A DNA stretch of 64,000 nt from the NCBI RefSeq assembly GCF_019969685.1, contig NZ_JAHXYZ010000003.1, positions 186,001 through 250,000 on the forward strand. The letters are read 5' to 3'. Source of the DNA: Microbacterium sp. EST19A (GTDB taxonomy: Bacteria; Actinomycetota; Actinomycetes; Actinomycetales; Microbacteriaceae). Under the pieces are notes generated by a model that did no database searches, was not told where the DNA came from, and saw only the letters and a program-made list of their open reading frames with translations. How positions within the stretch are numbered: the stretch's first letter is position 1; each line of letters starts with the position of its first letter. Position numbers and translations under genes: made by a program. Positions 1 through 64,000 of this stretch are shown here, piece by piece.

Positions 1-1
1 C

Positions 2-1504
2 GATGAGACGCTCAGCATCGGCACGACGACCGACGTCGTGAACTTCAACCCGGTGCTCGGTAACAGCCGTACCGACTCGTGGATCACGAACCTGATGTAT
101 CCGCACCTGCTGAGCATCAGCGAGGACGGCACCAAGGAGGCCCACGTGGCCACCGACTGGGGCTACGTGGACGACACGACCGGGTTCTACGAGATCCGCG
201 ACGACCTCACCTGGAGCGACGGCGAGCCGCTGACCGCGGAGGATGTCGCCTGGACGCTGAACGCGGTCAAGCGCGACCAGGCGCCGGGCACGTTCTTCGG
301 GCAGCTCGGCAACCTCGACACGGCGACGGCCGTCTCGGACACCCGCGTCGAGCTCACGCTCACGCAGCCGGACTCGTCGATCATCGACGAGATCGGGTTC
401 TGGGGCGTCGTCGTGCCGCAGCACGTCTTCGAGCCGAAGGGCTCGATCGCGGAGTTCGCGAACGACGGCAGCGATGGCGGCTGGGTCGGTATGGGCCCGT
501 TCGTGCTGGATGACTTCCAGGTCGGCCAGCACTACACGCTGAAGCGCGTCGAGGACTACCCGCTCGTCGAGGGCGGCGTTCCCGGTCCTGCCGAGGTCGT
601 GTACCGGGTGTACCCCGACGTGAACACCGAGATCCTCGCCCTGCAGAGCGGCGAGATCGACGTGATCGCGAACGCCCTCCCGCCGGCACAGGTCGAGCAG
701 CTCAGCAACACCGACGGGTTGCAGGTCATCGAGGCCGCGGGTCTCGGCTACGCGCACCTCGTGTACAACATGGAGAAGCCGGACCTCGCGAAGACCGAGG
801 TGCGTCAGGCTCTCGCCCACGCGGTCGACTACGACGCGATCCGGACCGTGGTGCTGCAGGATCAGGCCGTGTCCACCGGCTCCAGCGCGCTGATGCCGGT
901 TCTCGCGAAGTACTACGACGACTCGATCAAGGAGTACGAGTTCGATCCAGAGAAGTCGCGCTCCCTGATGGAGGATGCCGGATACACGGCCGACGCCAGC
1001 GGCAACTTCCCGGTGTCGTTCCGCCTGATCTACTCGCTGCAGGACAGCGTCACCAGCCAGTGGGCGCAGCTCGTCAAGGACAGTGCGGCCGAGGCCGGCA
1101 TCGCGATCGAACTGCAGGGCACCGAGCGGAACACGTACCTCGCGATGACCAGCGCGGGCGACTACGACATCTACGCGGGCAACTTCGCCATCATGGACGA
1201 CCCGGTGACGAACTTCGCCCTGTCGTACCTGCCGGGGGGAGCGATCAACTACACCCACGTGGACGACGCCGACCTGAACGCTCTGATCGAAGAGGGCATG
1301 GTCACCTTCGATGAGGACGAGAAGATCTCGATCATGCGCGACGCCAACAAGATCGTGCACGAGCAGGTCTACGACAACATCATGTACACGCAGAACCTGT
1401 TCTTCGCCGCGAGCGACGAATGGGACGGATTCATCTCGAAGCCGAGCGAACTGCTGTCGATCGTGAACCCGCTCTCGCTCGCGAGCGCGCACCCGGTCGA
1501 ATAA
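2..1504 (+). CDS. ABC transporter substrate-binding protein, family 5 (peptide type), 5' truncated
   Basis: Extracellular binding protein of a peptide/nickel-type ABC importer. The reading frame is open from base 2, and the residues before the first internal GTG (base 38) already read as mature protein, so the start codon and signal peptide lie upstream of the window. About 500 codons remain. The fold-typical segments are visible: an N-terminal part describing the loaded state, a central SGEIDV-type motif and a C-terminal lobe ending in a polar tail. Two permease genes follow after 31 bases, then two hydrolases and a regulator, so it probably feeds a catabolic pathway. The ligand cannot be read from sequence; a peptide or peptide-like amide is inferred. 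Confidence 0.93.
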   Translation, partial: DETLSIGTTTDVVNFNPVLGNSRTDSWITNLMYPHLLSISEDGTKEAHVATDWGYVDDTTGFYEIRDDLTWSDGEPLTAEDVAWTLNAVKRDQAPGTFFGQLGNLDTATAVSDTRVELTLTQPDSSIIDEIGFWGVVVPQHVFEPKGSIAEFANDGSDGGWVGMGPFVLDDFQVGQHYTLKRVEDYPLVEGGVPGPAEVVYRVYPDVNTEILALQSGEIDVIANALPPAQVEQLSNTDGLQVIEAAGLGYAHLVYNMEKPDLAKTEVRQALAHAVDYDAIRTVVLQDQAVSTGSSALMPVLAKYYDDSIKEYEFDPEKSRSLMEDAGYTADASGNFPVSFRLIYSLQDSVTSQWAQLVKDSAAEAGIAIELQGTERNTYLAMTSAGDYDIYAGNFAIMDDPVTNFALSYLPGGAINYTHVDDADLNALIEEGMVTFDEDEKISIMRDANKIVHEQVYDNIMYTQNLFFAASDEWDGFISKPSELLSIVNPLSLASAHPVE

Positions 1505-1535
1505 CACCACTGAAATCTCGAGGAAGGTCGCCCGG

Positions 1536-2498
1536 GTGTCCCGAGCATCGTTCATTCTCCGTCGCGCAGGTCGAGGTCTGCTCACGATCTGGTTCGCCGT
1601 GACCGTGACGTTCCTGCTCCTGCGGCTGCTTCCCGGTGACCCGGCCCTGGCGCTGGCGAGTCCGAACATGACGGAGGCCATCCGGGCGACCATCCTCGAG
1701 CAGTACGGGCTGGACCAGCCCCTGATCGTGCAGTACGGGCTGTACATGTGGCAGCTGATCCAGGGGAACCTGGGGATCTCGTTCACCCAATCGATCCCGG
1801 TGCTCGACGTCCTCCTGCAGCGGCTGCCGTGGACGCTGCTGCTGACCATGACCGCCCTCGTACTGACGATCGTCATCGGCATCCCGCTCGGAGTGGCGGC
1901 CGCCTCGCACAAGGGCCGCTTCATCGACCGGGCGGTGCAGATCGTCGGCGTCACGGGGCAGTCCCTGTTCGTTCCGAGCGTTGCGATCCTGCTGCTGTTC
2001 GTCTTCGGGCTGAATCTCGGCTGGTTCCCCATCGGCGGTGCGTACACGAACAACACCTACGGCATCGAGTGGTACCTGAGCGTGGCGCAGCACCTCGTGC
2101 TCCCCGCCGTGTCGCTCATGCTGATCCAGGTCGGGTCGTATGTGCTGACGATGCGCTCGACCCTCATCGAGACGCTCGGCGAGGACTACATCCTGCTGGC
2201 GAAGGCCAACGGGCTCCGCGGGCGCCGCATCCTCTGGAAGCACGCCCTGCGCAACGCGCTGCTGCCCACGACCACCCTGATCGGCCTGCAGCTCGGCTTC
2301 CTCGTCGGCGGGGCCGTGCTGACCGAGACGGTGTTCGCCTACCCGGGCATCGGACGCGGCATCTACGAGGCCGTGACGCAGCTCGACTTCCCGGTGCTGC
2401 AGGGCGCGTTCCTCATGCTCGCGGCCACCGTCGTGGTCGCCAACACGCTCACCGACATCATCTACGGCTACCTGGACCCGAGAGTGAAGACCTCATGA
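1536..2498 (+). CDS. ABC transporter permease, DppB/OppB type
   Basis: Inner-membrane permease subunit, 320 residues, with an N-terminal membrane helix, the conserved LLRLLPGDP segment near residue 30, five further hydrophobic segments and a cytoplasmic EAA-like loop (LLAKANGLRGRRILWKHALR, about residues 220-240) that docks the ATPase. It starts at GTG with an AGGAAGG ribosome site upstream. Its stop overlaps the start of the next permease by four bases (ATGA), indicating translational coupling. It is paired with the DppC-type permease to form the channel for the upstream binding protein. No ATPase gene is seen in this operon; it may lie upstream of the window or be shared. Confidence 0.95.
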   Translation: MSRASFILRRAGRGLLTIWFAVTVTFLLLRLLPGDPALALASPNMTEAIRATILEQYGLDQPLIVQYGLYMWQLIQGNLGISFTQSIPVLDVLLQRLPWTLLLTMTALVLTIVIGIPLGVAAASHKGRFIDRAVQIVGVTGQSLFVPSVAILLLFVFGLNLGWFPIGGAYTNNTYGIEWYLSVAQHLVLPAVSLMLIQVGSYVLTMRSTLIETLGEDYILLAKANGLRGRRILWKHALRNALLPTTTLIGLQLGFLVGGAVLTETVFAYPGIGRGIYEAVTQLDFPVLQGAFLMLAATVVVANTLTDIIYGYLDPRVKTS

Positions 2499-3394
2499 CC
2501 GCGCCGCTTCCTTCCTCCGTCCCCCTGGTGCCCAGCGAGCCCGCCGCCGTGGGCAGCGAACGTGCCAGCGCCCATACCTGGCGCGCCTTCCGCCGCGATC
2601 CTCTCGGCATGATCTCGCTCGGACTCCTGATCCTGCTCGTGATCATCGCTCTCGCGGCACCCCTGATCGCGCCGTACCCGGCGAGCTACGGGCCCGATGT
2701 GCTGCGTCCGCCCAGTGGCGACCACTGGTTCGGGACCGACGCCCTCGGTCGCGACGTGTTCGCCGAGGTCATCTGGGGCACGCAGCAGAGCGTGCTCGTC
2801 GCGGTGGCGGCCTCGGTGATCGCGATCGTGTTCGGCACGATCATCGCGGTGATCGGCGCCTACTTCCGCAAGCTCGACAGCATCATCAGCGTGATCGTCG
2901 ACATGACGCTCTCGCTGCCGGTGCTGCCCCTGATGATCCTGATCGCGGCCCTCGTCGGTCCGAGCACATCGACGATCATCTTCGTCGTCGCGGCGTTCTC
3001 GTGGCCCGAGGTGACCCGTCTCGTGCGGTCGCAGGCGCTGACGGTCGTCGGTCTGCCTTACGTCGACGCCTCGCGGCTCATGACGACGTCGCCGCTGTGG
3101 ATCATCTCGCGGCACGTGCTGCCGGCGGTCACCCCCGTGGTCGTCGTCTCCGTCGTGGTGACGGCGTCGCGGGCCGTGCTCTCCGCCGCAGGACTCGCCT
3201 TCCTCGGACTGGGAGACCCGACGAGCTGGTCCTGGGGCCGCGTGCTCTACGAGGCGCAGCAGGCCGGGGCGATGGTGAGCGCCTGGTGGCTGACGCTCTT
3301 CCCGTCGATCGCGATCCTGATCCTCGTGCTCTCAGCGACCCTCCTCTCGATCGCCTACAACGACGCGCGCAACCCGCGCCATCTCGCCCGCTAG
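2495..3394 (+). CDS. ABC transporter permease, DppC/OppC type
   Basis: Second permease of the same importer, 299 residues. The N-terminus is a short cytoplasmic stretch followed by a membrane helix (about residues 38-58), the family motif HWFGTDALGRDVF (about 76-88), and five more helices with an EAA-type loop (VDASRLMTTSPLWIISRHVLP). A longer open frame exists upstream but lies entirely within the previous permease gene, so the ATG that overlaps that gene's stop is the start. It is followed nine bases later by the M24 hydrolase gene, so import and substrate cleavage are probably co-transcribed. Confidence 0.95.
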   Translation: MTAPLPSSVPLVPSEPAAVGSERASAHTWRAFRRDPLGMISLGLLILLVIIALAAPLIAPYPASYGPDVLRPPSGDHWFGTDALGRDVFAEVIWGTQQSVLVAVAASVIAIVFGTIIAVIGAYFRKLDSIISVIVDMTLSLPVLPLMILIAALVGPSTSTIIFVVAAFSWPEVTRLVRSQALTVVGLPYVDASRLMTTSPLWIISRHVLPAVTPVVVVSVVVTASRAVLSAAGLAFLGLGDPTSWSWGRVLYEAQQAGAMVSAWWLTLFPSIAILILVLSATLLSIAYNDARNPRHLAR

Positions 3395-3403
3395 GAAGCC
3401 GAT

Positions 3404-4582
3404 ATGACCGAGTTCGACCAGCGTCTCGACCCCGCGTTCTTCGACCGCGTGCAGGCCCGCGTGCGGGAGCGCATGGCGGAGGAGGGCTTCGACGCCTTCC
3501 TCACCGATCACCCCGAGGACATCGCGTATCTCACCGGGTTCTTCCACCATCCCTCGGAGCGTCCGGTGGCGATCTGGCTCGAAGCAGGCGGACGCGTCGT
3601 GATGCTGCTGCCGGAGCTCGAACGGGAGTACGCGCAGTCGCAGTCGTCGCGGGCCGAGCTGGTCGCCTTCTTCGAGTACCCGGGCGTCGTGGCGCCGTTC
3701 GAGGTGCTCGCCGCGGCGGTGTCACCCCGCGGTCGTGTGGGGTTCGCCTCGACGATGCCGTATCAGCGCCTCACCGCGGCGCGGTCGGCGATGAGCGGCG
3801 CCGAGCTCGTCGACTCGGACCTGCTCACCCGCGCGCGGTACGTCAAGTTCCCCGAGGAAGTGGTTCTGCACCGCGAGGCGGCGCGCATCACCGATCGGAT
3901 GCTGGAGGCCGGTGTGCAGCTCGTCAGCGAGGCGGTGGCCGCGGGCGGAGACCTTCCGACCGAGACCGAGCTCGAGCGTCACGTGACGACCGCCGGTACC
4001 TCGCTGATGTATGCCGAGCACCGCAACGTCGTCGTCGCGTCGCTGCTCGCGGGTGGACTGGTGTACTCCGGCGCGAACTCCGCCTTTCCGCACGGCCTGC
4101 CCTCGGTGAACCGGCTCAAGGCGGGGGACACCTTCATGCTCTCGCTCGGCTGCGCGGTGGGTGGGCGGTTCATCGAGGGGGAGCGCACCTTCGTGCTCGG
4201 CGAGCCGACGGCCGATCAGCGGCGCTATCACGACACGATCCATGCGGCGCAGCGGGTCGGCCGCGAGACGATCCGGGCCGGCCTCGAATGCCGTGAAGCC
4301 AACCGCCTCTGCCTCGACATGATCCGCGAGGCAGGGCTCGGCGAGTTCATCCGCCACCGCCAGGGGCACGGCATCGGACTCGGCATGCACGAGGCACCCT
4401 GGCTGGAGGACGGCGATGCGACGCTGCTCGAGGCGGGGATGGTCGTGTCGAACGAGCCGGGGATCTACGTGCCCGGCCATGCGGGCTACCGCATCAGCGA
4501 CAGCATGCTCGTGACCGAGGACGGCGCCGAGCCGCTGACCACCTTCCCGCGCGGTCTCGACGACTGCACCATCGCGCTCTGA
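3404..4582 (+). CDS. M24 family hydrolase, creatinase-like (non-canonical metal site)
   Basis: A 392-residue pita-bread-fold protein: N-terminal creatinase domain (1-145) and C-terminal M24 domain (155-392). Conserved M24 features are present: PHG (H230), GHG (H322), HE (H329) and NEPG (E351). Canonical dinuclear-metal ligands are not: the first Asp position is S247, the second is E258 in an E-G-E-R-T motif, and the last Glu position is S365 (GYRISDS). E260 and E351 align with the catalytic glutamates of creatinase, a metal-independent M24 member that cleaves a C-N bond. It therefore probably hydrolyses an amidino, ectoine-like or other amide substrate rather than being a Xaa-Pro peptidase. 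Context: peptide-type importer upstream, alpha/beta hydrolase and Lrp regulator downstream. The substrate is unknown. Confidence 0.85.
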   Translation: MTEFDQRLDPAFFDRVQARVRERMAEEGFDAFLTDHPEDIAYLTGFFHHPSERPVAIWLEAGGRVVMLLPELEREYAQSQSSRAELVAFFEYPGVVAPFEVLAAAVSPRGRVGFASTMPYQRLTAARSAMSGAELVDSDLLTRARYVKFPEEVVLHREAARITDRMLEAGVQLVSEAVAAGGDLPTETELERHVTTAGTSLMYAEHRNVVVASLLAGGLVYSGANSAFPHGLPSVNRLKAGDTFMLSLGCAVGGRFIEGERTFVLGEPTADQRRYHDTIHAAQRVGRETIRAGLECREANRLCLDMIREAGLGEFIRHRQGHGIGLGMHEAPWLEDGDATLLEAGMVVSNEPGIYVPGHAGYRISDSMLVTEDGAEPLTTFPRGLDDCTIAL

Positions 4583-4610
4583 CGCATCCGATCTCGAGAA
4601 AGAGGACGAC

Positions 4611-5513
4611 ATGACATCCACCCCGCCGGTATCCCCGGAGTTCGCCGCCGCGACGAGCGACCACCAATGGGTCGAGATCAACGGCAACCACCTGGCGGTC
4701 GAGGTGCTCGGGCCGGAAGGCGCTCCGGTCATCATCACCCACCACGGGGCGCCCGGTCTCGGGTCCCGTGCCGAGCCGCGCGCGAGCTTCGGACGCCTCG
4801 CAGACGAGTACCGCGTCGTGGTGTTCGATGCCCGCGGCAGCGGACAGAGCGAGGGTGAGGGAACCTACAGCCATGAGCAGTGGGCCGCCGACATCGATGG
4901 CCTGCGCGAGTGGATCGGGGCGGAGAAGATCGTGATGGCCGGCGGATCATACGGCGGCTTCATGACGATGGAGTACGCGCTGCGCTACCCGGACCGTGTC
5001 GCCGCGATCGTGCTGCGCGACACATCGGCGGACAACTCCAACGCGCACCTGGCGCGGGAGAACGCGCTGGCATCCGATCGCGTCACCATCGACATGGAGA
5101 AGTTCGACCGCATCGACGTGGGCCAGGTCCGCGACGACGAAGACCTGAAGGACTGCTGGCGGGAGATCCTGCCGCTGTACGACTTCGTCTACGACCCCGA
5201 GGCGACGGAGCGCAAGGTGCAGGCCACTCCGTACCGCTACCGCGCCCACAACTACGCGTTCTCGGTGAACCTGCCGAACTACGACCTGAAGCCGCGCCTG
5301 CACGAGATCACGGTTCCGACACTCATCACCGTGGGCCGGACGGACTGGATCACGCCAGTATCGTGTAGCCAGGTGATCGCCGATCTCATTCCGGACTCGG
5401 AGATGGTGGTGTTCGAGAAGTCGGGTCACTCCCCGCAGATCGAGGAGGCAGAGGCGTGGACCGAGACCGTGCGCACGTTCCTGCACCGGGTGTACCCGCC
5501 GCTGACGCGATGA
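4611..5513 (+). CDS. Alpha/beta hydrolase, proline-iminopeptidase-like
   Basis: A 300-residue cytoplasmic hydrolase with no signal peptide. The oxyanion-hole motif HHGAPG lies at about residues 44-49, the nucleophile elbow GGSYGG puts the catalytic Ser at 113, the acid is probably D245 (GRTDW) and the base H273 (SGHS). The GGSYGG elbow and cap region resemble S33 proline iminopeptidases. It sits 28 bases after the M24 gene, with the ribosome site GAAAGAGG, and its stop overlaps the regulator start by four bases. It is likely to take the next step after the M24 enzyme; the actual substrate (prolyl peptide, amide or ester) is not shown by sequence. Confidence 0.88.
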   Translation: MTSTPPVSPEFAAATSDHQWVEINGNHLAVEVLGPEGAPVIITHHGAPGLGSRAEPRASFGRLADEYRVVVFDARGSGQSEGEGTYSHEQWAADIDGLREWIGAEKIVMAGGSYGGFMTMEYALRYPDRVAAIVLRDTSADNSNAHLARENALASDRVTIDMEKFDRIDVGQVRDDEDLKDCWREILPLYDFVYDPEATERKVQATPYRYRAHNYAFSVNLPNYDLKPRLHEITVPTLITVGRTDWITPVSCSQVIADLIPDSEMVVFEKSGHSPQIEEAEAWTETVRTFLHRVYPPLTR

Positions 5514-6544
5514 GCAGCAGCCATATCGGCCGCGAGTTCAGCGATCTCGACCGTCGGATCGTCGTCGCCCTGCAGCAGGACGGTCGCGCGAGCTGGACGT
5601 CGATCGCCGATTTCGCCGGCGCGTCGGTCTCCACCGTCACCCGACGTGGTCAGCAGCTGCTCGCCGAAGGTGTGGTGCAGGTGGGGATCGTGCCGACGCT
5701 GGGCAGCGAGGGGCACGTGGAGACCTTCTTCGTGCGGATCAACTGCACCCCCGGGGCCCAGCTGACCGTCGCGCAGGAGCTCATCGGTTCGCCCTACGTC
5801 CGTTTCGTGACCCTCGTGACCGGCAAGTTCGACGTCTTCGCGGAGGTCGTGATCCCCGGCGACTCCGCCACGTACGCGCACGTGCTCACCGATCTCCAGG
5901 GGATCCCCGGCGTCGAGAGATGGCGCAGCGACCTCGTCGTGCACACCTATAAGGTCAGCTTCGACTGGGGCCGTCAGCTGTACGACGCGCACGCCGAGGC
6001 GACGAGCGACCCGAAGTCGTACATGCCGGCACCGAACACGTGCGATCCCTCGCACTTCGACGCCGCCGACCGCGCGATCGTCGAGGAGCTGCGGCACAAC
6101 GGGCGTGCATCGTTCCTGTCGATCGGCGCGAAGCTCGACATGAACGAGAGCAGCGTCCGTCGGCGGTATGAGCGGATGCGCAACGGCGGCTGTCTCACCA
6201 CCGTCACGATGGTGCCGGCATCCGCTCTGGGAATGAGTGCGGAGACGCTGCTCATCCTGCGGGTCGAGCCGTCACGGATCGCCTCCGTCGCGCAGACGCT
6301 GTCGCAGCATGTGTCGGTCCGCTTCCTCGCCGCAGCCCTCGAGGAGAACTCGCTGTACTGCGAGATCATCCTCCCGAGCACGGAGACCCTGCACGATTTC
6401 CTCACCGGCACGATCGCGCACCTGAAGGGCGTCCGCGGCTGGAGCGCGTCGATGGAACTCGTGTTCATGAAGCGCGGCTTCATCGAGACGCCGTGGTGGC
6501 GCGCCCAGGTGGCGTCGGCAGGGGCGATCGACACCGACGCGTGA
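5510..6544 (+). CDS. Lrp/AsnC family transcriptional regulator, duplicated HTH-RAM architecture
   Basis: A 344-residue protein, about twice the length of a standard Lrp. It has two successive AsnC-type helix-turn-helix domains (about residues 8-50 and 180-225, both opening with D-x-x-D-R/A-x-IV), each followed by an effector-binding RAM-like region. The chosen ATG overlaps the hydrolase stop (ATGA); an upstream in-frame ATG inside the hydrolase gene is less likely. Such double-length Lrp proteins are common in actinobacteria. As the last gene of the importer-hydrolase transcript it is probably the local regulator, sensing the imported compound or its amino-acid product. This is inference from position. 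Confidence 0.9.
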   Translation: MSSSHIGREFSDLDRRIVVALQQDGRASWTSIADFAGASVSTVTRRGQQLLAEGVVQVGIVPTLGSEGHVETFFVRINCTPGAQLTVAQELIGSPYVRFVTLVTGKFDVFAEVVIPGDSATYAHVLTDLQGIPGVERWRSDLVVHTYKVSFDWGRQLYDAHAEATSDPKSYMPAPNTCDPSHFDAADRAIVEELRHNGRASFLSIGAKLDMNESSVRRRYERMRNGGCLTTVTMVPASALGMSAETLLILRVEPSRIASVAQTLSQHVSVRFLAAALEENSLYCEIILPSTETLHDFLTGTIAHLKGVRGWSASMELVFMKRGFIETPWWRAQVASAGAIDTDA

Positions 6545-6645
6545 TACCGCGGGCCCAGCATTGCTCGACCCTGTCAAGGGTGTTGTCTCGCTGAGCGCGG
6601 GAGCGCACACTCTCTTGTAGAGAGAGTCCTTGGAGGGCCCAGCCG

Positions 6646-6930
6646 ATGTCAGACGTGCCAGATCCGCGCTATGTGTTGAATCGCCTCACATCATCGGAAT
6701 GGGTCATCAACGACCTGCGCTACCCGCCGAACGACACGCGCCACCTCGTGGCCTGCGTGTACGAGGTGGCGGAGACCGAGGTCGAGGTGAACTGGTTGCG
6801 CGAACTCCCGCTCGCCAGTCGGTACGCGTCGGCGTTCGAGGTGCTCGAGGACATCGACCGGCTGCATCGCTCGCTCCGTTCGACGGGGTCGATCGCCGTC
6901 GCGCCGGCACCGCCTCTCCTCACGACCTAG
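6646..6930 (+). CDS. Conserved hypothetical protein, 94 residues
   Basis: Small acidic protein with no membrane segment or signal peptide and no motif I recognise. It starts at ATG after a good ribosome site (TTGGAGGG, eight bases upstream) and has codon use like its neighbours, which favours a real gene. It contains a WVINDLRYPPND segment and a helical C-terminal half (FEVLEDIDRLHRSL) that ends in a Pro/Ala-rich tail. A strong hairpin follows 30 bases after the stop. An overlapping reverse frame of equal length lacks such a ribosome site and was not chosen. Function unknown. Confidence 0.65.
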   Translation: MSDVPDPRYVLNRLTSSEWVINDLRYPPNDTRHLVACVYEVAETEVEVNWLRELPLASRYASAFEVLEDIDRLHRSLRSTGSIAVAPAPPLLTT

Positions 6931-6960
6931 AGAGATCCATGGGCAACGGCGCCCATGACA

Positions 6961-6997
6961 GAAGCGCACCCTCACGGATCACGCGGGGGTGCGCTTC
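6961..6997. terminator. Bidirectional terminator hairpin
   Basis: Perfect 11-bp stem GAAGCGCACCC / GGGTGCGCTTC with a 15-base loop, placed between the convergent genes at 6646-6930 and 7008-7184. There is no clear T-run on either side, as is common in high-GC actinobacteria. Confidence 0.7.
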
Positions 6998-7007
6998 GTC
7001 GTCCCGC

Positions 7008-7184
7008 TCAGTGCTCGTCGTCGACGTCGGCCTCGGCGGCGACGCGGTCGGCTTCGGCACTGTCGACGAGCGCGTCGTCGATGTCGGTGTCGGGCACGTG
7101 CTCGCCGTCGACGACTTTCGTCGGGACGCCGTCGGGTTCGCCGTCGTCCGGGAACGGGACGACAGGAGGAATCGGGTTGGACAT
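7008..7184 (-). CDS. Small acidic conserved hypothetical protein, 58 residues
   Basis: Short, strongly acidic protein, probably disordered or helical, beginning MSNPIPPVVPFPDDGEPDGV and ending in a run of Asp/Glu/Ala-rich sequence (DIDDALVDSAEADRVAAEAD). The ATG is preceded by a ribosome site (GAAAGGAT) eight bases upstream. The open frame extends much further upstream, but that part lies in the tRNA terminator region, so the internal ATG is the credible start. No domain recognised; function unknown. Confidence 0.6.
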   Translation of the reverse strand: MSNPIPPVVPFPDDGEPDGVPTKVVDGEHVPDTDIDDALVDSAEADRVAAEADVDDEH

Positions 7185-7286
7185 GGTGGCATCCTTTCGC
7201 TCAGTGGATCTGGATGCCGTCACGATAAGGCGCTGCCGGATGCGCGAGTGAGCGGGTTGACCGTGGTCGAACAGAGCGCTAGGACG

Positions 7287-7314
7287 GAAAAAGCCCCCGG
7301 TGACCCGGGGGCTT
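7287..7314 (-). terminator. Intrinsic terminator of tRNA-Ala
   Basis: Perfect 10-bp stem AAGCCCCCGG / CCGGGGGCTT with a 4-base loop. On the minus strand it is followed by a short T-run (TTT). It starts three bases past the encoded CCA of the tRNA. Confidence 0.85.
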
Positions 7315-7316
7315 CT

Positions 7317-7392
7317 TGGTGGACCTGAGGGGATTCGAACCCCTGACCCCCTGCATGCCATGCAGGTGCGCTACCAGCTGCGCCACAGGCCC
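7317..7392 (-). tRNA. tRNA-Ala (anticodon GGC)
   Basis: 76-nt cloverleaf on the minus strand. The acceptor stem GGGCCTG pairs with CAGGTCC and carries the G3-U70 wobble pair that identifies alanine tRNAs. The anticodon stem CTGCA/TGCAG brackets the loop with GGC. The T arm GGGGTTCGAATCCCC is standard and CCA is encoded. Confidence 0.97.
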
Positions 7393-7430
7393 AGACGCTG
7401 CTCCGTGAACCTTGGGGCAACTCGAAAAGA

Positions 7431-7458
7431 GTACTACACGAATCCGGGCGAGCACCAA
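7431..7458 (-). promoter_or_regulatory. Candidate promoter of tRNA-Ala
   Basis: On the minus strand, TTGGTG (7453-7458) and TAGTAC (7431-7436) are spaced by 16 bases, about 38 bases before the tRNA 5' end. Both hexamers are imperfect, so this is tentative. Confidence 0.35.
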
Positions 7459-7528
7459 TCGGGACTCTGCTCCCGGGCGCGTCGTCGGGCCGCGGAACAA
7501 CGGCGTGCGCGGCGATGTTGGATTCAGC

Positions 7529-8599
7529 GTGAACATCCTCGAGAGCCTCGTGATCGGTGCAGGGCAGGCCGGTCTCTCGTCGTCGTTCCACCTGGCCAGG
7601 CTCGGGATCTCGCACGTCGTGCTGGACTCCGGCGACCGCCCCGGTGGGGCCTGGCAGCACCGCTGGGATGCCCTGACGATGCGCGACGTGCACGGCGTCG
7701 CCGAGCTGCCGGGCGACACCGCTCCGCCTCGCGATGGGGAGCGGGCGAACGTCGCGGTGCCCGCGTACTTCGAGGCCTACGAGCAGAAGCATGCGCTGCC
7801 GGTGATCCGCCCGGTGAAGGTCGACCGCGTCGACGACGACCATGGGCTGCTCGTCGTCCGCGCCGGAGAGCAGGAGTGGACGACGCGCACGCTGGTCAAC
7901 GCGACCGGCACCTGGACGCATCCGTTCCTGCCGCATGTGCCGGGTATGGAGACGTTCGTCGGCGAGCAGCTGCATACGGTGGATTACCCGGGGCCCACGC
8001 ACTTCATCGGCAAGCGCGTCCTCGTCGTCGGAGGAGGAGCATCCGCCGTGCAGTTCCTCGGCGCCCTCGCGCCGATCACCGACACCCTCTGGGTCACGCG
8101 GCGCGAACCGGTCTGGCGCACCGACGACTTCTCGCCGGAGGCGGGTGCCGCGGCCGTCGCGCTCGTCGAGCAGCGGGTCGCGGCAGGCCTCCCTCCGCAG
8201 AGCGTCGTCAGCGTCACGGGCCTCATGCTGCGGCCGCAGGAGCGCGAGGCGGAACAGCTCGGCGCCTACTCCGACCGGCGCCCGATGTTCGAGCGCATCG
8301 AACCCGACGGGGTCCGCTGGGCGGACGGCTCATTCGAGCGTGTCGATGTCATCCTCTGGGCGACCGGCTTCCGACCGGCCATCGCGCACCTCGCGCCGCT
8401 TCATCTGCGCAGTGCTGCCGGCGGTATCCAGCTCGATCGCAACGGCCGCGGGACGACCGCCGTCGCCGATCCGCGCGTGCAGCTGGTCGGCTACGGCCCC
8501 TCCGCCAGCACGATCGGTGCGAACCGTGCGGGGCGCTCGGCAGCGACGGGCGTGCAGCGGATGCTCCGCCGTGCGGAGGCCCCCGTCAGCACCGTGTGA
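7529..8599 (+). CDS. FAD/NAD(P)-binding oxidoreductase, flavin-monooxygenase-like
   Basis: A 356-residue flavoprotein. The N-terminal FAD Rossmann motif GAGQAG lies at about residues 8-13, followed by a PGGAWQHRWD segment typical of flavin-containing monooxygenase-like proteins. A second dinucleotide motif GGGASA (about 169-174) binds NAD(P)H, and the late ATGF motif (WATGFRP) is present. It is shorter than true FMO/Baeyer-Villiger enzymes and resembles putative flavoprotein/CzcO-like proteins. The frame is open further upstream, but the GTG at 7529 starts just before the FAD motif; a TTGGAT hexamer five bases upstream may be a -10 of a leaderless message. The substrate is unknown and it stands alone. 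Confidence 0.87.
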   Translation: MNILESLVIGAGQAGLSSSFHLARLGISHVVLDSGDRPGGAWQHRWDALTMRDVHGVAELPGDTAPPRDGERANVAVPAYFEAYEQKHALPVIRPVKVDRVDDDHGLLVVRAGEQEWTTRTLVNATGTWTHPFLPHVPGMETFVGEQLHTVDYPGPTHFIGKRVLVVGGGASAVQFLGALAPITDTLWVTRREPVWRTDDFSPEAGAAAVALVEQRVAAGLPPQSVVSVTGLMLRPQEREAEQLGAYSDRRPMFERIEPDGVRWADGSFERVDVILWATGFRPAIAHLAPLHLRSAAGGIQLDRNGRGTTAVADPRVQLVGYGPSASTIGANRAGRSAATGVQRMLRRAEAPVSTV

Positions 8600-8614
8600 A
8601 AACCCTCGAAGAGC

Positions 8615-8630
8615 GGGAACCTGTGTTCGA
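8615..8630 (+). promoter_or_regulatory. LexA/SOS-box-like inverted repeat
   Basis: GAAC-CTGT-GTTC (8617-8628) within GGGAACCTGTGTTCGA. It matches the actinobacterial LexA consensus TCGAAC-N4-GTTCGA perfectly on the right half and with two mismatches on the left. It lies across the expected -35 region of the promoter at 8651-8656, a good place for a repressor. Confidence 0.45.
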
Positions 8631-8650
8631 TAGGGCGTGCACCCCGTCGC

Positions 8651-8656
8651 TACGCT
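8651..8656 (+). promoter_or_regulatory. Leaderless -10 element (TACGCT)
   Basis: TACGCT followed by six bases and the ATG at 8663; the transcript would begin at or next to the start codon. Confidence 0.6.
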
Positions 8657-8662
8657 GAGGGC

Positions 8663-9454
8663 ATGCTTCGCATCGTGTTCGCGGTCGTCTGGCTGCTGCT
8701 CTCGGTCTGGCTCGTCATCTGGGTGGGCGAGGGGCTCTTTGGCGTGAACCAGCGCCAGTCGATCCTGCCGTTCTCCGGCGAGGACACGCTCGGCGGGCCG
8801 ATCTTCATCGGCGTCGCCTGGGGCCTGCTGCTGACCTTCGGCGGGATGTTCCTCGGGCTCGGGCGACGCAGGAAGCCCCGGGGCGAGGTGCAGATCGGCG
8901 TCGGCACCATCGTCGAGATCTCGCGCACCGGGCTCACGGTGAACGACGTGCCGCAGTACGACCTGTTCATCCGCGTCACACCGACGACCGGAGACGAATT
9001 CATCGGGCAGCTGCGGATGCTGGTGGATGCGAGCGACTTCTCCGCCCTCCAGATCGGTCAGCCGCTCGCCGTGCGATACAGCGCGACCGATCAGGACACG
9101 GTCGAACTGGCCGACCCCCATGACCCCGCGGTCCGCGATGCCCTCCTGCAGTGGCGCATCGATCGCGGTCTCGTCGACCCGAGCCAGGTGCGGGCACGCA
9201 CGACCGGCACGCAGGTCCCGGCATCCGTGCTCGAGGTCCGACCCACCGGTCGCCGCAGAGAGGGGCAGAGCGAGCTCGCCCTGCGGGTGCTCATGGCTCC
9301 GGAGGGTGCCGCCACCTGGGAGGCCGACACGACCGTCTTCGTGTATCCCCAGGCGATCTCGCACCTGCAGGTCGGTGCGCCCATCTGGGCGTTCTACCGG
9401 CGGGAGGATCCGCAGACGGTCGCGGTCACGATCGAGAAGGAGGCCGGACGATGA
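8663..9454 (+). CDS. Membrane protein with duplicated DUF3592-like beta domain
   Basis: 263 residues. Two membrane helices (about 5-24 and 47-66, separated by a short external loop) precede a soluble part that carries the same domain twice (about 75-150 and 180-258). Each repeat has an I/V-x-V strand pattern and ends alike: LQIGQPLAVRYSATDQDTV and LQVGAPIWAFYRREDPQTV. This resembles the small beta domain of DUF3592-type membrane proteins. No catalytic residues are evident. Its stop overlaps the start of the next gene by four bases, and that gene carries a third copy of the domain. It may be SOS-regulated, judging from the LexA-like box upstream. Function unknown. Confidence 0.75.
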   Translation: MLRIVFAVVWLLLSVWLVIWVGEGLFGVNQRQSILPFSGEDTLGGPIFIGVAWGLLLTFGGMFLGLGRRRKPRGEVQIGVGTIVEISRTGLTVNDVPQYDLFIRVTPTTGDEFIGQLRMLVDASDFSALQIGQPLAVRYSATDQDTVELADPHDPAVRDALLQWRIDRGLVDPSQVRARTTGTQVPASVLEVRPTGRRREGQSELALRVLMAPEGAATWEADTTVFVYPQAISHLQVGAPIWAFYRREDPQTVAVTIEKEAGR

Positions 9455-9978
9455 ACCCCATGGACACCCTCATCTGGCTGCTGAACTTCCCTGCGGCGCA
9501 TGGCTACGCGATGGTCTTCATCGCCGGATTCTCGATCCTCGGCCTCTTCGCGATGTCGGTGCGCGGCGCCGCGCCGGGCGGAGCGCTCCGCGCCATCCGC
9601 GAACGGGAGGGGCTGCTGCGTCCGGAGGAGCGTCCGCGCGGCCAGGTCAGCGGTCGCATCCTGCGGATCGTCTTCCGCATCCTCGCGTTCGTCATGCTGG
9701 GGTCGCTGGTGATCGGGATCCTCGGTCTGACGGGGGTGCCGGTGACGCGCGCCTACATCTACGACAACGGCCGTCCGACGACGGCGACGATGGACGGCGA
9801 CTGGGTGACGTTCACGACCGCCGAGGGAGTCGAGTACACGCTCGAGAGCAACTTCTTCAGCCCGGCCGTGTACCCGGATCGCGACGCGTACATTCCGACC
9901 GGTGAGCCGGTGGTCGTGCGCTACCTCGCTTCGCATCCGCAGGCGTTCGTGATCGACAGCTCGCAGACACCGCGCTGA
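9451..9978 (+). CDS. Membrane protein with C-terminal DUF3592-like domain
   Basis: 175 residues: a membrane helix at about 15-35, a basic cytoplasmic loop, a second helix at about 75-97, then a compact beta domain (about 105-170) ending PTGEPVVVRYLASHPQAFVI, clearly related to the repeated domain of the upstream gene. It starts at ATG overlapping the previous stop, so the pair is translationally coupled and probably acts together in the membrane. The role is unknown. Confidence 0.75.
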   Translation: MNPMDTLIWLLNFPAAHGYAMVFIAGFSILGLFAMSVRGAAPGGALRAIREREGLLRPEERPRGQVSGRILRIVFRILAFVMLGSLVIGILGLTGVPVTRAYIYDNGRPTTATMDGDWVTFTTAEGVEYTLESNFFSPAVYPDRDAYIPTGEPVVVRYLASHPQAFVIDSSQTPR

Positions 9979-9994
9979 CGTCGGCGACGGCGCG

Positions 9995-10000
9995 TAGGGT
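9995..10000 (+). promoter_or_regulatory. Leaderless -10 element (TAGGGT)
   Basis: TAGGGT, six-base spacer GAGGAC, then ATG at 10007. GAGGAC could also act as a weak ribosome site. Confidence 0.5.
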
Positions 10001-10006
10001 GAGGAC

Positions 10007-10663
10007 ATGTCGCGCATCATCGTGTTCGGCGGCCACGGCCGCATCGCCCTGCTCCTCGCCCCGCTGCTCGCCGAGAGGGGCGACGAGATCACCGGGGTCA
10101 TCCGCAACCCCGACCACACCGCAGAAGTGGAGGCCGGCGGCGCTCGTGCGCTCGTGGCCGACATCGAGACGCTCGACGTCGAGGCCCTCGCCGAGATCAT
10201 CCGCGGCCATGATGCGGTGGTCTGGTCCGCCGGTGCCGGCGGGGGAGACCCGCAGCGCACCTACGCGGTCGATCGCGATGCGGCCGAGCGCACGATGGAT
10301 GCCGCCGAACGCGCCGGCGTGCGCCGTTACGTGATGGTCTCCTGGATTGGGTCGACGGCCGATCACGGCGTTCCGGAGGACGACTCCTTCTTCGCCTACG
10401 CCGATGCCAAGTGGTCGGCCGACGAGCACCTGCGCGGCACCGGGCTCGAGGGCACGATCCTCGCGCCGGGGACGCTCACCCTCGACGAGCCCAGCGGGAA
10501 GATCCAGCTCGACCCCGACGGTCGTGGTGAGGTGTCGCGTGCCGACGTCGCGGCCGTGATCGCCGCGTCGCTCGCGGAGCCCTGCACGATCGGGCGCACC
10601 CTCCGCTTCGGCAACGGCAGTGATCAGGGTGCGCTTCCCATCGCCGAGGCGCTCGCCTGCTGA
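10007..10663 (+). CDS. NAD(P)-binding atypical SDR family protein
   Basis: 218 residues of a Rossmann-fold protein of the atypical short-chain dehydrogenase group (NAD(P)H-binding, YwnB-like). The nucleotide motif GGHGRIA is at residues 8-14, followed by the typical R-N-P segment at about 33-35 (VIRNPDHT). A YxxxK-like pair is present (YADAK, about 130-134), but many relatives are regulators or sensors rather than enzymes. Single gene with its own promoter; the GH3 hydrolase gene follows after 38 bases. The specific role is not evident. Confidence 0.85.
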   Translation: MSRIIVFGGHGRIALLLAPLLAERGDEITGVIRNPDHTAEVEAGGARALVADIETLDVEALAEIIRGHDAVVWSAGAGGGDPQRTYAVDRDAAERTMDAAERAGVRRYVMVSWIGSTADHGVPEDDSFFAYADAKWSADEHLRGTGLEGTILAPGTLTLDEPSGKIQLDPDGRGEVSRADVAAVIAASLAEPCTIGRTLRFGNGSDQGALPIAEALAC

Positions 10664-10701
10664 GGGGTCTGCCGAGCCGAGGCGGCAGGAAGGAATCCGG
10701 A

Positions 10702-11886
10702 ATGCGTCGAATCCGTGTTCGGGCGGCCAGCGCTCTCGCCGTGGTCGCGATCGCGACGCTGTGGGCGGGCCCCGCGGCATCCGCTGTGTCGCTGCCGAGC
10801 ACGACGCCCGCCGCATCCGCCGTGCAGCCCGGCACGAACGACCGTGCCGCCGAGCTCGTCGCGCAGATGACGGTGGCGCAGCAGGCGGCGAGCATCGTGA
10901 TGGGACACGTGGCGGGGACGGATGCGGCCGCCCTCCGGTCCTACATGGAGTCCGGACTCGGCGGATTCATCCTCATGGGGGCCAACATCCCGGCGACCGA
11001 GGCCGAGCTGCAGGCCGTCACCTCCGCGCTCACCGTCGATCCCGCGCTTCCACCCCTGATCGCCGTCGACCAGGAGGGCGGCATCGTCTCGCGCCTGAAC
11101 GGTGACGACTTCGCGGCGTCGACCTCGCTCAAGGAGCGGTCGGTCGACGACGCATCGGCCGCCTTCGCCGCTCGGGCGTCACTGGTCGCCCGCGCCGGGA
11201 TCTCGGTCAACTTCGGAACCGTCGCCGACTTCACCGCGGACTCGCGCTCCTTCATCTACGGACGCGCGCTCGGCACCGATCCGACGAGCGCGGCGGAACG
11301 GGTGACCGCGGCGACCGCGGCGCAGGAGCAGTTCCTCGGCTCCACGCTCAAGCACTTCCCGGGGCACGGGGCCGCCCCCGGTGATTCGCACAGCGCGATC
11401 CCGAGCACCGGGATGGGCCTGGAGGAGTGGCGCGCGACCGAGGCCGTCCCGTTCGCGGCCGGGATCGACGCCGGAGCCTCCCTGCTGATGTTCGGTCACC
11501 TGTCGTACACGGCCGTCGATCCGGCCCCTGCCTCGCTGTCTGCGGCATGGCACCAGATCGCACGCGACGAGCTGGGCTTCCAGGGAGTCGCGGTGACGGA
11601 TGACCTCGGCATGCTGCTGTCATCCGGCGACCCGGCGTATGCCGATCCCGTGGCGAACGGAGTCGCGGCGGTGGCCGCGGGCAATGACCTCGTGCTGATG
11701 ATCGCCGGGTCCGACGCCGGGACGGCTGGGCAGATGGCTGCGGGCATCGCTGCCGCGGTCGATGCCGGCACCCTTCCGTCCGAGCGCCTGACGGAGGCTG
11801 CGACGCGCGTGATGGCCCTGCGGCTGGAATCCTCGGCGGCGACCGCGCAGTGGGCCGTCTGCCCGGACTGCGAACCGGCGGGCTGA
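10702..11886 (+). CDS. Secreted glycoside hydrolase family 3, beta-N-acetylhexosaminidase-like (NagZ type)
   Basis: 394 residues with a Sec signal peptide (basic MRRIRVR, hydrophobic core, cleavage probably near ASA at 26-28). The GH3 catalytic domain has KHFPGHG (217-223), the NagZ-specific acid/base dyad D228-S-H230, and the nucleophile D300 in VTDDLGM. The Asp-His dyad argues for an N-acetyl-beta-hexosaminidase of peptidoglycan or chitin-derived sugars rather than a beta-glucosidase. Only the N-terminal GH3 barrel is present. The C-terminus has a C-x-x-C pair (VCPDCEP). A strong ribosome site (AGGAAGGA) precedes the ATG. It probably acts outside the membrane in wall recycling or turnover. 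Confidence 0.9.
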   Translation: MRRIRVRAASALAVVAIATLWAGPAASAVSLPSTTPAASAVQPGTNDRAAELVAQMTVAQQAASIVMGHVAGTDAAALRSYMESGLGGFILMGANIPATEAELQAVTSALTVDPALPPLIAVDQEGGIVSRLNGDDFAASTSLKERSVDDASAAFAARASLVARAGISVNFGTVADFTADSRSFIYGRALGTDPTSAAERVTAATAAQEQFLGSTLKHFPGHGAAPGDSHSAIPSTGMGLEEWRATEAVPFAAGIDAGASLLMFGHLSYTAVDPAPASLSAAWHQIARDELGFQGVAVTDDLGMLLSSGDPAYADPVANGVAAVAAGNDLVLMIAGSDAGTAGQMAAGIAAAVDAGTLPSERLTEAATRVMALRLESSAATAQWAVCPDCEPAG

Positions 11887-11906
11887 GACTCAGGCGGGCT
11901 CGAGGG

Positions 11907-12770
11907 TCAGGCGGCTGCGCGCGCGCCGTCGCCGAGCCATGCGGACAGCAGGGCCGAGCGCAATGCTGTTCCCCGCTCCGCGAAGCCGCGCTGCCGCCGG
12001 ACGTACTCGCTCTTGCCGTCGGCGGTCTCGATCGGCACGGGAACGACGTCCCAGGCGGAGAGATCGTACGGCGCCGCCTGCATGTCGAGCAGGCGGATGT
12101 CGCGCGCGAGCTCGAACGTGTCGAGCAGCAGCTCACCGGGCACGAGAGGCCCGAGCTTCATCGCCCACTTGTACAGATCCATGCCCGCGTGCAGGCAGCC
12201 CGGTTGCTCGAACAGCGGCTGCTCCTCGCGCGACAGGGGCGTACGGTTCCGTGGCACGGCCTCCGGTGTGAAGAAGCGGAAGGCGTCGAAGTGCGTGCAG
12301 CGCAGGTCGTGCCCCTCGACGACCGCGTCGGTGCCGGCCTGCCCGAGCCGCAGCGGGACCGGATGCCGGTGCTCGTCGGCGCGGTACACCATCGCCCACT
12401 CGTGCAGCCCGAAGCAGCCGAACTGCCCGGGGCGCGATGCCGTGCGGCGCAGCATCCGCTCGATGAGGCCGGCAAGCTCGGATTTCTCTCGGCGGAAGGC
12501 CGCGGCGTCAGGAACCACGGCGTCGTCGGACGAACCGGGGGAGTACCAGCGCCACGAGGCGCGGTCCGCGGCATCGGCGAGTTCGACGCCCGCTCCCGGA
12601 TGCCAGCGCCGCAGCTGCGCGGGCTTGTAGGCGTAGTAGGTGAAGAGGAAATCCCAGACCGGATGCTTCTCGCCCCGCGCCGACCGGGCGCGATGCTCGG
12701 ACGTGAGGGCGTCGGCCCGCTGCTGGTGCGCCGTCTCGCGCTCCATCCACTCCTCGCGTGCGAGAGACAT
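11907..12770 (-). CDS. Conserved actinobacterial protein (often labelled 3-methyladenine DNA glycosylase)
   Basis: 287 residues, soluble, with a highly charged N-terminus, then HPVWDFLFTYYAYKPAQLRRWHPG and a Cys/His-containing middle (CFGLHEWAM, H-x-LRCTHFDAFRFF, PGCLHAGMDLYKWAMKLGP). From memory, close relatives are annotated as 3-methyladenine DNA glycosylase, but I see no helix-hairpin-helix or known glycosylase active site, so that label should be treated as unproven. The conserved His/Cys/Asp residues suggest an enzyme. It is the third gene of a reverse operon, starting one base after the App1 gene's stop. Confidence 0.7.
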   Translation of the reverse strand: MSLAREEWMERETAHQQRADALTSEHRARSARGEKHPVWDFLFTYYAYKPAQLRRWHPGAGVELADAADRASWRWYSPGSSDDAVVPDAAAFRREKSELAGLIERMLRRTASRPGQFGCFGLHEWAMVYRADEHRHPVPLRLGQAGTDAVVEGHDLRCTHFDAFRFFTPEAVPRNRTPLSREEQPLFEQPGCLHAGMDLYKWAMKLGPLVPGELLLDTFELARDIRLLDMQAAPYDLSAWDVVPVPIETADGKSEYVRRQRGFAERGTALRSALLSAWLGDGARAAA

Positions 12771-12771
12771 G

Positions 12772-13797
12772 TCAGTTCAGGATGCCGGCCTCGCCGAGCT
12801 GGTCGCGGAGCCCCGCGCCGTCTTCGGCACTGACCCAGGGAGCCGAGTCGGCGGCGTGCGGCTCGGACTCCGCGCGACCACCGGCCAGCACGGCTTCGGC
12901 GGGGAGCAGGCGGCGGATCGCGACGCCGGCGACGGATTCGGGGTGCTCCTCCATGAACTGCGTGTAGATCGACTCGTCGTGCTGACCGTCATCGCCGATC
13001 AGCAGCCACGTCACGTGCGGGAATTCCGTCGCGAGACGGCGCAGGTTGGTGAGCTTGTGCTCGCGTCCGCTGCGGAACCAGCGGTCGTGCGTGGGGCCCC
13101 AGTCGGTGAGGAGCATCGAGCCCGCCGGGAACAGATGACGGCTGAGGAAGCGCCAGAGCGTCGGTGCGACGTTCCACGCGCCCGTCGACAGGTACACCAT
13201 CGGGGCGCCCGGATGCTGCCGCAACAGCTGATCGAGGAGCACCGCCATGCCCGGAACGGGGAGGCGGGCGTGCTCGTCGAGGACGAAGGAGTTCCAGAAG
13301 GCGATGAACGGCCGGGGGAGTGCGGTGACCATCACGGTGTCATCGACATCCGACACCACGCCGAACGTCGTGTCCTTCGCGACGATGAAGGCGCGCGCCT
13401 CGACAGGTTCCTGGCCCTCGACGGAGATCGTGAACGTCTGCCATCCCGGTTCGAGATCGACGTGGATGACCGTGTCGACCACGCCGCCGCGGTCGGCGAC
13501 CACCTGATGGGTCGAGTCCCCGAAGTGCACGGTCACGGCGGCGAAGCTCACCGGGATGCCGACGAAGCTGCGCCATCCGCGCACACTCGCGGGCTCGCCG
13601 TCGCGCGTCTTGCGCAGCGGTGGGACGATCAGCACCCTGCCGACGACGCGCACCCAGCCGGGACCGCCGTATCCGGGGAACGGGAGGATCGTCGCGATTC
13701 GCCCGCGGCGTCGCGCACGCCCCTCACGCCAGACGTGGATGCGGTGCTCGAGACGCGCGAACCAGTGGATCCGGGGCGCCGGGGGTGCGGAAGCCAT
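12772..13797 (-). CDS. App1-type phosphatase domain protein (DUF2183)
   Basis: 341 residues. The C-terminal half is the phosphatidate phosphatase App1 catalytic domain: a HAD-like DxDxT motif (SDVDDTV, D150 and D152), a later STGAWN segment, and LLIGDDGQHD with catalytic acids. The N-terminal 130 residues form a beta-rich region. Yeast App1 dephosphorylates phosphatidate; bacterial relatives are uncharacterised. There is no signal peptide. It lies between a DedA membrane protein and a conserved protein in one reverse operon (gaps of four and one bases), which suggests a membrane-lipid role. Confidence 0.85.
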   Translation of the reverse strand: MASAPPAPRIHWFARLEHRIHVWREGRARRRGRIATILPFPGYGGPGWVRVVGRVLIVPPLRKTRDGEPASVRGWRSFVGIPVSFAAVTVHFGDSTHQVVADRGGVVDTVIHVDLEPGWQTFTISVEGQEPVEARAFIVAKDTTFGVVSDVDDTVMVTALPRPFIAFWNSFVLDEHARLPVPGMAVLLDQLLRQHPGAPMVYLSTGAWNVAPTLWRFLSRHLFPAGSMLLTDWGPTHDRWFRSGREHKLTNLRRLATEFPHVTWLLIGDDGQHDESIYTQFMEEHPESVAGVAIRRLLPAEAVLAGGRAESEPHAADSAPWVSAEDGAGLRDQLGEAGILN

Positions 13798-13801
13798 TGG
13801 C

Positions 13802-14473
13802 TCAGTCTTTCACGTCGGCGTCCGTGTCCGCGTCTTCCGCCTCCAGGTGACGCGATTCCAGACGATGCAGCAGCTTCTTGCCGACGAAGACCACGACGAG
13901 GAAGAGGGCGATGATGCCCACGAAGATGTACCCGGCGTAGTGGACCTTGTCGGCGAGCTCATCGAAGCTCCCGGCAGCGAGCGACGTGATGCTCACGTAC
14001 GCCGTGGCCCACAGCAGGCAGGCGGGCGCCGTCCACGCGAGGAAGCGGCGGTAGGAGAAGTGGCTCATCCCGACCGTGAGCGGCACGAGCGAGTGGAGCA
14101 CAGGGAGAAAGCGCGACAGGAAGATGGCGATCCCGCCGCGGCGGGCGAGATAGCGCTCGGCCCGCACCCAGTTCGCCTCGCCGACGCGACGCCCCACCCA
14201 GGATGCCCGGATGTACGGACCGATCCAGCGTCCGAGCACGAACCCGATGCTCTCGCCGATCAGGGCGCCGACCAGGACGGCGACGATCATGGCCACGGCC
14301 TGCGCCGGACTGGTGATGCCGATGGACGCGACGAGAACGACGGTGTCACCCGGAACGACGAGGCCGATCAGGACGCTCGTCTCGAGCAGGACGGCGAGAC
14401 CCGCGATGAGCGTGCGGGCGATCGGGTCGATCGACCGCATGAAGTCGATCAGCCACGGTACGAAGTCCTCCAC
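13802..14473 (-). CDS. DedA family membrane protein
   Basis: 223 residues with the DedA/SNARE-associated architecture: hydrophobic segments at about 22-45, 52-75, 130-155 and 170-195, the loop motif P-G-D-T (VVPGDTVVL), and the conserved FLSRFLPVLHSLVPLTVGMSHFSYRRF segment with its essential arginines and glycine. DedA proteins translocate lipids or support membrane potential. The frame also allows a GTG at 14494, but the GTG at 14473 follows a TATCCT -10 by exactly six bases and gives the family-like beginning MEDFVPWL, so I chose it. First gene of the reverse operon with App1. Confidence 0.9.
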   Translation of the reverse strand: MEDFVPWLIDFMRSIDPIARTLIAGLAVLLETSVLIGLVVPGDTVVLVASIGITSPAQAVAMIVAVLVGALIGESIGFVLGRWIGPYIRASWVGRRVGEANWVRAERYLARRGGIAIFLSRFLPVLHSLVPLTVGMSHFSYRRFLAWTAPACLLWATAYVSITSLAAGSFDELADKVHYAGYIFVGIIALFLVVVFVGKKLLHRLESRHLEAEDADTDADVKD

Positions 14474-14479
14474 TCCTTG

Positions 14480-14485
14480 AGGATA
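14480..14485 (-). promoter_or_regulatory. Leaderless -10 element (TATCCT) for the DedA operon
   Basis: On the minus strand, TATCCT is followed by six bases (CAAGGA) and the GTG at 14473. It lies back to back with the pabB promoter. Confidence 0.6.
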
Positions 14486-14502
14486 CGGGAGCACCCCGGT
14501 CC

Positions 14503-14508
14503 TAGGCT
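14503..14508 (+). promoter_or_regulatory. Leaderless -10 element (TAGGCT) for pabB
   Basis: TAGGCT followed by six bases (GGAAAG) and the GTG at 14515. Only 41 bases separate the two divergent start codons. Confidence 0.6.
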
Positions 14509-14514
14509 GGAAAG

Positions 14515-15834
14515 GTGCGCGAACGCCTGAGTCCCCGAGAGCTGCCTCGCTGGGTGGAGCCGGCGAGCGTGTTCAGGATGCTGCAAGCGGAGGCCGCGGA
14601 CGTCTTCTGGCTCGATGCCGGGGCGGCGGCGACAGAGGGGTGGAGCTTCGTCGGCGTCGGGCAGCCTGCCGAGCTCGGCGAGGACGTGCGTCTGGACGTC
14701 TCTCCCGGCGACGGCGCACTGCCGCCGTTTCAGGGAGGTTGGATCGGGTGGCGCGACTACGAGACCGGAGCAGCGGCGGCCGGCGCTCCGGTGTCGGACG
14801 ACGCCGATCCCGCCGCGCCCTCGTGGCTGTGGGCGACCCGTGTCGTCGCGTTCGACCACGCGGCCGGGCGGACGTGGACGCTCAGTGCGGATGACGACGC
14901 CGAGCACTGGGCGGACGCCGTGGCCACGGCATCCGCTTCTCCGTCGACCCAATCTGCGGACCGGGCCGACGGCGGAGATCGGATCGCCGAAGCGCGGCAC
15001 GAGCCCGCCGAGTACGCGACGCTCATCGAACGCTGCCGGGAGCTGATCCGCGCCGGCATCGCCTACCAGCTGTGCCTCACGACGCGATTCACCGTTCCGG
15101 GCGCGCACGACGCCGTCGCCGTCTACGAGCGCCTCCGGGCAGCCACGCCCGCGCATCACGGCGGCTTCGTCCGCATCGGAGGGCGAGCACTGCTGAGCGC
15201 GAGTCCCGAGCAGTTCCTGCACGCCGGGGGAGGTGTCATCCGCTCACGCCCGATCAAGGGCACGCGGCCGCGGAGTGCGGATCCCCAGACGGATGCGGCT
15301 CTCGCCGAGGAGCTCGCGGTGAACCTCAAGGAGCGCGCCGAGAACGTGATGATCGTCGATCTGATGCGCAACGACCTGTCGCGGGTGTGCGTTCCCGGAT
15401 CGATCCGCGTCGACGGGCTGTGGGTCGTGGAGAGCTATCCGGCCGTGCACCAGCTCGTCAGCACCGTCAGCGGCACGGCAGCGGAGGGCACGACCGTCGG
15501 CGCTCTGCTCGAGGCGACGTTCCCCGCGGGGAGCATGACCGGTGCGCCGAAGCTGTCCGCCATGACGCAGCTGCACCGGCTCGAGGGTGGCCCGCGCGGC
15601 GTCTACGCGGGATGCTTCGGGTACGTCGGGGTCGACGGCGCGGTGGATCTGGCGATGGTCATCCGCAGCATCATGATCGATGAAGACGCCGCCGTGGTCG
15701 GCGCTGGCGGCGGGATCACGTGGGGATCGGTCGCTGCTGACGAGGTCGCCGAGGTGGCCACCAAAGCCCGCGCACCGCTCGCGGCGCTCGGAGCGGAAAT
15801 GCCCGCGCTCTGGCGTTCCGATATCCTGAACTGA
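14515..15834 (+). CDS. pabB: Aminodeoxychorismate synthase component I (chorismate-binding)
   Basis: 439 residues. The chorismate-binding domain (about 160-430) makes 4-amino-4-deoxychorismate for folate together with a PabA glutaminase not seen here. The PIKGT motif places the PabB-diagnostic lysine at K248, where TrpE has PIAGT, supporting PabB over anthranilate synthase. Further signatures are [18 protein letters not shown] and [11 protein letters not shown] with the late GGGITWGS. The N-terminal lobe is short for the family. It starts at a leaderless GTG and ends 19 bases before leuS. Confidence 0.9.
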
Positions 15835-15853
15835 TCCCGTTTTTCCCTGCAGA

Positions 15854-18445
15854 TTGGTCGTGCGTTCGTTGTCTGAGAACCTGTCCTTCGGTCCCGCCGA
15901 CGAGGGGACCCCGTCGGCGCACGCCATTCAGAGCAAGTGGCAGAAGTACTGGGCGGAGAACGAGACCTTCCTCACGGGCGGCGATGACGACAAGCGCCCG
16001 CGGCGCTACGTCCTGGCGATGTTCCCGTACCCCTCCGGCGATCTGCACATGGGGCACGCCGAGAACTACCTCTATTCCGACATCGTGGCCCGTTTCTGGC
16101 GCCACCGCGGGCACAACGTGCTGAACCCGATCGGGTGGGACTCGTTCGGCCTTCCCGCCGAGAACGCCGCGATCCGCCAGGGCGCCGACCCTCGCGAGTG
16201 GACCTACACGAACATCGCCCAGCAGAAGGCGGCGTTCCAGTCGTACGGAGTCTCGTTCGACTGGTCGCGCGTGCTGCACACCTCCGACCCGGAGTACTAC
16301 CGCTGGAACCAGTGGCTGTTCCTGAAGCTGCACGAGCGGGGCCTGGCCTACCGCAAGAAGAGCGCCGTGAACTGGTGCCCGAACGACCAGACCGTGCTCG
16401 CGAACGAGCAGGTCATCGACGGCCGCTGCGAACGCTGCGGCTACGAGGTCGTCAAGAAGAAGCTGACCCAGTGGTACTTCAAGATCACCGACTACGCCGA
16501 CCGGCTGCTCGACGACCTGAACCAGCTCGAGGGGTTCTGGCCGCACAAGGTGCTGCAGATGCAGCGCAACTGGATCGGCCGCTCGGTCGGCGCCGATGTC
16601 GACTTCCGCATCGAGGGCCGCGATGAGCCGGTGACCGTGTTCTCGACGCGCCCCGACACGCTGCACGGTGCGACGTTCTTCGTCGTGGCACCGGACTCCG
16701 ACCTGGCCTCCGAGCTCGTCGCCGGTGCCCCCGCGGAGGTGCAGGAGCGCTTCCGCACCTACCTGGAGCAGGTGCAGAAGGAGACCGACATCGATCGGCA
16801 GTCCACGGACCGCCCGAAGACCGGTGTGTTCCTGGAGCGCTACGCGATCAACCCCGTCAACGGCGAGAAGCTGCCCGTCTGGGCGGCGGACTACGTGCTG
16901 GCCGACTACGGCCACGGCGCGGTCATGGCCGTGCCCGCGCACGACCAGCGCGACCTGGACTTCGCCCGCGCCTTCGACCTGCCGGTCAAGGTCGTCGTCG
17001 ACACCACCGCTCCTGTCACGGGTGCCATGCCCGTCATCGAGGTCGACGAAGAGGGCGTGCCGATCGACACCGGTGCCGCCCTCGACGAGCAGAACCCGTC
17101 GTCCACCGGTATCGCCCTGACCGGCGAAGGCCGGATGATCAACTCGGGGCCGCTGAACGGCCTGTCCAAGCGCAACGCGATCGCCCGTGCGATCGAGCAG
17201 CTGGAGTCGTCCGGTACCGGCCGGGCCGCGAAGAACTACCGGCTGCGCGACTGGCTGATCTCCCGACAGCGTTTCTGGGGCACGCCGATCCCGATGCTGC
17301 ACGCGGAGGATGGCCGGATCATCCCGGTACCCGAGGAGCAGCTGCCCGTGAAGCTGCCGAGCATCGAGGGCCTCGACCTGAAGCCGAAGGGCTCGTCGCC
17401 GCTCGGCGCGGCCGAGAGCTGGGTGCAGACCGTCGATCCCGAGACCGGCGATCCGGTGCTGCGCGACCCCGACACGATGGACACCTTCGTCGACAGCTCG
17501 TGGTACTTCCTGCGCTTCCTGTCGCCGAACAGCGACACCGTCGCGTTCGACCCGGCCCAGGCCGCACGCTGGGCTCCGGTCGACTCGTACATCGGCGGTG
17601 TCGAGCACGCGATCCTGCACCTGCTCTACGCGCGCTTCATCACCAAGGTGCTGTTCGACATGGGGCTGATCGACTTCACCGAGCCGTTCTCCAACCTGAT
17701 CAACCAGGGCATGGTCCTGCTCGACGGCGCGAAGATGTCGAAGAGCAAAGGCAACCTGGTGCTCTTCGAGGAGGAGCTCGACGCCTACGGCGCCGACGCT
17801 CTGCGCGTGGGCCTGGCGTTCGCCGGGCCCGTGGAGGACGACAAGGACTGGGCCGACGTCTCGACGACCGGCGCCCAGAAGTTCCTGGCCCGCGCTCTCC
17901 GCATCGCCGGTGAGGTGGACAGCCCGGTCGACGTGGTGTTCGCCACCGGCAACGCGGGTCTGCGACGCGCGACCCACAAGCTGCTCGCCGAGGCTCCGGC
18001 CCTGGTCGAGCAGACCAAGTTCAACGTGCTGGTCGCTCGCCTGATGGAGCTCGTCAACATCACGCGCAAGACCATCGACGGTGCGGGCGGTGCCACCGAC
18101 CCCGCCGTGCGCGAGGCGGCCGAGACGATCGCCGTGATGCTCGACCTCATCGCCCCGCACACCGCGGAGGAGATGTGGGAGATCCTCGGCCACGAGCCGT
18201 CGGTCGGCCTGGTGACCTGGCGTTCTGCCGATCCGGCGCTGCTCGTGGAAGACACGATCACCGCCGTCGTGCAGGTGGGCGGCAAGGTGCGCGCCCAGCT
18301 CGAGGTGTCGGCGCGCATCGGCGAGGCCGAGCTCGAGGCGCTCGCGCGGGGTGACGAGCGCGTGATCCGATCGATCGGCGACCGCGAGATCGTCAAGGTC
18401 GTCGTGCGCGCACCGAAGATCGTCAGCTTCGTCGTCAAGGGATGA
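15854..18445 (+). CDS. leuS: Leucyl-tRNA synthetase
   Basis: 863 residues, class I synthetase charging tRNA-Leu. The HIGH signature is HMGH in [14 protein letters not shown] near residue 75. The editing (CP1) domain has the [11 protein letters not shown] and [15 protein letters not shown] motifs, and the KMSKS loop is intact (AKMSKSKGN). The C-terminal anticodon-binding and appended domains are complete. The start is uncertain: in-frame TTG (15854), GTG (15860) and TTG (15869) are all possible and none has a clear ribosome site. Conservation appears to begin near SENLSF. It follows pabB closely and could share its transcript. Confidence 0.97.
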
Positions 18446-18545
18446 GTCGTCACGCGCTGAGGCAGAGACTCCTCCACCGGGGGCGATCCTGACGGGTTGT
18501 CCCCGAGTGGTGGCTTCGGGGCCCGCCGGAGTGCGCCGCGACGCC

Positions 18546-18551
18546 TAACGT
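18546..18551 (+). promoter_or_regulatory. Leaderless -10 element (TAACGT) for comEA
   Basis: TAACGT, six bases (TGCGGA), then ATG at 18558. Confidence 0.6.
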
Positions 18552-18557
18552 TGCGGA

Positions 18558-19157
18558 ATGCCTGCAGAGCCTCCTCCTCCCGCGCCGCCGCGACGTCGGC
18601 TGCGGCTGAGCATCGGCGCCGGGGTGGTGCTGGCCCTCGTGGTGCTGTCGGCGGCGGTCGGGCTCGGCATCATGCGAGGCCAGGCGGAACCCACGTCGTC
18701 GGTGCCCCTGACCGGCGACAGCCGCGCGTCGGAGGCGTCGGGCGACCTCTACGTGCACGTCCTCGGCGCGGTGGAGCGTCCCGGGCTGTACGTGCTCGAT
18801 CTCGATGCGCGCCTCGTCGATGCCGTCGCGGCCGCGGGGGGAACGACCGATGACGCCGATCTGGCGGCGGTGAACCTGGCGCGCATCCTCGCCGACGGCG
18901 AGCAGATCGTCGTGCCGACGCTGGGCGCGGCATCCGACGCGACGGGAGCGGCGCCGCCGGGAGATGATCGGGTCGATCTCAACTCGGCTGACCAGGCCGC
19001 CCTCGAGACACTGCCGCGCATCGGACCGGCGCTGGCCGAGCGGATCATCGCGTGGCGGGAGGAGAACGGTCGCTTCGCGTCGGTCGACGACCTGCTCGCC
19101 GTGCCCGGGATCGGCGAGAAGCTGCTCGCCGGCATTCGCGACGGTGTTCGGGTGTGA
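18558..19157 (+). CDS. comEA: ComEA family DNA-binding competence protein
   Basis: 199 residues: Pro/Arg-rich cytoplasmic N-terminus, a membrane anchor (about 17-40), an SLBB-type domain (about 62-115; YVHVLGAVERPGLYVL), a linker, and a C-terminal pair of helix-hairpin-helix motifs (about 137-199; LETLPRIGPALAERII and LLAVPGIGEKLLAGI) that bind double-stranded DNA. ComEA receives DNA at the cell surface for uptake through ComEC. comEC lies 900 bases downstream on the same strand, separated by a reverse gene. Confidence 0.93.
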   Translation: MPAEPPPPAPPRRRLRLSIGAGVVLALVVLSAAVGLGIMRGQAEPTSSVPLTGDSRASEASGDLYVHVLGAVERPGLYVLDLDARLVDAVAAAGGTTDDADLAAVNLARILADGEQIVVPTLGAASDATGAAPPGDDRVDLNSADQAALETLPRIGPALAERIIAWREENGRFASVDDLLAVPGIGEKLLAGIRDGVRV

Positions 19158-19164
19158 AGACGAC

Positions 19165-19911
19165 CTAGACCCTCGGCATGCGAGACCTGAGCACATCGAA
19201 CTCGGCTCCGGGGGTGTTCGGATCGAAGCCGTGCTCGAGCAGCCATCGTGACGCGACCAGGCTGCGCAGCGACCACCAGGCCCGGATCACGTCCGGGTCC
19301 GCATCGGCGCCGTAGCCCGCGAGCAGATCCTCCAGGCGCTCCTCGTGGCCGAGGGTCAGGATGGCGAGATCGAACATGGCGTCGCCGGATGCCGCCTCGG
19401 ACCAGTCGATGATGCCCGTGACGTCATCGCCGTCGGTGAAGACGTGGGTGATCTGCAGGTCGCCGTGGATGAACACGGGCTTCCAGGGCCGCAGCGCGCC
19501 CTCCGCGAGCTCGCGATTGTGCCGGATGATCTCGGCGGGGAGCGCGCCGTCGGCCAGCAGCCAGGCGCATTCGGTTTCGAGCTCTGCCACCCTGTCCTCC
19601 ACGGAAGGCCCGGACCACGGCGGCAACGGCGCATCGTGCAGCCTCCGCACGGCAGCACCTGTCGCGGCCCACGCCGCCGACGATGCTTCGGACGGTTCTC
19701 CCAGCACACCGAGGGCCTTGCCGGGGAGGGCGGCGAGGGCGAGTACGGGTGCTCTCATCCAGAGGATCTCCGGGGTCGGCACCGGCGCCAGTGCCATGGC
19801 TCCGACCTCCACCTCGTGATGGGACGGATCGCTGTCGACCTTGAGGAACACGTCGCCGACGCGCAAGGTCGTGCGCTGGTTGTGGGCGACGACGATCTCC
19901 ACCGCATCCAT
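19165..19911 (-). CDS. Aminoglycoside phosphotransferase (APH)/choline-kinase-like family protein
   Basis: 248 residues of the APH kinase fold. The catalytic loop reads HGDLQITH (H149, D151), with His156 where the family usually has Asn (HGDxxxxN), and the metal-binding DW motif is at D169. The N-terminal lobe is short and lacks an obvious glycine loop. It may phosphorylate a small hydroxyl substrate, or be a divergent member. It lies reversed between comEA and comEC, with only seven bases to the comEA stop. The ATG at 19911 follows a TAGTTT hexamer by seven bases. No link to resistance can be claimed. Confidence 0.8.
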   Translation of the reverse strand: MDAVEIVVAHNQRTTLRVGDVFLKVDSDPSHHEVEVGAMALAPVPTPEILWMRAPVLALAALPGKALGVLGEPSEASSAAWAATGAAVRRLHDAPLPPWSGPSVEDRVAELETECAWLLADGALPAEIIRHNRELAEGALRPWKPVFIHGDLQITHVFTDGDDVTGIIDWSEAASGDAMFDLAILTLGHEERLEDLLAGYGADADPDVIRAWWSLRSLVASRWLLEHGFDPNTPGAEFDVLRSRMPRV

Positions 19912-19918
19912 AGCGCCG

Positions 19919-19924
19919 AAACTA
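19919..19924 (-). promoter_or_regulatory. Leaderless -10 element (TAGTTT)
   Basis: On the minus strand, TAGTTT is followed by seven bases and the ATG at 19911. Confidence 0.5.
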
Positions 19925-20044
19925 GCAGCATCGACGTCGTCGCACGGGTGGGCATCTGTTCTGCACGGATGCCGCGCCGAACGCGATCTCCACGGTCGCC
20001 GCACGGCGGGGCATTCGCGGCGTGGTGGTGTCGTCTGTCGCTCG

Positions 20045-20050
20045 TAGCGT
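20045..20050 (+). promoter_or_regulatory. Leaderless -10 element (TAGCGT) for comEC
   Basis: TAGCGT, six bases (GACGGG), then ATG at 20057. Confidence 0.6.
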
Positions 20051-20056
20051 GACGGG

Positions 20057-22417
20057 ATGCCGCAGCGAGAGTCGCCTTCCGAGGATCCCGGAGCCGGAGG
20101 GAGACGCCGCGATCTCCGGCTCCTGCCGATGGCGGGGGGAGTGTGGGCAGCCGCGCTGATCTGCGTGTTCGTCCCGGGTTGGTCCTGGTGGATGGTGATC
20201 GCCTGCGTGACCGCGGCCGTGCTCGCGGTCGTCGTGGCGCATCGACAGGGTGCTCGGATACGCCGAGCAGGAGCGGGCGGTCTGAGCGTGCTGCTGTTCG
20301 CGGCGATGGCGGCCGCGGCGTTGACGGCCGCGCTGGCATCGCCTGCACGAGACGAGGCGGCGGGATGGTCGGGGCGCGTGGCGGAGGTCTCGGCGACCGT
20401 GACGTCGTCCGCGTCGATCGGGCAGGACGGAAAGCTCTGGTTCGACGCGCAGACGATGAGCGTCGGCATCCGTGGTGATCCGGTCGCGGTGTCTGTGCCC
20501 GTGCGCATCGGTGTCGAACCGGGGGAGGGTTTCGATCTCGGTGCGGATGTACGCGTCGTCGGTCAGGTGCAGGCGACGGATGCGGGGGAGCGCGCGGCGC
20601 TGATCGTCTTCTCGACGGAGGCGGAGGTGGTGCGTCGCGCCGCGGGAGTGTTCGACATCGCGGCAGGCGCTCGGCAGGCGTTCATCGATCGGTCGACGCG
20701 CCTGCCGGAGCCTGGCGCAGGCCTGCTCCCCGGCCTCGCGGTGGGAGATACGCGTGCCGTGACGCAGACGCTGAACGACGACATGCGCACGACCGGGCTC
20801 AGTCATCTGACGGCGGTCTCCGGCGCCAACTGCGCGATCGTCGTCGGAGCCGTGTTCTGGCTGACAGCTCTCTGCGGAGGAGGGCGGATGCTGCGCGTCA
20901 TACTGGCCGCGATCGCACTGTCGGGGTTCGTGGTGCTCGTCACGCCGGAGCCGAGCGTGATCCGGGCGTCGGTGATGGCGGGCGTGGCGATGCTCACGGT
21001 GCTGCTGGGGCGACCGAGCGCGGGAGCCGGGATGCTGGCACTGTGCGCGGTGATCATCCTCCTGGCCGACCCGTGGCTGGCTGCGACGCCGGGGTTCGCT
21101 CTCTCGGTGGTGGCATCCGGAGCGCTGATCCTGCTCGCACCGCCGCTGAGCAGAGGTCTGACGCGGTGGATGCCGGCTCCCGTCGCGCTCGCGATCGCCG
21201 TGCCGCTGGCCGCGCAGCTCGCGTGTGGTCCGATCATCGCCCTGTTCGCCGAGCAGCAGTCTCTGATCGGGGTCGCCGCCAATCTGATCGCCGCACCGGC
21301 GGCTCCCGTCGCCACCGTGATCGGGCTGCTGGGGTGTCTGGCCGCGCCGCTGCCGCCGCTCGCCGATGTCCTGACGGCCTCCGCCTGGCTCCCGGCGGCA
21401 TGGATCGCGACGACGGCCGCGACGGCCGCCGAGCTTCCGGTGGCGGAGCTCATCCTTCCGGCGGGGATCGGAAGCGCCCTGCTGGTACTCCTCGTGAGCG
21501 GATCGGTCGCTCTGATCCTGCTCCGACTGCGGACGTCGTCGGGTGACGCTCCGATTCGGTGGCTGTCGCCGGTGCGGCGGGTGGCCTCCGCCGTCGTGAT
21601 CGTGGTCGTCTCGCTGGGCGGCGCACAGGTGCTCCTGACGGGCCCGCTCGCCACCGCGACGTCGCCCGACGGCTGGGCCATCGCCGCGTGCGACGTCGGC
21701 CAGGGCGATGCGGTGCTGGTGCGCTCGGTTGGCGAAGTGGCCCTGATCGACACCGGACCGGATCCGGAGCTCCTGGACGCCTGTCTGCGGTCGCTCGGCG
21801 TCGAGCACATCGACCTGCTCGTCCTCTCCCACTTCGACCTCGACCATGTGGGCGGCGCGGCAGCCGTGATCGGTCGGGTCGACACGGTGCTGCATGGTCC
21901 ACCCGCCGAGCCGCCCGACGAGCGTCTTCTGCAGGAGCTGGTCGCGGGCGGCGCGCGCCTCAGCTCGGCGGAGGCCGGTGATCGTGGCGTGCTGGGCTCC
22001 ACCGACTGGAGGGTGCTCTGGCCGCTCAGAAGCTCCTCCGCCTTTCCCGCGGGCAACGACGCGAGCGTGGTGATGGACTTCGCCGGCGGTGAGGTGCCGC
22101 GCTCGCTGTTCCTCGGCGACCTCTCCGCCGAACCGCAGCGGATGCTCCTGCGCAGTGTCCGGCTCGGCACGTACTCGGTGGTCAAGGTCGCCCATCACGG
22201 CAGCGCGGACCAGGATCCGGGCCTGTACGACAGTGTCGACCCGACGATCGCGATCTTCAGCGCGGGCGTCGACAACGACTACGGACATCCACGGCAGGAC
22301 ACGCTCGACCTGCTGACGGCCACCGGCGCGCATGTCCTGCGTACCGACACCCAGGGGCGCATCCTGGTCGGCATCCGTGAGGAAGAGCTGCAGGTCTGGA
22401 CGGAGAGGTCACCGTGA
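20057..22417 (+). CDS. comEC: ComEC/Rec2 family DNA uptake channel protein
   Basis: 786 residues: about ten membrane segments with the ComEC competence domain (LTAVSGANCAIVVGAVFW, about 254-271), and a C-terminal metallo-beta-lactamase-like domain (about 540-786) with metal motif SHFDLDH, a following AHHGS segment and the late YGHPRQDTLD. ComEC carries single-stranded DNA across the membrane, and the hydrolase domain may degrade the other strand. An OB-like N-terminal region (about 95-200) is present, so the protein looks full length. It has its own leaderless start. Confidence 0.94.
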   Translation: MPQRESPSEDPGAGGRRRDLRLLPMAGGVWAAALICVFVPGWSWWMVIACVTAAVLAVVVAHRQGARIRRAGAGGLSVLLFAAMAAAALTAALASPARDEAAGWSGRVAEVSATVTSSASIGQDGKLWFDAQTMSVGIRGDPVAVSVPVRIGVEPGEGFDLGADVRVVGQVQATDAGERAALIVFSTEAEVVRRAAGVFDIAAGARQAFIDRSTRLPEPGAGLLPGLAVGDTRAVTQTLNDDMRTTGLSHLTAVSGANCAIVVGAVFWLTALCGGGRMLRVILAAIALSGFVVLVTPEPSVIRASVMAGVAMLTVLLGRPSAGAGMLALCAVIILLADPWLAATPGFALSVVASGALILLAPPLSRGLTRWMPAPVALAIAVPLAAQLACGPIIALFAEQQSLIGVAANLIAAPAAPVATVIGLLGCLAAPLPPLADVLTASAWLPAAWIATTAATAAELPVAELILPAGIGSALLVLLVSGSVALILLRLRTSSGDAPIRWLSPVRRVASAVVIVVVSLGGAQVLLTGPLATATSPDGWAIAACDVGQGDAVLVRSVGEVALIDTGPDPELLDACLRSLGVEHIDLLVLSHFDLDHVGGAAAVIGRVDTVLHGPPAEPPDERLLQELVAGGARLSSAEAGDRGVLGSTDWRVLWPLRSSSAFPAGNDASVVMDFAGGEVPRSLFLGDLSAEPQRMLLRSVRLGTYSVVKVAHHGSADQDPGLYDSVDPTIAIFSAGVDNDYGHPRQDTLDLLTATGAHVLRTDTQGRILVGIREEELQVWTERSP

Positions 22418-22442
22418 CCGGCTCGGCGTCGGACGTCCCCGG

Positions 22443-22448
22443 TAGTCT
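22443..22448 (+). promoter_or_regulatory. Leaderless -10 element (TAGTCT) for holA
   Basis: TAGTCT, six bases (TGATCC), then ATG at 22455. Confidence 0.6.
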
Positions 22449-22454
22449 TGATCC

Positions 22455-23492
22455 ATGGCAGCCTCGCGTCCCCCTTCCCGTGGCGGCGCGAAGGCCGGGA
22501 AGATCCCTCAGGTGTCGTGGCGCGAGCCGCATCCGGCCCCGCTCGTGCTGGTATCCGGTCCCGAAGAGATCTGTGCTGAGCGCGCGATCGCCGGGGTGCG
22601 CGACTACCTCCGCGCGGAAGATCCCTCTCTCGAGGTCAGCGACGTACGAGCCGACGACTACGAGCCGGGCACGCTGCTCTCGCTCACGTCGCCGTCGCTG
22701 TTCGGCGAGCCCCGACTGGTGCGCGTGTCCGGTGTCGAGAAGTGCACCGATGCCTTCATCCAGGAGGCGGTGTCGTACCTCGACCATCCGCAGGAGGGCG
22801 CGACCGTCGTGCTGCGGCACACCGGCGCGAGTGTCCGCGGAAAGAAGCTCCTCGACGCACTCCGTGCCGGCACCGGAGGCGGCATCGAGATCGCCGTCCC
22901 CGCGATCAAGCGCGACAGCGACCGTGTCGATTTCGCCGCGGGCGAGTTCCGCTCGGCGAAGAAGCGCATCGCGCCGCCGGCGCTCCGAGCCCTGGTCTCG
23001 GCCTTCGCCGATGACCTCACCGAACTCGCGGCCGCATGCCAGCAGCTGATCGGCGACGTCGAGGGCGACATCACCGAAGACGTGGTCACCCGGTACTACG
23101 GCGGGCGCGTCGAGGTCTCTGCCTTCGTGGTCGCCGACACCGCGATCGCGGGCCGCTACGGCGAGGCGCTGATCGCGCTCCGCCACGCCCTCTCCTCCGG
23201 CGCCGACCCGGTGCCGATGGTCGCCGCGTTCGCGATGAAGCTGCGCACCATGGCGCGCGTGGCGGGCAACCGCGAGCCCAGCAGGCAGCTGGCACAGCGT
23301 CTCGGCATGAAGGACTGGCAGGTCGACCGTGCCCGCCGCGACCTCGCCGGCTGGAACGAGCGGTCTCTCGGCATGGCGATCCAGGCGACCGCCCGCGCCG
23401 ACGCCGAGGTCAAGGGTGCAGCACGCGACCCGATCTTCGCTCTCGAGCGCATGATCACCGTGATCGCCACCCGTGAGCCTTTCGGAGCGTAG
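22455..23492 (+). CDS. holA: DNA polymerase III subunit delta
   Basis: 345 residues, the clamp-loader delta subunit that opens the sliding clamp. It has the actinobacterial layout: N-terminal AAA+-like domain beginning after a basic tail (PLVLVSGPEEICAERAI), a middle domain, and the C-terminal collar with VSAFVVADTAIAGRYGEALIALR and a conserved GMKDWQVDRARRDLAGW segment. Delta lacks a functional Walker A, as here. The order comEA-comEC-holA with convergent rpsT is widespread in actinobacteria, which supports the assignment. Confidence 0.93.
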   Translation: MAASRPPSRGGAKAGKIPQVSWREPHPAPLVLVSGPEEICAERAIAGVRDYLRAEDPSLEVSDVRADDYEPGTLLSLTSPSLFGEPRLVRVSGVEKCTDAFIQEAVSYLDHPQEGATVVLRHTGASVRGKKLLDALRAGTGGGIEIAVPAIKRDSDRVDFAAGEFRSAKKRIAPPALRALVSAFADDLTELAAACQQLIGDVEGDITEDVVTRYYGGRVEVSAFVVADTAIAGRYGEALIALRHALSSGADPVPMVAAFAMKLRTMARVAGNREPSRQLAQRLGMKDWQVDRARRDLAGWNERSLGMAIQATARADAEVKGAARDPIFALERMITVIATREPFGA

Positions 23493-23534
23493 AGCCGAAA
23501 GCCGCAGGAACCGACAGCCGCGCGTTCGGACAAC

Positions 23535-23562
23535 GAAAAAGCCCGCCTCATCGAGGCGGGCT
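23535..23562 (-). terminator. Intrinsic terminator of rpsT
   Basis: Stem AGCCCGCCTC / GAGGCGGGCT (10 bp) with a 3-base loop. On the minus strand it is followed by a run of five T, just past the rpsT stop. It also lies after holA on the other strand. Confidence 0.9.
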
Positions 23563-23585
23563 GATTCAGAAGCTGATGCTGTCGC

Positions 23586-23846
23586 TCAGAGAGCGCCGAC
23601 CTGCTTGGCGAGAGCCGACTTGCGGTTCGATGCCTGGTTCTTGTGCAGAACGCCCTTGCTGACGGCCTTGTCGAGCTTGACGGCGGCCTTCTTCAGCGTG
23701 GCCTCGGCAGCGGCCTTGTCACCGGCGGCGACAGCGGTCTTGGTCGAGCGGATGAGCGTCTTGAGCTCGCTCTTGACGGCCTTGTTGCGCTCGTTCGCCT
23801 TCGCGTTGGTCTTGTTGCGCTTGATCTGCGACTTGATGTTTGCCAC
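23586..23846 (-). CDS. rpsT: 30S ribosomal protein S20
   Basis: 86 residues, basic and helical, starting [20 protein letters not shown] and ending [10 protein letters not shown], the usual S20 length. The GTG start is preceded by AGAAGG at a proper distance; the longer upstream frame is not coding. S20 binds 16S rRNA early in assembly. Its message has an untranslated leader of roughly 95 bases containing a hairpin, unlike the many leaderless genes around it. Confidence 0.97.
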
Positions 23847-23954
23847 GTGTGGAACCTTCTGTACAGGAGTGATGGGAGATGCCGGCAGCAGAAGAGGGCT
23901 GCTGCACAGCGGTCGTGAGGGAAGAACCCACACGCAAGCCAAGAGTCGAGTCTA
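23847..23954 (-). promoter_or_regulatory. rpsT promoter and 5' untranslated leader
   Basis: On the minus strand, TAGACT (23949-23954) is a -10 candidate, giving a leader of about 95 bases. The leader holds a perfect 7-bp hairpin (GCAGCAG / CTGCTGC, 23885-23905, 7-base loop) upstream of the ribosome site AGAAGG. S20 is known to autoregulate its translation in some bacteria; whether this hairpin takes part is not known. Confidence 0.45.
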
Positions 23955-24067
23955 TCAGCAGACGACACGATCGCGCGAAACGACCCGGAGTGACGGCACT
24001 GAGTCGCGGATCTGCTGGCACTGGGTGCAGAATCAACCCTAACCGGACACCGACGTCGAGGAGCCAC

Positions 24068-25441
24068 ATGACCGCCGTTCCCACTCGCTCGACTCTGCCC
24101 GCAGGATTCCGCTGGTCTGCGGCGACCTCCGCGTTCCAGATCGAAGGCTCTCGTGACGCGGACGGACGCGGTCGATCCATCTGGGATGACTTCCTCGAAG
24201 CACCCGGAGCGATCGTCGACGGCTCCACGGCTGACCCGGCGTGCGACAGCTATCGGCATCCGGAAGTCGACGTCGCCCTCGCCGCCGGCCTCGGCCTCGA
24301 TCGCTACCGCTTCTCCCTCCCTTGGGCGCGCGTGCAGCCGGAGGGCAGGGGAGTGGGCAACTCCGCCGCACTCGACCACTACTCGCGTCTCGTCGACCTC
24401 CTTCTGGATGCCGGCGTGGTCCCGTTCCCGACGCTCTACCACTGGGAGATGCCCAGCATCGTGGAGGCGGACGGCGGCTGGCTGAGCCGTGATACGGCTG
24501 AACGCTTCGCTGACTACGTGGGCGTCGTGGCCGACCGTCTGGGTGACCGGGTCGCGCACTGGTACACCCTGAACGAGCCCGCGATGACGACCCTGCAGGG
24601 CTACGCGGTCGGGGCACTCGCTCCAGGCAGACAGCTCCTCTTCGACGCGCTGCCGACAGTGCACCACCAGCTCCTCGCGCACGCGCGGGCTTCGCAGGTG
24701 CTCCGCGATCGCGGTGCCGCCCAGGTCGGTCTCGTGAACAACCACACCTGGGTGCTGCCGCGGCACGACACCGCGGAGGATCGGCAGGCCGCAGCGGTGT
24801 ACGACACGCTCCACAACCGCGTGTTTACCGAGCCGCTCCTCGCCGGTGCCTATCCCGACCTGGAGGCGTTCGGGCTCCCGCCGATGCCGGTGCAGGACGG
24901 CGACCTCGCCGCGATCGCCGCATCCATCGACTTCTACGGCATCAACTTCTACAACCCGACCACCGTCACCGCGGCGGATGCCGCGAGCCCGATCCCGTTC
25001 GACATCGTGCCGACGCCCGGCGCGCCCGTGACAGGGTTCGGGCCGGAATGGCCGATCATGCCGTCAGCCCTCCACGACCTCCTGATCGACCTGCACGCGC
25101 GGCATCCGAACCTCCCCCCGGTCATCATCGGCGAGAACGGCGCCTCGTTTCCCGAACCGGACCATGCGGGTCGCATCGACGACACCGACCGGATCGGCTA
25201 CCTCGCGGGCCACATCGCCGCGGTCGGAGAAGCCATCGACGCCGGTGTTCCCGTGGAGGAGTACACGGTCTGGTCGCTGCTGGACAACTGGGAGTGGGCC
25301 GACGGCTACACCCAGCGCTTCGGCCTCGTGCACGTCGACTTCGAGACGGGGCGGCGCACGCCGAAGGCCTCGTACGACTGGTATCGCGATCTCATCGCGG
25401 CCACCCGACCAGCTGTCGTCACGAAGGGGAGTACGCGATGA
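24068..25441 (+). CDS. Glycoside hydrolase family 1 beta-glucosidase
   Basis: 457 residues of a cytoplasmic GH1 (beta/alpha)8 barrel. The N-terminal signature FRWSAATSAFQIEGS is present; the acid/base glutamate is E170 in TLNEP and the nucleophile E356 in IGENG. No signal peptide. The ATG has a GAGGAG ribosome site. The next gene is an MFS transporter whose start overlaps this stop (ATGA), so the pair probably imports and splits a beta-linked disaccharide or aryl-glucoside. No regulator gene is adjacent. Confidence 0.95.
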   Translation: MTAVPTRSTLPAGFRWSAATSAFQIEGSRDADGRGRSIWDDFLEAPGAIVDGSTADPACDSYRHPEVDVALAAGLGLDRYRFSLPWARVQPEGRGVGNSAALDHYSRLVDLLLDAGVVPFPTLYHWEMPSIVEADGGWLSRDTAERFADYVGVVADRLGDRVAHWYTLNEPAMTTLQGYAVGALAPGRQLLFDALPTVHHQLLAHARASQVLRDRGAAQVGLVNNHTWVLPRHDTAEDRQAAAVYDTLHNRVFTEPLLAGAYPDLEAFGLPPMPVQDGDLAAIAASIDFYGINFYNPTTVTAADAASPIPFDIVPTPGAPVTGFGPEWPIMPSALHDLLIDLHARHPNLPPVIIGENGASFPEPDHAGRIDDTDRIGYLAGHIAAVGEAIDAGVPVEEYTVWSLLDNWEWADGYTQRFGLVHVDFETGRRTPKASYDWYRDLIAATRPAVVTKGSTR

Positions 25442-26658
25442 ACACTGCCACCAGGGCCGGTGCCCGATGGATGTCGCTGTTCACGCTGGCGTGGCTCGCC
25501 ATCTGGACCGTGCAGCTCACCCCGGTGCAGCTGCTCCTGCCGTTGCAACTCGACACCCCCGAGGACGACTGGATCCGCGGAGTCGTGTCGTCGGGGCTCG
25601 TGCTCGGCATCGGCGGGCTCGCCGGCATCGTCGCAGGACCCGCGGCCGGCGCCCTCTCGGACCGTGCGGCCTCCGGGCGGCACCGGCGGCGTCCCTGGGC
25701 GCTCGGGGGAGTCTGGCTCACGGTCGTCTGCCTCGTGCTCACCGGGTTCGCGAGCGGGCCCTGGGCGGTCGGAGCCGGGTGGGTGGGTGTCTCGATCGGC
25801 GTCGCGGTCTCGTCTGCCGCGTTCACCGCGCTGATCGCCGATCAGCTGCCGACGACGCAACGCGGCGCTGCCGCGGCGGCCGTCGGCTCGAGCCAAGCCG
25901 TGGGTATCGTCCTCGGCGTCGGGCTCGTCGTTCTGCTCGGTCTCGGCATCCTCGCCGGCTACCTCCTCCTCGCCGGCATCATCGCCGTGATCGGCACCGG
26001 CGCCGCACTTCTCCTGCCGGACCCGCCCGGAACGGCAGCGATGCGCCCGAAGGGAGAGGGACGCAAGATCCTCGCCTCCCTGCGCGATCGCGACTTCGCC
26101 TGGATGCTGTCCGGTCGTCTGGTCACGAACATCGGCAACGCCCTCGGGACGGCGCTGTTCCTCTTCTTCCTGCTGCACGGCCTCGGACAGGAGAGTGCCG
26201 TCGCGCAGGACAACCTGCTGCTGCTCATCATCGTCTACACGGTGTTCGTGGTGATCGCGGCCGTGTTGACGGGCATCGTGTCGGATCGCACCGGGAACCG
26301 GCGCACGCTCACCGTCGCCGCGACCGTGGTGCAGGCGGCATCCGGAGTGGCGATCGCGCTGGTGCCGACCTTCGAGATGACGATGGTGGCCGCTGCTCTC
26401 ATGGGTCTCGGGTACGGCGCCTTCTCGACCGTGGGGCTCGCGTTCGCGGCCGATCTGCTCCCCGATGAACAGGATCACGCGCGCGACCTCGGCATCGTCA
26501 ACGTCACCGCGGCGCTGGGACAGCTGATCGGTCCGGTGCTGGGCGCGGGACTGGTCGCACTCGTCGGCGGCTTCTGGCTCGTGTTCGTCGCCGCCGCCGT
26601 GCTCTCGCTCGTCGGAGGTGTGCTCACCGCCTGTGCGCGACAGCCCGCGCGATCATGA
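25438..26658 (+). CDS. MFS transporter, probably sugar/glycoside
   Basis: 406 residues with about twelve membrane segments. Between helices 2 and 3 is the loop GALSDRAASGRHRRRPW, which resembles the R-x-G-R-R-R-P sequence found in GPH/MFS sugar-cation symporters. Coupled to the GH1 gene by a four-base overlap, it is likely to take up the glucosidase substrate. Its last bases overlap the convergent hydrolase gene by six bases. Confidence 0.9.
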   Translation: MNTATRAGARWMSLFTLAWLAIWTVQLTPVQLLLPLQLDTPEDDWIRGVVSSGLVLGIGGLAGIVAGPAAGALSDRAASGRHRRRPWALGGVWLTVVCLVLTGFASGPWAVGAGWVGVSIGVAVSSAAFTALIADQLPTTQRGAAAAAVGSSQAVGIVLGVGLVVLLGLGILAGYLLLAGIIAVIGTGAALLLPDPPGTAAMRPKGEGRKILASLRDRDFAWMLSGRLVTNIGNALGTALFLFFLLHGLGQESAVAQDNLLLLIIVYTVFVVIAAVLTGIVSDRTGNRRTLTVAATVVQAASGVAIALVPTFEMTMVAAALMGLGYGAFSTVGLAFAADLLPDEQDHARDLGIVNVTAALGQLIGPVLGAGLVALVGGFWLVFVAAAVLSLVGGVLTACARQPARS

Positions 26659-27381
26659 CCGGTCGGCAGACTCGATCGTCGCGATTGCGAGCTGCAGCAC
26701 GGCATTGAACACCCGAGGACGCATCGCTGTCACGAGATGCGTCGTCCGAGGCACCACGATGAGCTCAGCGTGGGGCGCGAGGCGCTGGAAGAGCCGCTCG
26801 TTCACCCGCAGTTGGTCGTACTGGCCGTTCACGAACCGCAGCGGGATCGTGATCCGTTCCACGGCCGTGGCGACATCGAGGGTTGCGAGGCTCTGCAGCG
26901 CGGCATCCTGCGTGTCGAGCGCGTAGCCGCCCGCGGCGAAGTCCGAGCGTGTCTCGGCGGGGATGGTGGCCGCCAGCATGCGACGGGTGATCCACATCCC
27001 GCGATCCGGCAGCGAGTCGACAGCGCGGAACAGCAGTCGGTAGGCCGAGAGCCCGGCGCCACGGGGGAGTGAGGTGCAGGCGGCCGCGACCAGTCCGGCG
27101 ACGGGCGGCGTCTGGGCTCCTCCCGCGTACGTGAGTGAGAGCAGTCCGCCCATCGAATGACCGACGAGCAGGACGGGCCCCGTCTCCGCGGCCGCGCGCA
27201 CGGCGGCATCGATCGTATGGAGCGCTTCATGAAGGGTGAAGTCCTCCTGCATGCGCGCGCCGTGGCCGGGAAGGTCGACGGCGGTGTATGAGTAACCGTG
27301 CGCGTCGAGATACGCCAGCTGCGAGCGCCACATCGTCGCAGACGTGCGGATGCCGTGCACGAAGACGATCTGGACGCTCAC
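26653..27381 (-). CDS. Alpha/beta hydrolase
   Basis: 242 residues, starting directly in the hydrolase core (VSVQIVFVHGIRTSATMW). The nucleophile is S76 in GHSMGG, with the acid in NGQYDQL and base in TTHLV. The lid is helical. No signal peptide. An earlier start would place 19 non-conserved residues over the upstream terminator; the GTG at 27381 follows a TATGCT hexamer by six bases. The substrate (ester or acyl) is unknown. Confidence 0.88.
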   Translation of the reverse strand: MSVQIVFVHGIRTSATMWRSQLAYLDAHGYSYTAVDLPGHGARMQEDFTLHEALHTIDAAVRAAAETGPVLLVGHSMGGLLSLTYAGGAQTPPVAGLVAAACTSLPRGAGLSAYRLLFRAVDSLPDRGMWITRRMLAATIPAETRSDFAAGGYALDTQDAALQSLATLDVATAVERITIPLRFVNGQYDQLRVNERLFQRLAPHAELIVVPRTTHLVTAMRPRVFNAVLQLAIATIESADRS

Positions 27382-27387
27382 GCGTTC

Positions 27388-27393
27388 AGCATA
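27388..27393 (-). promoter_or_regulatory. Leaderless -10 element (TATGCT)
   Basis: On the minus strand, TATGCT is followed by six bases and the GTG at 27381. It begins immediately after the T-rich tail of the terminator at 27394-27432. Confidence 0.6.
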
Positions 27394-27432
27394 AGGAAAG
27401 CGGGGCCGGTGGATGAACCACCGACCCCGCTT
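27394..27432 (-). terminator. Terminator of the reverse oligopeptide ABC operon
   Basis: Stem of 15 pairs with one mismatch (arms 27398-27412 and 27418-27432, loop of five), followed on the minus strand by TTTCCTTA. It lies 21 bases after the binding-protein stop. Confidence 0.85.
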
Positions 27433-27452
27433 CGACACGATGTGTCAGGGAA

Positions 27453-29171
27453 TTACTTCTCCCAGCCGACGTTCTCGACCGGGGTGACTCCGAAGAGGTC
27501 GAGGCCGACGTAGGGCTCCGGCGTGAGGTTCGCCAGGCCCTTCTTGACCACGTAGATCGACGGACCGTTGTAGAGCGGGATGACGCCCCAGGTCTCCTCG
27601 ATGATCTTCGGCTCGAGCTCCATCGACGCCGCGGTCCAGGACTCGGCAGTCGTCTGCGACTCGACGTCGTCGGCGATCTGCTTGTCGATCTCGGCCGTGC
27701 CGGTCGCCGACAGGTTCAGACCGCTGTCCGAGCAGTAGAGCTGGCAGAAGTACGCGGGACCGAACGGGTCGGAGTCGGTGAAGCGCAGGGAGAAGATGTC
27801 CCAGTTCTTCGACGTGAAGTCGTTCGAGAAGTCAGCCGAGGCGCGAACCTCGATCTTGACGTCGATGCCGATCTCCTTCTGCTGCGCCTGGATCGACTTC
27901 GCGAGGGCCTCGGTCGTGGGGTCCTCTCCGAAGATCGGGTAGACGATCGAGAGCTTCTCGCCGTCCTTCTCACGGATGCCGTCTTCGCCCTCGGTCCAGC
28001 CGGCCTCGTCGAGAAGCTTCTTGGCCTCGTCGGGGTCGTACTTCAGACCGGCGGTCTTGAACGAGTCCTTGTAGCCGTCCTGGAAGCCGTACAGGTTCAG
28101 CGAACCGGACGGTTCCTCTTCGTAGCCGAGGCCGTTCCAGGCGATCTGCTTCTGCTGGTCGATGTTCACGCCGAGGAAGAACGCCTTGCGGACGTTCAGG
28201 TCGGAGAACTGCGGCTTGTCGGCGTCGACGATCAGAACCGTCTTGGCCGTCTGCTGCGCCCGGCGCACCACGGTGTCCTCGACATCCTGGACCTGCTTGA
28301 GGCGATCGTTGGTGTTGGCGCCGACCATGTCGATCTCGCCGTTCTTGAAGGCGTTGAGCGATGCGTCAGGCTCCATGCCGGTGAACGTCACCTTGTCGAG
28401 CAGCGGAGCGTTGCCCCACCACTCGGGGTTCGGCTTGAACGAGACGAACTGCGAATTGACGTCGAACTCGTCGACGGTGTACGGCCCCGCACCCCACTCC
28501 GGGTGCATGTTGCCGATGAAGCCCTCGTTGAAGACGGTCGGGTCGGCGATGGCGGGGTTCAATACACCACCGGTGAGGAACGGAGTCGACGGCCAGGCGT
28601 ACTCGCCGTCGAACGTGACCACAGCGGTCTTCGCGGAGTCGCCCTGCTCGACGGAGGCGATCTGCTTGTATCCGTCGGTCGAGTTCGGGTTGAAGCCCTC
28701 TTCGGACGACTTGTTCGCCTTCCAGGTCGCGTCGATGGCAGTCCAGTCCATGTCCGTGCCGTCGTTGAAGTGTGCTTCCTTGGTGAACGTGAAGGTCAGG
28801 GTGGTGTTGCCACCCTCCTCGCCGATCTCGTAGGCGTCGAGGTACGCGTCGTTCTTCGTGACCTCACCCTCCGGGGAGACGAGCAGGATCTGCGGCATGT
28901 ACCACGACCACAGGCGCGAGGTGTCGGCGCTGGCGTCGCTGTTGAACGCGTTCAGCTGCTCAGGAACCTCGTTGATCGGGAAGTTGACCTCGCCGCCCTC
29001 CTGGAGGTTCTCGCGAGGCTGCGGGTTGTAGTCCGCCACCTTGGTCTCGACCGCTTCGCCGCCGCCGTTGTCCCCGCCGCCGGTGTTCCCGGAGCCGCTC
29101 GCGCAACCCGCGAGGGCGAGTGCGAGGGCGCCGCTGATCGCGAGGGCCCCCAACAACTTCTTGTTCTTCAT
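27453..29171 (-). CDS. ABC transporter substrate-binding lipoprotein, family 5 (peptide)
   Basis: 572 residues. Lipoprotein signal peptide (MKNKKLLGALAISGALALALAGC) with lipobox LAGC at about 20-23, followed by a Gly/Ser-rich linker. The family-5 binding fold follows, with KNGEIDMVG and the late two-lobed region. It is the last gene of a reverse operon of two permeases and a double ATPase, but has its own promoter region of 140 bases, so binding protein may be made in excess. Ribosome site AAGGAG. Probable ligand: oligopeptides; not provable from sequence. Confidence 0.95.
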   Translation of the reverse strand: MKNKKLLGALAISGALALALAGCASGSGNTGGGDNGGGEAVETKVADYNPQPRENLQEGGEVNFPINEVPEQLNAFNSDASADTSRLWSWYMPQILLVSPEGEVTKNDAYLDAYEIGEEGGNTTLTFTFTKEAHFNDGTDMDWTAIDATWKANKSSEEGFNPNSTDGYKQIASVEQGDSAKTAVVTFDGEYAWPSTPFLTGGVLNPAIADPTVFNEGFIGNMHPEWGAGPYTVDEFDVNSQFVSFKPNPEWWGNAPLLDKVTFTGMEPDASLNAFKNGEIDMVGANTNDRLKQVQDVEDTVVRRAQQTAKTVLIVDADKPQFSDLNVRKAFFLGVNIDQQKQIAWNGLGYEEEPSGSLNLYGFQDGYKDSFKTAGLKYDPDEAKKLLDEAGWTEGEDGIREKDGEKLSIVYPIFGEDPTTEALAKSIQAQQKEIGIDVKIEVRASADFSNDFTSKNWDIFSLRFTDSDPFGPAYFCQLYCSDSGLNLSATGTAEIDKQIADDVESQTTAESWTAASMELEPKIIEETWGVIPLYNGPSIYVVKKGLANLTPEPYVGLDLFGVTPVENVGWEK

Positions 29172-29207
29172 GGTGCTCCTTCCGCCTTTCGGCGATTCAT
29201 AAAGGGA

Positions 29208-29231
29208 AGAATAGTTCGCGTTCCGCGGAAC
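29208..29231 (-). promoter_or_regulatory. Promoter with palindromic operator candidate for the binding-protein gene
   Basis: On the minus strand, TATTCT (29208-29213) is a -10 candidate about 37 bases before the ATG. The perfect 12-bp palindrome GTTCCGCGGAAC (29220-29231) lies in the spacer/-35 area, where a bound regulator would block or alter polymerase binding. Confidence 0.45.
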
Positions 29232-29311
29232 CACAGCGGCCGACAGTGAATACCGCCTAACCGTTATCGGACGGTGACCCGTGATCCGTGGCATCCGGTT
29301 CCATCAGGCGC

Positions 29312-31240
29312 TCAGGCCAGTACGGGGCGCGTGCTCATGGTCTCGGCATCGAAGACGACGCGCTGACGCGTGCGCTCGATGTCGGGGTCCGGCACCGGAA
29401 TGGCCGACAGAAGCGCCTTCGTGTACGGGTGCTGCGGGTTCTCGAACACGTCGTCGACGTCGCCGTGCTCGACGAAGTCGCCGAGGTACATCACGGCCAC
29501 TCGATCGGCGATGTGACGGACCACGGACAGGTCATGTGCAACGAACAGATACGACAGGCCCAGCTTCGCCTTGAGCTCGTCGAGCAGGTTGATCACGCCC
29601 GCCTGGATCGAGACGTCCAGCGCGGACACGGGCTCGTCCAGCACGACGATCTTGGGGTTGGTCGACAGTGCACGGGCGATGCCGATGCGCTGTCGCTGCC
29701 CGCCCGAGAACGCCTGGGGGAAGCGGTCGCTGTGCGCCGGGTTGAGACCCACGAGATCCATCAGCTCATCGACCCGACGGTGTGCCTCGTCCTTCGGCGT
29801 GCCGATGGCGAACAACGGCTCCGAGATGATGTCGGCGACCGTCATACGCGGGTCGAGGGCCCCCATGGGGTCCTGGAACACGATCTGGATGTCGCGGCGC
29901 AGCGCGCGCTCGACCTTGTGGCTGCGGATGTCGTTGACGCTGGTTCCGGCGATGATGATGTCGCCGTCGGTCTGCTTGACCATGTCCATGATCTGCAGCA
30001 GTGTCGTCGTCTTGCCGCTGCCGGACTCGCCGACGATGGCCATCGTCTCGCCCTCGCGGACGTCGAAGCTGATCCCTTTGATCGCGTGCACCTCGCCGAC
30101 CTTGCGCTTGAGGAAAGCGCCCTTGAGGAGGGGGAACGTCTTGGTGAGGTTCCGGACCTCGAGGGTGATCGGGCGCTCCTCGCGCGGAATCTTGGCGAGC
30201 GGGCTCTCAGGCACGGGGCGCACGGGGAAGACGGGGAGGCCGCCGAGCAGGCCGCCGTCCTCGATCTCCTGCGCGCGGATGCAGGCTGCGCGGTGGAGGT
30301 CACCGGAACCGGTCGCCACCGGCAGCAGCTCGGGCTCGCTGGTGCGGCAGGCGTCCATCACGATGGGGCACCGGTCGGCGAACGGGCAGGCGTCCGGCAG
30401 GTTGATCAGCAGCGGCGGATTGCCCCTGATCGGGATCAGCGGCTCCTTCTCCGCCTTGTCGACGCGGGGGATCGCGCCGAGCAGCCCGATCGAGTACGGC
30501 ATCCGGGTCTTGTGGAAGAGCTCGTGCACGGGGGCCTGTTCGACGGGCTTCCCGGCGTACATCACCATGACGTCGTCGGCCGTGCGGGCGACGACACCCA
30601 TGTCATGGGTGATCATGATGACCGCCGCGCCGGTCTCCTGCTGCGCCTTCTCGATCAGATCGAGGATCTGCGCCTGGATCGTCACGTCGAGTGCTGTCGT
30701 GGGCTCGTCGCAGATGATGAGCTTCGGGTCGTTCGCCATCGCGATCGCGATCACGACGCGCTGGCGCATTCCGCCGGAGAACTCGTGCGGGAACGACTTC
30801 ATCCGCCGCTCGGGTTCGGTGATCCCGACGAGCTTGAGCAGCTCGACCGAGCGGTTCCAGGCGTCCTTCTTCGAGAGGCTCCGGTGCACCGTGAGGGCCT
30901 CGATGAGCTGGTCGCCGACGGTGAAAACGGGAGTCAGCGAGGTCAGCGGGTCCTGGAACACCATCGACATGCCGTTGCCGCGGATCACGGAGAGCTGCTT
31001 GTCGGTCATGCCGAGCAGCTCTTTGCCCTCGTACATGATCGAGCCGGTGACCTTGGCGTTCTCGTCGAGAAGCCCCATGATCGCGAGCGAGGTGACCGAC
31101 TTGCCGGAGCCCGACTCGCCGACGATGCCGAGCGTCTTCCCGGCCTCCAGATCGAACGAGACGCCGCGGACGGCATCGACGCGCCCCGCCTCGGAGGCGA
31201 AGCTGACGGCCAGATCGCGGACGGAGAGTACGTTGCTCAT
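29312..31240 (-). CDS. Peptide ABC transporter ATPase, fused DppD-DppF type
   Basis: 642 residues with two complete ABC ATPase domains in one chain. The first has Walker A GESGSGKS (41-48), signature FSGGM (154-158), Walker B LIICDE and H-loop THD (211-213). It ends with the oligopeptide-family cysteine cluster (C285, C291, C298, C320), which in OppD-type proteins binds an iron-sulfur cluster. The second has Walker A GESGSGKT (404-411), signature FSGGQ and Walker B IVVLDE. It drives the two permeases encoded upstream. Its start overlaps the preceding permease by four bases. Confidence 0.96.
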   Translation of the reverse strand: MSNVLSVRDLAVSFASEAGRVDAVRGVSFDLEAGKTLGIVGESGSGKSVTSLAIMGLLDENAKVTGSIMYEGKELLGMTDKQLSVIRGNGMSMVFQDPLTSLTPVFTVGDQLIEALTVHRSLSKKDAWNRSVELLKLVGITEPERRMKSFPHEFSGGMRQRVVIAIAMANDPKLIICDEPTTALDVTIQAQILDLIEKAQQETGAAVIMITHDMGVVARTADDVMVMYAGKPVEQAPVHELFHKTRMPYSIGLLGAIPRVDKAEKEPLIPIRGNPPLLINLPDACPFADRCPIVMDACRTSEPELLPVATGSGDLHRAACIRAQEIEDGGLLGGLPVFPVRPVPESPLAKIPREERPITLEVRNLTKTFPLLKGAFLKRKVGEVHAIKGISFDVREGETMAIVGESGSGKTTTLLQIMDMVKQTDGDIIIAGTSVNDIRSHKVERALRRDIQIVFQDPMGALDPRMTVADIISEPLFAIGTPKDEAHRRVDELMDLVGLNPAHSDRFPQAFSGGQRQRIGIARALSTNPKIVVLDEPVSALDVSIQAGVINLLDELKAKLGLSYLFVAHDLSVVRHIADRVAVMYLGDFVEHGDVDDVFENPQHPYTKALLSAIPVPDPDIERTRQRVVFDAETMSTRPVLA

Positions 31241-32175
31241 GCTCGGCCTCCAGCCGCAGAGGTGGGATCGAGTGCATCACGCAGGCCGTCGGCGACGAGC
31301 GCCATCGACACGGTCAGGAGCGTGAGTGCTGCTGCCGGGAAGTAGAACAGCCAGGGCGCGGTCGTGAGCGAGCTCGATCCGGCGCCGATGAGGGCACCGA
31401 GCGAGACATCGGGGATCTTCACGCCGAAGCCGAGGAACGACAGGCCGGTCTCGGTGACGACGGCGCCGACGACGCCGAGGGTGAAGTTGATCACGAGGAG
31501 CGAGCCGATGTTCGGCAGCAGGTGCCGCAGCACGATCGTGAAGCCGCGAACGCCCATGTAGCGGGCGGCGCTGATGTACTCGCGCTCGCGCAGGGAGAGC
31601 GCGAGGGTCCAGATCACACGAGCCGGGAAGTACCAGCCGATCACGAAGATCATGATGAGCGCGATGATGCGCCAGTCGCCACCGGACTTGTTCGAGATCA
31701 TCGCCAGGATGAGGAACGACGGGATCACCATCATGAAGTGGATGATGAGCAGCGTGATCCGCTCCGTCCAGCCACCGAAGTACGCAGCCGCGGTTCCGAC
31801 GAGAGCCGAGACGATCGTCACACCGATCGAGACGGTCAGTGCGATCATCAGCGAGCGCTGGAGACCGACGGCCACCTGCGCGAAGAGGTCGTTGCCGGCG
31901 TTGTTCGTGCCGAACCAGTGCTCCGACGACGGACCGAGGCTGAGCGCGAGGAAGTCGAGCTCGACGTGGTCGTATCGCGCGACGAGCGGACCGATGATGG
32001 CGAAGAGCACGAGGAGCACGAAGATCACCAGCCCGGCGACGGCTCCCTTGTTGCGGGCGTAGCGACGCGAGTAGAGCGTCCACTTGGACAGGCGGCGGGT
32101 GGCGACGCGCGTCGTCTCGGGGCCGGGAGCGTCCGGCGACGCTTCGACGGTCGGGTCGATCATTTCCGAGGTCAT
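31237..32175 (-). CDS. Peptide ABC transporter permease, DppC/OppC type
   Basis: 312 residues: a 45-residue cytoplasmic N-terminus, membrane helix at about 47-67, family motif HWFGTNNAGNDLFAQV (about 86-101), and five further helices. The EAA loop is SAARYMGVRGFTIVLRHLLP. It follows the DppB-type gene with a one-base gap and overlaps the ATPase gene, so these three are tightly coupled. Confidence 0.95.
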   Translation of the reverse strand: MTSEMIDPTVEASPDAPGPETTRVATRRLSKWTLYSRRYARNKGAVAGLVIFVLLVLFAIIGPLVARYDHVELDFLALSLGPSSEHWFGTNNAGNDLFAQVAVGLQRSLMIALTVSIGVTIVSALVGTAAAYFGGWTERITLLIIHFMMVIPSFLILAMISNKSGGDWRIIALIMIFVIGWYFPARVIWTLALSLREREYISAARYMGVRGFTIVLRHLLPNIGSLLVINFTLGVVGAVVTETGLSFLGFGVKIPDVSLGALIGAGSSSLTTAPWLFYFPAAALTLLTVSMALVADGLRDALDPTSAAGGRA

Positions 32176-32176
32176 G

Positions 32177-33160
32177 TCAGCTCACTCTCACTCGCGGATC
32201 GAGCACCACGACGGCGATGTCGGCGAGGATGGCGCCGATGGCCGTGAGCAGAGCGCCGAACGCGGCGACCGCGACGGTGCCGTGGATGTCGTTCTTCGTG
32301 ATGGTGTCGATGAAGTACTTGCCCATGCCGTTCCAGGCGAAGATCGTCTCCGTCAGCACCGCGCCGGTGAAGATGGCGGGAATCGTGAAGGCGACCTGCG
32401 TCGCGACCGGGATGAGCGACGTGCGCAGCGCGTGCTTGCGGATCGCCTGCTGCTTCGTCAGGCCCTTGGCGCGGGCGGTGCGCACGTAGTCGGCGCCGAT
32501 GTTGTCGAGGAGCAGCGACCGCTGCAGGAAGTGGATGCCGGCGTAGCCGACGAGTACCAGGGATATCGTCGGCAATGTCAGGTGTTGCAAGACGTCTATG
32601 AGGACGGGGAAGAACCCTTCGACCCCCCGGCTGGCGTTGCCCGTCACGTAGAAGATGCGGACGCCGGTGGCGTTGTTCAAGCCGATCGCCAGGAGCACGA
32701 TAGCGAAGGCCGCGACCACGATGGGGATGTTCAGCGTGATGATGCTGGTCGCCTGGCCGATGCGGTCGGCGAGCTTGTACTGACGGGAGGCGGTGTACAC
32801 GCCGAGCGCGATGCCGAGAACGGTCGTGATGATGGTCGCACCCAGGACGAGCTCGGCGCTGACCCACATCCGGTACGCGACCTGCTCGTTGACCGACCCG
32901 CCGGTGGGGCTGACTCCCCAGTCCCAGCGGAGGAGGATGCCGGTGAGCCAGGTCCACCACCGCTCGATGAGCGGGACGGTGTCGCTCAGATTGCGGGGAG
33001 CGAGCACGTTGACGATCTGGTCTTCGGTGAGCGGTGGGCGTCGACCGACGTAGTTGCTGCGTGGATCGAGGAACCCCCACGCCAGGAAGTACGTGATGTT
33101 GGTCGCGACCACGATCATGAGCAGCCAGCCGAGTGCACGGCGCACGAGATACTTGATCAA
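32177..33160 (-). CDS. Peptide ABC transporter permease, DppB/OppB type
   Basis: 327 residues with the DppB layout: N-terminal helix (about 9-29), a large periplasmic loop longer than in the 1536-2498 permease, and five more helices with an EAA loop (YVRTARAKGLTKQQAIRKHALR). The start is a TTG, preceded by an AGAAAG ribosome site; no ATG or GTG is available in frame nearby. First gene of the reverse importer operon, divergent from lepA across 239 bases. Confidence 0.93.
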   Translation of the reverse strand: MIKYLVRRALGWLLMIVVATNITYFLAWGFLDPRSNYVGRRPPLTEDQIVNVLAPRNLSDTVPLIERWWTWLTGILLRWDWGVSPTGGSVNEQVAYRMWVSAELVLGATIITTVLGIALGVYTASRQYKLADRIGQATSIITLNIPIVVAAFAIVLLAIGLNNATGVRIFYVTGNASRGVEGFFPVLIDVLQHLTLPTISLVLVGYAGIHFLQRSLLLDNIGADYVRTARAKGLTKQQAIRKHALRTSLIPVATQVAFTIPAIFTGAVLTETIFAWNGMGKYFIDTITKNDIHGTVAVAAFGALLTAIGAILADIAVVVLDPRVRVS

Positions 33161-33384
33161 GGTGATGATTCTTTCTCTTTTTCAGACGCGCTCGGGATCT
33201 GCCGACGCAACGCTGAGCCGGGTAGTCATTCAACCACCATCTACCCTTTAGCGCGATGTGACGACGCCATGCGTGTGTGACGGAGTCCTATCGCTCGCGG
33301 GATCCGGTGTCACGGATTGCTCCCGGGCAACCTGGGCAGAATATCAGCACATCGCGCGAATCGGGCATTAGCGTCCCCTCACCG

Positions 33385-33390
33385 TAGAAT
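33385..33390 (+). promoter_or_regulatory. -10 element (TAGAAT) of lepA
   Basis: TAGAAT with nine bases to the ATG at 33400; the message would have a leader of only two or three bases. Confidence 0.55.
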
Positions 33391-33399
33391 CGACGGGAC

Positions 33400-35253
<1,854 letters not shown>

Positions 35254-35255
35254 CC

Positions 35256-35741
35256 ATGCCGCTCCCGGCATACGAGCGAGGGCTCACGCGCCGGCCGCTC
35301 GCTGCGGTGCCCACCGGGATGCGCGGTTCCGAGCACTCCACGGTCGTGCGTCCGGAGTCTGTCGCGACCGTGTCCGCCCTGGTCCGTTCGTGGGAGTTCA
35401 AGCGGCGCGCCGGCTTCGACGTGCCGGAGGGCGAGCCGTCGGTCGATCGAGAGGGCGTACTGGCGAAGCGCCTCTTCGGCATCCGCTTCGTCGAGCCGAT
35501 CCGCGTCGTCTGGGCAGACGACAGCGGATTCGGGTACGAGACCAGGCCGGGCCATCCGATCTACGGCGAGGAGTCGTTCCAGATCGATGAGCAGGGCGTG
35601 TTCACGGCGCGATCGGTCTCTCGGCCGTCGTCGTTGTTCTGGGTGCTGATGTCGCCGGCGCTGCGTTTCCTGCAGCGTCGCACCCACGCGCAGTACGTCC
35701 GCATCGTCCAGGACGCGGCCGCACAGCCCCCGCGCTCCTGA
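35256..35741 (+). CDS. DUF1990 family protein (first copy)
   Basis: 161 residues, cytoplasmic, beginning two bases after the lepA stop. It has the DUF1990 pattern: YERGLTRRP, a middle WEFKRRAGFDVP segment, FGYETRPGHPIYGEESF and a C-terminal SPALRFLQRRTHAQY. The family's biochemical role is not known to me. A second DUF1990 protein of different length is encoded 180 bases downstream. Possibly translated by coupling with lepA. Confidence 0.82.
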   Translation: MPLPAYERGLTRRPLAAVPTGMRGSEHSTVVRPESVATVSALVRSWEFKRRAGFDVPEGEPSVDREGVLAKRLFGIRFVEPIRVVWADDSGFGYETRPGHPIYGEESFQIDEQGVFTARSVSRPSSLFWVLMSPALRFLQRRTHAQYVRIVQDAAAQPPRS

Positions 35742-35756
35742 CACGCCCCGCCCACT

Positions 35757-35840
35757 CGCGCGAACTTCGCAGGACGACACCAACTTCGCAGGGAATCCGC
35801 CGAAACCTGCGAGATCCCTGTCGTTCTGCGAGATTCCTCG
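35757..35840. repeat. Imperfect palindromic intergenic element with internal direct repeats
   Basis: 84 bases between two DUF1990 genes. AACTTCGCAGG occurs twice in the left arm (near 35763 and 35782) and CTGCGAGAT twice in the right arm (near 35807 and 35826). The arms are mutually complementary (TCGCAGGACGACA against TGTCGTTCTGCGA), so the transcript could fold into a two-part hairpin. This looks like a dispersed repeat of the genus, or a terminator. Confidence 0.65.
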
Positions 35841-35906
35841 TAGCCGAACGGTGCGGAGATGTGACCGACCGCGGCGCGTGGGGGTGATCACCCAGGCAAC
35901 CCGAAG

Positions 35907-35912
35907 TAGGCT
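35907..35912 (+). promoter_or_regulatory. Leaderless -10 element (TAGGCT)
   Basis: TAGGCT, seven bases (GGAACTC), then ATG at 35920. Confidence 0.55.
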
Positions 35913-35919
35913 GGAACTC

Positions 35920-36573
35920 ATGCGGCGCGGGACTTTCCGAGACGACACGGTGGACTATGCGGCCGTGGGTGCGACCCACGCGCCCGATCTGATGCAGTAT
36001 CCGCCGGAACGCAGCTTTCCGGCCGAGGACTCCTGGCGGATCGGCAGCGGGGCCGAGCGTTTCCAGACGGCCGGTGAGGCATTGCTCTCCTGGACCGCGC
36101 AGCGTGCGGCCGGCCTCTCGGTCGACGACCTCCGTCCCGCACCCGGGCCCGCCTACGCCGGCGTGAGCTTCGACGCCGAAGGCAACCCGATCGCCCCCAG
36201 CAAGCGCGATGTCGAGCCCCGGTACGACGCCGAGGGCACGCCCTTTGTCGGAGCAGGGATGACTCTGCACCTGAAGGGGCGCATCGGCGGCATGCGCGCC
36301 GACTCCGAACTCCGCGTGATCTCGGTCACGGAAGAGACCCGGCGCATCGGATTCGTCCTCGGCACCGTCGGCGGCTCGGTCGTCAGCGGAGAGGAATCGT
36401 TCGACGTCGAGTGGCGCGAGGACAACGACGAGGTGTGGTTCACCGTGCGTGCCTTCGACGCCCCGAATTCTCTGCTCTATCGCACTGTTCCGGCGTTGGT
36501 GAAGCGACGCCGACGCGAGCTGTTCGCCCGCTACCTCCGCGCGATCTCCCCGCTCTACGCGACGCCCGTCTGA
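35920..36573 (+). CDS. DUF1990 family protein (second copy)
   Basis: 217 residues. The N-terminal 75 residues (TVDYAAVGATHAPDLMQYPP ... GSGAERFQTAGEALLSWTAQ) are typical of DUF1990. The C-terminal half has GFVLGTVGGSVVSGEESFDVEW, like the YGEESF segment of the first copy. There is no signal peptide. The internal ATG at 35920 was chosen because a -10 element lies seven bases upstream; the longer frame crosses the intergenic element. Function unknown; the pair may be paralogues or interacting partners. Confidence 0.8.
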   Translation: MRRGTFRDDTVDYAAVGATHAPDLMQYPPERSFPAEDSWRIGSGAERFQTAGEALLSWTAQRAAGLSVDDLRPAPGPAYAGVSFDAEGNPIAPSKRDVEPRYDAEGTPFVGAGMTLHLKGRIGGMRADSELRVISVTEETRRIGFVLGTVGGSVVSGEESFDVEWREDNDEVWFTVRAFDAPNSLLYRTVPALVKRRRRELFARYLRAISPLYATPV

Positions 36574-36589
36574 TGCCGAGACACCACTG

Positions 36590-37825
36590 ATGGCGGGGCC
36601 TCTCCCGCTCGGCGATCCCGCGCCCTCCGACGGCAGACTGCCCGACGATCTCCCGATCGACTCGGCCGTGCCGTTCTCCGCCTACCTGCACGTGCCGTTC
36701 TGCCGCGTCCGCTGCGGATACTGCGACTTCAACACCTATACGTCGAGCGAACTCCGCGGCGCGAAGCAGGAGGACTACGCCTCCACGCTGATCGGCGAGA
36801 TCGAGATCGCCCGCCGAGTGCTCGGCGAGGCCGGCGCGCTGCGTCCGATGGACACGGTCTTCTTCGGCGGAGGAACGCCGACCCTCCTTCCGGCGGGCGA
36901 TCTGGCCCGGATGCTGGACGCCGCGGCATCCGCCTTCGGGTTGGTCGACGGCGCCGAGGTGACCGTCGAGGCCAATCCCGACACGGTGACACCCGCGGTC
37001 GCACGCACCCTGGCGGCATCCGGCGTCACGCGGCTCTCCATCGGGATGCAGTCCGCGGTGCCGCACGTGCTCGCCACGCTCGACCGCACGCACGACCCGG
37101 AGAATGTGCGCACGGCCGTCGCCGCGGCGAAAGACGCGGGACTCGCGGTGAGCGTCGACCTCATCTACGGTGCGCCCGGGGAGTCTCTCGCGGACTGGGA
37201 GTCTTCGCTCGATGCCGCGCTCGCCCTCGAGTCCGACCACATCTCGGCGTATGCGCTGATCATCGAGGACGGCACGAAGCTCGCCCGCCAGATCCGGCGC
37301 GGCGAGGTCCCGACGCCGGACGACGACCTGCAGGCCGACATGTACGAGCTCGCCGATGCACGGCTCGCCGCTGCCGGCTTCGAGTGGTACGAGGTGAGCA
37401 ACTGGTCTCGGGCGGCCGCGGGGCAGACCGCAGAGGACAACAGGTCGCGCCACAACCTCGCCTACTGGCGCGGGAACGACTGGTGGGGCTTCGGGCCCGG
37501 AGCGCACAGCCACGTCGCTGGCCTCCGCTGGTGGAACGTCAAGCACCCGGCCGCCTACGCGCAGCGGCTCGCGGCATCCGAGTCCCCGGCCGCCGGGACG
37601 GAGCGACCGGACGAGGAGTCCCGATTGCTCGAGCGCATCCTGCTGCTCAGTCGCATCCGCGAGGGCATCTCGCTCGAGGAGGTGCCTCCAGCGAATCGCC
37701 CCAGGGTCGCCGGGCTCATCGCCGACGGGCTGGTCGATCCGATCGCGGCAGTCAAGGGGCGCATCCAGCTGACACTGCGCGGACGGCTCCTGGCCGACGC
37801 GGTGGTGCGGGAACTCACCGACTGA
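36590..37825 (+). CDS. hemW: Radical SAM heme chaperone HemW
   Basis: 411 residues. The radical SAM cluster motif C38-x3-C42-x2-C45 (PFCRVRCGYCDF) is followed by FFGGGTPTLL and the HemW-type C-terminal HemN domain. It was formerly called oxygen-independent coproporphyrinogen oxidase; HemW proteins carry heme and the extra phenylalanine-rich CDF signature fits. Actinobacteria use another oxidase for heme synthesis, so the chaperone role is more likely. It sits between lepA and hrcA as in many genomes. Confidence 0.93.
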   Translation: MAGPLPLGDPAPSDGRLPDDLPIDSAVPFSAYLHVPFCRVRCGYCDFNTYTSSELRGAKQEDYASTLIGEIEIARRVLGEAGALRPMDTVFFGGGTPTLLPAGDLARMLDAAASAFGLVDGAEVTVEANPDTVTPAVARTLAASGVTRLSIGMQSAVPHVLATLDRTHDPENVRTAVAAAKDAGLAVSVDLIYGAPGESLADWESSLDAALALESDHISAYALIIEDGTKLARQIRRGEVPTPDDDLQADMYELADARLAAAGFEWYEVSNWSRAAAGQTAEDNRSRHNLAYWRGNDWWGFGPGAHSHVAGLRWWNVKHPAAYAQRLAASESPAAGTERPDEESRLLERILLLSRIREGISLEEVPPANRPRVAGLIADGLVDPIAAVKGRIQLTLRGRLLADAVVRELTD

Positions 37826-37842
37826 CGCAGCCGGGCCGCCGC

Positions 37843-39261
37843 TCAGCCGGGGAGCAGATCCAGCCCGGCGGTGCGCCGCTGCGGGACGGTCTCGCTCGTC
37901 GTGTCGAACAGGCGCGTGCGCCGCTCGGTTCCGTACGCGGGCCATCCGGGATCGCCGGTCGTGACGAACGCGATCCAGGCTGCGTGCATCTCCGCGGCGA
38001 GCGCGTGCGGAGCCTCGGTGCCGGCCAGGCGCTGCGTCTCGGGGTCGTCGAGGCTGTCGAAGACGAACCCCAGCTCGAGGGCGTGCGCCGCGCGGAGATC
38101 GCGCACCGGGCTCGCCCACGCGAACTCGTACACGTACGTCGGGGCGGTCCGCGCCCGGGCGACGCGGGTCAGCGGAGCCCGCAGCAGGACGTCGGTCGCG
38201 AGCTGCCCGAACACCTCGCCGGTCGACGCGGTGGGGAACTCCGCGCGGTAAGACCGGACCGCCGCCCGGGGGATCCGCAGCGCGAGCCGGGCGGCGAGCA
38301 GCTTCATCTCGCTGATGGCGTCGAGGGCGGCGGGTGGGAACCAGAGTCGATACTCGTCGGTGTTGCTGCCGATCAGCAACGGCGTGTCGATCTCGGGCAG
38401 CACCTCGTGCGGGGACCGCGGCAGGCTCTCCGCATCGATCGCGAACTGGAACCCGGGCGCGCCGCCGAGCGGCGAGGATCCCGCCGCATGCTGTCGTCGG
38501 GCCTCGAGCAGGGCGTCGGGGGATACCGCCGCGAAAGAATCGCGGTCGGGTCGGACGTCGAGCCGCTTCGCGAGCTGCACCGAGATGCGGCCGGCCTTCC
38601 GGGCCGGCTGCGCGTGGAGCGGTCCGGACTCGATGATGGCGCGGGCGATGAGTGGGCGGGACCAGTCCTGTGCCAGGAGCCCGGCGACGATCGCGCCGCC
38701 CGCCGATTCGCCCATCACCGTGATCTGACCCGGGTCGCCGCCGAAGGCCGCGATCTCGCGATGGACCCAGGCGAGAGCGGCAGCAGCATCCTGCAGTCCG
38801 AGATTGCGTGGTGCGCCGTCGAGCACCGAGAACCCCTCCGACCCCAGGCGGTAGTTGATGGAGACGAAGACGATGCCGGCGCGCGCGAAGGCCGTGCCGT
38901 CATACAAGGGGAGAGCCGCCGTCCCGCGTTCGAGTGCTCCGCCGTGGATCCACAGCAACACGGGAGACCCGACGGCATCTTCGGGCGTCCAGATGTTGGC
39001 GGTGAGGATGTCGTCGCCGTCTATGCGGACGGAGCCGAGCAGTTCGCCGATCGCCCCGGGGTATGGCAGCTGCGGCGCCGTCGGACCGAACGCGGTCGCC
39101 TCGCGCACGCCGTCCCATGCGGTCACGGGCTGCGGGGCGCGGAAGCGGTTCTCGCTGAAGGGAGCTGACGCGTAGGGGAGTCCGAGGAATCGACGGATGC
39201 CGTCTTCGAGCGTTCCGCGGACGGAGCCGGTGGAGAGGGTCGCGATCGGCTGCGTCGTCAT
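37843..39261 (-). CDS. Type-B carboxylesterase/lipase family protein
   Basis: 472 residues of the acetylcholinesterase-like fold. Nucleophile S186 in GESAGG, an oxyanion motif WIHGGAL (about 104-110), and early RFLGLPYA typical of the family. No signal peptide, so intracellular. Two ATGs are available; the one at 39270 overlaps a TAGGAT -10, while ATG 39261 lies seven bases after it and is preferred. The substrate is an ester of unknown type. Divergent from hrcA. Confidence 0.92.
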   Translation of the reverse strand: MTTQPIATLSTGSVRGTLEDGIRRFLGLPYASAPFSENRFRAPQPVTAWDGVREATAFGPTAPQLPYPGAIGELLGSVRIDGDDILTANIWTPEDAVGSPVLLWIHGGALERGTAALPLYDGTAFARAGIVFVSINYRLGSEGFSVLDGAPRNLGLQDAAAALAWVHREIAAFGGDPGQITVMGESAGGAIVAGLLAQDWSRPLIARAIIESGPLHAQPARKAGRISVQLAKRLDVRPDRDSFAAVSPDALLEARRQHAAGSSPLGGAPGFQFAIDAESLPRSPHEVLPEIDTPLLIGSNTDEYRLWFPPAALDAISEMKLLAARLALRIPRAAVRSYRAEFPTASTGEVFGQLATDVLLRAPLTRVARARTAPTYVYEFAWASPVRDLRAAHALELGFVFDSLDDPETQRLAGTEAPHALAAEMHAAWIAFVTTGDPGWPAYGTERRTRLFDTTSETVPQRRTAGLDLLPG

Positions 39262-39268
39262 GAGCGCC

Positions 39269-39274
39269 ATCCTA
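39269..39274 (-). promoter_or_regulatory. Leaderless -10 element (TAGGAT) for the carboxylesterase
   Basis: On the minus strand, TAGGAT is followed by seven bases and the ATG at 39261. Confidence 0.5.
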
Positions 39275-39311
39275 GAGGGGGCGTCTTCGGGGTTTACCCG
39301 GCTGCGCGGGG

Positions 39312-39343
39312 TAGGATTGGCACTCGGAACATCAGAGTGCCAG
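39312..39343 (+). promoter_or_regulatory. hrcA promoter with CIRCE-type operator
   Basis: TTGGCACTC (39317-39325), a nine-base spacer and GAGTGCCAG (39335-39343) match CIRCE (TTAGCACTC-N9-GAGTGCTAA) with a fully complementary arm core. The -10 TAGGAT (39312-39317) runs directly into it, so bound HrcA would cover the transcription start. Confidence 0.9.
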
Positions 39344-39376
39344 CGAGTGTCCGAGTGTCAGCGGAAGGGGAAGGCG

Positions 39377-40408
39377 ATGGTCTCAGAGCGAGGACTCCAG
39401 GTTCTCCGCGCGATCGTGCAGGACTACGTCGAGACCCATGAGCCGGTCGGCAGCCGCTCGATCGTCGACCGCTACTCCTTCGGCGTCTCCGCCGCGACCA
39501 TCCGCAACGACATGGCGCTGCTCGAGGACGAGGAGCTGATCACGGCTCCGCACACCTCGTCCGGGCGCGTCCCGACCGATAAGGGCTACCGCGTCTTCGT
39601 CGATCACCTCGCGCAGCTGCGGCCGCTCAGCGTCGCCCAGCGCACGGCCATCGAGTCGTTCCTGACGGCGCCCACCGACCTCGACGATCTGATGGTCCGC
39701 ACCGTCCGCGTGCTCACGCAGCTGACGGGACAGGTCGCGCTCGCCCAGTACCCGTCATTCGCCCGTGCGCACATCACCCACCTCGAGCTCGTGGCCCTCG
39801 CCCCGAATCGCGTGCTGATCGTGCTCGTCACCGACGCGGGCGGCGTGTCGCAGCGACTGACGCCGCTGCCGGTCGACGTGGATGAAGCCGACACCGCCCT
39901 GCTCCGCGCACGGCTGTCGGCGCTCATCACCGGGCAGGCGGTGAGCGACGCCGCAGAGCGTCTCCAGAACCTGGTCGCCGGCGATGAGCAGCCGAGGGAC
40001 GCGGCGCTGCGGACGATCGCCGCGGTCGTGATCGAAGAGCTCGGGGAGTTCCGTCAGGAGCGCCTCGTGATGGCGGGGGCTGCGACGCTCGCCCGTCGCG
40101 AGCAGGACTTCCGCGGCAGCATCCACCCGATCCTCGAGGCGATCGAGGAGCAGATGACCCTGCTGCGGCTGATGGGTGAGATGGTGACCGACGAACACGG
40201 CCTCGGCGCGAGCATCGGCACCGAGAACGAGCCGTTCGGCCTCGGCGAGGCATCGATCGTCGCCAGCAACTACGCCGCTCCCAGCGGCACGGCGAGAGTC
40301 GGCGTGATGGGGCCGACGCGCATGGACTATCCGAGCAATCTCGCGGCAGCGCGGGCAGTCGCCCGCTACCTGTCGCGGATGCTCGACGAGGACGAGGCCG
40401 GTCGCTGA
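39377..40408 (+). CDS. hrcA: Heat-inducible transcription repressor HrcA
   Basis: 343 residues. N-terminal winged helix (about 1-75; [35 protein letters not shown]), the conserved [16 protein letters not shown], then the GAF-like and inserted domains. The ATG follows an AAGGGGAAGG ribosome site; the longer upstream frame runs through the operator and is not coding. HrcA binds CIRCE and represses heat-shock genes; the operator just upstream implies autoregulation of the hrcA-dnaJ transcript. Confidence 0.97.
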
Positions 40409-40445
40409 GGCGACGGTCACGAGAGACACACGCAGAAAGGCGATT

Positions 40446-41561
40446 GTGGCGGACCACTATGAGGTTCTCGGGGTGTCCCGAGACGCTTCCACCGATGAGA
40501 TCAAGAAGGCGTATCGCCGCCTGGCGCGGCAGCTGCACCCGGACGTGAACCCGGGCGACGACGCCGCAGAGAAGTTCAAGCTCGTCACGCATGCGTACGA
40601 CGTGCTCAGCGACGACGACTCCCGACGCCGCTACGACATGGGCGGGGGTGACGGGGCCGCCGGCAACTTCCAGGGCTTCGGCGGCTTCGGCGACATCTTC
40701 GAGACGTTCTTCGGCGCCGCACAGGGCGGCGGCCGCGGCGGTCGCCCGAGATCCCGACGAGAGCGTGGCCAGGACGCACTCGTCCGTGTGACCCTCGACC
40801 TCGGCGACGTCGTCTTCGGTGCGCATCGCGACATCGAGGTCGACACAGCGATCCTGTGCGAGACCTGCCAGGGCTCGTGCTGCCAGGAGGGCACCTCGCC
40901 CGTCACCTGCGACATTTGCGGCGGGTCGGGTCACGTGCAGCGCCAGGTGCGCAGCCTGCTCGGCAACGTCGTCACGTCGCAGCCGTGCGGCACCTGCGAG
41001 GGCTACGGCACCACGATCCCGTTCCCGTGCGGAACGTGCGGCGGCCAGGGTCGCGTGCGCTCGCGCCGCACGGTGTCGCTCGACATCCCGGCGGGCGTGG
41101 AGACCGGACTGCGGCTGCAGCTTCCGGGTTCCGGCGAGGTCGGCAAGGCGGGTGGCCCCAACGGCGATCTGTACGTCGAGGTGACCGTGAACGCGCACCA
41201 GGCCTTCAGCCGTGAGGGCGACGACCTGCTCGCCACCCTCGAGGTCTCGATGACCGACGCGATCCTCGGTACGGAGACGGCGATCCAGGGTCTCGACGGC
41301 GAGGTCGATCTGGAGATCCGCCCCGGCGTGCAGTCGGGCGATGTGCTGACGATCAAGGGCCGCGGCATCACGCCGCTGCGCGGTTCGCAGCGCGGTGACC
41401 TGCGGGTCGGCGTGCAGGTCGTGACGCCCACCAAGCTCGATTCCGCGCAGCGTGCGCTGATCGAAGACTTCGCGAAGAAGGCGAAGGCCCCGGGCCCGCA
41501 GCTCGCGCAGTTCCAGCAGGGACTCTTCTCCAAGCTCCGCGACCGCTTCCGCGCGCACTGA
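40446..41561 (+). CDS. dnaJ: Molecular chaperone DnaJ (DnaJ2 type)
   Basis: 371 residues. J domain (1-70) with LHPD, a Gly/Phe-rich linker, the zinc region (about 135-205) and the C-terminal substrate domains. The four zinc motifs are [24 protein letters not shown] and CGTCGGQG; the first has Cys in place of its last Gly, a variant I believe is usual in Micrococcales. It starts at GTG with AGAAAGG upstream. DnaJ works with DnaK; the gene order hrcA-dnaJ is the class I heat-shock arrangement. Confidence 0.96.
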
Positions 41562-41563
41562 TC

Positions 41564-42292
41564 GTGGCGCTGCACTTCCTCGTCGAGTCGTCGACGGATG
41601 CCGGTGTCGGAGACGTCGTGACGCTGACCGGCGCCGAGGCGAAGCATGCCGCCGTCGTGCGTCGTCTCCGTGTCGGCGAGGCCGTCACGGTCGGCGACGG
41701 CGCGGGGGTGTGGCTCTCCGGGGTCGCCGAAGCGGTGTCGCCCACGCTCGTCGACGTGCGCATCGAGGAGCGCATCGAGCATCCGGCCCCGGCACCGCGC
41801 ATCGTCCTCGTGCAGGCGTTGGCGAAGGGCGACCGTGACGAGCTCGCCGTGCAGGCCGCGTGCGAACTCGGCGTCGACGAGATCGTCCCGTGGCAGGCGA
41901 GCCGCAGTGTGTCGCGCTGGGAGGGGCCGAAAGCCGTGAAGGGCCGCGAGCGCTGGGCGACCATCGTGCGGGAGGCCGCCAAGCAGGCGCACCGCGCGTG
42001 GGTCCCCGATGTCGCGACCCCGGTGTCGACGACGCAGCTCGCGGCACGGGCGAGTGCCGAGAGAGTGCTGCTGCTCGACCCCACGGCATCCGTCCGCCTG
42101 TCGGAGATCGAGTCCGACGGGCGCGACCTCGTGCTGGTGGTCGGCCCGGAGGGCGGGATCTCCGACGAAGAGCTCAGCCGCCTGACGGATGCCGGAGCGG
42201 AACGCGTGCTCCTCGGTGACACGGTGCTGCGCACCTCGACCGCCGGTCCGGCGGCGATCGCCGTGCTGTCGGTCGCGCTCGGACGCTGGTGA
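41564..42292 (+). CDS. rsmE: 16S rRNA (uracil-1498-N3)-methyltransferase RsmE
   Basis: 242 residues: N-terminal PUA-like domain and C-terminal SPOUT methyltransferase with the knot motifs VVGPEGGISDEEL (about 187-199) and LGDTVLRTSTAGPAAI (about 213-228). It begins two bases after the dnaJ stop at a GTG and is translated from the same message. It modifies U1498 of 16S rRNA in assembled subunits. Confidence 0.95.
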   Translation: MALHFLVESSTDAGVGDVVTLTGAEAKHAAVVRRLRVGEAVTVGDGAGVWLSGVAEAVSPTLVDVRIEERIEHPAPAPRIVLVQALAKGDRDELAVQAACELGVDEIVPWQASRSVSRWEGPKAVKGRERWATIVREAAKQAHRAWVPDVATPVSTTQLAARASAERVLLLDPTASVRLSEIESDGRDLVLVVGPEGGISDEELSRLTDAGAERVLLGDTVLRTSTAGPAAIAVLSVALGRW

Positions 42293-42328
42293 GTCCGCGA
42301 CCCACCGGCCCCGTGACGCGCCGGTCAG

Positions 42329-42334
42329 TAGACT
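42329..42334 (+). promoter_or_regulatory. Leaderless -10 element (TAGACT) for the HIT gene
   Basis: TAGACT, seven bases (TGACCCC), then ATG at 42342, inside the otherwise compact cluster. Confidence 0.55.
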
Positions 42335-42341
42335 TGACCCC

Positions 42342-42692
42342 ATGACGGAACCCTCGATCTTCACGCGCATTCTGAACGGGGAGATCCCTGCAGAGATCCT
42401 CGGCAAGACGGATCGGGTCTTCGCCTTGCGCGACATCGCGCCTCAGGCGCCGGTGCATCTGCTCGTCGTACCGAAGACGGCGGACTACCGCGATGTCGCC
42501 GAGCTCGCCGCCGGCGACCCGTCGTTGCTCGCCGAGATGGTGGCGTTCGCCAAGGAGCTCGCCGCCCAGCACACGGATGACGGAGACTTCCGTCTCGTGT
42601 TCAACTCCGGCGCCAACGCCGGACAGACGGTGTTCCACGTCCACGCTCATGTGCTGGGCGGCGGACTGACGGAGAAGAGTGTCGGTGCCTGA
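42342..42692 (+). CDS. HIT domain (histidine triad) nucleotide-binding protein
   Basis: 116 residues, HinT type. The triad HVHAH places the catalytic histidines at 99, 101 and 103, and the N-terminal SIFTRILNGEIPAEIL is characteristic. HinT proteins hydrolyse AMP-lysine-type phosphoramidates. Position between rsmE and phoH is conserved in actinobacteria. Its end overlaps the phoH start by eight bases. Confidence 0.95.
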   Translation: MTEPSIFTRILNGEIPAEILGKTDRVFALRDIAPQAPVHLLVVPKTADYRDVAELAAGDPSLLAEMVAFAKELAAQHTDDGDFRLVFNSGANAGQTVFHVHAHVLGGGLTEKSVGA

Positions 42693-43797
42693 CAACCACG
42701 AACCACAGGAGCGGAGTCTCGGCGGCCAGCCGCCGGAGTCGGTCGAGAAGATCTACGCCGACGGCGTCGCGATGGTGCAGCTGCTCGGCCCGCAGGATCG
42801 CCTCCTGCGCATGCTCGAGAAGGAGCACCGCGACGTGCAGGTGCTCGTGCGCGGCAACGAGATCACGCTCAGCGGCAGCCGTGAGGCGGTCGCCGGCGCG
42901 AAGGCCCTCGTCGACGAGCTGATGGCCATGACGAAGGCCGGTCACGACCTCGCACCGAGCGACGTGTCGAACTCCGCGCGCATGCTGCGCCAAGAGGGCG
43001 GTCCGCGTCCGAGCGAGGTGCTCGGGGAGGCCATCCTCTCCACGCGCGGCAAGGTCATCCGTCCGAAGACGCTCGGTCAGAAGGAGTACGTCGACGCGAT
43101 CGAGGAGAACACGATCGTGTTCGGGATCGGTCCCGCCGGAACGGGCAAGACCTACCTCGCGATGGCGAAGGCCGTGCAAGCGCTGCAGCGCAAAGAGGTC
43201 ACCCGCATCATCCTCACGCGTCCGGCCGTCGAGGCGGGGGAGCGGCTGGGGTTCCTCCCCGGCACGCTCACCGACAAGATCGACCCCTACCTGCGACCGC
43301 TCTACGACGCCCTCAACGAGATGATGGACCCCGAGATCGTGCCTCGGCTGATGGCCACCGGCACGATCGAGGTCGCACCGCTCGCCTACATGCGCGGCCG
43401 CACCCTGAACGACTCGTTCGTCGTGCTCGACGAGGCGCAGAACACGACGCCCGAGCAGATGAAGATGTTCCTGACGCGTCTCGGCTTCGGCACGCGGATG
43501 GTCGTCACCGGTGATATCACGCAGGTCGATCTGCCGCAGGGTGCGTCGGGCCTCCGTCTGGTCACGCGGGTGCTCGACGGCATCGAGGACATCCACTTCT
43601 CGCGGCTCACGAGCGCCGACGTCGTGCGTCACTCGCTGGTCGGCCGCATCGTCGACGCGTACAGCGAGTACGACGAGAAGCGCACGGCCCAGCGGTTCGA
43701 GCGCGAGCAGGCGGCGGAGTTCGCGAATCGCGCGGACCGCCGCGGAGCACAGCGACCAGGACCCCGCGACCGGATGCCGAAACGAGGCCTCTCCTGA
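42685..43797 (+). CDS. phoH: PhoH family ATPase/RNA helicase-like protein
   Basis: 370 residues: an N-terminal KH-like region (about 30-90) and the PhoH ATPase with Walker A GPAGTGKT (about 149-156), Walker B VVLDEAQN and a late GDITQVDLP. GTG at 42679 and 42685 are both possible; the second stands seven bases after GGAGAAG and is preferred. PhoH next to ybeY is widely conserved and points to a role in RNA processing; PhoH proteins can also be phosphate-starvation inducible. Confidence 0.94.
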   Translation: MPDNHEPQERSLGGQPPESVEKIYADGVAMVQLLGPQDRLLRMLEKEHRDVQVLVRGNEITLSGSREAVAGAKALVDELMAMTKAGHDLAPSDVSNSARMLRQEGGPRPSEVLGEAILSTRGKVIRPKTLGQKEYVDAIEENTIVFGIGPAGTGKTYLAMAKAVQALQRKEVTRIILTRPAVEAGERLGFLPGTLTDKIDPYLRPLYDALNEMMDPEIVPRLMATGTIEVAPLAYMRGRTLNDSFVVLDEAQNTTPEQMKMFLTRLGFGTRMVVTGDITQVDLPQGASGLRLVTRVLDGIEDIHFSRLTSADVVRHSLVGRIVDAYSEYDEKRTAQRFEREQAAEFANRADRRGAQRPGPRDRMPKRGLS

Positions 43798-43813
43798 TGA
43801 AACGAGCACAGGC

Positions 43814-44272
43814 ATGATCGAGATCAACAACGAGTCGGCCATCGACATCGACGAGACCGTGCTGCAGCGGCTGACCGACTTCAACCTCGCCCAGCTCCAT
43901 GTCAGCCCCGACGCCGAGGTGGCGATCGTGCTGGTCGACGAAGGCGCAATGGAGGCGCTCCATGTGCAGTGGATGGATGAGCCCGGTCCGACCGACGTGC
44001 TCAGCTTCCCGATGGACGAACTGCGGCCCGGCACGGAGGACCGCCCGACGGCACCCGGACTGCTCGGCGACATCGTGCTCTGCCCGCAGGTCGCCGAGAC
44101 ACAAGCGCAGGCGGCCGGTCACACGCTGATGGACGAGCTCATCCTGCTCACCACGCACGGTCTGCTGCACCTCCTCGGATTCGATCACGCCGAGCCCGAT
44201 GAGGAGCGTGAGATGTTCGGTCTGCAGAAGGAGCTCATCCAGGGCTTCGCCGCAGCCGAACGCCGCCGATGA
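43814..44272 (+). CDS. ybeY: Endoribonuclease YbeY, rRNA maturation factor
   Basis: 152 residues with the zinc motif H115-x3-H119-x5-H125 (THGLLHLLGFDH) and the upstream TDVLSFPMDE. YbeY acts in 16S rRNA 3'-end maturation and ribosome quality control. It starts 16 bases after phoH and overlaps the next gene by four bases. Confidence 0.96.
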   Translation: MIEINNESAIDIDETVLQRLTDFNLAQLHVSPDAEVAIVLVDEGAMEALHVQWMDEPGPTDVLSFPMDELRPGTEDRPTAPGLLGDIVLCPQVAETQAQAAGHTLMDELILLTTHGLLHLLGFDHAEPDEEREMFGLQKELIQGFAAAERRR

Positions 44273-45564
44273 CAGCGGCTCTCCTGCTCATCGCCGCCGT
44301 GCTGCTGGTGGCGTTCGGTGGCCTGATGGCGGCGATCGATGCCGCCTACGGCGTCGCATCCCGCGCCAACCTCGCCGACATGGCGACCGAAGGACGGCGC
44401 GCGAAGGCCCTGGGCCGCATCGCCGCCGACCTCGACGCGCACGTCAACGCGGTCGCCTTCATCCGCGTGCTGGCCGAGGTCACGGCGGCTGTGCTCGTGA
44501 CGGTGGCATTCACGATCCTCATCGAGAACAACTGGTGGGCGATGCTCGCCGCGGCGCTGCTGATGACCGCGATCACGTTCGTGCTCGTCGGCGCGAGCCC
44601 GCGGTCGTTCGGACGTCAGCATGCGGAGGGCATGATCCGCGGCACGGCCTCGATCGTGCGCGGACTCCGCATCTTCCTCGGTCCGCTCGCACAGGCGCTC
44701 GTCGTGCTCGGCAACCGTGTCACTCCGGGCACGGGCCGCAGCTCGTTCACGAGTGAGGACCAGCTGCTCAGCATGGTCGACGAAGCCGCGTCCAACGACC
44801 TCATCGAAGAGGACGACCGCGATCTCATCCACTCGGTGTTCGACTTCACCGACCAGTTCGTCCGTGCGGTGATGGTGCCGCGCACCGAGATGGTCACGGT
44901 CGATGCGACAGCGACCACCGACGAGGCCATGTCCCTCTTCCTCCACCGCGGCGTCTCGCGCATGCCCGTGGTGGACGACGATGCCGACGACGTGGTGGGC
45001 GTGCTGTACCTCAAGGATCTCGTGCAGTTCGCCTACCGCGACGACAGCGCGTGGCGCGCGGCATCCATCCGCCCCATCGCCCGCCCGGCGACGTTCGTGC
45101 CCGAGTCGATGCGCGCCGAGACTCTGCTCCAGCAGATGAAGCGCGACGCCGTCCACGTGTGCCTGGTCATCGACGAGCACGGAGGCATCTCCGGGCTGGT
45201 CACACTGGAAGACCTCATCGAGGAGCTCGTCGGGGAGATCTCCGACGAGTACGATCAGGTGTCCGCCGAGTTCGTCGATCTCGGCGATGGCCGGTACCGC
45301 GTCAGCGCCCGACTCTCGCTCGAGGACGTCGGCGATCTCTTCGGTCTCGAACTCGAGGACGAGGACGTCGACTCCATCGGCGGTCTGCTCGGCAAGGCGC
45401 TGGGACAGGTGCCGCAGCCCGGCGCGACGGCGACGGTCGAGGGCCTCGCCCTCACCGGCGGCGCGTCCCGAGGTCGCGGTCGCGGAATCGCCACGGTCTT
45501 CGTGGAACGCACGGCAACGGAGCCCGACGCTTCGCAGGACGAGGGAGAACGACACGATGACTGA
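44269..45564 (+). CDS. Hemolysin C/CorC family membrane protein (CNNM + CBS)
   Basis: 431 residues: a CNNM/DUF21 membrane domain with about four helices (about 1-150), a CBS pair (about 170-310; VPRTEMVTVDATAT and CLVIDEHGGISGLVTLEDLIEELVG), and a C-terminal CorC/HlyC domain (about 320-410). Such proteins are linked to magnesium efflux. The CNNM first helix carries the small-residue pattern typical of the family. Translationally coupled to ybeY and overlapping era by eight bases. Confidence 0.93.
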   Translation: MTAALLLIAAVLLVAFGGLMAAIDAAYGVASRANLADMATEGRRAKALGRIAADLDAHVNAVAFIRVLAEVTAAVLVTVAFTILIENNWWAMLAAALLMTAITFVLVGASPRSFGRQHAEGMIRGTASIVRGLRIFLGPLAQALVVLGNRVTPGTGRSSFTSEDQLLSMVDEAASNDLIEEDDRDLIHSVFDFTDQFVRAVMVPRTEMVTVDATATTDEAMSLFLHRGVSRMPVVDDDADDVVGVLYLKDLVQFAYRDDSAWRAASIRPIARPATFVPESMRAETLLQQMKRDAVHVCLVIDEHGGISGLVTLEDLIEELVGEISDEYDQVSAEFVDLGDGRYRVSARLSLEDVGDLFGLELEDEDVDSIGGLLGKALGQVPQPGATATVEGLALTGGASRGRGRGIATVFVERTATEPDASQDEGERHDD

Positions 45565-46453
45565 GCACACCCGAAGCGGCTTCGTGACCTTCGTGGGCCG
45601 ACCGAACGTCGGCAAGTCCACCCTCACCAACGCGCTCGTCGGCGAGAAGATCGCCATCACCAGCGAGAAGCCGCAGACCACCCGGCGCGCCATCCGCGGT
45701 ATCGTGAACCGCCCCGAGGGGCAGCTCGTCATCGTCGACACCCCCGGCATCCACAAGCCGCGCACGCTGCTCGGTGAGCGGCTCAACGACCTCGTCGACC
45801 AGGTTCTCGGCGACGTCGACGTCATCGGGTTCTGCGTGCCCGCGACGGAGAAGGTCGGACCCGGCGATCGTCGCATCGCCGCCTCGCTCGACGGGTATGC
45901 TCGCGCGAAGAAGATCGCGATCGTCACGAAGACCGATGCCGCGGGGCGCGACGACATCACCGAGCGGCTGCTCGAGGTCGACGCTCTCCGCGAGGACTGG
46001 GCCGCGGTCATCCCGCTGTCGGCACTGACGCACGACCAGCTGGAGGTGCTGGCCGACGAGGTCCTCAGCCTGATGCCGAAGGGCCCGGCTCTCTACCCGG
46101 AGGGCATCACGACCGACGAGTCGCAGGAGGACCGCATCGCGGAGATGATCCGCGAGGCTGCACTCGACGGCGTCCGCGACGAGCTCCCGCACTCCATCGC
46201 CGTCGTGATCGACGACATCGCACCGCGCGAGGGAACCGACCTGACCGACGTGCACGCCTCGATCGTCGTCGAACGGGACAGCCAGAAGGCGATCATCATC
46301 GGGCACAAGGGGAAGCGCTTGAGCGACGTCGGGGCACGTGCCCGGGTGGGCATCGAGAAGCTCCTCGGTACGCGGGTGTTCCTCGGGCTGCACGTGAAGG
46401 TCGCGAAGGAATGGCAGCGCGACCCGAAGCAGCTCGGCCGGCTCGGGTTCTGA
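45557..46453 (+). CDS. era: GTPase Era
   Basis: 298 residues. G1 GRPNVGKS (14-21), G3 DTPG (61-64), G4 TKTD in place of NKxD, and a C-terminal KH domain with IIIGHKGKRLSDVGARARVGIEKLLG that binds the 3' end of 16S rRNA. Threonine for asparagine in G4 still allows guanine binding in several GTPases. Last gene of the hrcA-to-era cluster; after it the conserved order is interrupted by accessory genes. Confidence 0.96.
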   Translation: MTEHTRSGFVTFVGRPNVGKSTLTNALVGEKIAITSEKPQTTRRAIRGIVNRPEGQLVIVDTPGIHKPRTLLGERLNDLVDQVLGDVDVIGFCVPATEKVGPGDRRIAASLDGYARAKKIAIVTKTDAAGRDDITERLLEVDALREDWAAVIPLSALTHDQLEVLADEVLSLMPKGPALYPEGITTDESQEDRIAEMIREAALDGVRDELPHSIAVVIDDIAPREGTDLTDVHASIVVERDSQKAIIIGHKGKRLSDVGARARVGIEKLLGTRVFLGLHVKVAKEWQRDPKQLGRLGF

Positions 46454-46507
46454 GATGCGCTCCGGCACGACGTCGATGGCGGCGGGCAGACCGCCGACCC
46501 TGAAGGC

Positions 46508-47035
46508 ATGAACGGACGCAGCCTCGACCCGAACGCGCTGCGCAACGAGGTCTTCACCCGCGTCTTCGACGACAACTGGGCATCGGTGCGGCATCACATC
46601 GAGTGCGTGGTCGACGACGACGCGGAGGTCACCGAGATCGTCTCGGAGGTGTTCCTCCTCGCATGGTCGCGGCTCAAGCCCTCGCGCCCCATGGGGCGGA
46701 TCTGGCTGCTGCGCGCGGCAGAGCGGCGTCTGCGTGCGCGATCAGGACGTCGGCTGACGCTGCACACCGCGCTCGATGCCGTGCACGCCGGGGTCACCGG
46801 AGACTCTGCTCCGCCAGGGCGTGTCGGGCGCGCGGAGGTCGTCCGGGCTTTGGGTGTCCTCAGCGGCAAGGAACGGCGTATCATCATGCTGACGTACTGG
46901 GATGGACTCGCGGTGGGGGAGATCGCGGAGTTGTCGCGCGCTTCTGAGTTCCGGGTACGGAAGACGCTTCGCCGTGCACAGGATCGTCTGCGCACCGAGT
47001 TGGGCCTGGAGGGGGTGACATCCGATGACGACTGA
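46508..47035 (+). CDS. RNA polymerase sigma factor, ECF/sigma-70 family
   Basis: 175 residues. Region 2 (about 15-75) is recognisable but divergent, with the helix EVTEIVSEVFLLAWSRL. Region 4 (about 110-165) is clear: ALGVLSGKERRIIMLTYWDGLAVGEIAELSRASEFRVRKTLRRAQDRLR. The ATG has GAAGG upstream. The stop overlaps the start of an anti-sigma-like membrane protein by eleven bases, and a third gene for a secreted protein overlaps that one. Likely controls its own operon and perhaps envelope genes. Confidence 0.88.
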   Translation: MNGRSLDPNALRNEVFTRVFDDNWASVRHHIECVVDDDAEVTEIVSEVFLLAWSRLKPSRPMGRIWLLRAAERRLRARSGRRLTLHTALDAVHAGVTGDSAPPGRVGRAEVVRALGVLSGKERRIIMLTYWDGLAVGEIAELSRASEFRVRKTLRRAQDRLRTELGLEGVTSDDD

Positions 47036-48011
47036 CAACGCGGTGCTCGAGAGGGCGCTGAGCGACGCCGACCCGGCGCGTACTCCGCGCGATGCGGCGC
47101 CCGATGCCCGCGCCATCGCCACTCGCGACCGGATCCTCCGTTCGACGGCCGCCCCGAAGAAGCGCCGTCGTGCGCGTGCTCTGGGTTGGGCGACGGGTGT
47201 CGTCGCAGTCGCGACGGCCTCGGTGGTCGCCTTCGCCATGCTCACACCGCAGGTCGCCGCGGTGGCGGGCACGCCTTCTCCGCTGGAGTTCGCCGGGGAA
47301 TCCACGGTGGCCGACATCGTCGAGGAGGCGCAGACCGATCTCGTGACATCGGTCGGTCCTGCGGAGGCCGAGCGAACCGTCAGGACGGCCTCGTGGGGCT
47401 TCTCGGTCGACGTGGGCAACGAGATCACCAAGGTCGTTCCGCAGCTCTCGACCCTGACCTGGGAGCCCGACGGTTCGGGGCGGATGACGATCATCGCGGG
47501 TGTCCCGTACGATCCGACGGATGCTGTCGCCAACAATGCGGCCGAGGTGACCAGCAGCGGAAAGGTCGTCACGGATCTCGTCATGGAGCCCGGCGACTTC
47601 ACGACGCCGTGGATGACGGTGCCTGCCGCGAGCGGCGATGACATGGTGGCGGTGCTTCGCGCCTTCGGCATGCCGGACGACCCCACCGCGTTCGACGTGG
47701 AGACCGCATTCACATCCGTGCTCCAGCAATGGACGCTGACGAACCCGCAGCACGCGGAGCTTCTCTCCCTTCTCGAGGACGCTGGCGACGGCGTCGCACT
47801 CGGCACATCCACCGACCGTCTCGGACGACCGGTCTCGGGCATCCGCGTGCAATCGTCGGACGGCGCTGTGAGCGACCTCGTCCTGATCTCGCGTGAGACG
47901 GGCCGGATCGTCGGCGTCGAACGCACGGTGCTCATCGCAGACGAGGTGTTCGACGCGGGGGCGATCATCTCCTACGAGATGTGGGATGTCACGGAGGGAA
48001 CCATCGGATGA
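47025..48011 (+). CDS. Putative anti-sigma/membrane sensor protein
   Basis: 328 residues. A 55-residue cytoplasmic N-terminus ends in a KKRRRAR stop-transfer cluster, then one membrane helix (about 58-82), then a large outside domain of about 245 residues rich in beta strands. Such an arrangement next to an ECF sigma gene suggests an anti-sigma factor, although no zinc-binding H-x3-C-x2-C motif is present. The outside part somewhat resembles proteins labelled CU044_5270 family. It starts within the sigma gene and ends within the next. Role inferred from context. Confidence 0.7.
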   Translation: MTTDNAVLERALSDADPARTPRDAAPDARAIATRDRILRSTAAPKKRRRARALGWATGVVAVATASVVAFAMLTPQVAAVAGTPSPLEFAGESTVADIVEEAQTDLVTSVGPAEAERTVRTASWGFSVDVGNEITKVVPQLSTLTWEPDGSGRMTIIAGVPYDPTDAVANNAAEVTSSGKVVTDLVMEPGDFTTPWMTVPAASGDDMVAVLRAFGMPDDPTAFDVETAFTSVLQQWTLTNPQHAELLSLLEDAGDGVALGTSTDRLGRPVSGIRVQSSDGAVSDLVLISRETGRIVGVERTVLIADEVFDAGAIISYEMWDVTEGTIG

Positions 48012-48484
48012 AGCGTGCGACCACGACGGTTCTGGCCGGTCTCATCGGACTCATCATCGTGATGACGTCGGCTCCGGCCGTCGCGGCGCCGTCGGGCGAT
48101 GCCGAACCGGACCCGCAGATCACGGCGATGCTCGAAGAGGTGCCGGGCGGCATCGTCATCGACTCGAGGCATGCGGTGTGGCCGGAGCTCGCGATGGAAT
48201 TGACCGTGTTCGCGGACCGCGGGCGGTCCGCGCGCTCGGTCGGAAGCTGCGCGACGAACAAGATCTGCGTGTACAACGGTGTTTCACTGGGTGGCACGAG
48301 TGCGCTGACGTTCAGCACGTGCAGCAACCACACGATTCCGTCCTCGTTCTCGGCCAAGTCGCTGGCGAACGCCCGCACCTCGGGCTACGTGGAGGGGCGC
48401 AGCGGGTCCACGGTGGTCGCGACGGTGTACGCGGGCAGCTGGGCCAATGCGTCCGGCCTCACCACCCTCCGCTGCTATCTCTGA
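48008..48484 (+). CDS. Small secreted protein with four cysteines
   Basis: 158 residues with a Sec signal peptide (MKRATTTVLAGLIGLIIVMT..., cleavage near APAVAA-AP, about 22-28). The mature part has four cysteines (C81, C87, C105, C156), probably two disulfides, within CATNKICVYNGVSLGG ... TLRCYL. The spacing and the C-x5-C-V-Y opening recall the I36-type peptidase inhibitor/crystallin-like fold, but I cannot confirm it. It overlaps the membrane protein stop (ATGA) and is the third gene of the sigma operon, so it may be the cargo or signal of that system. Confidence 0.75.
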   Translation: MKRATTTVLAGLIGLIIVMTSAPAVAAPSGDAEPDPQITAMLEEVPGGIVIDSRHAVWPELAMELTVFADRGRSARSVGSCATNKICVYNGVSLGGTSALTFSTCSNHTIPSSFSAKSLANARTSGYVEGRSGSTVVATVYAGSWANASGLTTLRCYL

Positions 48485-48494
48485 GGAGGGGAAC

Positions 48495-49436
48495 ATGGCA
48501 CTGCACTGGATCGCCCGAGCCTGGGGCGCGCCCGAGTCCTGGGACTTCGCCGCGTACGAGCCGTCCGCACCCGCCGAGGGCGAGGTCACGATCCGCGTCC
48601 GTGCGGCCGGAGTGAACCCCGCCGACGCGAAGCACTTCGCTGCCCCGCGGGCGGGACTCGAGTTCCCGGTGCCGATCGGGTACGAGGTCTCCGGTGAACT
48701 GACCGAGATCGGACCGGACACCGTCATCGGGTCGGGCGCAGCGGTCGTCGGCGACGAGGTCGTCGCCTTCCGCGTGCGCGGCGGGTATGCGACCGAGGTG
48801 ACGGTGCCCGCCGAGAAGGCGTTCGCGAAGCCCACGACGCTCACCCATCCTGAGGCGGCGAACCTGCTGCTCGTGGGAACGACGGCGGCCGAGATGCTCG
48901 CTGTCACCGGCGCCGCGCCGGGAGAGACGATCCTGCTCCACGGCGCATCAGGCGCCGTAGGCGTCAGCGTGCTGCAGCAGGCGCGGCTGCGCGGTATCCG
49001 TGTCATCGGGACTGCGGGCGAAGAGCGCTTCGACGAGGTGCGCCGATTGGGTGGCATCCCGGTCCGCTACGGTGCTGGCCTCGCTGATCGGGTGCGCGAC
49101 GCCGCGGGCGGGCCGATCGCCGCCGCGCTCGACGCCGTCGGCACCGACGAGGCCGTGGACGTCTCGCTCGATCTCGTCGCCGATCGCGGGCGCATCGTCA
49201 CGATCGCCGCGTTCGGTCGCGCGGAAGCGGACGGCATCCTGGCCATCGCCGGATCGATGCCTGCGAGCACGCGGTTCCGTGACGAAGTGCGCGGGGAACT
49301 CGTCGCCCTGGCGCAGAACGGCGACCTCGTCGTGCCCGTGGCTCGGACGTTCGCTCTCCATGATGCGCCCGAGGCGCACCGCCTCCTCGCGACCGGGCAC
49401 CCCGGCGGCAAGCTCGCGCTGATCCCGGACGTATGA
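48495..49436 (+). CDS. NADP-dependent oxidoreductase, quinone-reductase-like MDR family
   Basis: 313 residues of the medium-chain dehydrogenase/reductase superfamily without zinc ligands: N-terminal GroES-like domain (VRAAGVNPADAKHF) and Rossmann domain with the motif HGASGAVGVSVLQ (about 148-160). Strong ribosome site GGAGGGG. It begins ten bases after the secreted-protein stop, so it may be transcribed with it, though the product looks like a general NADPH:quinone reductase. Confidence 0.92.
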   Translation: MALHWIARAWGAPESWDFAAYEPSAPAEGEVTIRVRAAGVNPADAKHFAAPRAGLEFPVPIGYEVSGELTEIGPDTVIGSGAAVVGDEVVAFRVRGGYATEVTVPAEKAFAKPTTLTHPEAANLLLVGTTAAEMLAVTGAAPGETILLHGASGAVGVSVLQQARLRGIRVIGTAGEERFDEVRRLGGIPVRYGAGLADRVRDAAGGPIAAALDAVGTDEAVDVSLDLVADRGRIVTIAAFGRAEADGILAIAGSMPASTRFRDEVRGELVALAQNGDLVVPVARTFALHDAPEAHRLLATGHPGGKLALIPDV

Positions 49437-49471
49437 GATCCCGGTTCGGCTGGCACTCGCAGGCTCGGGGA

Positions 49472-49972
49472 TCAGGGTCCGACGGCGAAGATCACGGCGA
49501 TCGCGGAGAAGAGCGCCGCGAGGATGAAGACCCAACCGGCGAACGTCGAGACGATCATCCGGGCGTACCGCTCGATCTCGGGGTCTCGATAGATGTCACC
49601 GGAGTGAGCACGCAGCCGCTGCGCGGCCAGAATCGCGAGGCGCCGCCGTGAGAGAAGGACGACGAGGCCGATCAGCGCCAAGATCGCAGCGGCGATCAGA
49701 GGACCGACGACCTCCCACGGCTTGGACGAGCCCCGACCCGATTCCGGCGCCGTCATCGCACCGCTGACGATCACGAACGTTCCGAAGGCCATGAAGAATA
49801 TCCCGAGGATTCGGTTCGACCACGGTCCTTGCGAGGCGTTCATGACAGCTCCGCGACGGGCGCTGATCAGGTAGTTGCCGGCGACCAGAAAGTCGGTCAA
49901 CTGTCGGGCGAAGATGATCGCCATGAGACCGAACACAGCGACGAACCCACCCAGGAGGAGCTCGATCGTCAT
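49472..49972 (-). CDS. Membrane protein of unknown function, 166 residues
   Basis: Three to four hydrophobic segments (about 5-24, 55-75, 88-108 and 142-162), separated by a basic loop (LSRRRLAILAAQRLRAH). No motif that I recognise. An upstream extension of 14 residues is possible but non-hydrophobic and unsupported. It converges with the oxidoreductase gene across 35 bases. Function unknown. Confidence 0.65.
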   Translation of the reverse strand: MTIELLLGGFVAVFGLMAIIFARQLTDFLVAGNYLISARRGAVMNASQGPWSNRILGIFFMAFGTFVIVSGAMTAPESGRGSSKPWEVVGPLIAAAILALIGLVVLLSRRRLAILAAQRLRAHSGDIYRDPEIERYARMIVSTFAGWVFILAALFSAIAVIFAVGP

Positions 49973-50029
49973 TGGTTCGCCGTCATCATCTCGCGCATGA
50001 CGAAATGATCGCACAGGCGCCGACGTCGT

Positions 50030-50677
50030 TCAGTCGATCTCGCGGAGCGACGAGGTCACGATGACCACGTCGTCGCCGAACTCGGCGTCGGCGGCATCCT
50101 GGATCGTGCCGTCGTCCCAGACGACCTGCAGCCAGACGTATCCGCGATCCGTTCCCACGGTGAGAGCGTCAGTCCCGAGCCGTTGGGAGATGTCGTCCTG
50201 GATGCTCGTGAGCTCGGTCTCAGGCGTCGCGCCCTCCACCCCGCCCGTCGGATCCTCCGGCGCCACCGGGTCGAACAGCGCGAGCATGATCGGCGGGTCG
50301 GTGATCGTCAGACGCTCCCCGTCGTAGGTGGCGTACACCGCATACGCACCCCAGGTCGTCTCGCCGCTGGTCTCGCTGCCGTCGACGCCGTCCCAGCTCC
50401 AGTCATCGAGCGGGACGCCGCTGCACTGGGGCGGGTACGACTCCATGATCGCGCCCAGGCACAGCTGCACCTCTCCCGCGGTGTCCAGCACGGTGCCGAC
50501 GCCGATCACGCGTCCCTCCGGCAGGCCCGGGGTGATGTTCTCGAGGCGCTGATCGGAGGGGACGGCGGTGTTCGTCGGGGCGGGGGAATCGCCCGGTCCG
50601 CTCGCGCAGGCGCTGAGGGCGAGGACCCCGAGGACGGATGCCGCGGCAAGAAGCCGGCGACGCTGCGATGTGCTCAT
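50030..50677 (-). CDS. Putative lipoprotein
   Basis: 215 residues with a lipoprotein signal (basic RRRLLAAA, hydrophobic core and lipobox LSAC at about 21-24). The rest is acidic and Thr/Asp-rich with two cysteines near residues 73 and 85 (LCLGAIMESYPPQC). No catalytic motif is seen. It begins after GAGGAG, divergent from leuA, and lies 57 bases from the membrane-protein gene that follows on the same strand. Function unknown. Confidence 0.78.
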   Translation of the reverse strand: MSTSQRRRLLAAASVLGVLALSACASGPGDSPAPTNTAVPSDQRLENITPGLPEGRVIGVGTVLDTAGEVQLCLGAIMESYPPQCSGVPLDDWSWDGVDGSETSGETTWGAYAVYATYDGERLTITDPPIMLALFDPVAPEDPTGGVEGATPETELTSIQDDISQRLGTDALTVGTDRGYVWLQVVWDDGTIQDAADAEFGDDVVIVTSSLREID

Positions 50678-50742
50678 ACTCCTCAGTGTCGTCTGCGCCC
50701 GGATCGTCTCGCGACCGTCGAACGAGGTCGGAGCATCCCTGC

Positions 50743-50748
50743 TAGCAT
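50743..50748 (+). promoter_or_regulatory. Leaderless -10 element (TAGCAT) of the leuA leader
   Basis: TAGCAT, six bases (GGCCGC), then the ATG of the leader peptide at 50755. Confidence 0.6.
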
Positions 50749-50754
50749 GGCCGC

Positions 50755-50785
50755 ATGCCTTTCGGCGGTCTGCTTCTTCTTAGCT

Positions 50786-50802
<17 letters not shown>
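50755..50802 (+). CDS. leuA leader peptide, 15 residues
   Basis: Reads MPFGGLLLLSCRDES, with four consecutive leucine codons (CTG CTT CTT CTT, 50770-50781), three of them CTT, a codon otherwise uncommon in this high-GC sequence. The stop precedes leuA by 69 bases. Leucine-rich leaders upstream of leuA are known from other actinobacteria, where scarcity of charged tRNA-Leu stalls the ribosome. Its ATG would be at or near the transcript's 5' end. It is too short for ordinary gene finding. Confidence 0.85.
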
Positions 50803-52623
<1,821 letters not shown>

Positions 52624-52626
<3 letters not shown>

Positions 52627-52731
52627 ACATCTCGCGCGACGTCCTTCGTCTCGTCGCTGCGCTCCTCGCTCAGGAACCGGGGGTTTCGGTCCCTGAGCGA
52701 GCCGCAGCGAGACGAAGGGCGTCGCGTGTTC
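52624..52731. repeat. Long imperfect palindrome between convergent leuA and TRIC genes
   Basis: About 50-base arms: TGAACA ... CCTTCGTCTCG ... CGCTCAGG on the left and CCTGAGCG ... CGAGACGAAGG ... TGTTCA on the right, with a short central loop near 52680. The leuA stop and the opposing gene's stop are its two outer ends. Likely a dispersed palindromic repeat acting as bidirectional terminator. Confidence 0.75.
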
Positions 52732-53422
52732 AGTCGCGCGGCTTGACGATCGGGATGGCGCCGGTCTCGGCGGCGACCTTGCGGCGGTAGATGCGGCGCT
52801 GCTCCGGGAGCGACACGTCGAAGCTCACCGCAAGCACCCGGATCACGGCTGTCACCACGATGCCGAAGACGGCGGCGAGGGTGATCGTCATCCCGAAGCC
52901 GTTCGCGATGACGATGAAGGTGCATCCCGCACCGGCGGCGACCGCGTAGAGCGAGCCCACGTGCATGATCGAGGTCGGCAGACCCATCAGCATGTCGCGC
53001 AGCACACTGCCCCCGACCGCGGCGCATACGCCGATGAAGACCGCGGGAACGGGCGGGATGCCGAACGCGATCGCCTTGCTCGTGCCGAAGGCGCCGAACA
53101 TTCCGATCACCACCGCATCCAGCACCACGATGACGGTGTTGAGTCGGTTGAAGAGTCCGGCGAGCAGCATCCCCAGCAGAGCCGCGCCCGTGGCGGTCAA
53201 CAGGTACCAGTTGCTCTGCAACGTGGCGGGCGTCTGGCCGAGCAGGATGTCGCGGATCAGACCGCCGCCCATGCCGATCATGATGCCGATGATCGCGACG
53301 CCCAACCAGTCCAGTCGGCGCTGTCCCTGGAAACCCGAGGCGAACAGCGCGCCCTGCACCCCGCCGAGCCCGACGCCGAGAAGGTCCGCCCACAGCGGAA
53401 TGGTGAAGAGCGGTTCGGTCAC
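52730..53422 (-). CDS. Trimeric intracellular cation channel family (TRIC/UPF0126) membrane protein
   Basis: 230 residues with seven hydrophobic segments formed by two repeats, each with the family's glycine-rich loop ([11 protein letters not shown], about 51-61, and [11 protein letters not shown], about 137-147), matching TRIC-type potassium channels of bacteria. A basic cytoplasmic tail (EQRRIYRRK) ends it. The GTG at 53422 follows GAGAAT by six bases. Divergent from recO with only 34 bases between start codons. Confidence 0.9.
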
Positions 53423-53428
53423 GCTTCC

Positions 53429-53434
53429 ATTCTC
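53429..53434 (-). promoter_or_regulatory. Leaderless -10 element (GAGAAT) for the TRIC gene
   Basis: On the minus strand, GAGAAT is followed by six bases (GGAAGC) and the GTG at 53422. GGAAG may alternatively serve as a ribosome site. Confidence 0.5.
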
Positions 53435-53444
53435 GCGCACGGAG

Positions 53445-53450
53445 GATAAT
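53445..53450 (+). promoter_or_regulatory. Leaderless -10 element (GATAAT) for recO
   Basis: GATAAT, six bases (CGAAGG), then GTG at 53457. Back to back with the TRIC promoter. Confidence 0.55.
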
Positions 53451-53456
53451 CGAAGG

Positions 53457-54200
53457 GTGCCCACCTACCGAGACGAAGTGGTGATCCTGCGCACCCACAA
53501 GCTGGGCGAGGCGGATCGCATCGTCACCATGCTGTCGCGCCGGCACGGCAAGGTCCGGGCGGTGGCGAAGGGCGTGCGCCGCACGTCGTCGAAGTTCGGC
53601 TCCCGGCTGGAGCCGTTCATGGTCGCCGATGTGCAGCTCTACCAGGGCCGCTCCCTCGACATCGTGCAGCAGGCGGAGTCGCTCGGCTCTTACGGCACCG
53701 ACATCGTCGCGCACTACGACCGCTTCACCTCGGCCAACGCGATGGTCGAGACCGCCGACCGCCTGAGCGATTCCGAGGCGACGCCCGAGCAGTACCTGCT
53801 CCTCGTCGGCGGCCTGCGCGCGCTCTCGCGGGGCGAGCACGTGCCGCGCAGCATCCTGGACTCCTACCTGCTGCGCGTCATGTCCCTGTCGGGATGGGCG
53901 CCGTCTCTCGACGACTGCGCCCGATGCGCGGCGCCCGGACCGCACAGCACGTTCGTCGCCCAGCTGGGTGGGCTCGTATGCGTGAACGATGCCCCGGCGG
54001 GAAGCCCGCGCATCGCCGAACGCACGCTCGAACTGCTCCGCGCGCTGATCCGAGGCGACTGGGAGTTCATCGACGCGGCATCTCCCGCCGAGTCGGCGGC
54101 CGCGGCCGGTCTCGTCGGGGCTTACGCCCAATGGCACCTGGAGCGCGGCATCCGCTCGCTCTCCCACGTTTCCGACATCCGAGGAGAAGGAGCACGGTGA
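53457..54200 (+). CDS. recO: DNA repair protein RecO
   Basis: 247 residues: an OB-fold N-terminus ([20 protein letters not shown]), the helical middle, and a zinc region with C154-x2-C157 and C175; the usual fourth cysteine is not seen. RecO loads RecA with RecR. The long frame upstream lies over the divergent gene and is not coding. The end overlaps the uppS start by four bases, a widespread pairing. Confidence 0.95.
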
Positions 54201-55000
54201 GCCCGAAGCCGTACACGCATAAGGACGCCGTGGCCTATCGCCCCATCGACTGGACGGGCGTGCACCCGCCGACGTTCCCCGCGGTGCCGGAGCACGTCGC
54301 GATCGTCATGGACGGCAACGGCCGCTGGGCCAACCGTCGGGGGCTCAGCAGGATCGAGGGGCACAAGGCGGGCGAGGAAGTGCTCCTCGATGTGGTCGCG
54401 GGTGCGATCCAGGCCGGGGTGAAGCATCTGTCCGTCTACGCGTTCTCCACGGAGAACTGGGCGCGGTCTCCAGACGAGGTCCGCTTCCTGATGGGCTACA
54501 ACCGCGACGTGCTGCACCGTCGTCGCGACCAGCTCAACGAGTGGGGCGTGCGCGTGCGCTGGGCGGGCCGCAAGCCGCGGCTCTGGGGGAGCGTCATCAA
54601 GGAGCTGCAGTACGCCGAGCAGCTCACGAAGGGCAACGACGTCCTCACGCTCACCATGTGCGTCAACTACGGCGGACGGATCGAGCTCGTCGACGCGATG
54701 CGCTCGATCGCCGCCGACGTTGCGGCTGGACGGGTGAAGCCGAACGCGATCAGCGAGAAGATGATCCGGCGCCACCTCTACGTGCCCGACATGCCCGACG
54801 TCGATCTCTTCGTGCGCAGCTCGGGCGAGCAGCGCACCTCCAACTTCCTGCTCTGGGAGTCCGCTTACGCCGAGATGGTGTTCCTCGACACGCTGTGGCC
54901 CGACTTCTCGCGCGAGGAGCTGTGGCGCGCGATCGGCGTCTACCTGTCGCGCGACCGTCGCTTCGGCGGAGCTGTCGACACCCCTGACGCGTCGGCCTGA
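54197..55000 (+). CDS. uppS: Isoprenyl transferase (undecaprenyl/decaprenyl diphosphate synthase type)
   Basis: 267 residues of the cis-prenyltransferase family. The catalytic motif MDGNGRWA has D39; [14 protein letters not shown] and the C-terminal [16 protein letters not shown] are intact. It makes the polyprenyl carrier for cell-wall synthesis. GTG start with GGAGAAGGAG upstream. Its last 61 bases overlap the end of a convergent gene. Confidence 0.96.
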
Positions 55001-55551
55001 GCACGGAGCCACCGCTCCGTTTCGCGCGGGTGTCGCAGGCGCACGATCGTCAGATGCGGGAAGCGCTCCTGCAACCCGGGCAGGCGCTCGGCCCAGTGCC
55101 GCAGGGTCTTCGTCTGCCAGGCAAGGATGTTCGTCTCGGGATCGCGGTTGAGGAGATTCCACGGTCCTGGCTCGCGATTGCCGTTCCAGAGCTCCTGTCG
55201 CAGGATGCCGCGGGCGAGGGTGCGTCGGATCAATCGACCCCGGACCACGCGGTACGGGTAGTCGAGCCACACGGCCACCTGCGCACGCGGTGCCAGGATC
55301 TCGTTCGTCCCCTTGCTGGTGTACTGCCACTCGGTCACCCAGCGATCCTCGGCAGCGAACGCGCGCACGTCGTCGAGGAACTCCGGTCGCGGCGTCCAGT
55401 TCGGTCCGTGGAAGAGAGCGTCGATCTCCACGTGCCGCAGACCCCAGGCATCCCCGATGCGCGCGGAGAGGGTCGTCTTCCCCGACCCGGACACGCCCGC
55501 GACGAGCACACGCTCGGGGCGGTCGGGAAGCGGATCGTCGGCGGAGAGCAT
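54940..55551 (-). CDS. P-loop nucleoside kinase-like protein
   Basis: 203 residues with Walker [10 protein letters not shown] (about 19-27), a [13 protein letters not shown] segment (about 44-56) and a Walker-B-like VAVWLDYPY, then R-x3-R pairs of a lid ([13 protein letters not shown]). It resembles adenylate kinase-like/FlaR-type P-loop ATPases encoded widely in actinobacteria; the phosphate acceptor is unknown. The ATG follows TAGGAT by six bases. Its C-terminus is encoded opposite the last codons of uppS. Confidence 0.8.
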
Positions 55552-55557
55552 CCGGAA

Positions 55558-55563
55558 ATCCTA
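55558..55563 (-). promoter_or_regulatory. Leaderless -10 element (TAGGAT)
   Basis: On the minus strand, TAGGAT is followed by six bases (TTCCGG) and the ATG at 55551. Confidence 0.6.
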
Positions 55564-55580
55564 TCGACGGAACTCTGCTC

Positions 55581-55586
55581 TATTGT
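55581..55586 (+). promoter_or_regulatory. Leaderless -10 element (TATTGT)
   Basis: TATTGT, six bases (CGGGAG), then ATG at 55593; back to back with the promoter at 55558-55563. Confidence 0.55.
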
Positions 55587-55592
55587 CGGGAG

Positions 55593-55943
55593 ATGCGGAG
55601 AATAGGGGCGACGATAGCCGGGTTCGGCGTCGGAGCGATCGGATTGACGGGCTGCGCCTTCGGCGACTACCTCGCGTACGCGCCCTGCGAAGGGTACTCC
55701 GAGGAGCTGGCACAGGTAATAGAGGAGACAGTCGGAGAACGGCCCACCGTCGGAGACATCTGGGCGGACGGCGCCAACAACCCTCTGTGCTGGCTCACCT
55801 TCACCTTGGAGCGGGATCTCACGTCCGGCGACCCAGAACGCGAGGAGATGAGCAATGCCATCGATGACCTTCGGGCGCAATGGCAGGACGATGTGCGTCT
55901 CGAGGTGATCTCAGGCTCGGGTGAGAGCTTCATCTTCGGGTGA
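55593..55943 (+). CDS. Putative small lipoprotein
   Basis: 116 residues. The signal MRRIGATIAGFGVGAIGLTGC ends in lipobox LTGC (about 18-21). The mature part has two more cysteines (near 31 and 70) and the sequence RPTVGDIWADGANNPLCWLTFTLERDL. No domain recognised. It has its own leaderless start and lies 41 bases before the DsbA-family gene, whose thiol chemistry may or may not be related. Confidence 0.7.
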   Translation: MRRIGATIAGFGVGAIGLTGCAFGDYLAYAPCEGYSEELAQVIEETVGERPTVGDIWADGANNPLCWLTFTLERDLTSGDPEREEMSNAIDDLRAQWQDDVRLEVISGSGESFIFG

Positions 55944-55983
55944 ACCCGGAATAGCTCACAGAACCATGGGGTTGGATGATGAT

Positions 55984-56676
55984 GTGAGCGAACCCATCTC
56001 TATCGACATCTGGTCCGACATCGCCTGCCCGTGGTGCTACATCGGCAAGCGCAATCTGGAGAAGGGCCTCGAAGCCGTCTCCGCCGACGAGGATGCCCCC
56101 GAGGTCACCGTCACCTTCCACTCCTTCGAGCTGTCGCCCGACACCCCCGTCGACTTCGACGGCGATGAGATCGACTTCCTGGCCGGCCACAAGGGCATGC
56201 CGCGCACGCAGGTCGAGCAGATGCTGTCGAACGTCACCGGAGTCGCGGCGAACGCCGGCCTCGAGTACCGCTTCGACCTGCTGCAGCACACCAACACCGT
56301 CAAGGCGCACGAACTGCTGCATTTTGCGAAGGCGGAGGGCCTCCAGCACGAGCTCGAGGAGCGCCTCATGTCGGCGTACTTCACCGAGGGCAAGCACGTC
56401 GGTCGCATCGACGACCTCGTCGAGCTCGCGGTCGAGGTCGGCCTCGACGCCGATGGCGCTCGGCAGGCGCTCGAGAGCGAGCAGTACCTCCCCGCCGTCC
56501 GTCAGGACCAGGCGCAGGCTCAGGCCTACGGCATCCAGGGCGTGCCGTTCTTCGTCATCGACGGTCAGTACGGCATCTCCGGAGCGCAGCCTCCCGCGGC
56601 GTTCGAGAACGTTCTCCGCGATCTCTGGGCGAAGCGCGGAGAGACCGAGGACGAGACCGAGGCCGCCGCCGTCTAA
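55984..56676 (+). CDS. DsbA family oxidoreductase, FrnE-like
   Basis: 230 residues, cytoplasmic, thioredoxin fold with active site C15-P-W-C18 (SDIACPWCYIGKRNLEKGL), a helical insertion, and the cis-Pro loop GVPFFVID (about 187-194). Relatives are FrnE/2-hydroxychromene-2-carboxylate-isomerase-like disulfide isomerases. An ATG six codons upstream (55966) is possible, but conservation begins near the chosen GTG (MSEPISIDIW). Its stop overlaps the convergent peroxidase gene by four bases. Confidence 0.9.
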   Translation: MSEPISIDIWSDIACPWCYIGKRNLEKGLEAVSADEDAPEVTVTFHSFELSPDTPVDFDGDEIDFLAGHKGMPRTQVEQMLSNVTGVAANAGLEYRFDLLQHTNTVKAHELLHFAKAEGLQHELEERLMSAYFTEGKHVGRIDDLVELAVEVGLDADGARQALESEQYLPAVRQDQAQAQAYGIQGVPFFVIDGQYGISGAQPPAAFENVLRDLWAKRGETEDETEAAAV

Positions 56677-57167
56677 CGGGTCAGGGCCGCTTCGATCGCG
56701 CTGACGATCTCGGGGGCGTCCGGCTTCTGCTTCGGGCGGAAGCGCAGGACGTCCCCGTCCGGCAGCACCAGGAACTTCTCGAAGTTCCACTCGACGCGGC
56801 CGGCCTTGCCCCCGGCATCCGCCGTCTGCTTCAGCGCCTTGTAGAGGTCCGACGCGTTGCGGCCGTTCACCTTGACCTTGTCGTTGACGGGGAACGTCAC
56901 GCCGTAGGTCGTCGAGCAGAACTCGAGGATCTCGTCGACGGAACCCGGCTCCTGACCGAAGAACTGGTTGCACGGGAACCCCACGACGCTGAAGCCGCGG
57001 TCGCCGTAGAGGCGCTGCAGTTCTTCCAGCTGCTCGTACTGCGGGGTGAGGCCGCACTTCGAGGCGACGTTCACCACGAGCACCACGTCGGCACCGAGAT
57101 CATCGAGCGTCTTCTCGTTGCCCTGAGCATCGGTGAAGGGGATCGAACGGAGCGCAGAATCGGTCAT
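56673..57167 (-). CDS. Glutathione peroxidase family thiol peroxidase
   Basis: 164 residues with the GPx motifs: VNVASKCGLTPQY (peroxidatic C38), GFPCNQFFGQEPG (probably the resolving Cys) and WNFEKFLV. Having Cys instead of Sec and the second Cys suggests a thioredoxin- or mycothiol-linked peroxidase rather than a glutathione enzyme, since actinobacteria generally lack glutathione. The ATG at 57167 follows TAAGCT by six bases; an in-frame GTG six bases earlier lies inside that spacer. Confidence 0.94.
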   Translation of the reverse strand: MTDSALRSIPFTDAQGNEKTLDDLGADVVLVVNVASKCGLTPQYEQLEELQRLYGDRGFSVVGFPCNQFFGQEPGSVDEILEFCSTTYGVTFPVNDKVKVNGRNASDLYKALKQTADAGGKAGRVEWNFEKFLVLPDGDVLRFRPKQKPDAPEIVSAIEAALTR

Positions 57168-57173
57168 ATTCAC

Positions 57174-57179
57174 AGCTTA
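57174..57179 (-). promoter_or_regulatory. Leaderless -10 element (TAAGCT) for the peroxidase
   Basis: On the minus strand, TAAGCT is followed by six bases and the ATG at 57167. Confidence 0.6.
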
Positions 57180-57211
57180 GGTCGCCGCATCCGCAGCGGC
57201 TCCGCGTCTGG

Positions 57212-57217
57212 GAGAAT
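57212..57217 (+). promoter_or_regulatory. -10 element (GAGAAT) of dusB
   Basis: GAGAAT with nine bases to the ATG at 57227, the same layout as lepA. Confidence 0.45.
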
Positions 57218-57226
57218 AGAGGGGAC

Positions 57227-58381
57227 ATGACTCTCGCCACCGCCACAGCCCGCCCCCTTCGCATCGGTCCGATCGATCTCGACGTGCCGGTCGTCCTCGC
57301 ACCCATGGCGGGGATCACGAACACGGCGTTCCGACGTCTGTGCCGCGAATACGGAGCCGGGCTGTACGTCAGCGAGATGATCACCTCGCGCGCCCTCGTC
57401 GAGCGCAACGAGACGACGATGCGCCTGATCCGGCATCACGAGTCGGAGACCCCGCGGTCGATCCAGCTCTACGGGGTCGACCCGAAGACGATCGCCGAGG
57501 CCGTGCGGATCATCGTCGCGGAAGACCATGCCGACCACATCGACCTGAACTTCGGCTGCCCGGTGCCGAAGGTCACCCGCCGAGGCGGGGGAGCAGCGTT
57601 CCCCTGGAAGTCGTCCCTCTTCGCCGCCATCGTCGATCAGGCCGTGAAGGCCGCGGGATCGATCCCGCTGACGGTCAAGATGCGCAAGGGCATCGACCGC
57701 GACCACCTGACGTTCCTCGACGCCGGCCGTGCCGCTGAGGACGCCGGGGCGGCCGCCGTCGCCCTGCACGCCCGCACCGCGAGCGAGTTCTACTCCGGTC
57801 ACGCCGACTGGAACGCGATCGGCGAGCTCAAGCAGGCGGTCACCAGCATCCCCGTGCTGGGCAACGGCGACATCTGGTCTGCCGAAGACGCCGTGCGCAT
57901 GATGCAGCAGACCGACTGCGACGGCGTCGTCGTGGGTCGCGGCTGCCTCGGGCGTCCCTGGCTCTTCGGAGAACTGGCCGCCGCCTTCGGTGCGGAGTCG
58001 CATCCGGTCGACGCGACGCTCGGATTCGTCGCGAACGCCTTCCGCCGGCACGCCCAGCTGCTCGTCGAGTTCTTCGACGACGAGGACCGCGGCTGCCGAG
58101 ACATCCGCAAGCACGTCTCCTGGTACTTCAAGGGCTACCCGGTCGGCGGAGACATCCGCACCGGGCTCGCGACCTCGTCGAGCCTCGCCGAGATCGACGA
58201 CCTGCTCGGCCTGCTCGACCACGCGGCTCCCTACCCGGGAGCGGATGCCGAGGGGCAGCGGGGTCGCTCCGGTCACCCGAAGCGACCGGCGCTGCCGGAC
58301 AAGTGGCTCGAGTCGCGGGAGATCGAGTCGTCGGCTTCCGAGATGATGCGTGGAGCGGAGATCGAGAACAGTGGTGGCTGA
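57227..58381 (+). CDS. dusB: tRNA-dihydrouridine synthase DusB
   Basis: 384 residues. FMN-binding TIM barrel opening VVLAPMAGITNTAFRRL; catalytic C111 in NFGCPVPKVTRRGGGAA; GNGDIWSAEDA and GRGCLGRPW bind the phosphate. A helical C-terminal domain follows and then a short charged tail. It reduces uridines in the tRNA D-loop with NADPH. Its last bases overlap the dgt start. Confidence 0.95.
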   Translation: MTLATATARPLRIGPIDLDVPVVLAPMAGITNTAFRRLCREYGAGLYVSEMITSRALVERNETTMRLIRHHESETPRSIQLYGVDPKTIAEAVRIIVAEDHADHIDLNFGCPVPKVTRRGGGAAFPWKSSLFAAIVDQAVKAAGSIPLTVKMRKGIDRDHLTFLDAGRAAEDAGAAAVALHARTASEFYSGHADWNAIGELKQAVTSIPVLGNGDIWSAEDAVRMMQQTDCDGVVVGRGCLGRPWLFGELAAAFGAESHPVDATLGFVANAFRRHAQLLVEFFDDEDRGCRDIRKHVSWYFKGYPVGGDIRTGLATSSSLAEIDDLLGLLDHAAPYPGADAEGQRGRSGHPKRPALPDKWLESREIESSASEMMRGAEIENSGG

Positions 58382-59756
58382 CTCGAACGATGGCGCGCGG
58401 ACCGATGGTTACCACCCCCGCGACGCCGAGCGTTTCTTCGCGGAGACGCACCGATCGGAGCGCGACGACTTCGCCCGCGACCGCGCGAGGGTGCTGCATT
58501 CCGCCGCTCTCCGCCGCCTCGCCGCCAAGACACAGGTGCTCAGTCCCGCCAGCACGGCCGACTTCGCGCGCAATCGCCTGACGCACTCGCTCGAGGTGGC
58601 GCAGGTGGGCCGCGAGCTCGCCACGGCCCTCGGTGTCTCGGCCGACGTCGTCGACACGGCGTGCCTCAGCCACGACCTCGGGCATCCGCCGTTCGGTCAC
58701 AACGGGGAGCGCGCGCTCAACGAATGGGCCGAGCACATCGGCGGGTTCGAGGGCAACGCGCAGTCCCTCCGCATCCTCACGAGGCTCGAGGCGAAGGTCC
58801 TGGACGACGACGACCACTCGGTCGGTCTCAACCTCACCCGGGCCAGCCTCGACGCGACCTGCAAGTACCCGTGGACAGTCGACAGTCCGGTCCCCGACCC
58901 GGGCGGACGGCTGAAGTTCGGCGTCTACCCCGAAGACGAGGCCGTGTTCCGATGGATGCGGGAAGGCGCTCCCGGACGGCTGCGCTGCATCGAGGCCGAG
59001 ATCATGGACCTCTCCGATGACATCGCCTACTCCGTGCACGATTTCGAAGACGCGATCGTCAACGGCTACGTCGACGTCGCGCAGCTCGCCGACCCGCGCG
59101 GACACGATGCCCTCGTCGGCCGTATCCAGCAGTGGGTCGGATACGACTTCACCCGCGACGAGCTCGCTGACGCCCTCTACCGTCTGGCTTCGCAGTCGAT
59201 GTGGCTCGCGTCGTTCGACCGCTCCCGTCAGGCGCTCGCGCGTCTGAAGAACCTGACCAGCGATCTGATCGGCCGTTTCGCCCGCGCCTCCGTGTCGGCA
59301 ACGCGTGCAGCCTACGGCGGAAGCAACCTCGTGCGCTACAACGCCCACGTGGTCGTTCCCCGGGTCGTCGAGGCCGAGATCGCCGTGCTCAAGGGCATCA
59401 TGGGTCAGGCGATCGTCACGATCGACGCGCGCAAGGGCGTGTACAAGGAGCAGCGTCGGGTGCTGAAGCGGCTCGCCGATTCGCTCTGGTCGACGGATGC
59501 CCTCTGGTCGGCGGGCGCCGACGTGCTCGAGCCCGCCTTCGCCGCGGACTTCGTCGCCGCCGTCGACGACGCCGAGCGCGCGCGGGTCGTGGTCGACCAG
59601 ATCGCCAGCCTCACGGATCAGAGCGCGATCGACTGGCACAACCGCCTGGTGGGGGAGATCGACCCCGCCGAGGTTGGCATCTGGACGCCACGGCATGCCC
59701 GCGCCAGGGCGGGCGCGCACGCCGAGAGGCGGCCCGTCGCCGAAGGGGTGGGCTGA
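58371..59756 (+). CDS. dgt: Deoxyguanosinetriphosphate triphosphohydrolase-like protein
   Basis: 461 residues, HD-domain dNTPase. Metal motif [22 protein letters not shown] and the late [16 protein letters not shown] are intact. Two in-frame GTG codons (58371 and 58374) precede VADSNDG; either may be used. It overlaps dusB by eleven bases and the dnaG start by one base. The enzyme splits dGTP to deoxyguanosine and triphosphate, linking it with the replication gene that follows. Confidence 0.93.
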
Positions 59757-61615
59757 TGCCCCGCATCCGGCAGGCCGACGTCGACGAGGTCAAGGCGCGC
59801 ACCAATATCGCCGACATCGTCGGCGAGCGTGTCGCCCTGAAGTCGGCGGGTGTCGGATCCCTCAAGGGACTGTGCCCGTTCCATGACGAGAAGAGTCCGA
59901 GCTTCCACGTGCGGCAGCAGGTCGGCTATTACCACTGCTTCGGCTGCGGAGAGTCGGGTGACGTCTACTCGTTCCTCCGTGAGATGGACCACGTCAGCTT
60001 CACCGAGGCCGTCGAACGCCTGGCCGGCCGTATCGGCTACACGCTGCACTACGAAGACGGGGGAGCGGCTCCCGAGACCAGCGGACGCAGCCGTCTCTAT
60101 GCGGCGAACACGGCGGCCGCGGAGTTCTTCCGTGCGCAGCTGCTGACTCCGGATGCCGAGGCCGGTCGGCGCTTCCTCGGCGAACGCGGCTTCGATGCCG
60201 GAGCTGCGGCGCACTTCGGCGTCGGCTTCGCACCGCGCGGCTGGGACGGGATGCTCAAGGCGCTCACCGCGCAGGGATTCACGCGGGACGAGCTCGTCAC
60301 GTCGGGACTGGTCTCGACCGGCCAGCGCGGCGTCTACGACCGGTTCCGCGGCCGTCTGGTGTGGCCGATCCGCGACGTCTCCGGACAGACCATCGGCTTC
60401 GGCGCGCGCAAGCTCTTCGACGACGACCAGGGACCGAAGTACCTGAACACTCCGGAGACGCCGATCTACAAGAAGGCTCAGGTGCTCTACGGGCTCGACC
60501 TCGCCAAGCGCGACATCTCGCGGGGCGACCCTCGCCGGGTCGTCGTGGTGGAGGGGTACACCGACGTGATGGCCTGCCACCTCGCGGGGCTCACGACGGC
60601 GATCGCGACCTGCGGCACGGCCTTCGGCACCGAGCACATCAAGGTGCTGCGCCGCGTCATGGGCGACGACAACGCGTCGGGCGAGGTCGTCTTCACGTTC
60701 GACGGCGACGAGGCGGGACAGAAGGCGGCGCTCCGCGCGTTCACGGAGGACGACCGTTTCAACGCCCAGACGTTCGTCGCCGTCGCACCGGACAGCCTCG
60801 ACCCGTGCGATCTGCGTCTGCAGCGCGGGGATGCCGCCGTGCGCGGCCTCATGGACGCCAAGGTCCCGATGTTCGAGTTCGCGATCGACCGCAAGCTCGG
60901 CGGCTTCGACCTCTCCACCGTCGAGGGTCGCGTCGGAGCGCTCCGTGCTGCGGCGCCGATCGTCGCGGAGATCCGCGACCAGCTCCTCCGCCCCGGTTAC
61001 GAGCGAGTGCTGGCGCGCCGCCTCGGCATGGACCCGACCGAGGTGCGCCACGAGGTCGAGCGCGCCGCGCGTGGCGCCTCGCACCAACCGGCTGCTCGTC
61101 GCGAGACCCCCGCGGTCGATCCGGCGACCGGTGCCGCGTCCGTCGCGCCGGTGACCCTCGCGAGTCTGCCGCGCACTGCCGACGTCGCGGTCGAACGCGA
61201 CGCGCTCATGGGCGCGCTGCAGTACGGGCACCAGGTGGATCAGACACTCCTGAACCGTGCGCTCGGCGCTCCGTTCCGCACGCCCGGCCTCGACGCCGTG
61301 CGCGAGGCCGTCGCGGCCGCTCCGGATCGCACACGCGCGGGGTGGGTGACGGATGCCGTGAACAGCGTGCGCGAGCCGTATCGCTCTCTGGCGGGGGAGC
61401 TGCTGATGACGCCGTTCCCGGCCAAGAACGAGGAGGGTGCGCTGACCTCGGCGACGGACCTCGCACGTCGGCTCATCCTCCGTCAGCTGGAGCGCGAGAA
61501 GCAGGAGCTGCTCGGTGCGGTGCAGCGCGTTCCCGCAGAGTCCGACGGCGGCAGAGCCCTGCGCGTGCGCCTGCGAGACATCGATGCGGAGCGTCAGCGG
61601 TTCGCCGAGTCGTAA
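59756..61615 (+). CDS. dnaG: DNA primase
   Basis: 619 residues. CHC2 zinc finger C40-x2-H43-x17-C61-x2-C64, the primase core with Toprim motifs ([12 protein letters not shown] and [13 protein letters not shown]), and a C-terminal helicase-binding region (about 450-619), preceded by a Pro/Ala linker. It makes RNA primers for replication. The start A is shared with the dgt stop (TGATG). Confidence 0.97.
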
Positions 61616-61639
61616 CGCGGGCGGCGGGTCTGCAGAGGG

Positions 61640-61645
61640 CAGGAT
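61640..61645 (+). promoter_or_regulatory. Leaderless -10 element (CAGGAT)
   Basis: CAGGAT, six bases (AGAGAC), then ATG at 61652. Imperfect hexamer. Confidence 0.4.
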
Positions 61646-61651
61646 AGAGAC

Positions 61652-62425
61652 ATGTCCCGCCGGCCGGAATCCTCGAACGCGATCGACTGCTCGGATCTGG
61701 TGATCGACCGGATCGGGCACGGCTCGCCCACTCGCGCCGTCGACGGTGTCACCTTCTCTCTCGCGCCGGGCGAACTCATCTGCGTCGCAGGCCCGACCGG
61801 ATCCGGCAAGTCCACTCTGGTCGCCGCTCTTGCCGGGTCCACCGACCCGTCCGTGCGCGTCGTGGGGGGAAGCGCCGTGGTCTGCGGGGTCGACGTGCGC
61901 AGGCCCGGTCGGAAGCACCGCATCCTCACCTACCGCACCGGCTTCGTCCCACAGGGCGCCGGCGCCGATCTGCCGCCCCGCCTCACCGTCAACGAGGTGA
62001 TCGCCGAGCCGATCCTGGTCCGTGAGCGCCGGGTCAACACCAAGGCCCTCTCGATCCGTGTCGCGACGCTGCTCGACGAACTGCACCTCCCGCTCGGCAC
62101 AGCCGCGAAGTTCCCGTACGAGCTGAGTGCGGGTATGCGTCAGCGCGTGGCCATCGCCCGGTCGTTCATCCTGGAGCCGAAGGTGCTCATCGCCGACGAG
62201 GTGCTCGCGAACCTCGACCTGGAGGTGCGCCCGGTCGTGTTCGATGCGATCACCCGCCGCCGCAAGGAGGAGTCGATGGCCGCTCTTCTCGTGACCAACG
62301 ACGCGGCGTTCATCCGCGAGCTGAACGCCGAGACACTGATGCTGCGCGGCGGTCACGTGGTCGCGCGCGGGGTCGGCAAGGACCTGCTCTGGGTGCCCAA
62401 CGCGGAGTCGGATTCGCGTCACTGA
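61652..62425 (+). CDS. Orphan ABC transporter ATPase with altered H-loop
   Basis: 257 residues, one ABC ATPase domain. Walker A GPTGSGKST (47-55), Q-loop Q101, signature LSAGM (158-162), Walker B VLIADE (178-183, catalytic Glu present). The H-loop histidine is replaced by Asn (VTND, N216), which in many ABC proteins slows or abolishes hydrolysis. No permease gene is adjacent. It may pair with a distant transporter, or act as a regulatory or non-transport ATPase. Position between dnaG and tRNA-Asn. Confidence 0.85.
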   Translation: MSRRPESSNAIDCSDLVIDRIGHGSPTRAVDGVTFSLAPGELICVAGPTGSGKSTLVAALAGSTDPSVRVVGGSAVVCGVDVRRPGRKHRILTYRTGFVPQGAGADLPPRLTVNEVIAEPILVRERRVNTKALSIRVATLLDELHLPLGTAAKFPYELSAGMRQRVAIARSFILEPKVLIADEVLANLDLEVRPVVFDAITRRRKEESMAALLVTNDAAFIRELNAETLMLRGGHVVARGVGKDLLWVPNAESDSRH

Positions 62426-62484
62426 TCACGACACGCCCGACCCGCGCTGACCCCGCCCCGGTGTCACGAGTGCGGTCCGGAGTT

Positions 62485-62493
62485 TGCTAAGCT
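62485..62493 (+). promoter_or_regulatory. Promoter of tRNA-Asn
   Basis: TAAGCT (62488-62493) preceded by T-G-C (62485-62487) forms an extended -10; the tRNA starts about 30 bases downstream. No good -35 is visible. Confidence 0.55.
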
Positions 62494-62522
62494 TGTCGAG
62501 TTGCCCGCGCAGCGGAGCACAT

Positions 62523-62598
62523 TCCTCGGTAGCTCAATTGGCAGAGCAGCCGGCTGTTAACCGGCAGGTTCTTGGTTCGAGTCCAAGCCGGGGAGCCA
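62523..62598 (+). tRNA. tRNA-Asn (anticodon GTT)
   Basis: 76-nt cloverleaf: acceptor TCCTCGG with CCGGGGA, anticodon stem CCGGC/GCCGG around CTGTTAA containing GTT, standard T arm TTGGTTCGAGTCCAA, encoded CCA. Confidence 0.97.
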
Positions 62599-62602
62599 AT
62601 AG

Positions 62603-62640
62603 AAGGCCCGGAACTCAGGCGAGTTCCGGGCCTTTTCCTT
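62603..62640 (+). terminator. Intrinsic terminator of tRNA-Asn
   Basis: Perfect 14-bp stem AAGGCCCGGAACTC / GAGTTCCGGGCCTT with a 4-base loop and TTCCTT following. It also ends the convergent aldolase gene. Confidence 0.92.
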
Positions 62641-62641
62641 T

Positions 62642-63535
62642 TCAGCCGCGAAGTCCGAGTCGGTCCGTGATCTCGGCGACCTTCGTACGCCCCTGCAGGT
62701 TCAGAGCCTGGACCGGACGCGGAAGCGAGTTCGGGGCCACCAGGTCGAGGTGCTCGGCGATCGCGGCCGTCACCCGGTAGCTCCCGTACTCGGCGAACAG
62801 GTCCCACAGGGGCTGCAGGCGCATCGATTCCGCGGTCGCCGCCGCGTGGTCACCGCTCTGCGCCGCGCGGGTGATGGTCAGTGCCGGGACGGGCAGCGTG
62901 CCGCCGATGGCCGAATACCAGGCATCGCACCCGGCGTTCAGCCCGGTCGCCGCGAGACAGTCGCCGGAGACGCCGATGCTCACGGTGCTCGGGATCCGCC
63001 CGCGGATCGCCTGCACTCGTGCGGCGGCGATCTGCGGATCCGACGGCACGCCGGGGATCTTGATCGAGGCGACGTGCGGCAGCGTCGCGATCCGCCCGTA
63101 GAGGTCGTCGGTGAAGGTGACGTGCGTCGTGCCGGGGTTGTCGTAGACGACGAGCGGCACCGAGAGCCCGGCGGTGACGTCCTCGAACAAGGCGAACACC
63201 TCGTCGTCCGTGAGCGCCTGATACGTCACCGGCGCGAGCAGCACGGCGCTCGCGCCGGCATCCTGCGCATCGTCGGCGAGTCGCTGCACCTCGGAGGTGC
63301 GCAGGGCTCCGACGCCGACCATGACCGGCACATCGCCCGCCAGGGTGACCGCTGCGCGTGCGACACGGCGGCGCTCCTCGCGGTCCAGGTACATGTACGA
63401 GCCCGTCGAACCGAGCGCGGTGAGCGAATCCACACCGGCCGCGACGAGACGTTCGATCAGACGTGCGTACGAAGCCTCGTCGAACGAGTCGTCCCGCAGG
63501 GGCGTCAGGGGGAAGGCGCTCAGGCCGGTGAACAT
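62642..63535 (-). CDS. DapA/N-acetylneuraminate-lyase family aldolase
   Basis: 297 residues of the class I pyruvate aldolase barrel. The Schiff-base lysine is K159 (ASIKIPG) and the partner tyrosine Y131 (VYDNPG). The second conserved loop reads GSTGSY (42-47) where dihydrodipicolinate synthases have GTTGE, so the true lysine-pathway enzyme is unlikely. It may cleave or form another 2-keto acid. The ATG has GAGAGGAG upstream. No partner gene is visible before the window ends. Confidence 0.88.
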   Translation of the reverse strand: MFTGLSAFPLTPLRDDSFDEASYARLIERLVAAGVDSLTALGSTGSYMYLDREERRRVARAAVTLAGDVPVMVGVGALRTSEVQRLADDAQDAGASAVLLAPVTYQALTDDEVFALFEDVTAGLSVPLVVYDNPGTTHVTFTDDLYGRIATLPHVASIKIPGVPSDPQIAAARVQAIRGRIPSTVSIGVSGDCLAATGLNAGCDAWYSAIGGTLPVPALTITRAAQSGDHAAATAESMRLQPLWDLFAEYGSYRVTAAIAEHLDLVAPNSLPRPVQALNLQGRTKVAEITDRLGLRG

Positions 63536-63615
63536 CGGTGATCTCCTCTCGTGGCGCCGGTCCGGACGCCGAAGGGTCGTCGTGCGCGCTCAGTGAGGAT
63601 AGCGCAGCCGCCTGC

Positions 63616-64000
63616 TCACGCGTCTGGGCCTGGTCCGCGTCGTACGCGCAACACGGCATCGACGAGAGTGACGGCTGACCCGTCACGCCAGACCGCGGGT
63701 CTCTCGACCAGCGCGTTCGTCTCGGTGACCCAGTCGGCGGCGAGGTGGAGCGACGCGAGAACCTTTCCCGGCGTCGGCAGCGGGGGACCATTTTGCTCGT
63801 GGTGGCTGAGCTTCGACCCAGGCGGCACGGCTCCATGACCCACGACGAGAAGCCTGCCGCCAGGGGCGACCGCCATGGCTGCACGGCGCAGCACCTCCTC
63901 GCGCGGGAGCTCGACGGGGGAGTGCAGGAACGCGGTCGTCACGAGGTCGAACTCCGCCGACGGCCGCCAGGTCGCGAGGTCGGCCTGGATCCATCGGATC
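63616..64000 (-). CDS. Class I SAM-dependent methyltransferase, N-terminally truncated by window end
   Basis: At least 127 residues; the frame is open to the window edge. The visible part is the second half of a Rossmann methyltransferase: the acidic WRPSAEFDLVTTAFLHSP (motif II/IV region) and then MAVAPGGRLLVVGHG (post-motif III). It resembles tellurite-resistance/TehB-type or general small-molecule methyltransferases. The SAM-binding glycine motif lies outside the window. Followed by the aldolase gene 80 bases later on the same strand. Confidence 0.85.
   Translation of the reverse strand, partial: IRWIQADLATWRPSAEFDLVTTAFLHSPVELPREEVLRRAAMAVAPGGRLLVVGHGAVPPGSKLSHHEQNGPPLPTPGKVLASLHLAADWVTETNALVERPAVWRDGSAVTLVDAVLRVRRGPGPDA

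Follow-up and report, generated by a model that had tools for sequence, protein, structure and literature searches.

What do a sigma factor, a membrane protein and a small exported protein do together when their genes overlap one another in the genome of a soil Microbacterium? The window, i.e., the whole stretch of 64,000 nucleotides that was analysed, contains such a trio. The first-pass annotation had suggested that it is a self-contained signalling cassette of undescribed composition, whose secreted product could be the signal, the cargo or a protease inhibitor. Our comparisons across related genomes suggest that the trio is a signalling unit. More specifically, we propose a three-part extracytoplasmic signalling unit composed of a sigma factor, a signal-peptidase-gated anti-sigma sensor and an I36-type protein acting as the extracellular output. 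This is a tentative reading, to which we would give somewhat less than an even chance.

Gene layout and the sigma factor

The features of the locus are the following.

46455-46511, + strand: short upstream ORF, MRSGTTSMAAGRPPTLKA, 18 codons; its TGA overlaps the ATG of the sigma gene (ATGA)
46508-47035, + strand: sigma gene, ECF-type sigma-70 factor (by sequence similarity), 175 aa
47025-48011, + strand: membrane protein (sensor) gene, ATG at 47025, 328 aa
47259-47267, + strand: candidate type I signal peptidase site A-V-A, sensor codons 79-81, followed by G-T-P-S-P-L
48008-48484, + strand: third gene, ATG at 48008, exported four-cysteine protein, 158 aa

As first described, the sigma and sensor genes overlap by 11 bases, and the sensor and third genes by four (ATGA). 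The short ORF starts one base past the stop of the preceding gene, which we read as era from its sequence, and shares four bases with the start of the sigma gene. Among the 19 distinct era-linked loci compared, 18 carried an ORF of 15-19 codons with ATGA on the sigma start; no such ORF was present in the era-linked locus of G034. In the clade of the window, the unit thus appears to be an insert behind era with coupled translation, and its genes are presumably co-transcribed. The downstream gene begins ten bases past the third gene and, by eye, looks like an oxidoreductase. An Rfam scan of the window and eight relatives returned tRNAs only. The same genome carries two further tandem pairs of a sigma gene and a CU044_5270-type gene outside the window (G000:C8:79998-83245), and its sole I36 place among the matches listed is the one in the window.

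Region 4 of the window sigma factor matched PF04545 (E 6.2e-8) and PF08281 (E 4.7e-7), both over the gathering score, and the same Pfam scan returned no region 2 match (PF04542). The model TIGR02983 aligned with residues 13-166 at 44.9 bits, under its cut-off of 141.55. Across the aligned sigma sequences, the window sequence included, Sigma70_r4_2 was found in 30/30 and r2 in 17/30. Judging from these matches, the protein is an ECF-type sigma-70 factor with a clear region 4 and, probably, a diverged region 2.

The membrane sensor and its A-x-A site

The sensor consists of an Arg/Lys-rich tail of ~55 residues, one helix at ~residues 56-74 and an outer domain beyond it. It has no cysteine at all, and the HxxxCxxC motif is therefore missing, in agreement with the earlier description of a protein with one helix, an outer domain and no zinc motif. 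The missing zinc motif says little, because PMC7406223 puts the non-zinc share of class I anti-sigma domains at about 44%. Like proteins with these domains, the sensor is membrane-bound and encoded beside a presumed ECF target, but it lacks the cysteine/zinc motif, which is not required, and matches no Pfam anti-sigma domain. Indeed, a Pfam scan of 51 sensors at E<=0.01 returned DUF677 and DUF7262 alone, each in one member. The lysozyme-binding outer domain of RsiV was likewise not found in these 51 sensors (Pfam, E<=0.01). An AlphaFold model of the sensor built from four sequences gave no usable fold (pLDDT 32.2). A search of the sensor profile against the PDB returned weak matches with E-values from 0.047 upwards; nearly all were to RNA polymerase alpha, and they were set aside as implausible.

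The window sensor matched the CU044_5270 family model NF038083 over most of its length with an E-value of 1.2e-12, but its score of 48.2 bits lies far under the curated cut-off of 100. This model was matched at E<=0.001 by all 51 aligned sensor sequences. From this similarity, the sensor is best described as distantly related to the CU044_5270 family without being filed as a member. CU044_5270-type matches were found in 78/98 class genomes at E<=0.001, with 16 over the cut-off. The sensor also shares with this family its place beside a sigma gene: among the 14 best fetched CU044_5270 loci without I36 in the flank (L151-L164), a sigma gene adjoins 13, L160 being the exception. The sensor is presumed to be an anti-sigma factor. 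The claim of an undescribed composition holds in part, since the pair of a sigma gene and a CU044_5270-type gene also occurs elsewhere without I36, and what appears new, as far as searched here, is the dedicated I36 partner and the site described next.

Directly outside the helix, the sequence pattern [AS]-x-A was found in 51/51 rows of the sensor alignment. A proline stands six residues before A81 in 46/51 rows, and past the site a threonine is found at position 83 in 40/51 and a proline at position 84 in 47/51. The distant sensors linked to I36 present the A-x-A site followed by ATP in 14/14 rows with a complete N-terminus (L191, whose N-terminus is incomplete, was left out of this count). 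In contrast, an A-x-A-TP site was found in only four of the 20 CU044_5270 rows whose fetched flank shows no I36 gene (L153, L160, L161 and L164), some of these 20 rows being partial or weak matches and L161 lying at a contig end.

The arrangement resembles RsiV/SigV of Bacillus subtilis and RsiP/SigP of B. thuringiensis, in which an ECF sigma factor is likewise co-encoded with a membrane protein that has a short cytoplasmic tail. According to PMC6066255, signal peptidase cleaves RsiV in the presence of lysozyme, the cut falling between residues 66 and 67, and the residues after the cleavage site shield that site. RsiP is likewise cut by signal peptidase (PMC8844934). The A-x-A site, present in 51/51 aligned sensors and in 14/14 distant I36-linked ones, is placed like the cut position of RsiV outside the helix, and cleavage of the window sensor is predicted by this likeness. 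The unit differs from RsiV/SigV in that Pfam showed no outer domain of the RsiV type in the window sensor and in that an I36-type protein is co-encoded.

The same site can be read in a simpler manner. The middle protein might be plainly exported, with constant cutting at A-x-A, release of the outer domain and the tail serving as a long leader, while the sigma factor would be controlled otherwise. The site is canonical: a proline precedes A81 by six residues, and TP mostly follows. Such a site might be cut constitutively by analogy with RsiP, whose S84A variant is cleaved constitutively, an indication that cleavage at a good site may be continuous (PMC8844934). We nevertheless consider this explanation rather improbable. 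The better-aligned relatives retain a tail of ~50 residues before the helix, although this tail varies no less than the remainder of the protein (mean distance among sensors of 0.61 for the tail vs 0.63 for the outer domain). Moreover, a shield similar to that formed by the residues past the site of RsiV could exist in the window sensor.

Linkage of the three genes and candidate regulatory DNA

Of the 119 Microbacterium genomes searched, 36 contained the third protein and 51 the sensor among the matches listed. The third protein has 42 listed places in this genus, two of which are pieces of one gene (G071), yielding 41 genes. A sensor lies near 40 of these 41 genes, within 712 bp, and the unlinked one is a lone copy in G052. 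Conversely, among the matches listed, the third gene adjoins 41 of the 57 sensor places and none was found nearby at the remaining 16, a count based on up to 18 scored sensor candidates per genome and in which a very diverged third gene could have escaped detection. One clear loss is seen in G005, which retains a sensor (84% identity): the third gene is cleanly lost, and its first five codons continue in frame into the next gene (L088 ~4535-4594). Since no I36 gene was found near 16/57 sensor places, the third protein is not indispensable. The idea of a self-contained cassette stands as far as the conservation of the trio goes, but these places without a third gene do not fit it.

The proposal had been made to depend on the genes being conserved together, and the trio recurs in Microbacterium, in other Microbacteriaceae and in a distant family. 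The third protein was found in 18/299 Microbacteriaceae genomes, 14 of them outside Microbacterium. At the 16 loci outside Microbacterium, the sensor adjoins the I36 gene in 14, with a sigma gene also in the short flank in 12, and no sensor adjoins it in the other two. At the class level, 30/296 genomes presented a third-protein match, 25 of them outside Microbacteriaceae. Among the 20 of these 25 loci that were fetched, a sensor relative adjoins the third gene in 15, always facing it, and no sensor relative was found in the fetched stretch of the other five. A sigma gene is also present in 14 of the 15 facing loci, and the fifteenth ends at a contig end. The sigma factors of this distant family share just 17-19% identity with the window sigma factor.

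We then applied the family models to 15 of the 20 class-level genomes, which belong to three genera of one distant family and of which 14 were already known to be linked. Each genome contained one CU044_5270 gene at E<=1e-8, with 24 I36-model genes in all. In 14/15 genomes, an I36 gene lies next to that one CU044_5270 gene, no more than ~1.2 kb away, and in G618 the two lie ~6 kb apart on one contig. These counts show how specific the pairing is in the 15 distant-family genomes, which were chosen after the facing loci were counted, so that the two counts are not independent.

In the profile maps, most Microbacterium loci read sigma, sensor, third gene, and four loci (L064-L067) read third gene, sigma, sensor. 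Three arrangements are therefore observed in total: sigma-sensor-I36, I36-sigma-sensor, and sigma-sensor facing I36. The occurrence of these three arrangements in two families strongly suggests a shared function of the trio. Many of the trio loci are related, so the counts represent non-independent events. A chance operon was also considered and rejected, being ruled out by the linkage counts. Separately, locus L087 (G116) carries sigma, sensor, third gene, sensor and sigma on one strand, with a second pair in inverted order after the unit.

Two sequence elements recur near these units. The motif TGTMAGGA, in either direction, was found near the sigma start in 18 of the 29 sigma-first loci that are not behind era, within a stretch reaching from 350 bases before the profile start of sigma to 75 bases beyond it (background rate, 0.04 per 350 bp). 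It was also found upstream of the third gene in three of the four I36-first loci. The second element is an inverted pair, TCCTTACA-N28-33-TGTAAGGA, which occurs once per genome in seven of the 14 genomes searched (G058, G072, G044, G108, G006, G084 and G070), always at a sigma-sensor-I36 unit and upstream of the sigma gene. One example is located as follows.

L059 ~884-931, + strand: TCCTTACA...TGTAAGGA pair upstream of the sigma gene

The 14 genomes include two era-linked ones without the pair, and the reversed control pattern was found once in these genomes, in G058. Outer GTGTC/GACAC arms flank the pair in several loci, and the pair could represent back-to-back promoters or an operator. Together, the motif and the pair point to a dedicated control of the unit at loci other than that of the window. 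At the window locus, autoregulation is unsupported because there is no TGTMAGGA site near sigma and the unit is positioned directly behind another gene. In the distant family, no obvious shared motif was seen by eye upstream of the sigma and I36 genes.

The I36-type protein and its possible role

The third protein is built of a leader, an N-terminal GG...W region and a predicted C-terminal I36 / beta-gamma-crystallin-like domain at ~residues 79-158. It is indeed a small protein with a hydrophobic leader and four cysteines, as first described, and cysteines 81, 87, 105 and 156 are invariant in 42/42 aligned sequences. PF03995 (peptidase inhibitor family I36) was matched by 31/42 aligned third proteins at E<=0.1 and by 7/7 further relatives, over the gathering cut-off in six of them. 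The window copy itself gave no PF03995 match in Pfam at E<=1. By homology to these relatives, the third protein is placed with peptidase inhibitor family I36; inhibitor activity is putative. Of the roles first considered for the secreted protein (signal, cargo or protease inhibitor), it is the inhibitor that fits this family. The top PDB match of the third-protein profile was the Streptomyces metalloproteinase inhibitor 1bhu, itself of family I36, with a non-significant E-value of 0.28. The similarity covers 22 profile positions and includes the first C-x5-C stretch, and the third protein differs from 1bhu by its added conserved N-terminal region. Searching the PDB with one relative of the third protein alone returned nothing useful.

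Structural comparison relied on a low-confidence model (pLDDT 55.8). Modelled residues 79-158 matched several small beta proteins, beta-gamma crystallins among them, in VIA-align with Z ~4-5, all tied, the best row being 5z6e (Z 5.4, rmsd 2.7, 73 aligned), itself tied with others. SMPI was not among the VIA-align matches listed for this model, which excludes nothing, and Foldseek returned nothing at E<=0.001. The I36 fold is common to SKLP, MiAMP1 and a Streptomyces antifungal protein, and the third protein might be a cargo of antimicrobial or killer type that is secreted under the control of the sigma factor. VIA-align rows for MiAMP1 (Z 5.0), SKLP (Z 4.5), the S. tendae antifungal protein (Z 3.5) and 8w22_B, a chain of the Umb1 toxin particle (Z 4.9), are in line with such a role, and loss of the third gene is tolerated, as would be the case for a cargo gene. 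However, unrelated rows reach equal Z values in this comparison, the model is of low confidence, and Pfam places the relatives of the third protein in I36. We therefore regard a cargo role as unlikely.

Export leaders were identified in 33 of the 42 third proteins, with eight leaderless and one unclear (L064). A hydrophobicity rule alone called 34/42 leadered; L060 was then called leaderless by its sequence and L064 unclear owing to its uncertain start. The leaderless proteins (L059, L060, L061, L063, L099, L022, L024 and L026, all in Microbacterium) all begin at the ATGA overlap with the sensor gene and keep the four cysteines. With dN/dS of 0.14-0.31 in the four pairs tested, they look to be under constraint. 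The leaderless forms are at odds with a purely extracellular role, and no simple model explains them.

Under the mechanism that we propose, the ~55-residue tail of the sensor would hold the sigma factor while the outer domain hides the signal-peptidase site right outside the membrane. A cue from outside would expose the site, which signal peptidase would then cut; the membrane stub would be degraded by intramembrane proteolysis, freeing the sigma factor and allowing expression of the unit. Coupled translation of the shared mRNA would yield the I36 protein, which would act outside the cell, most likely as a protease inhibitor or a shield against the sensed agent. The losses in Microbacterium are asymmetric: I36 almost never occurs without the sensor, whereas the sensor often occurs without I36. 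Because of this asymmetry, I36 as an output or accessory partner fits better than I36 as an indispensable part.

Alternatively, the I36 protein might be the signal rather than the output, acting as the extracellular ligand of the sensor or as a lid that covers or exposes the cleavage site. Microbacterium I36 is seldom found away from the sensor (40/41), and the link outlasts changes of gene order and orientation. In addition, I36 distances correlate with several outer-domain blocks at 0.70-0.78 vs 0.65 for the tail, which argues weakly in the same direction, but just 18 of the 29 outer-domain blocks equal or exceed the tail in this correlation. Sensor places without I36 nearby among the matches listed, including the clean loss in G005, and the leaderless forms, which have no Sec route to the outer domain, further argue against a ligand or a lid, and we consider it somewhat unlikely. 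Broader still is the idea that, in actinobacterial anti-sigma circuits, a partner of I36/crystallin fold binds the outer domain and controls the signal-peptidase cut, thereby reporting outside proteolysis, and that in one Microbacterium clade this partner is cytoplasmic and acts on the tail or on the sigma factor. This would be a long shot. As a proxy for contact between tail and sigma factor, we also compared their coevolution. Partial correlations looked suggestive, both for this pair and for I36 with the outer domain, but the matched-length block control gave no support to a tail-specific signal, 14 of the 29 outer-domain blocks doing as well as the tail.

If the signal-peptidase-gated unit with I36 as its output is true, signal-peptidase-gated sigma activation would extend from Bacillus to actinobacteria. 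The conserved link between I36 and the sensor, together with the signal-peptidase-like site by which the linked sensors stand out, provides a testable role for both the CU044_5270-type sensor and the I36 protein. In the open-access literature, we found no paper naming the CU044_5270 family or joining I36 to a sigma factor, and a dedicated I36 partner with a conserved signal-peptidase-like site appears to be new as far as the literature searched here.

Two minor observations concern individual I36 copies. In G052 (L069 and L050), the truncated lone I36 copy opens with MIMFDVIDFTRDPGG, a stretch that is also present upstream of the sigma gene in the unit of the same genome, which suggests a duplicated or mobile repeat. 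Finally, the third proteins of L073 (G090) and L109 (G174) are nearly identical even though their genomes are assigned to different genera, so this pair probably reflects a recent transfer or a mixed assembly.
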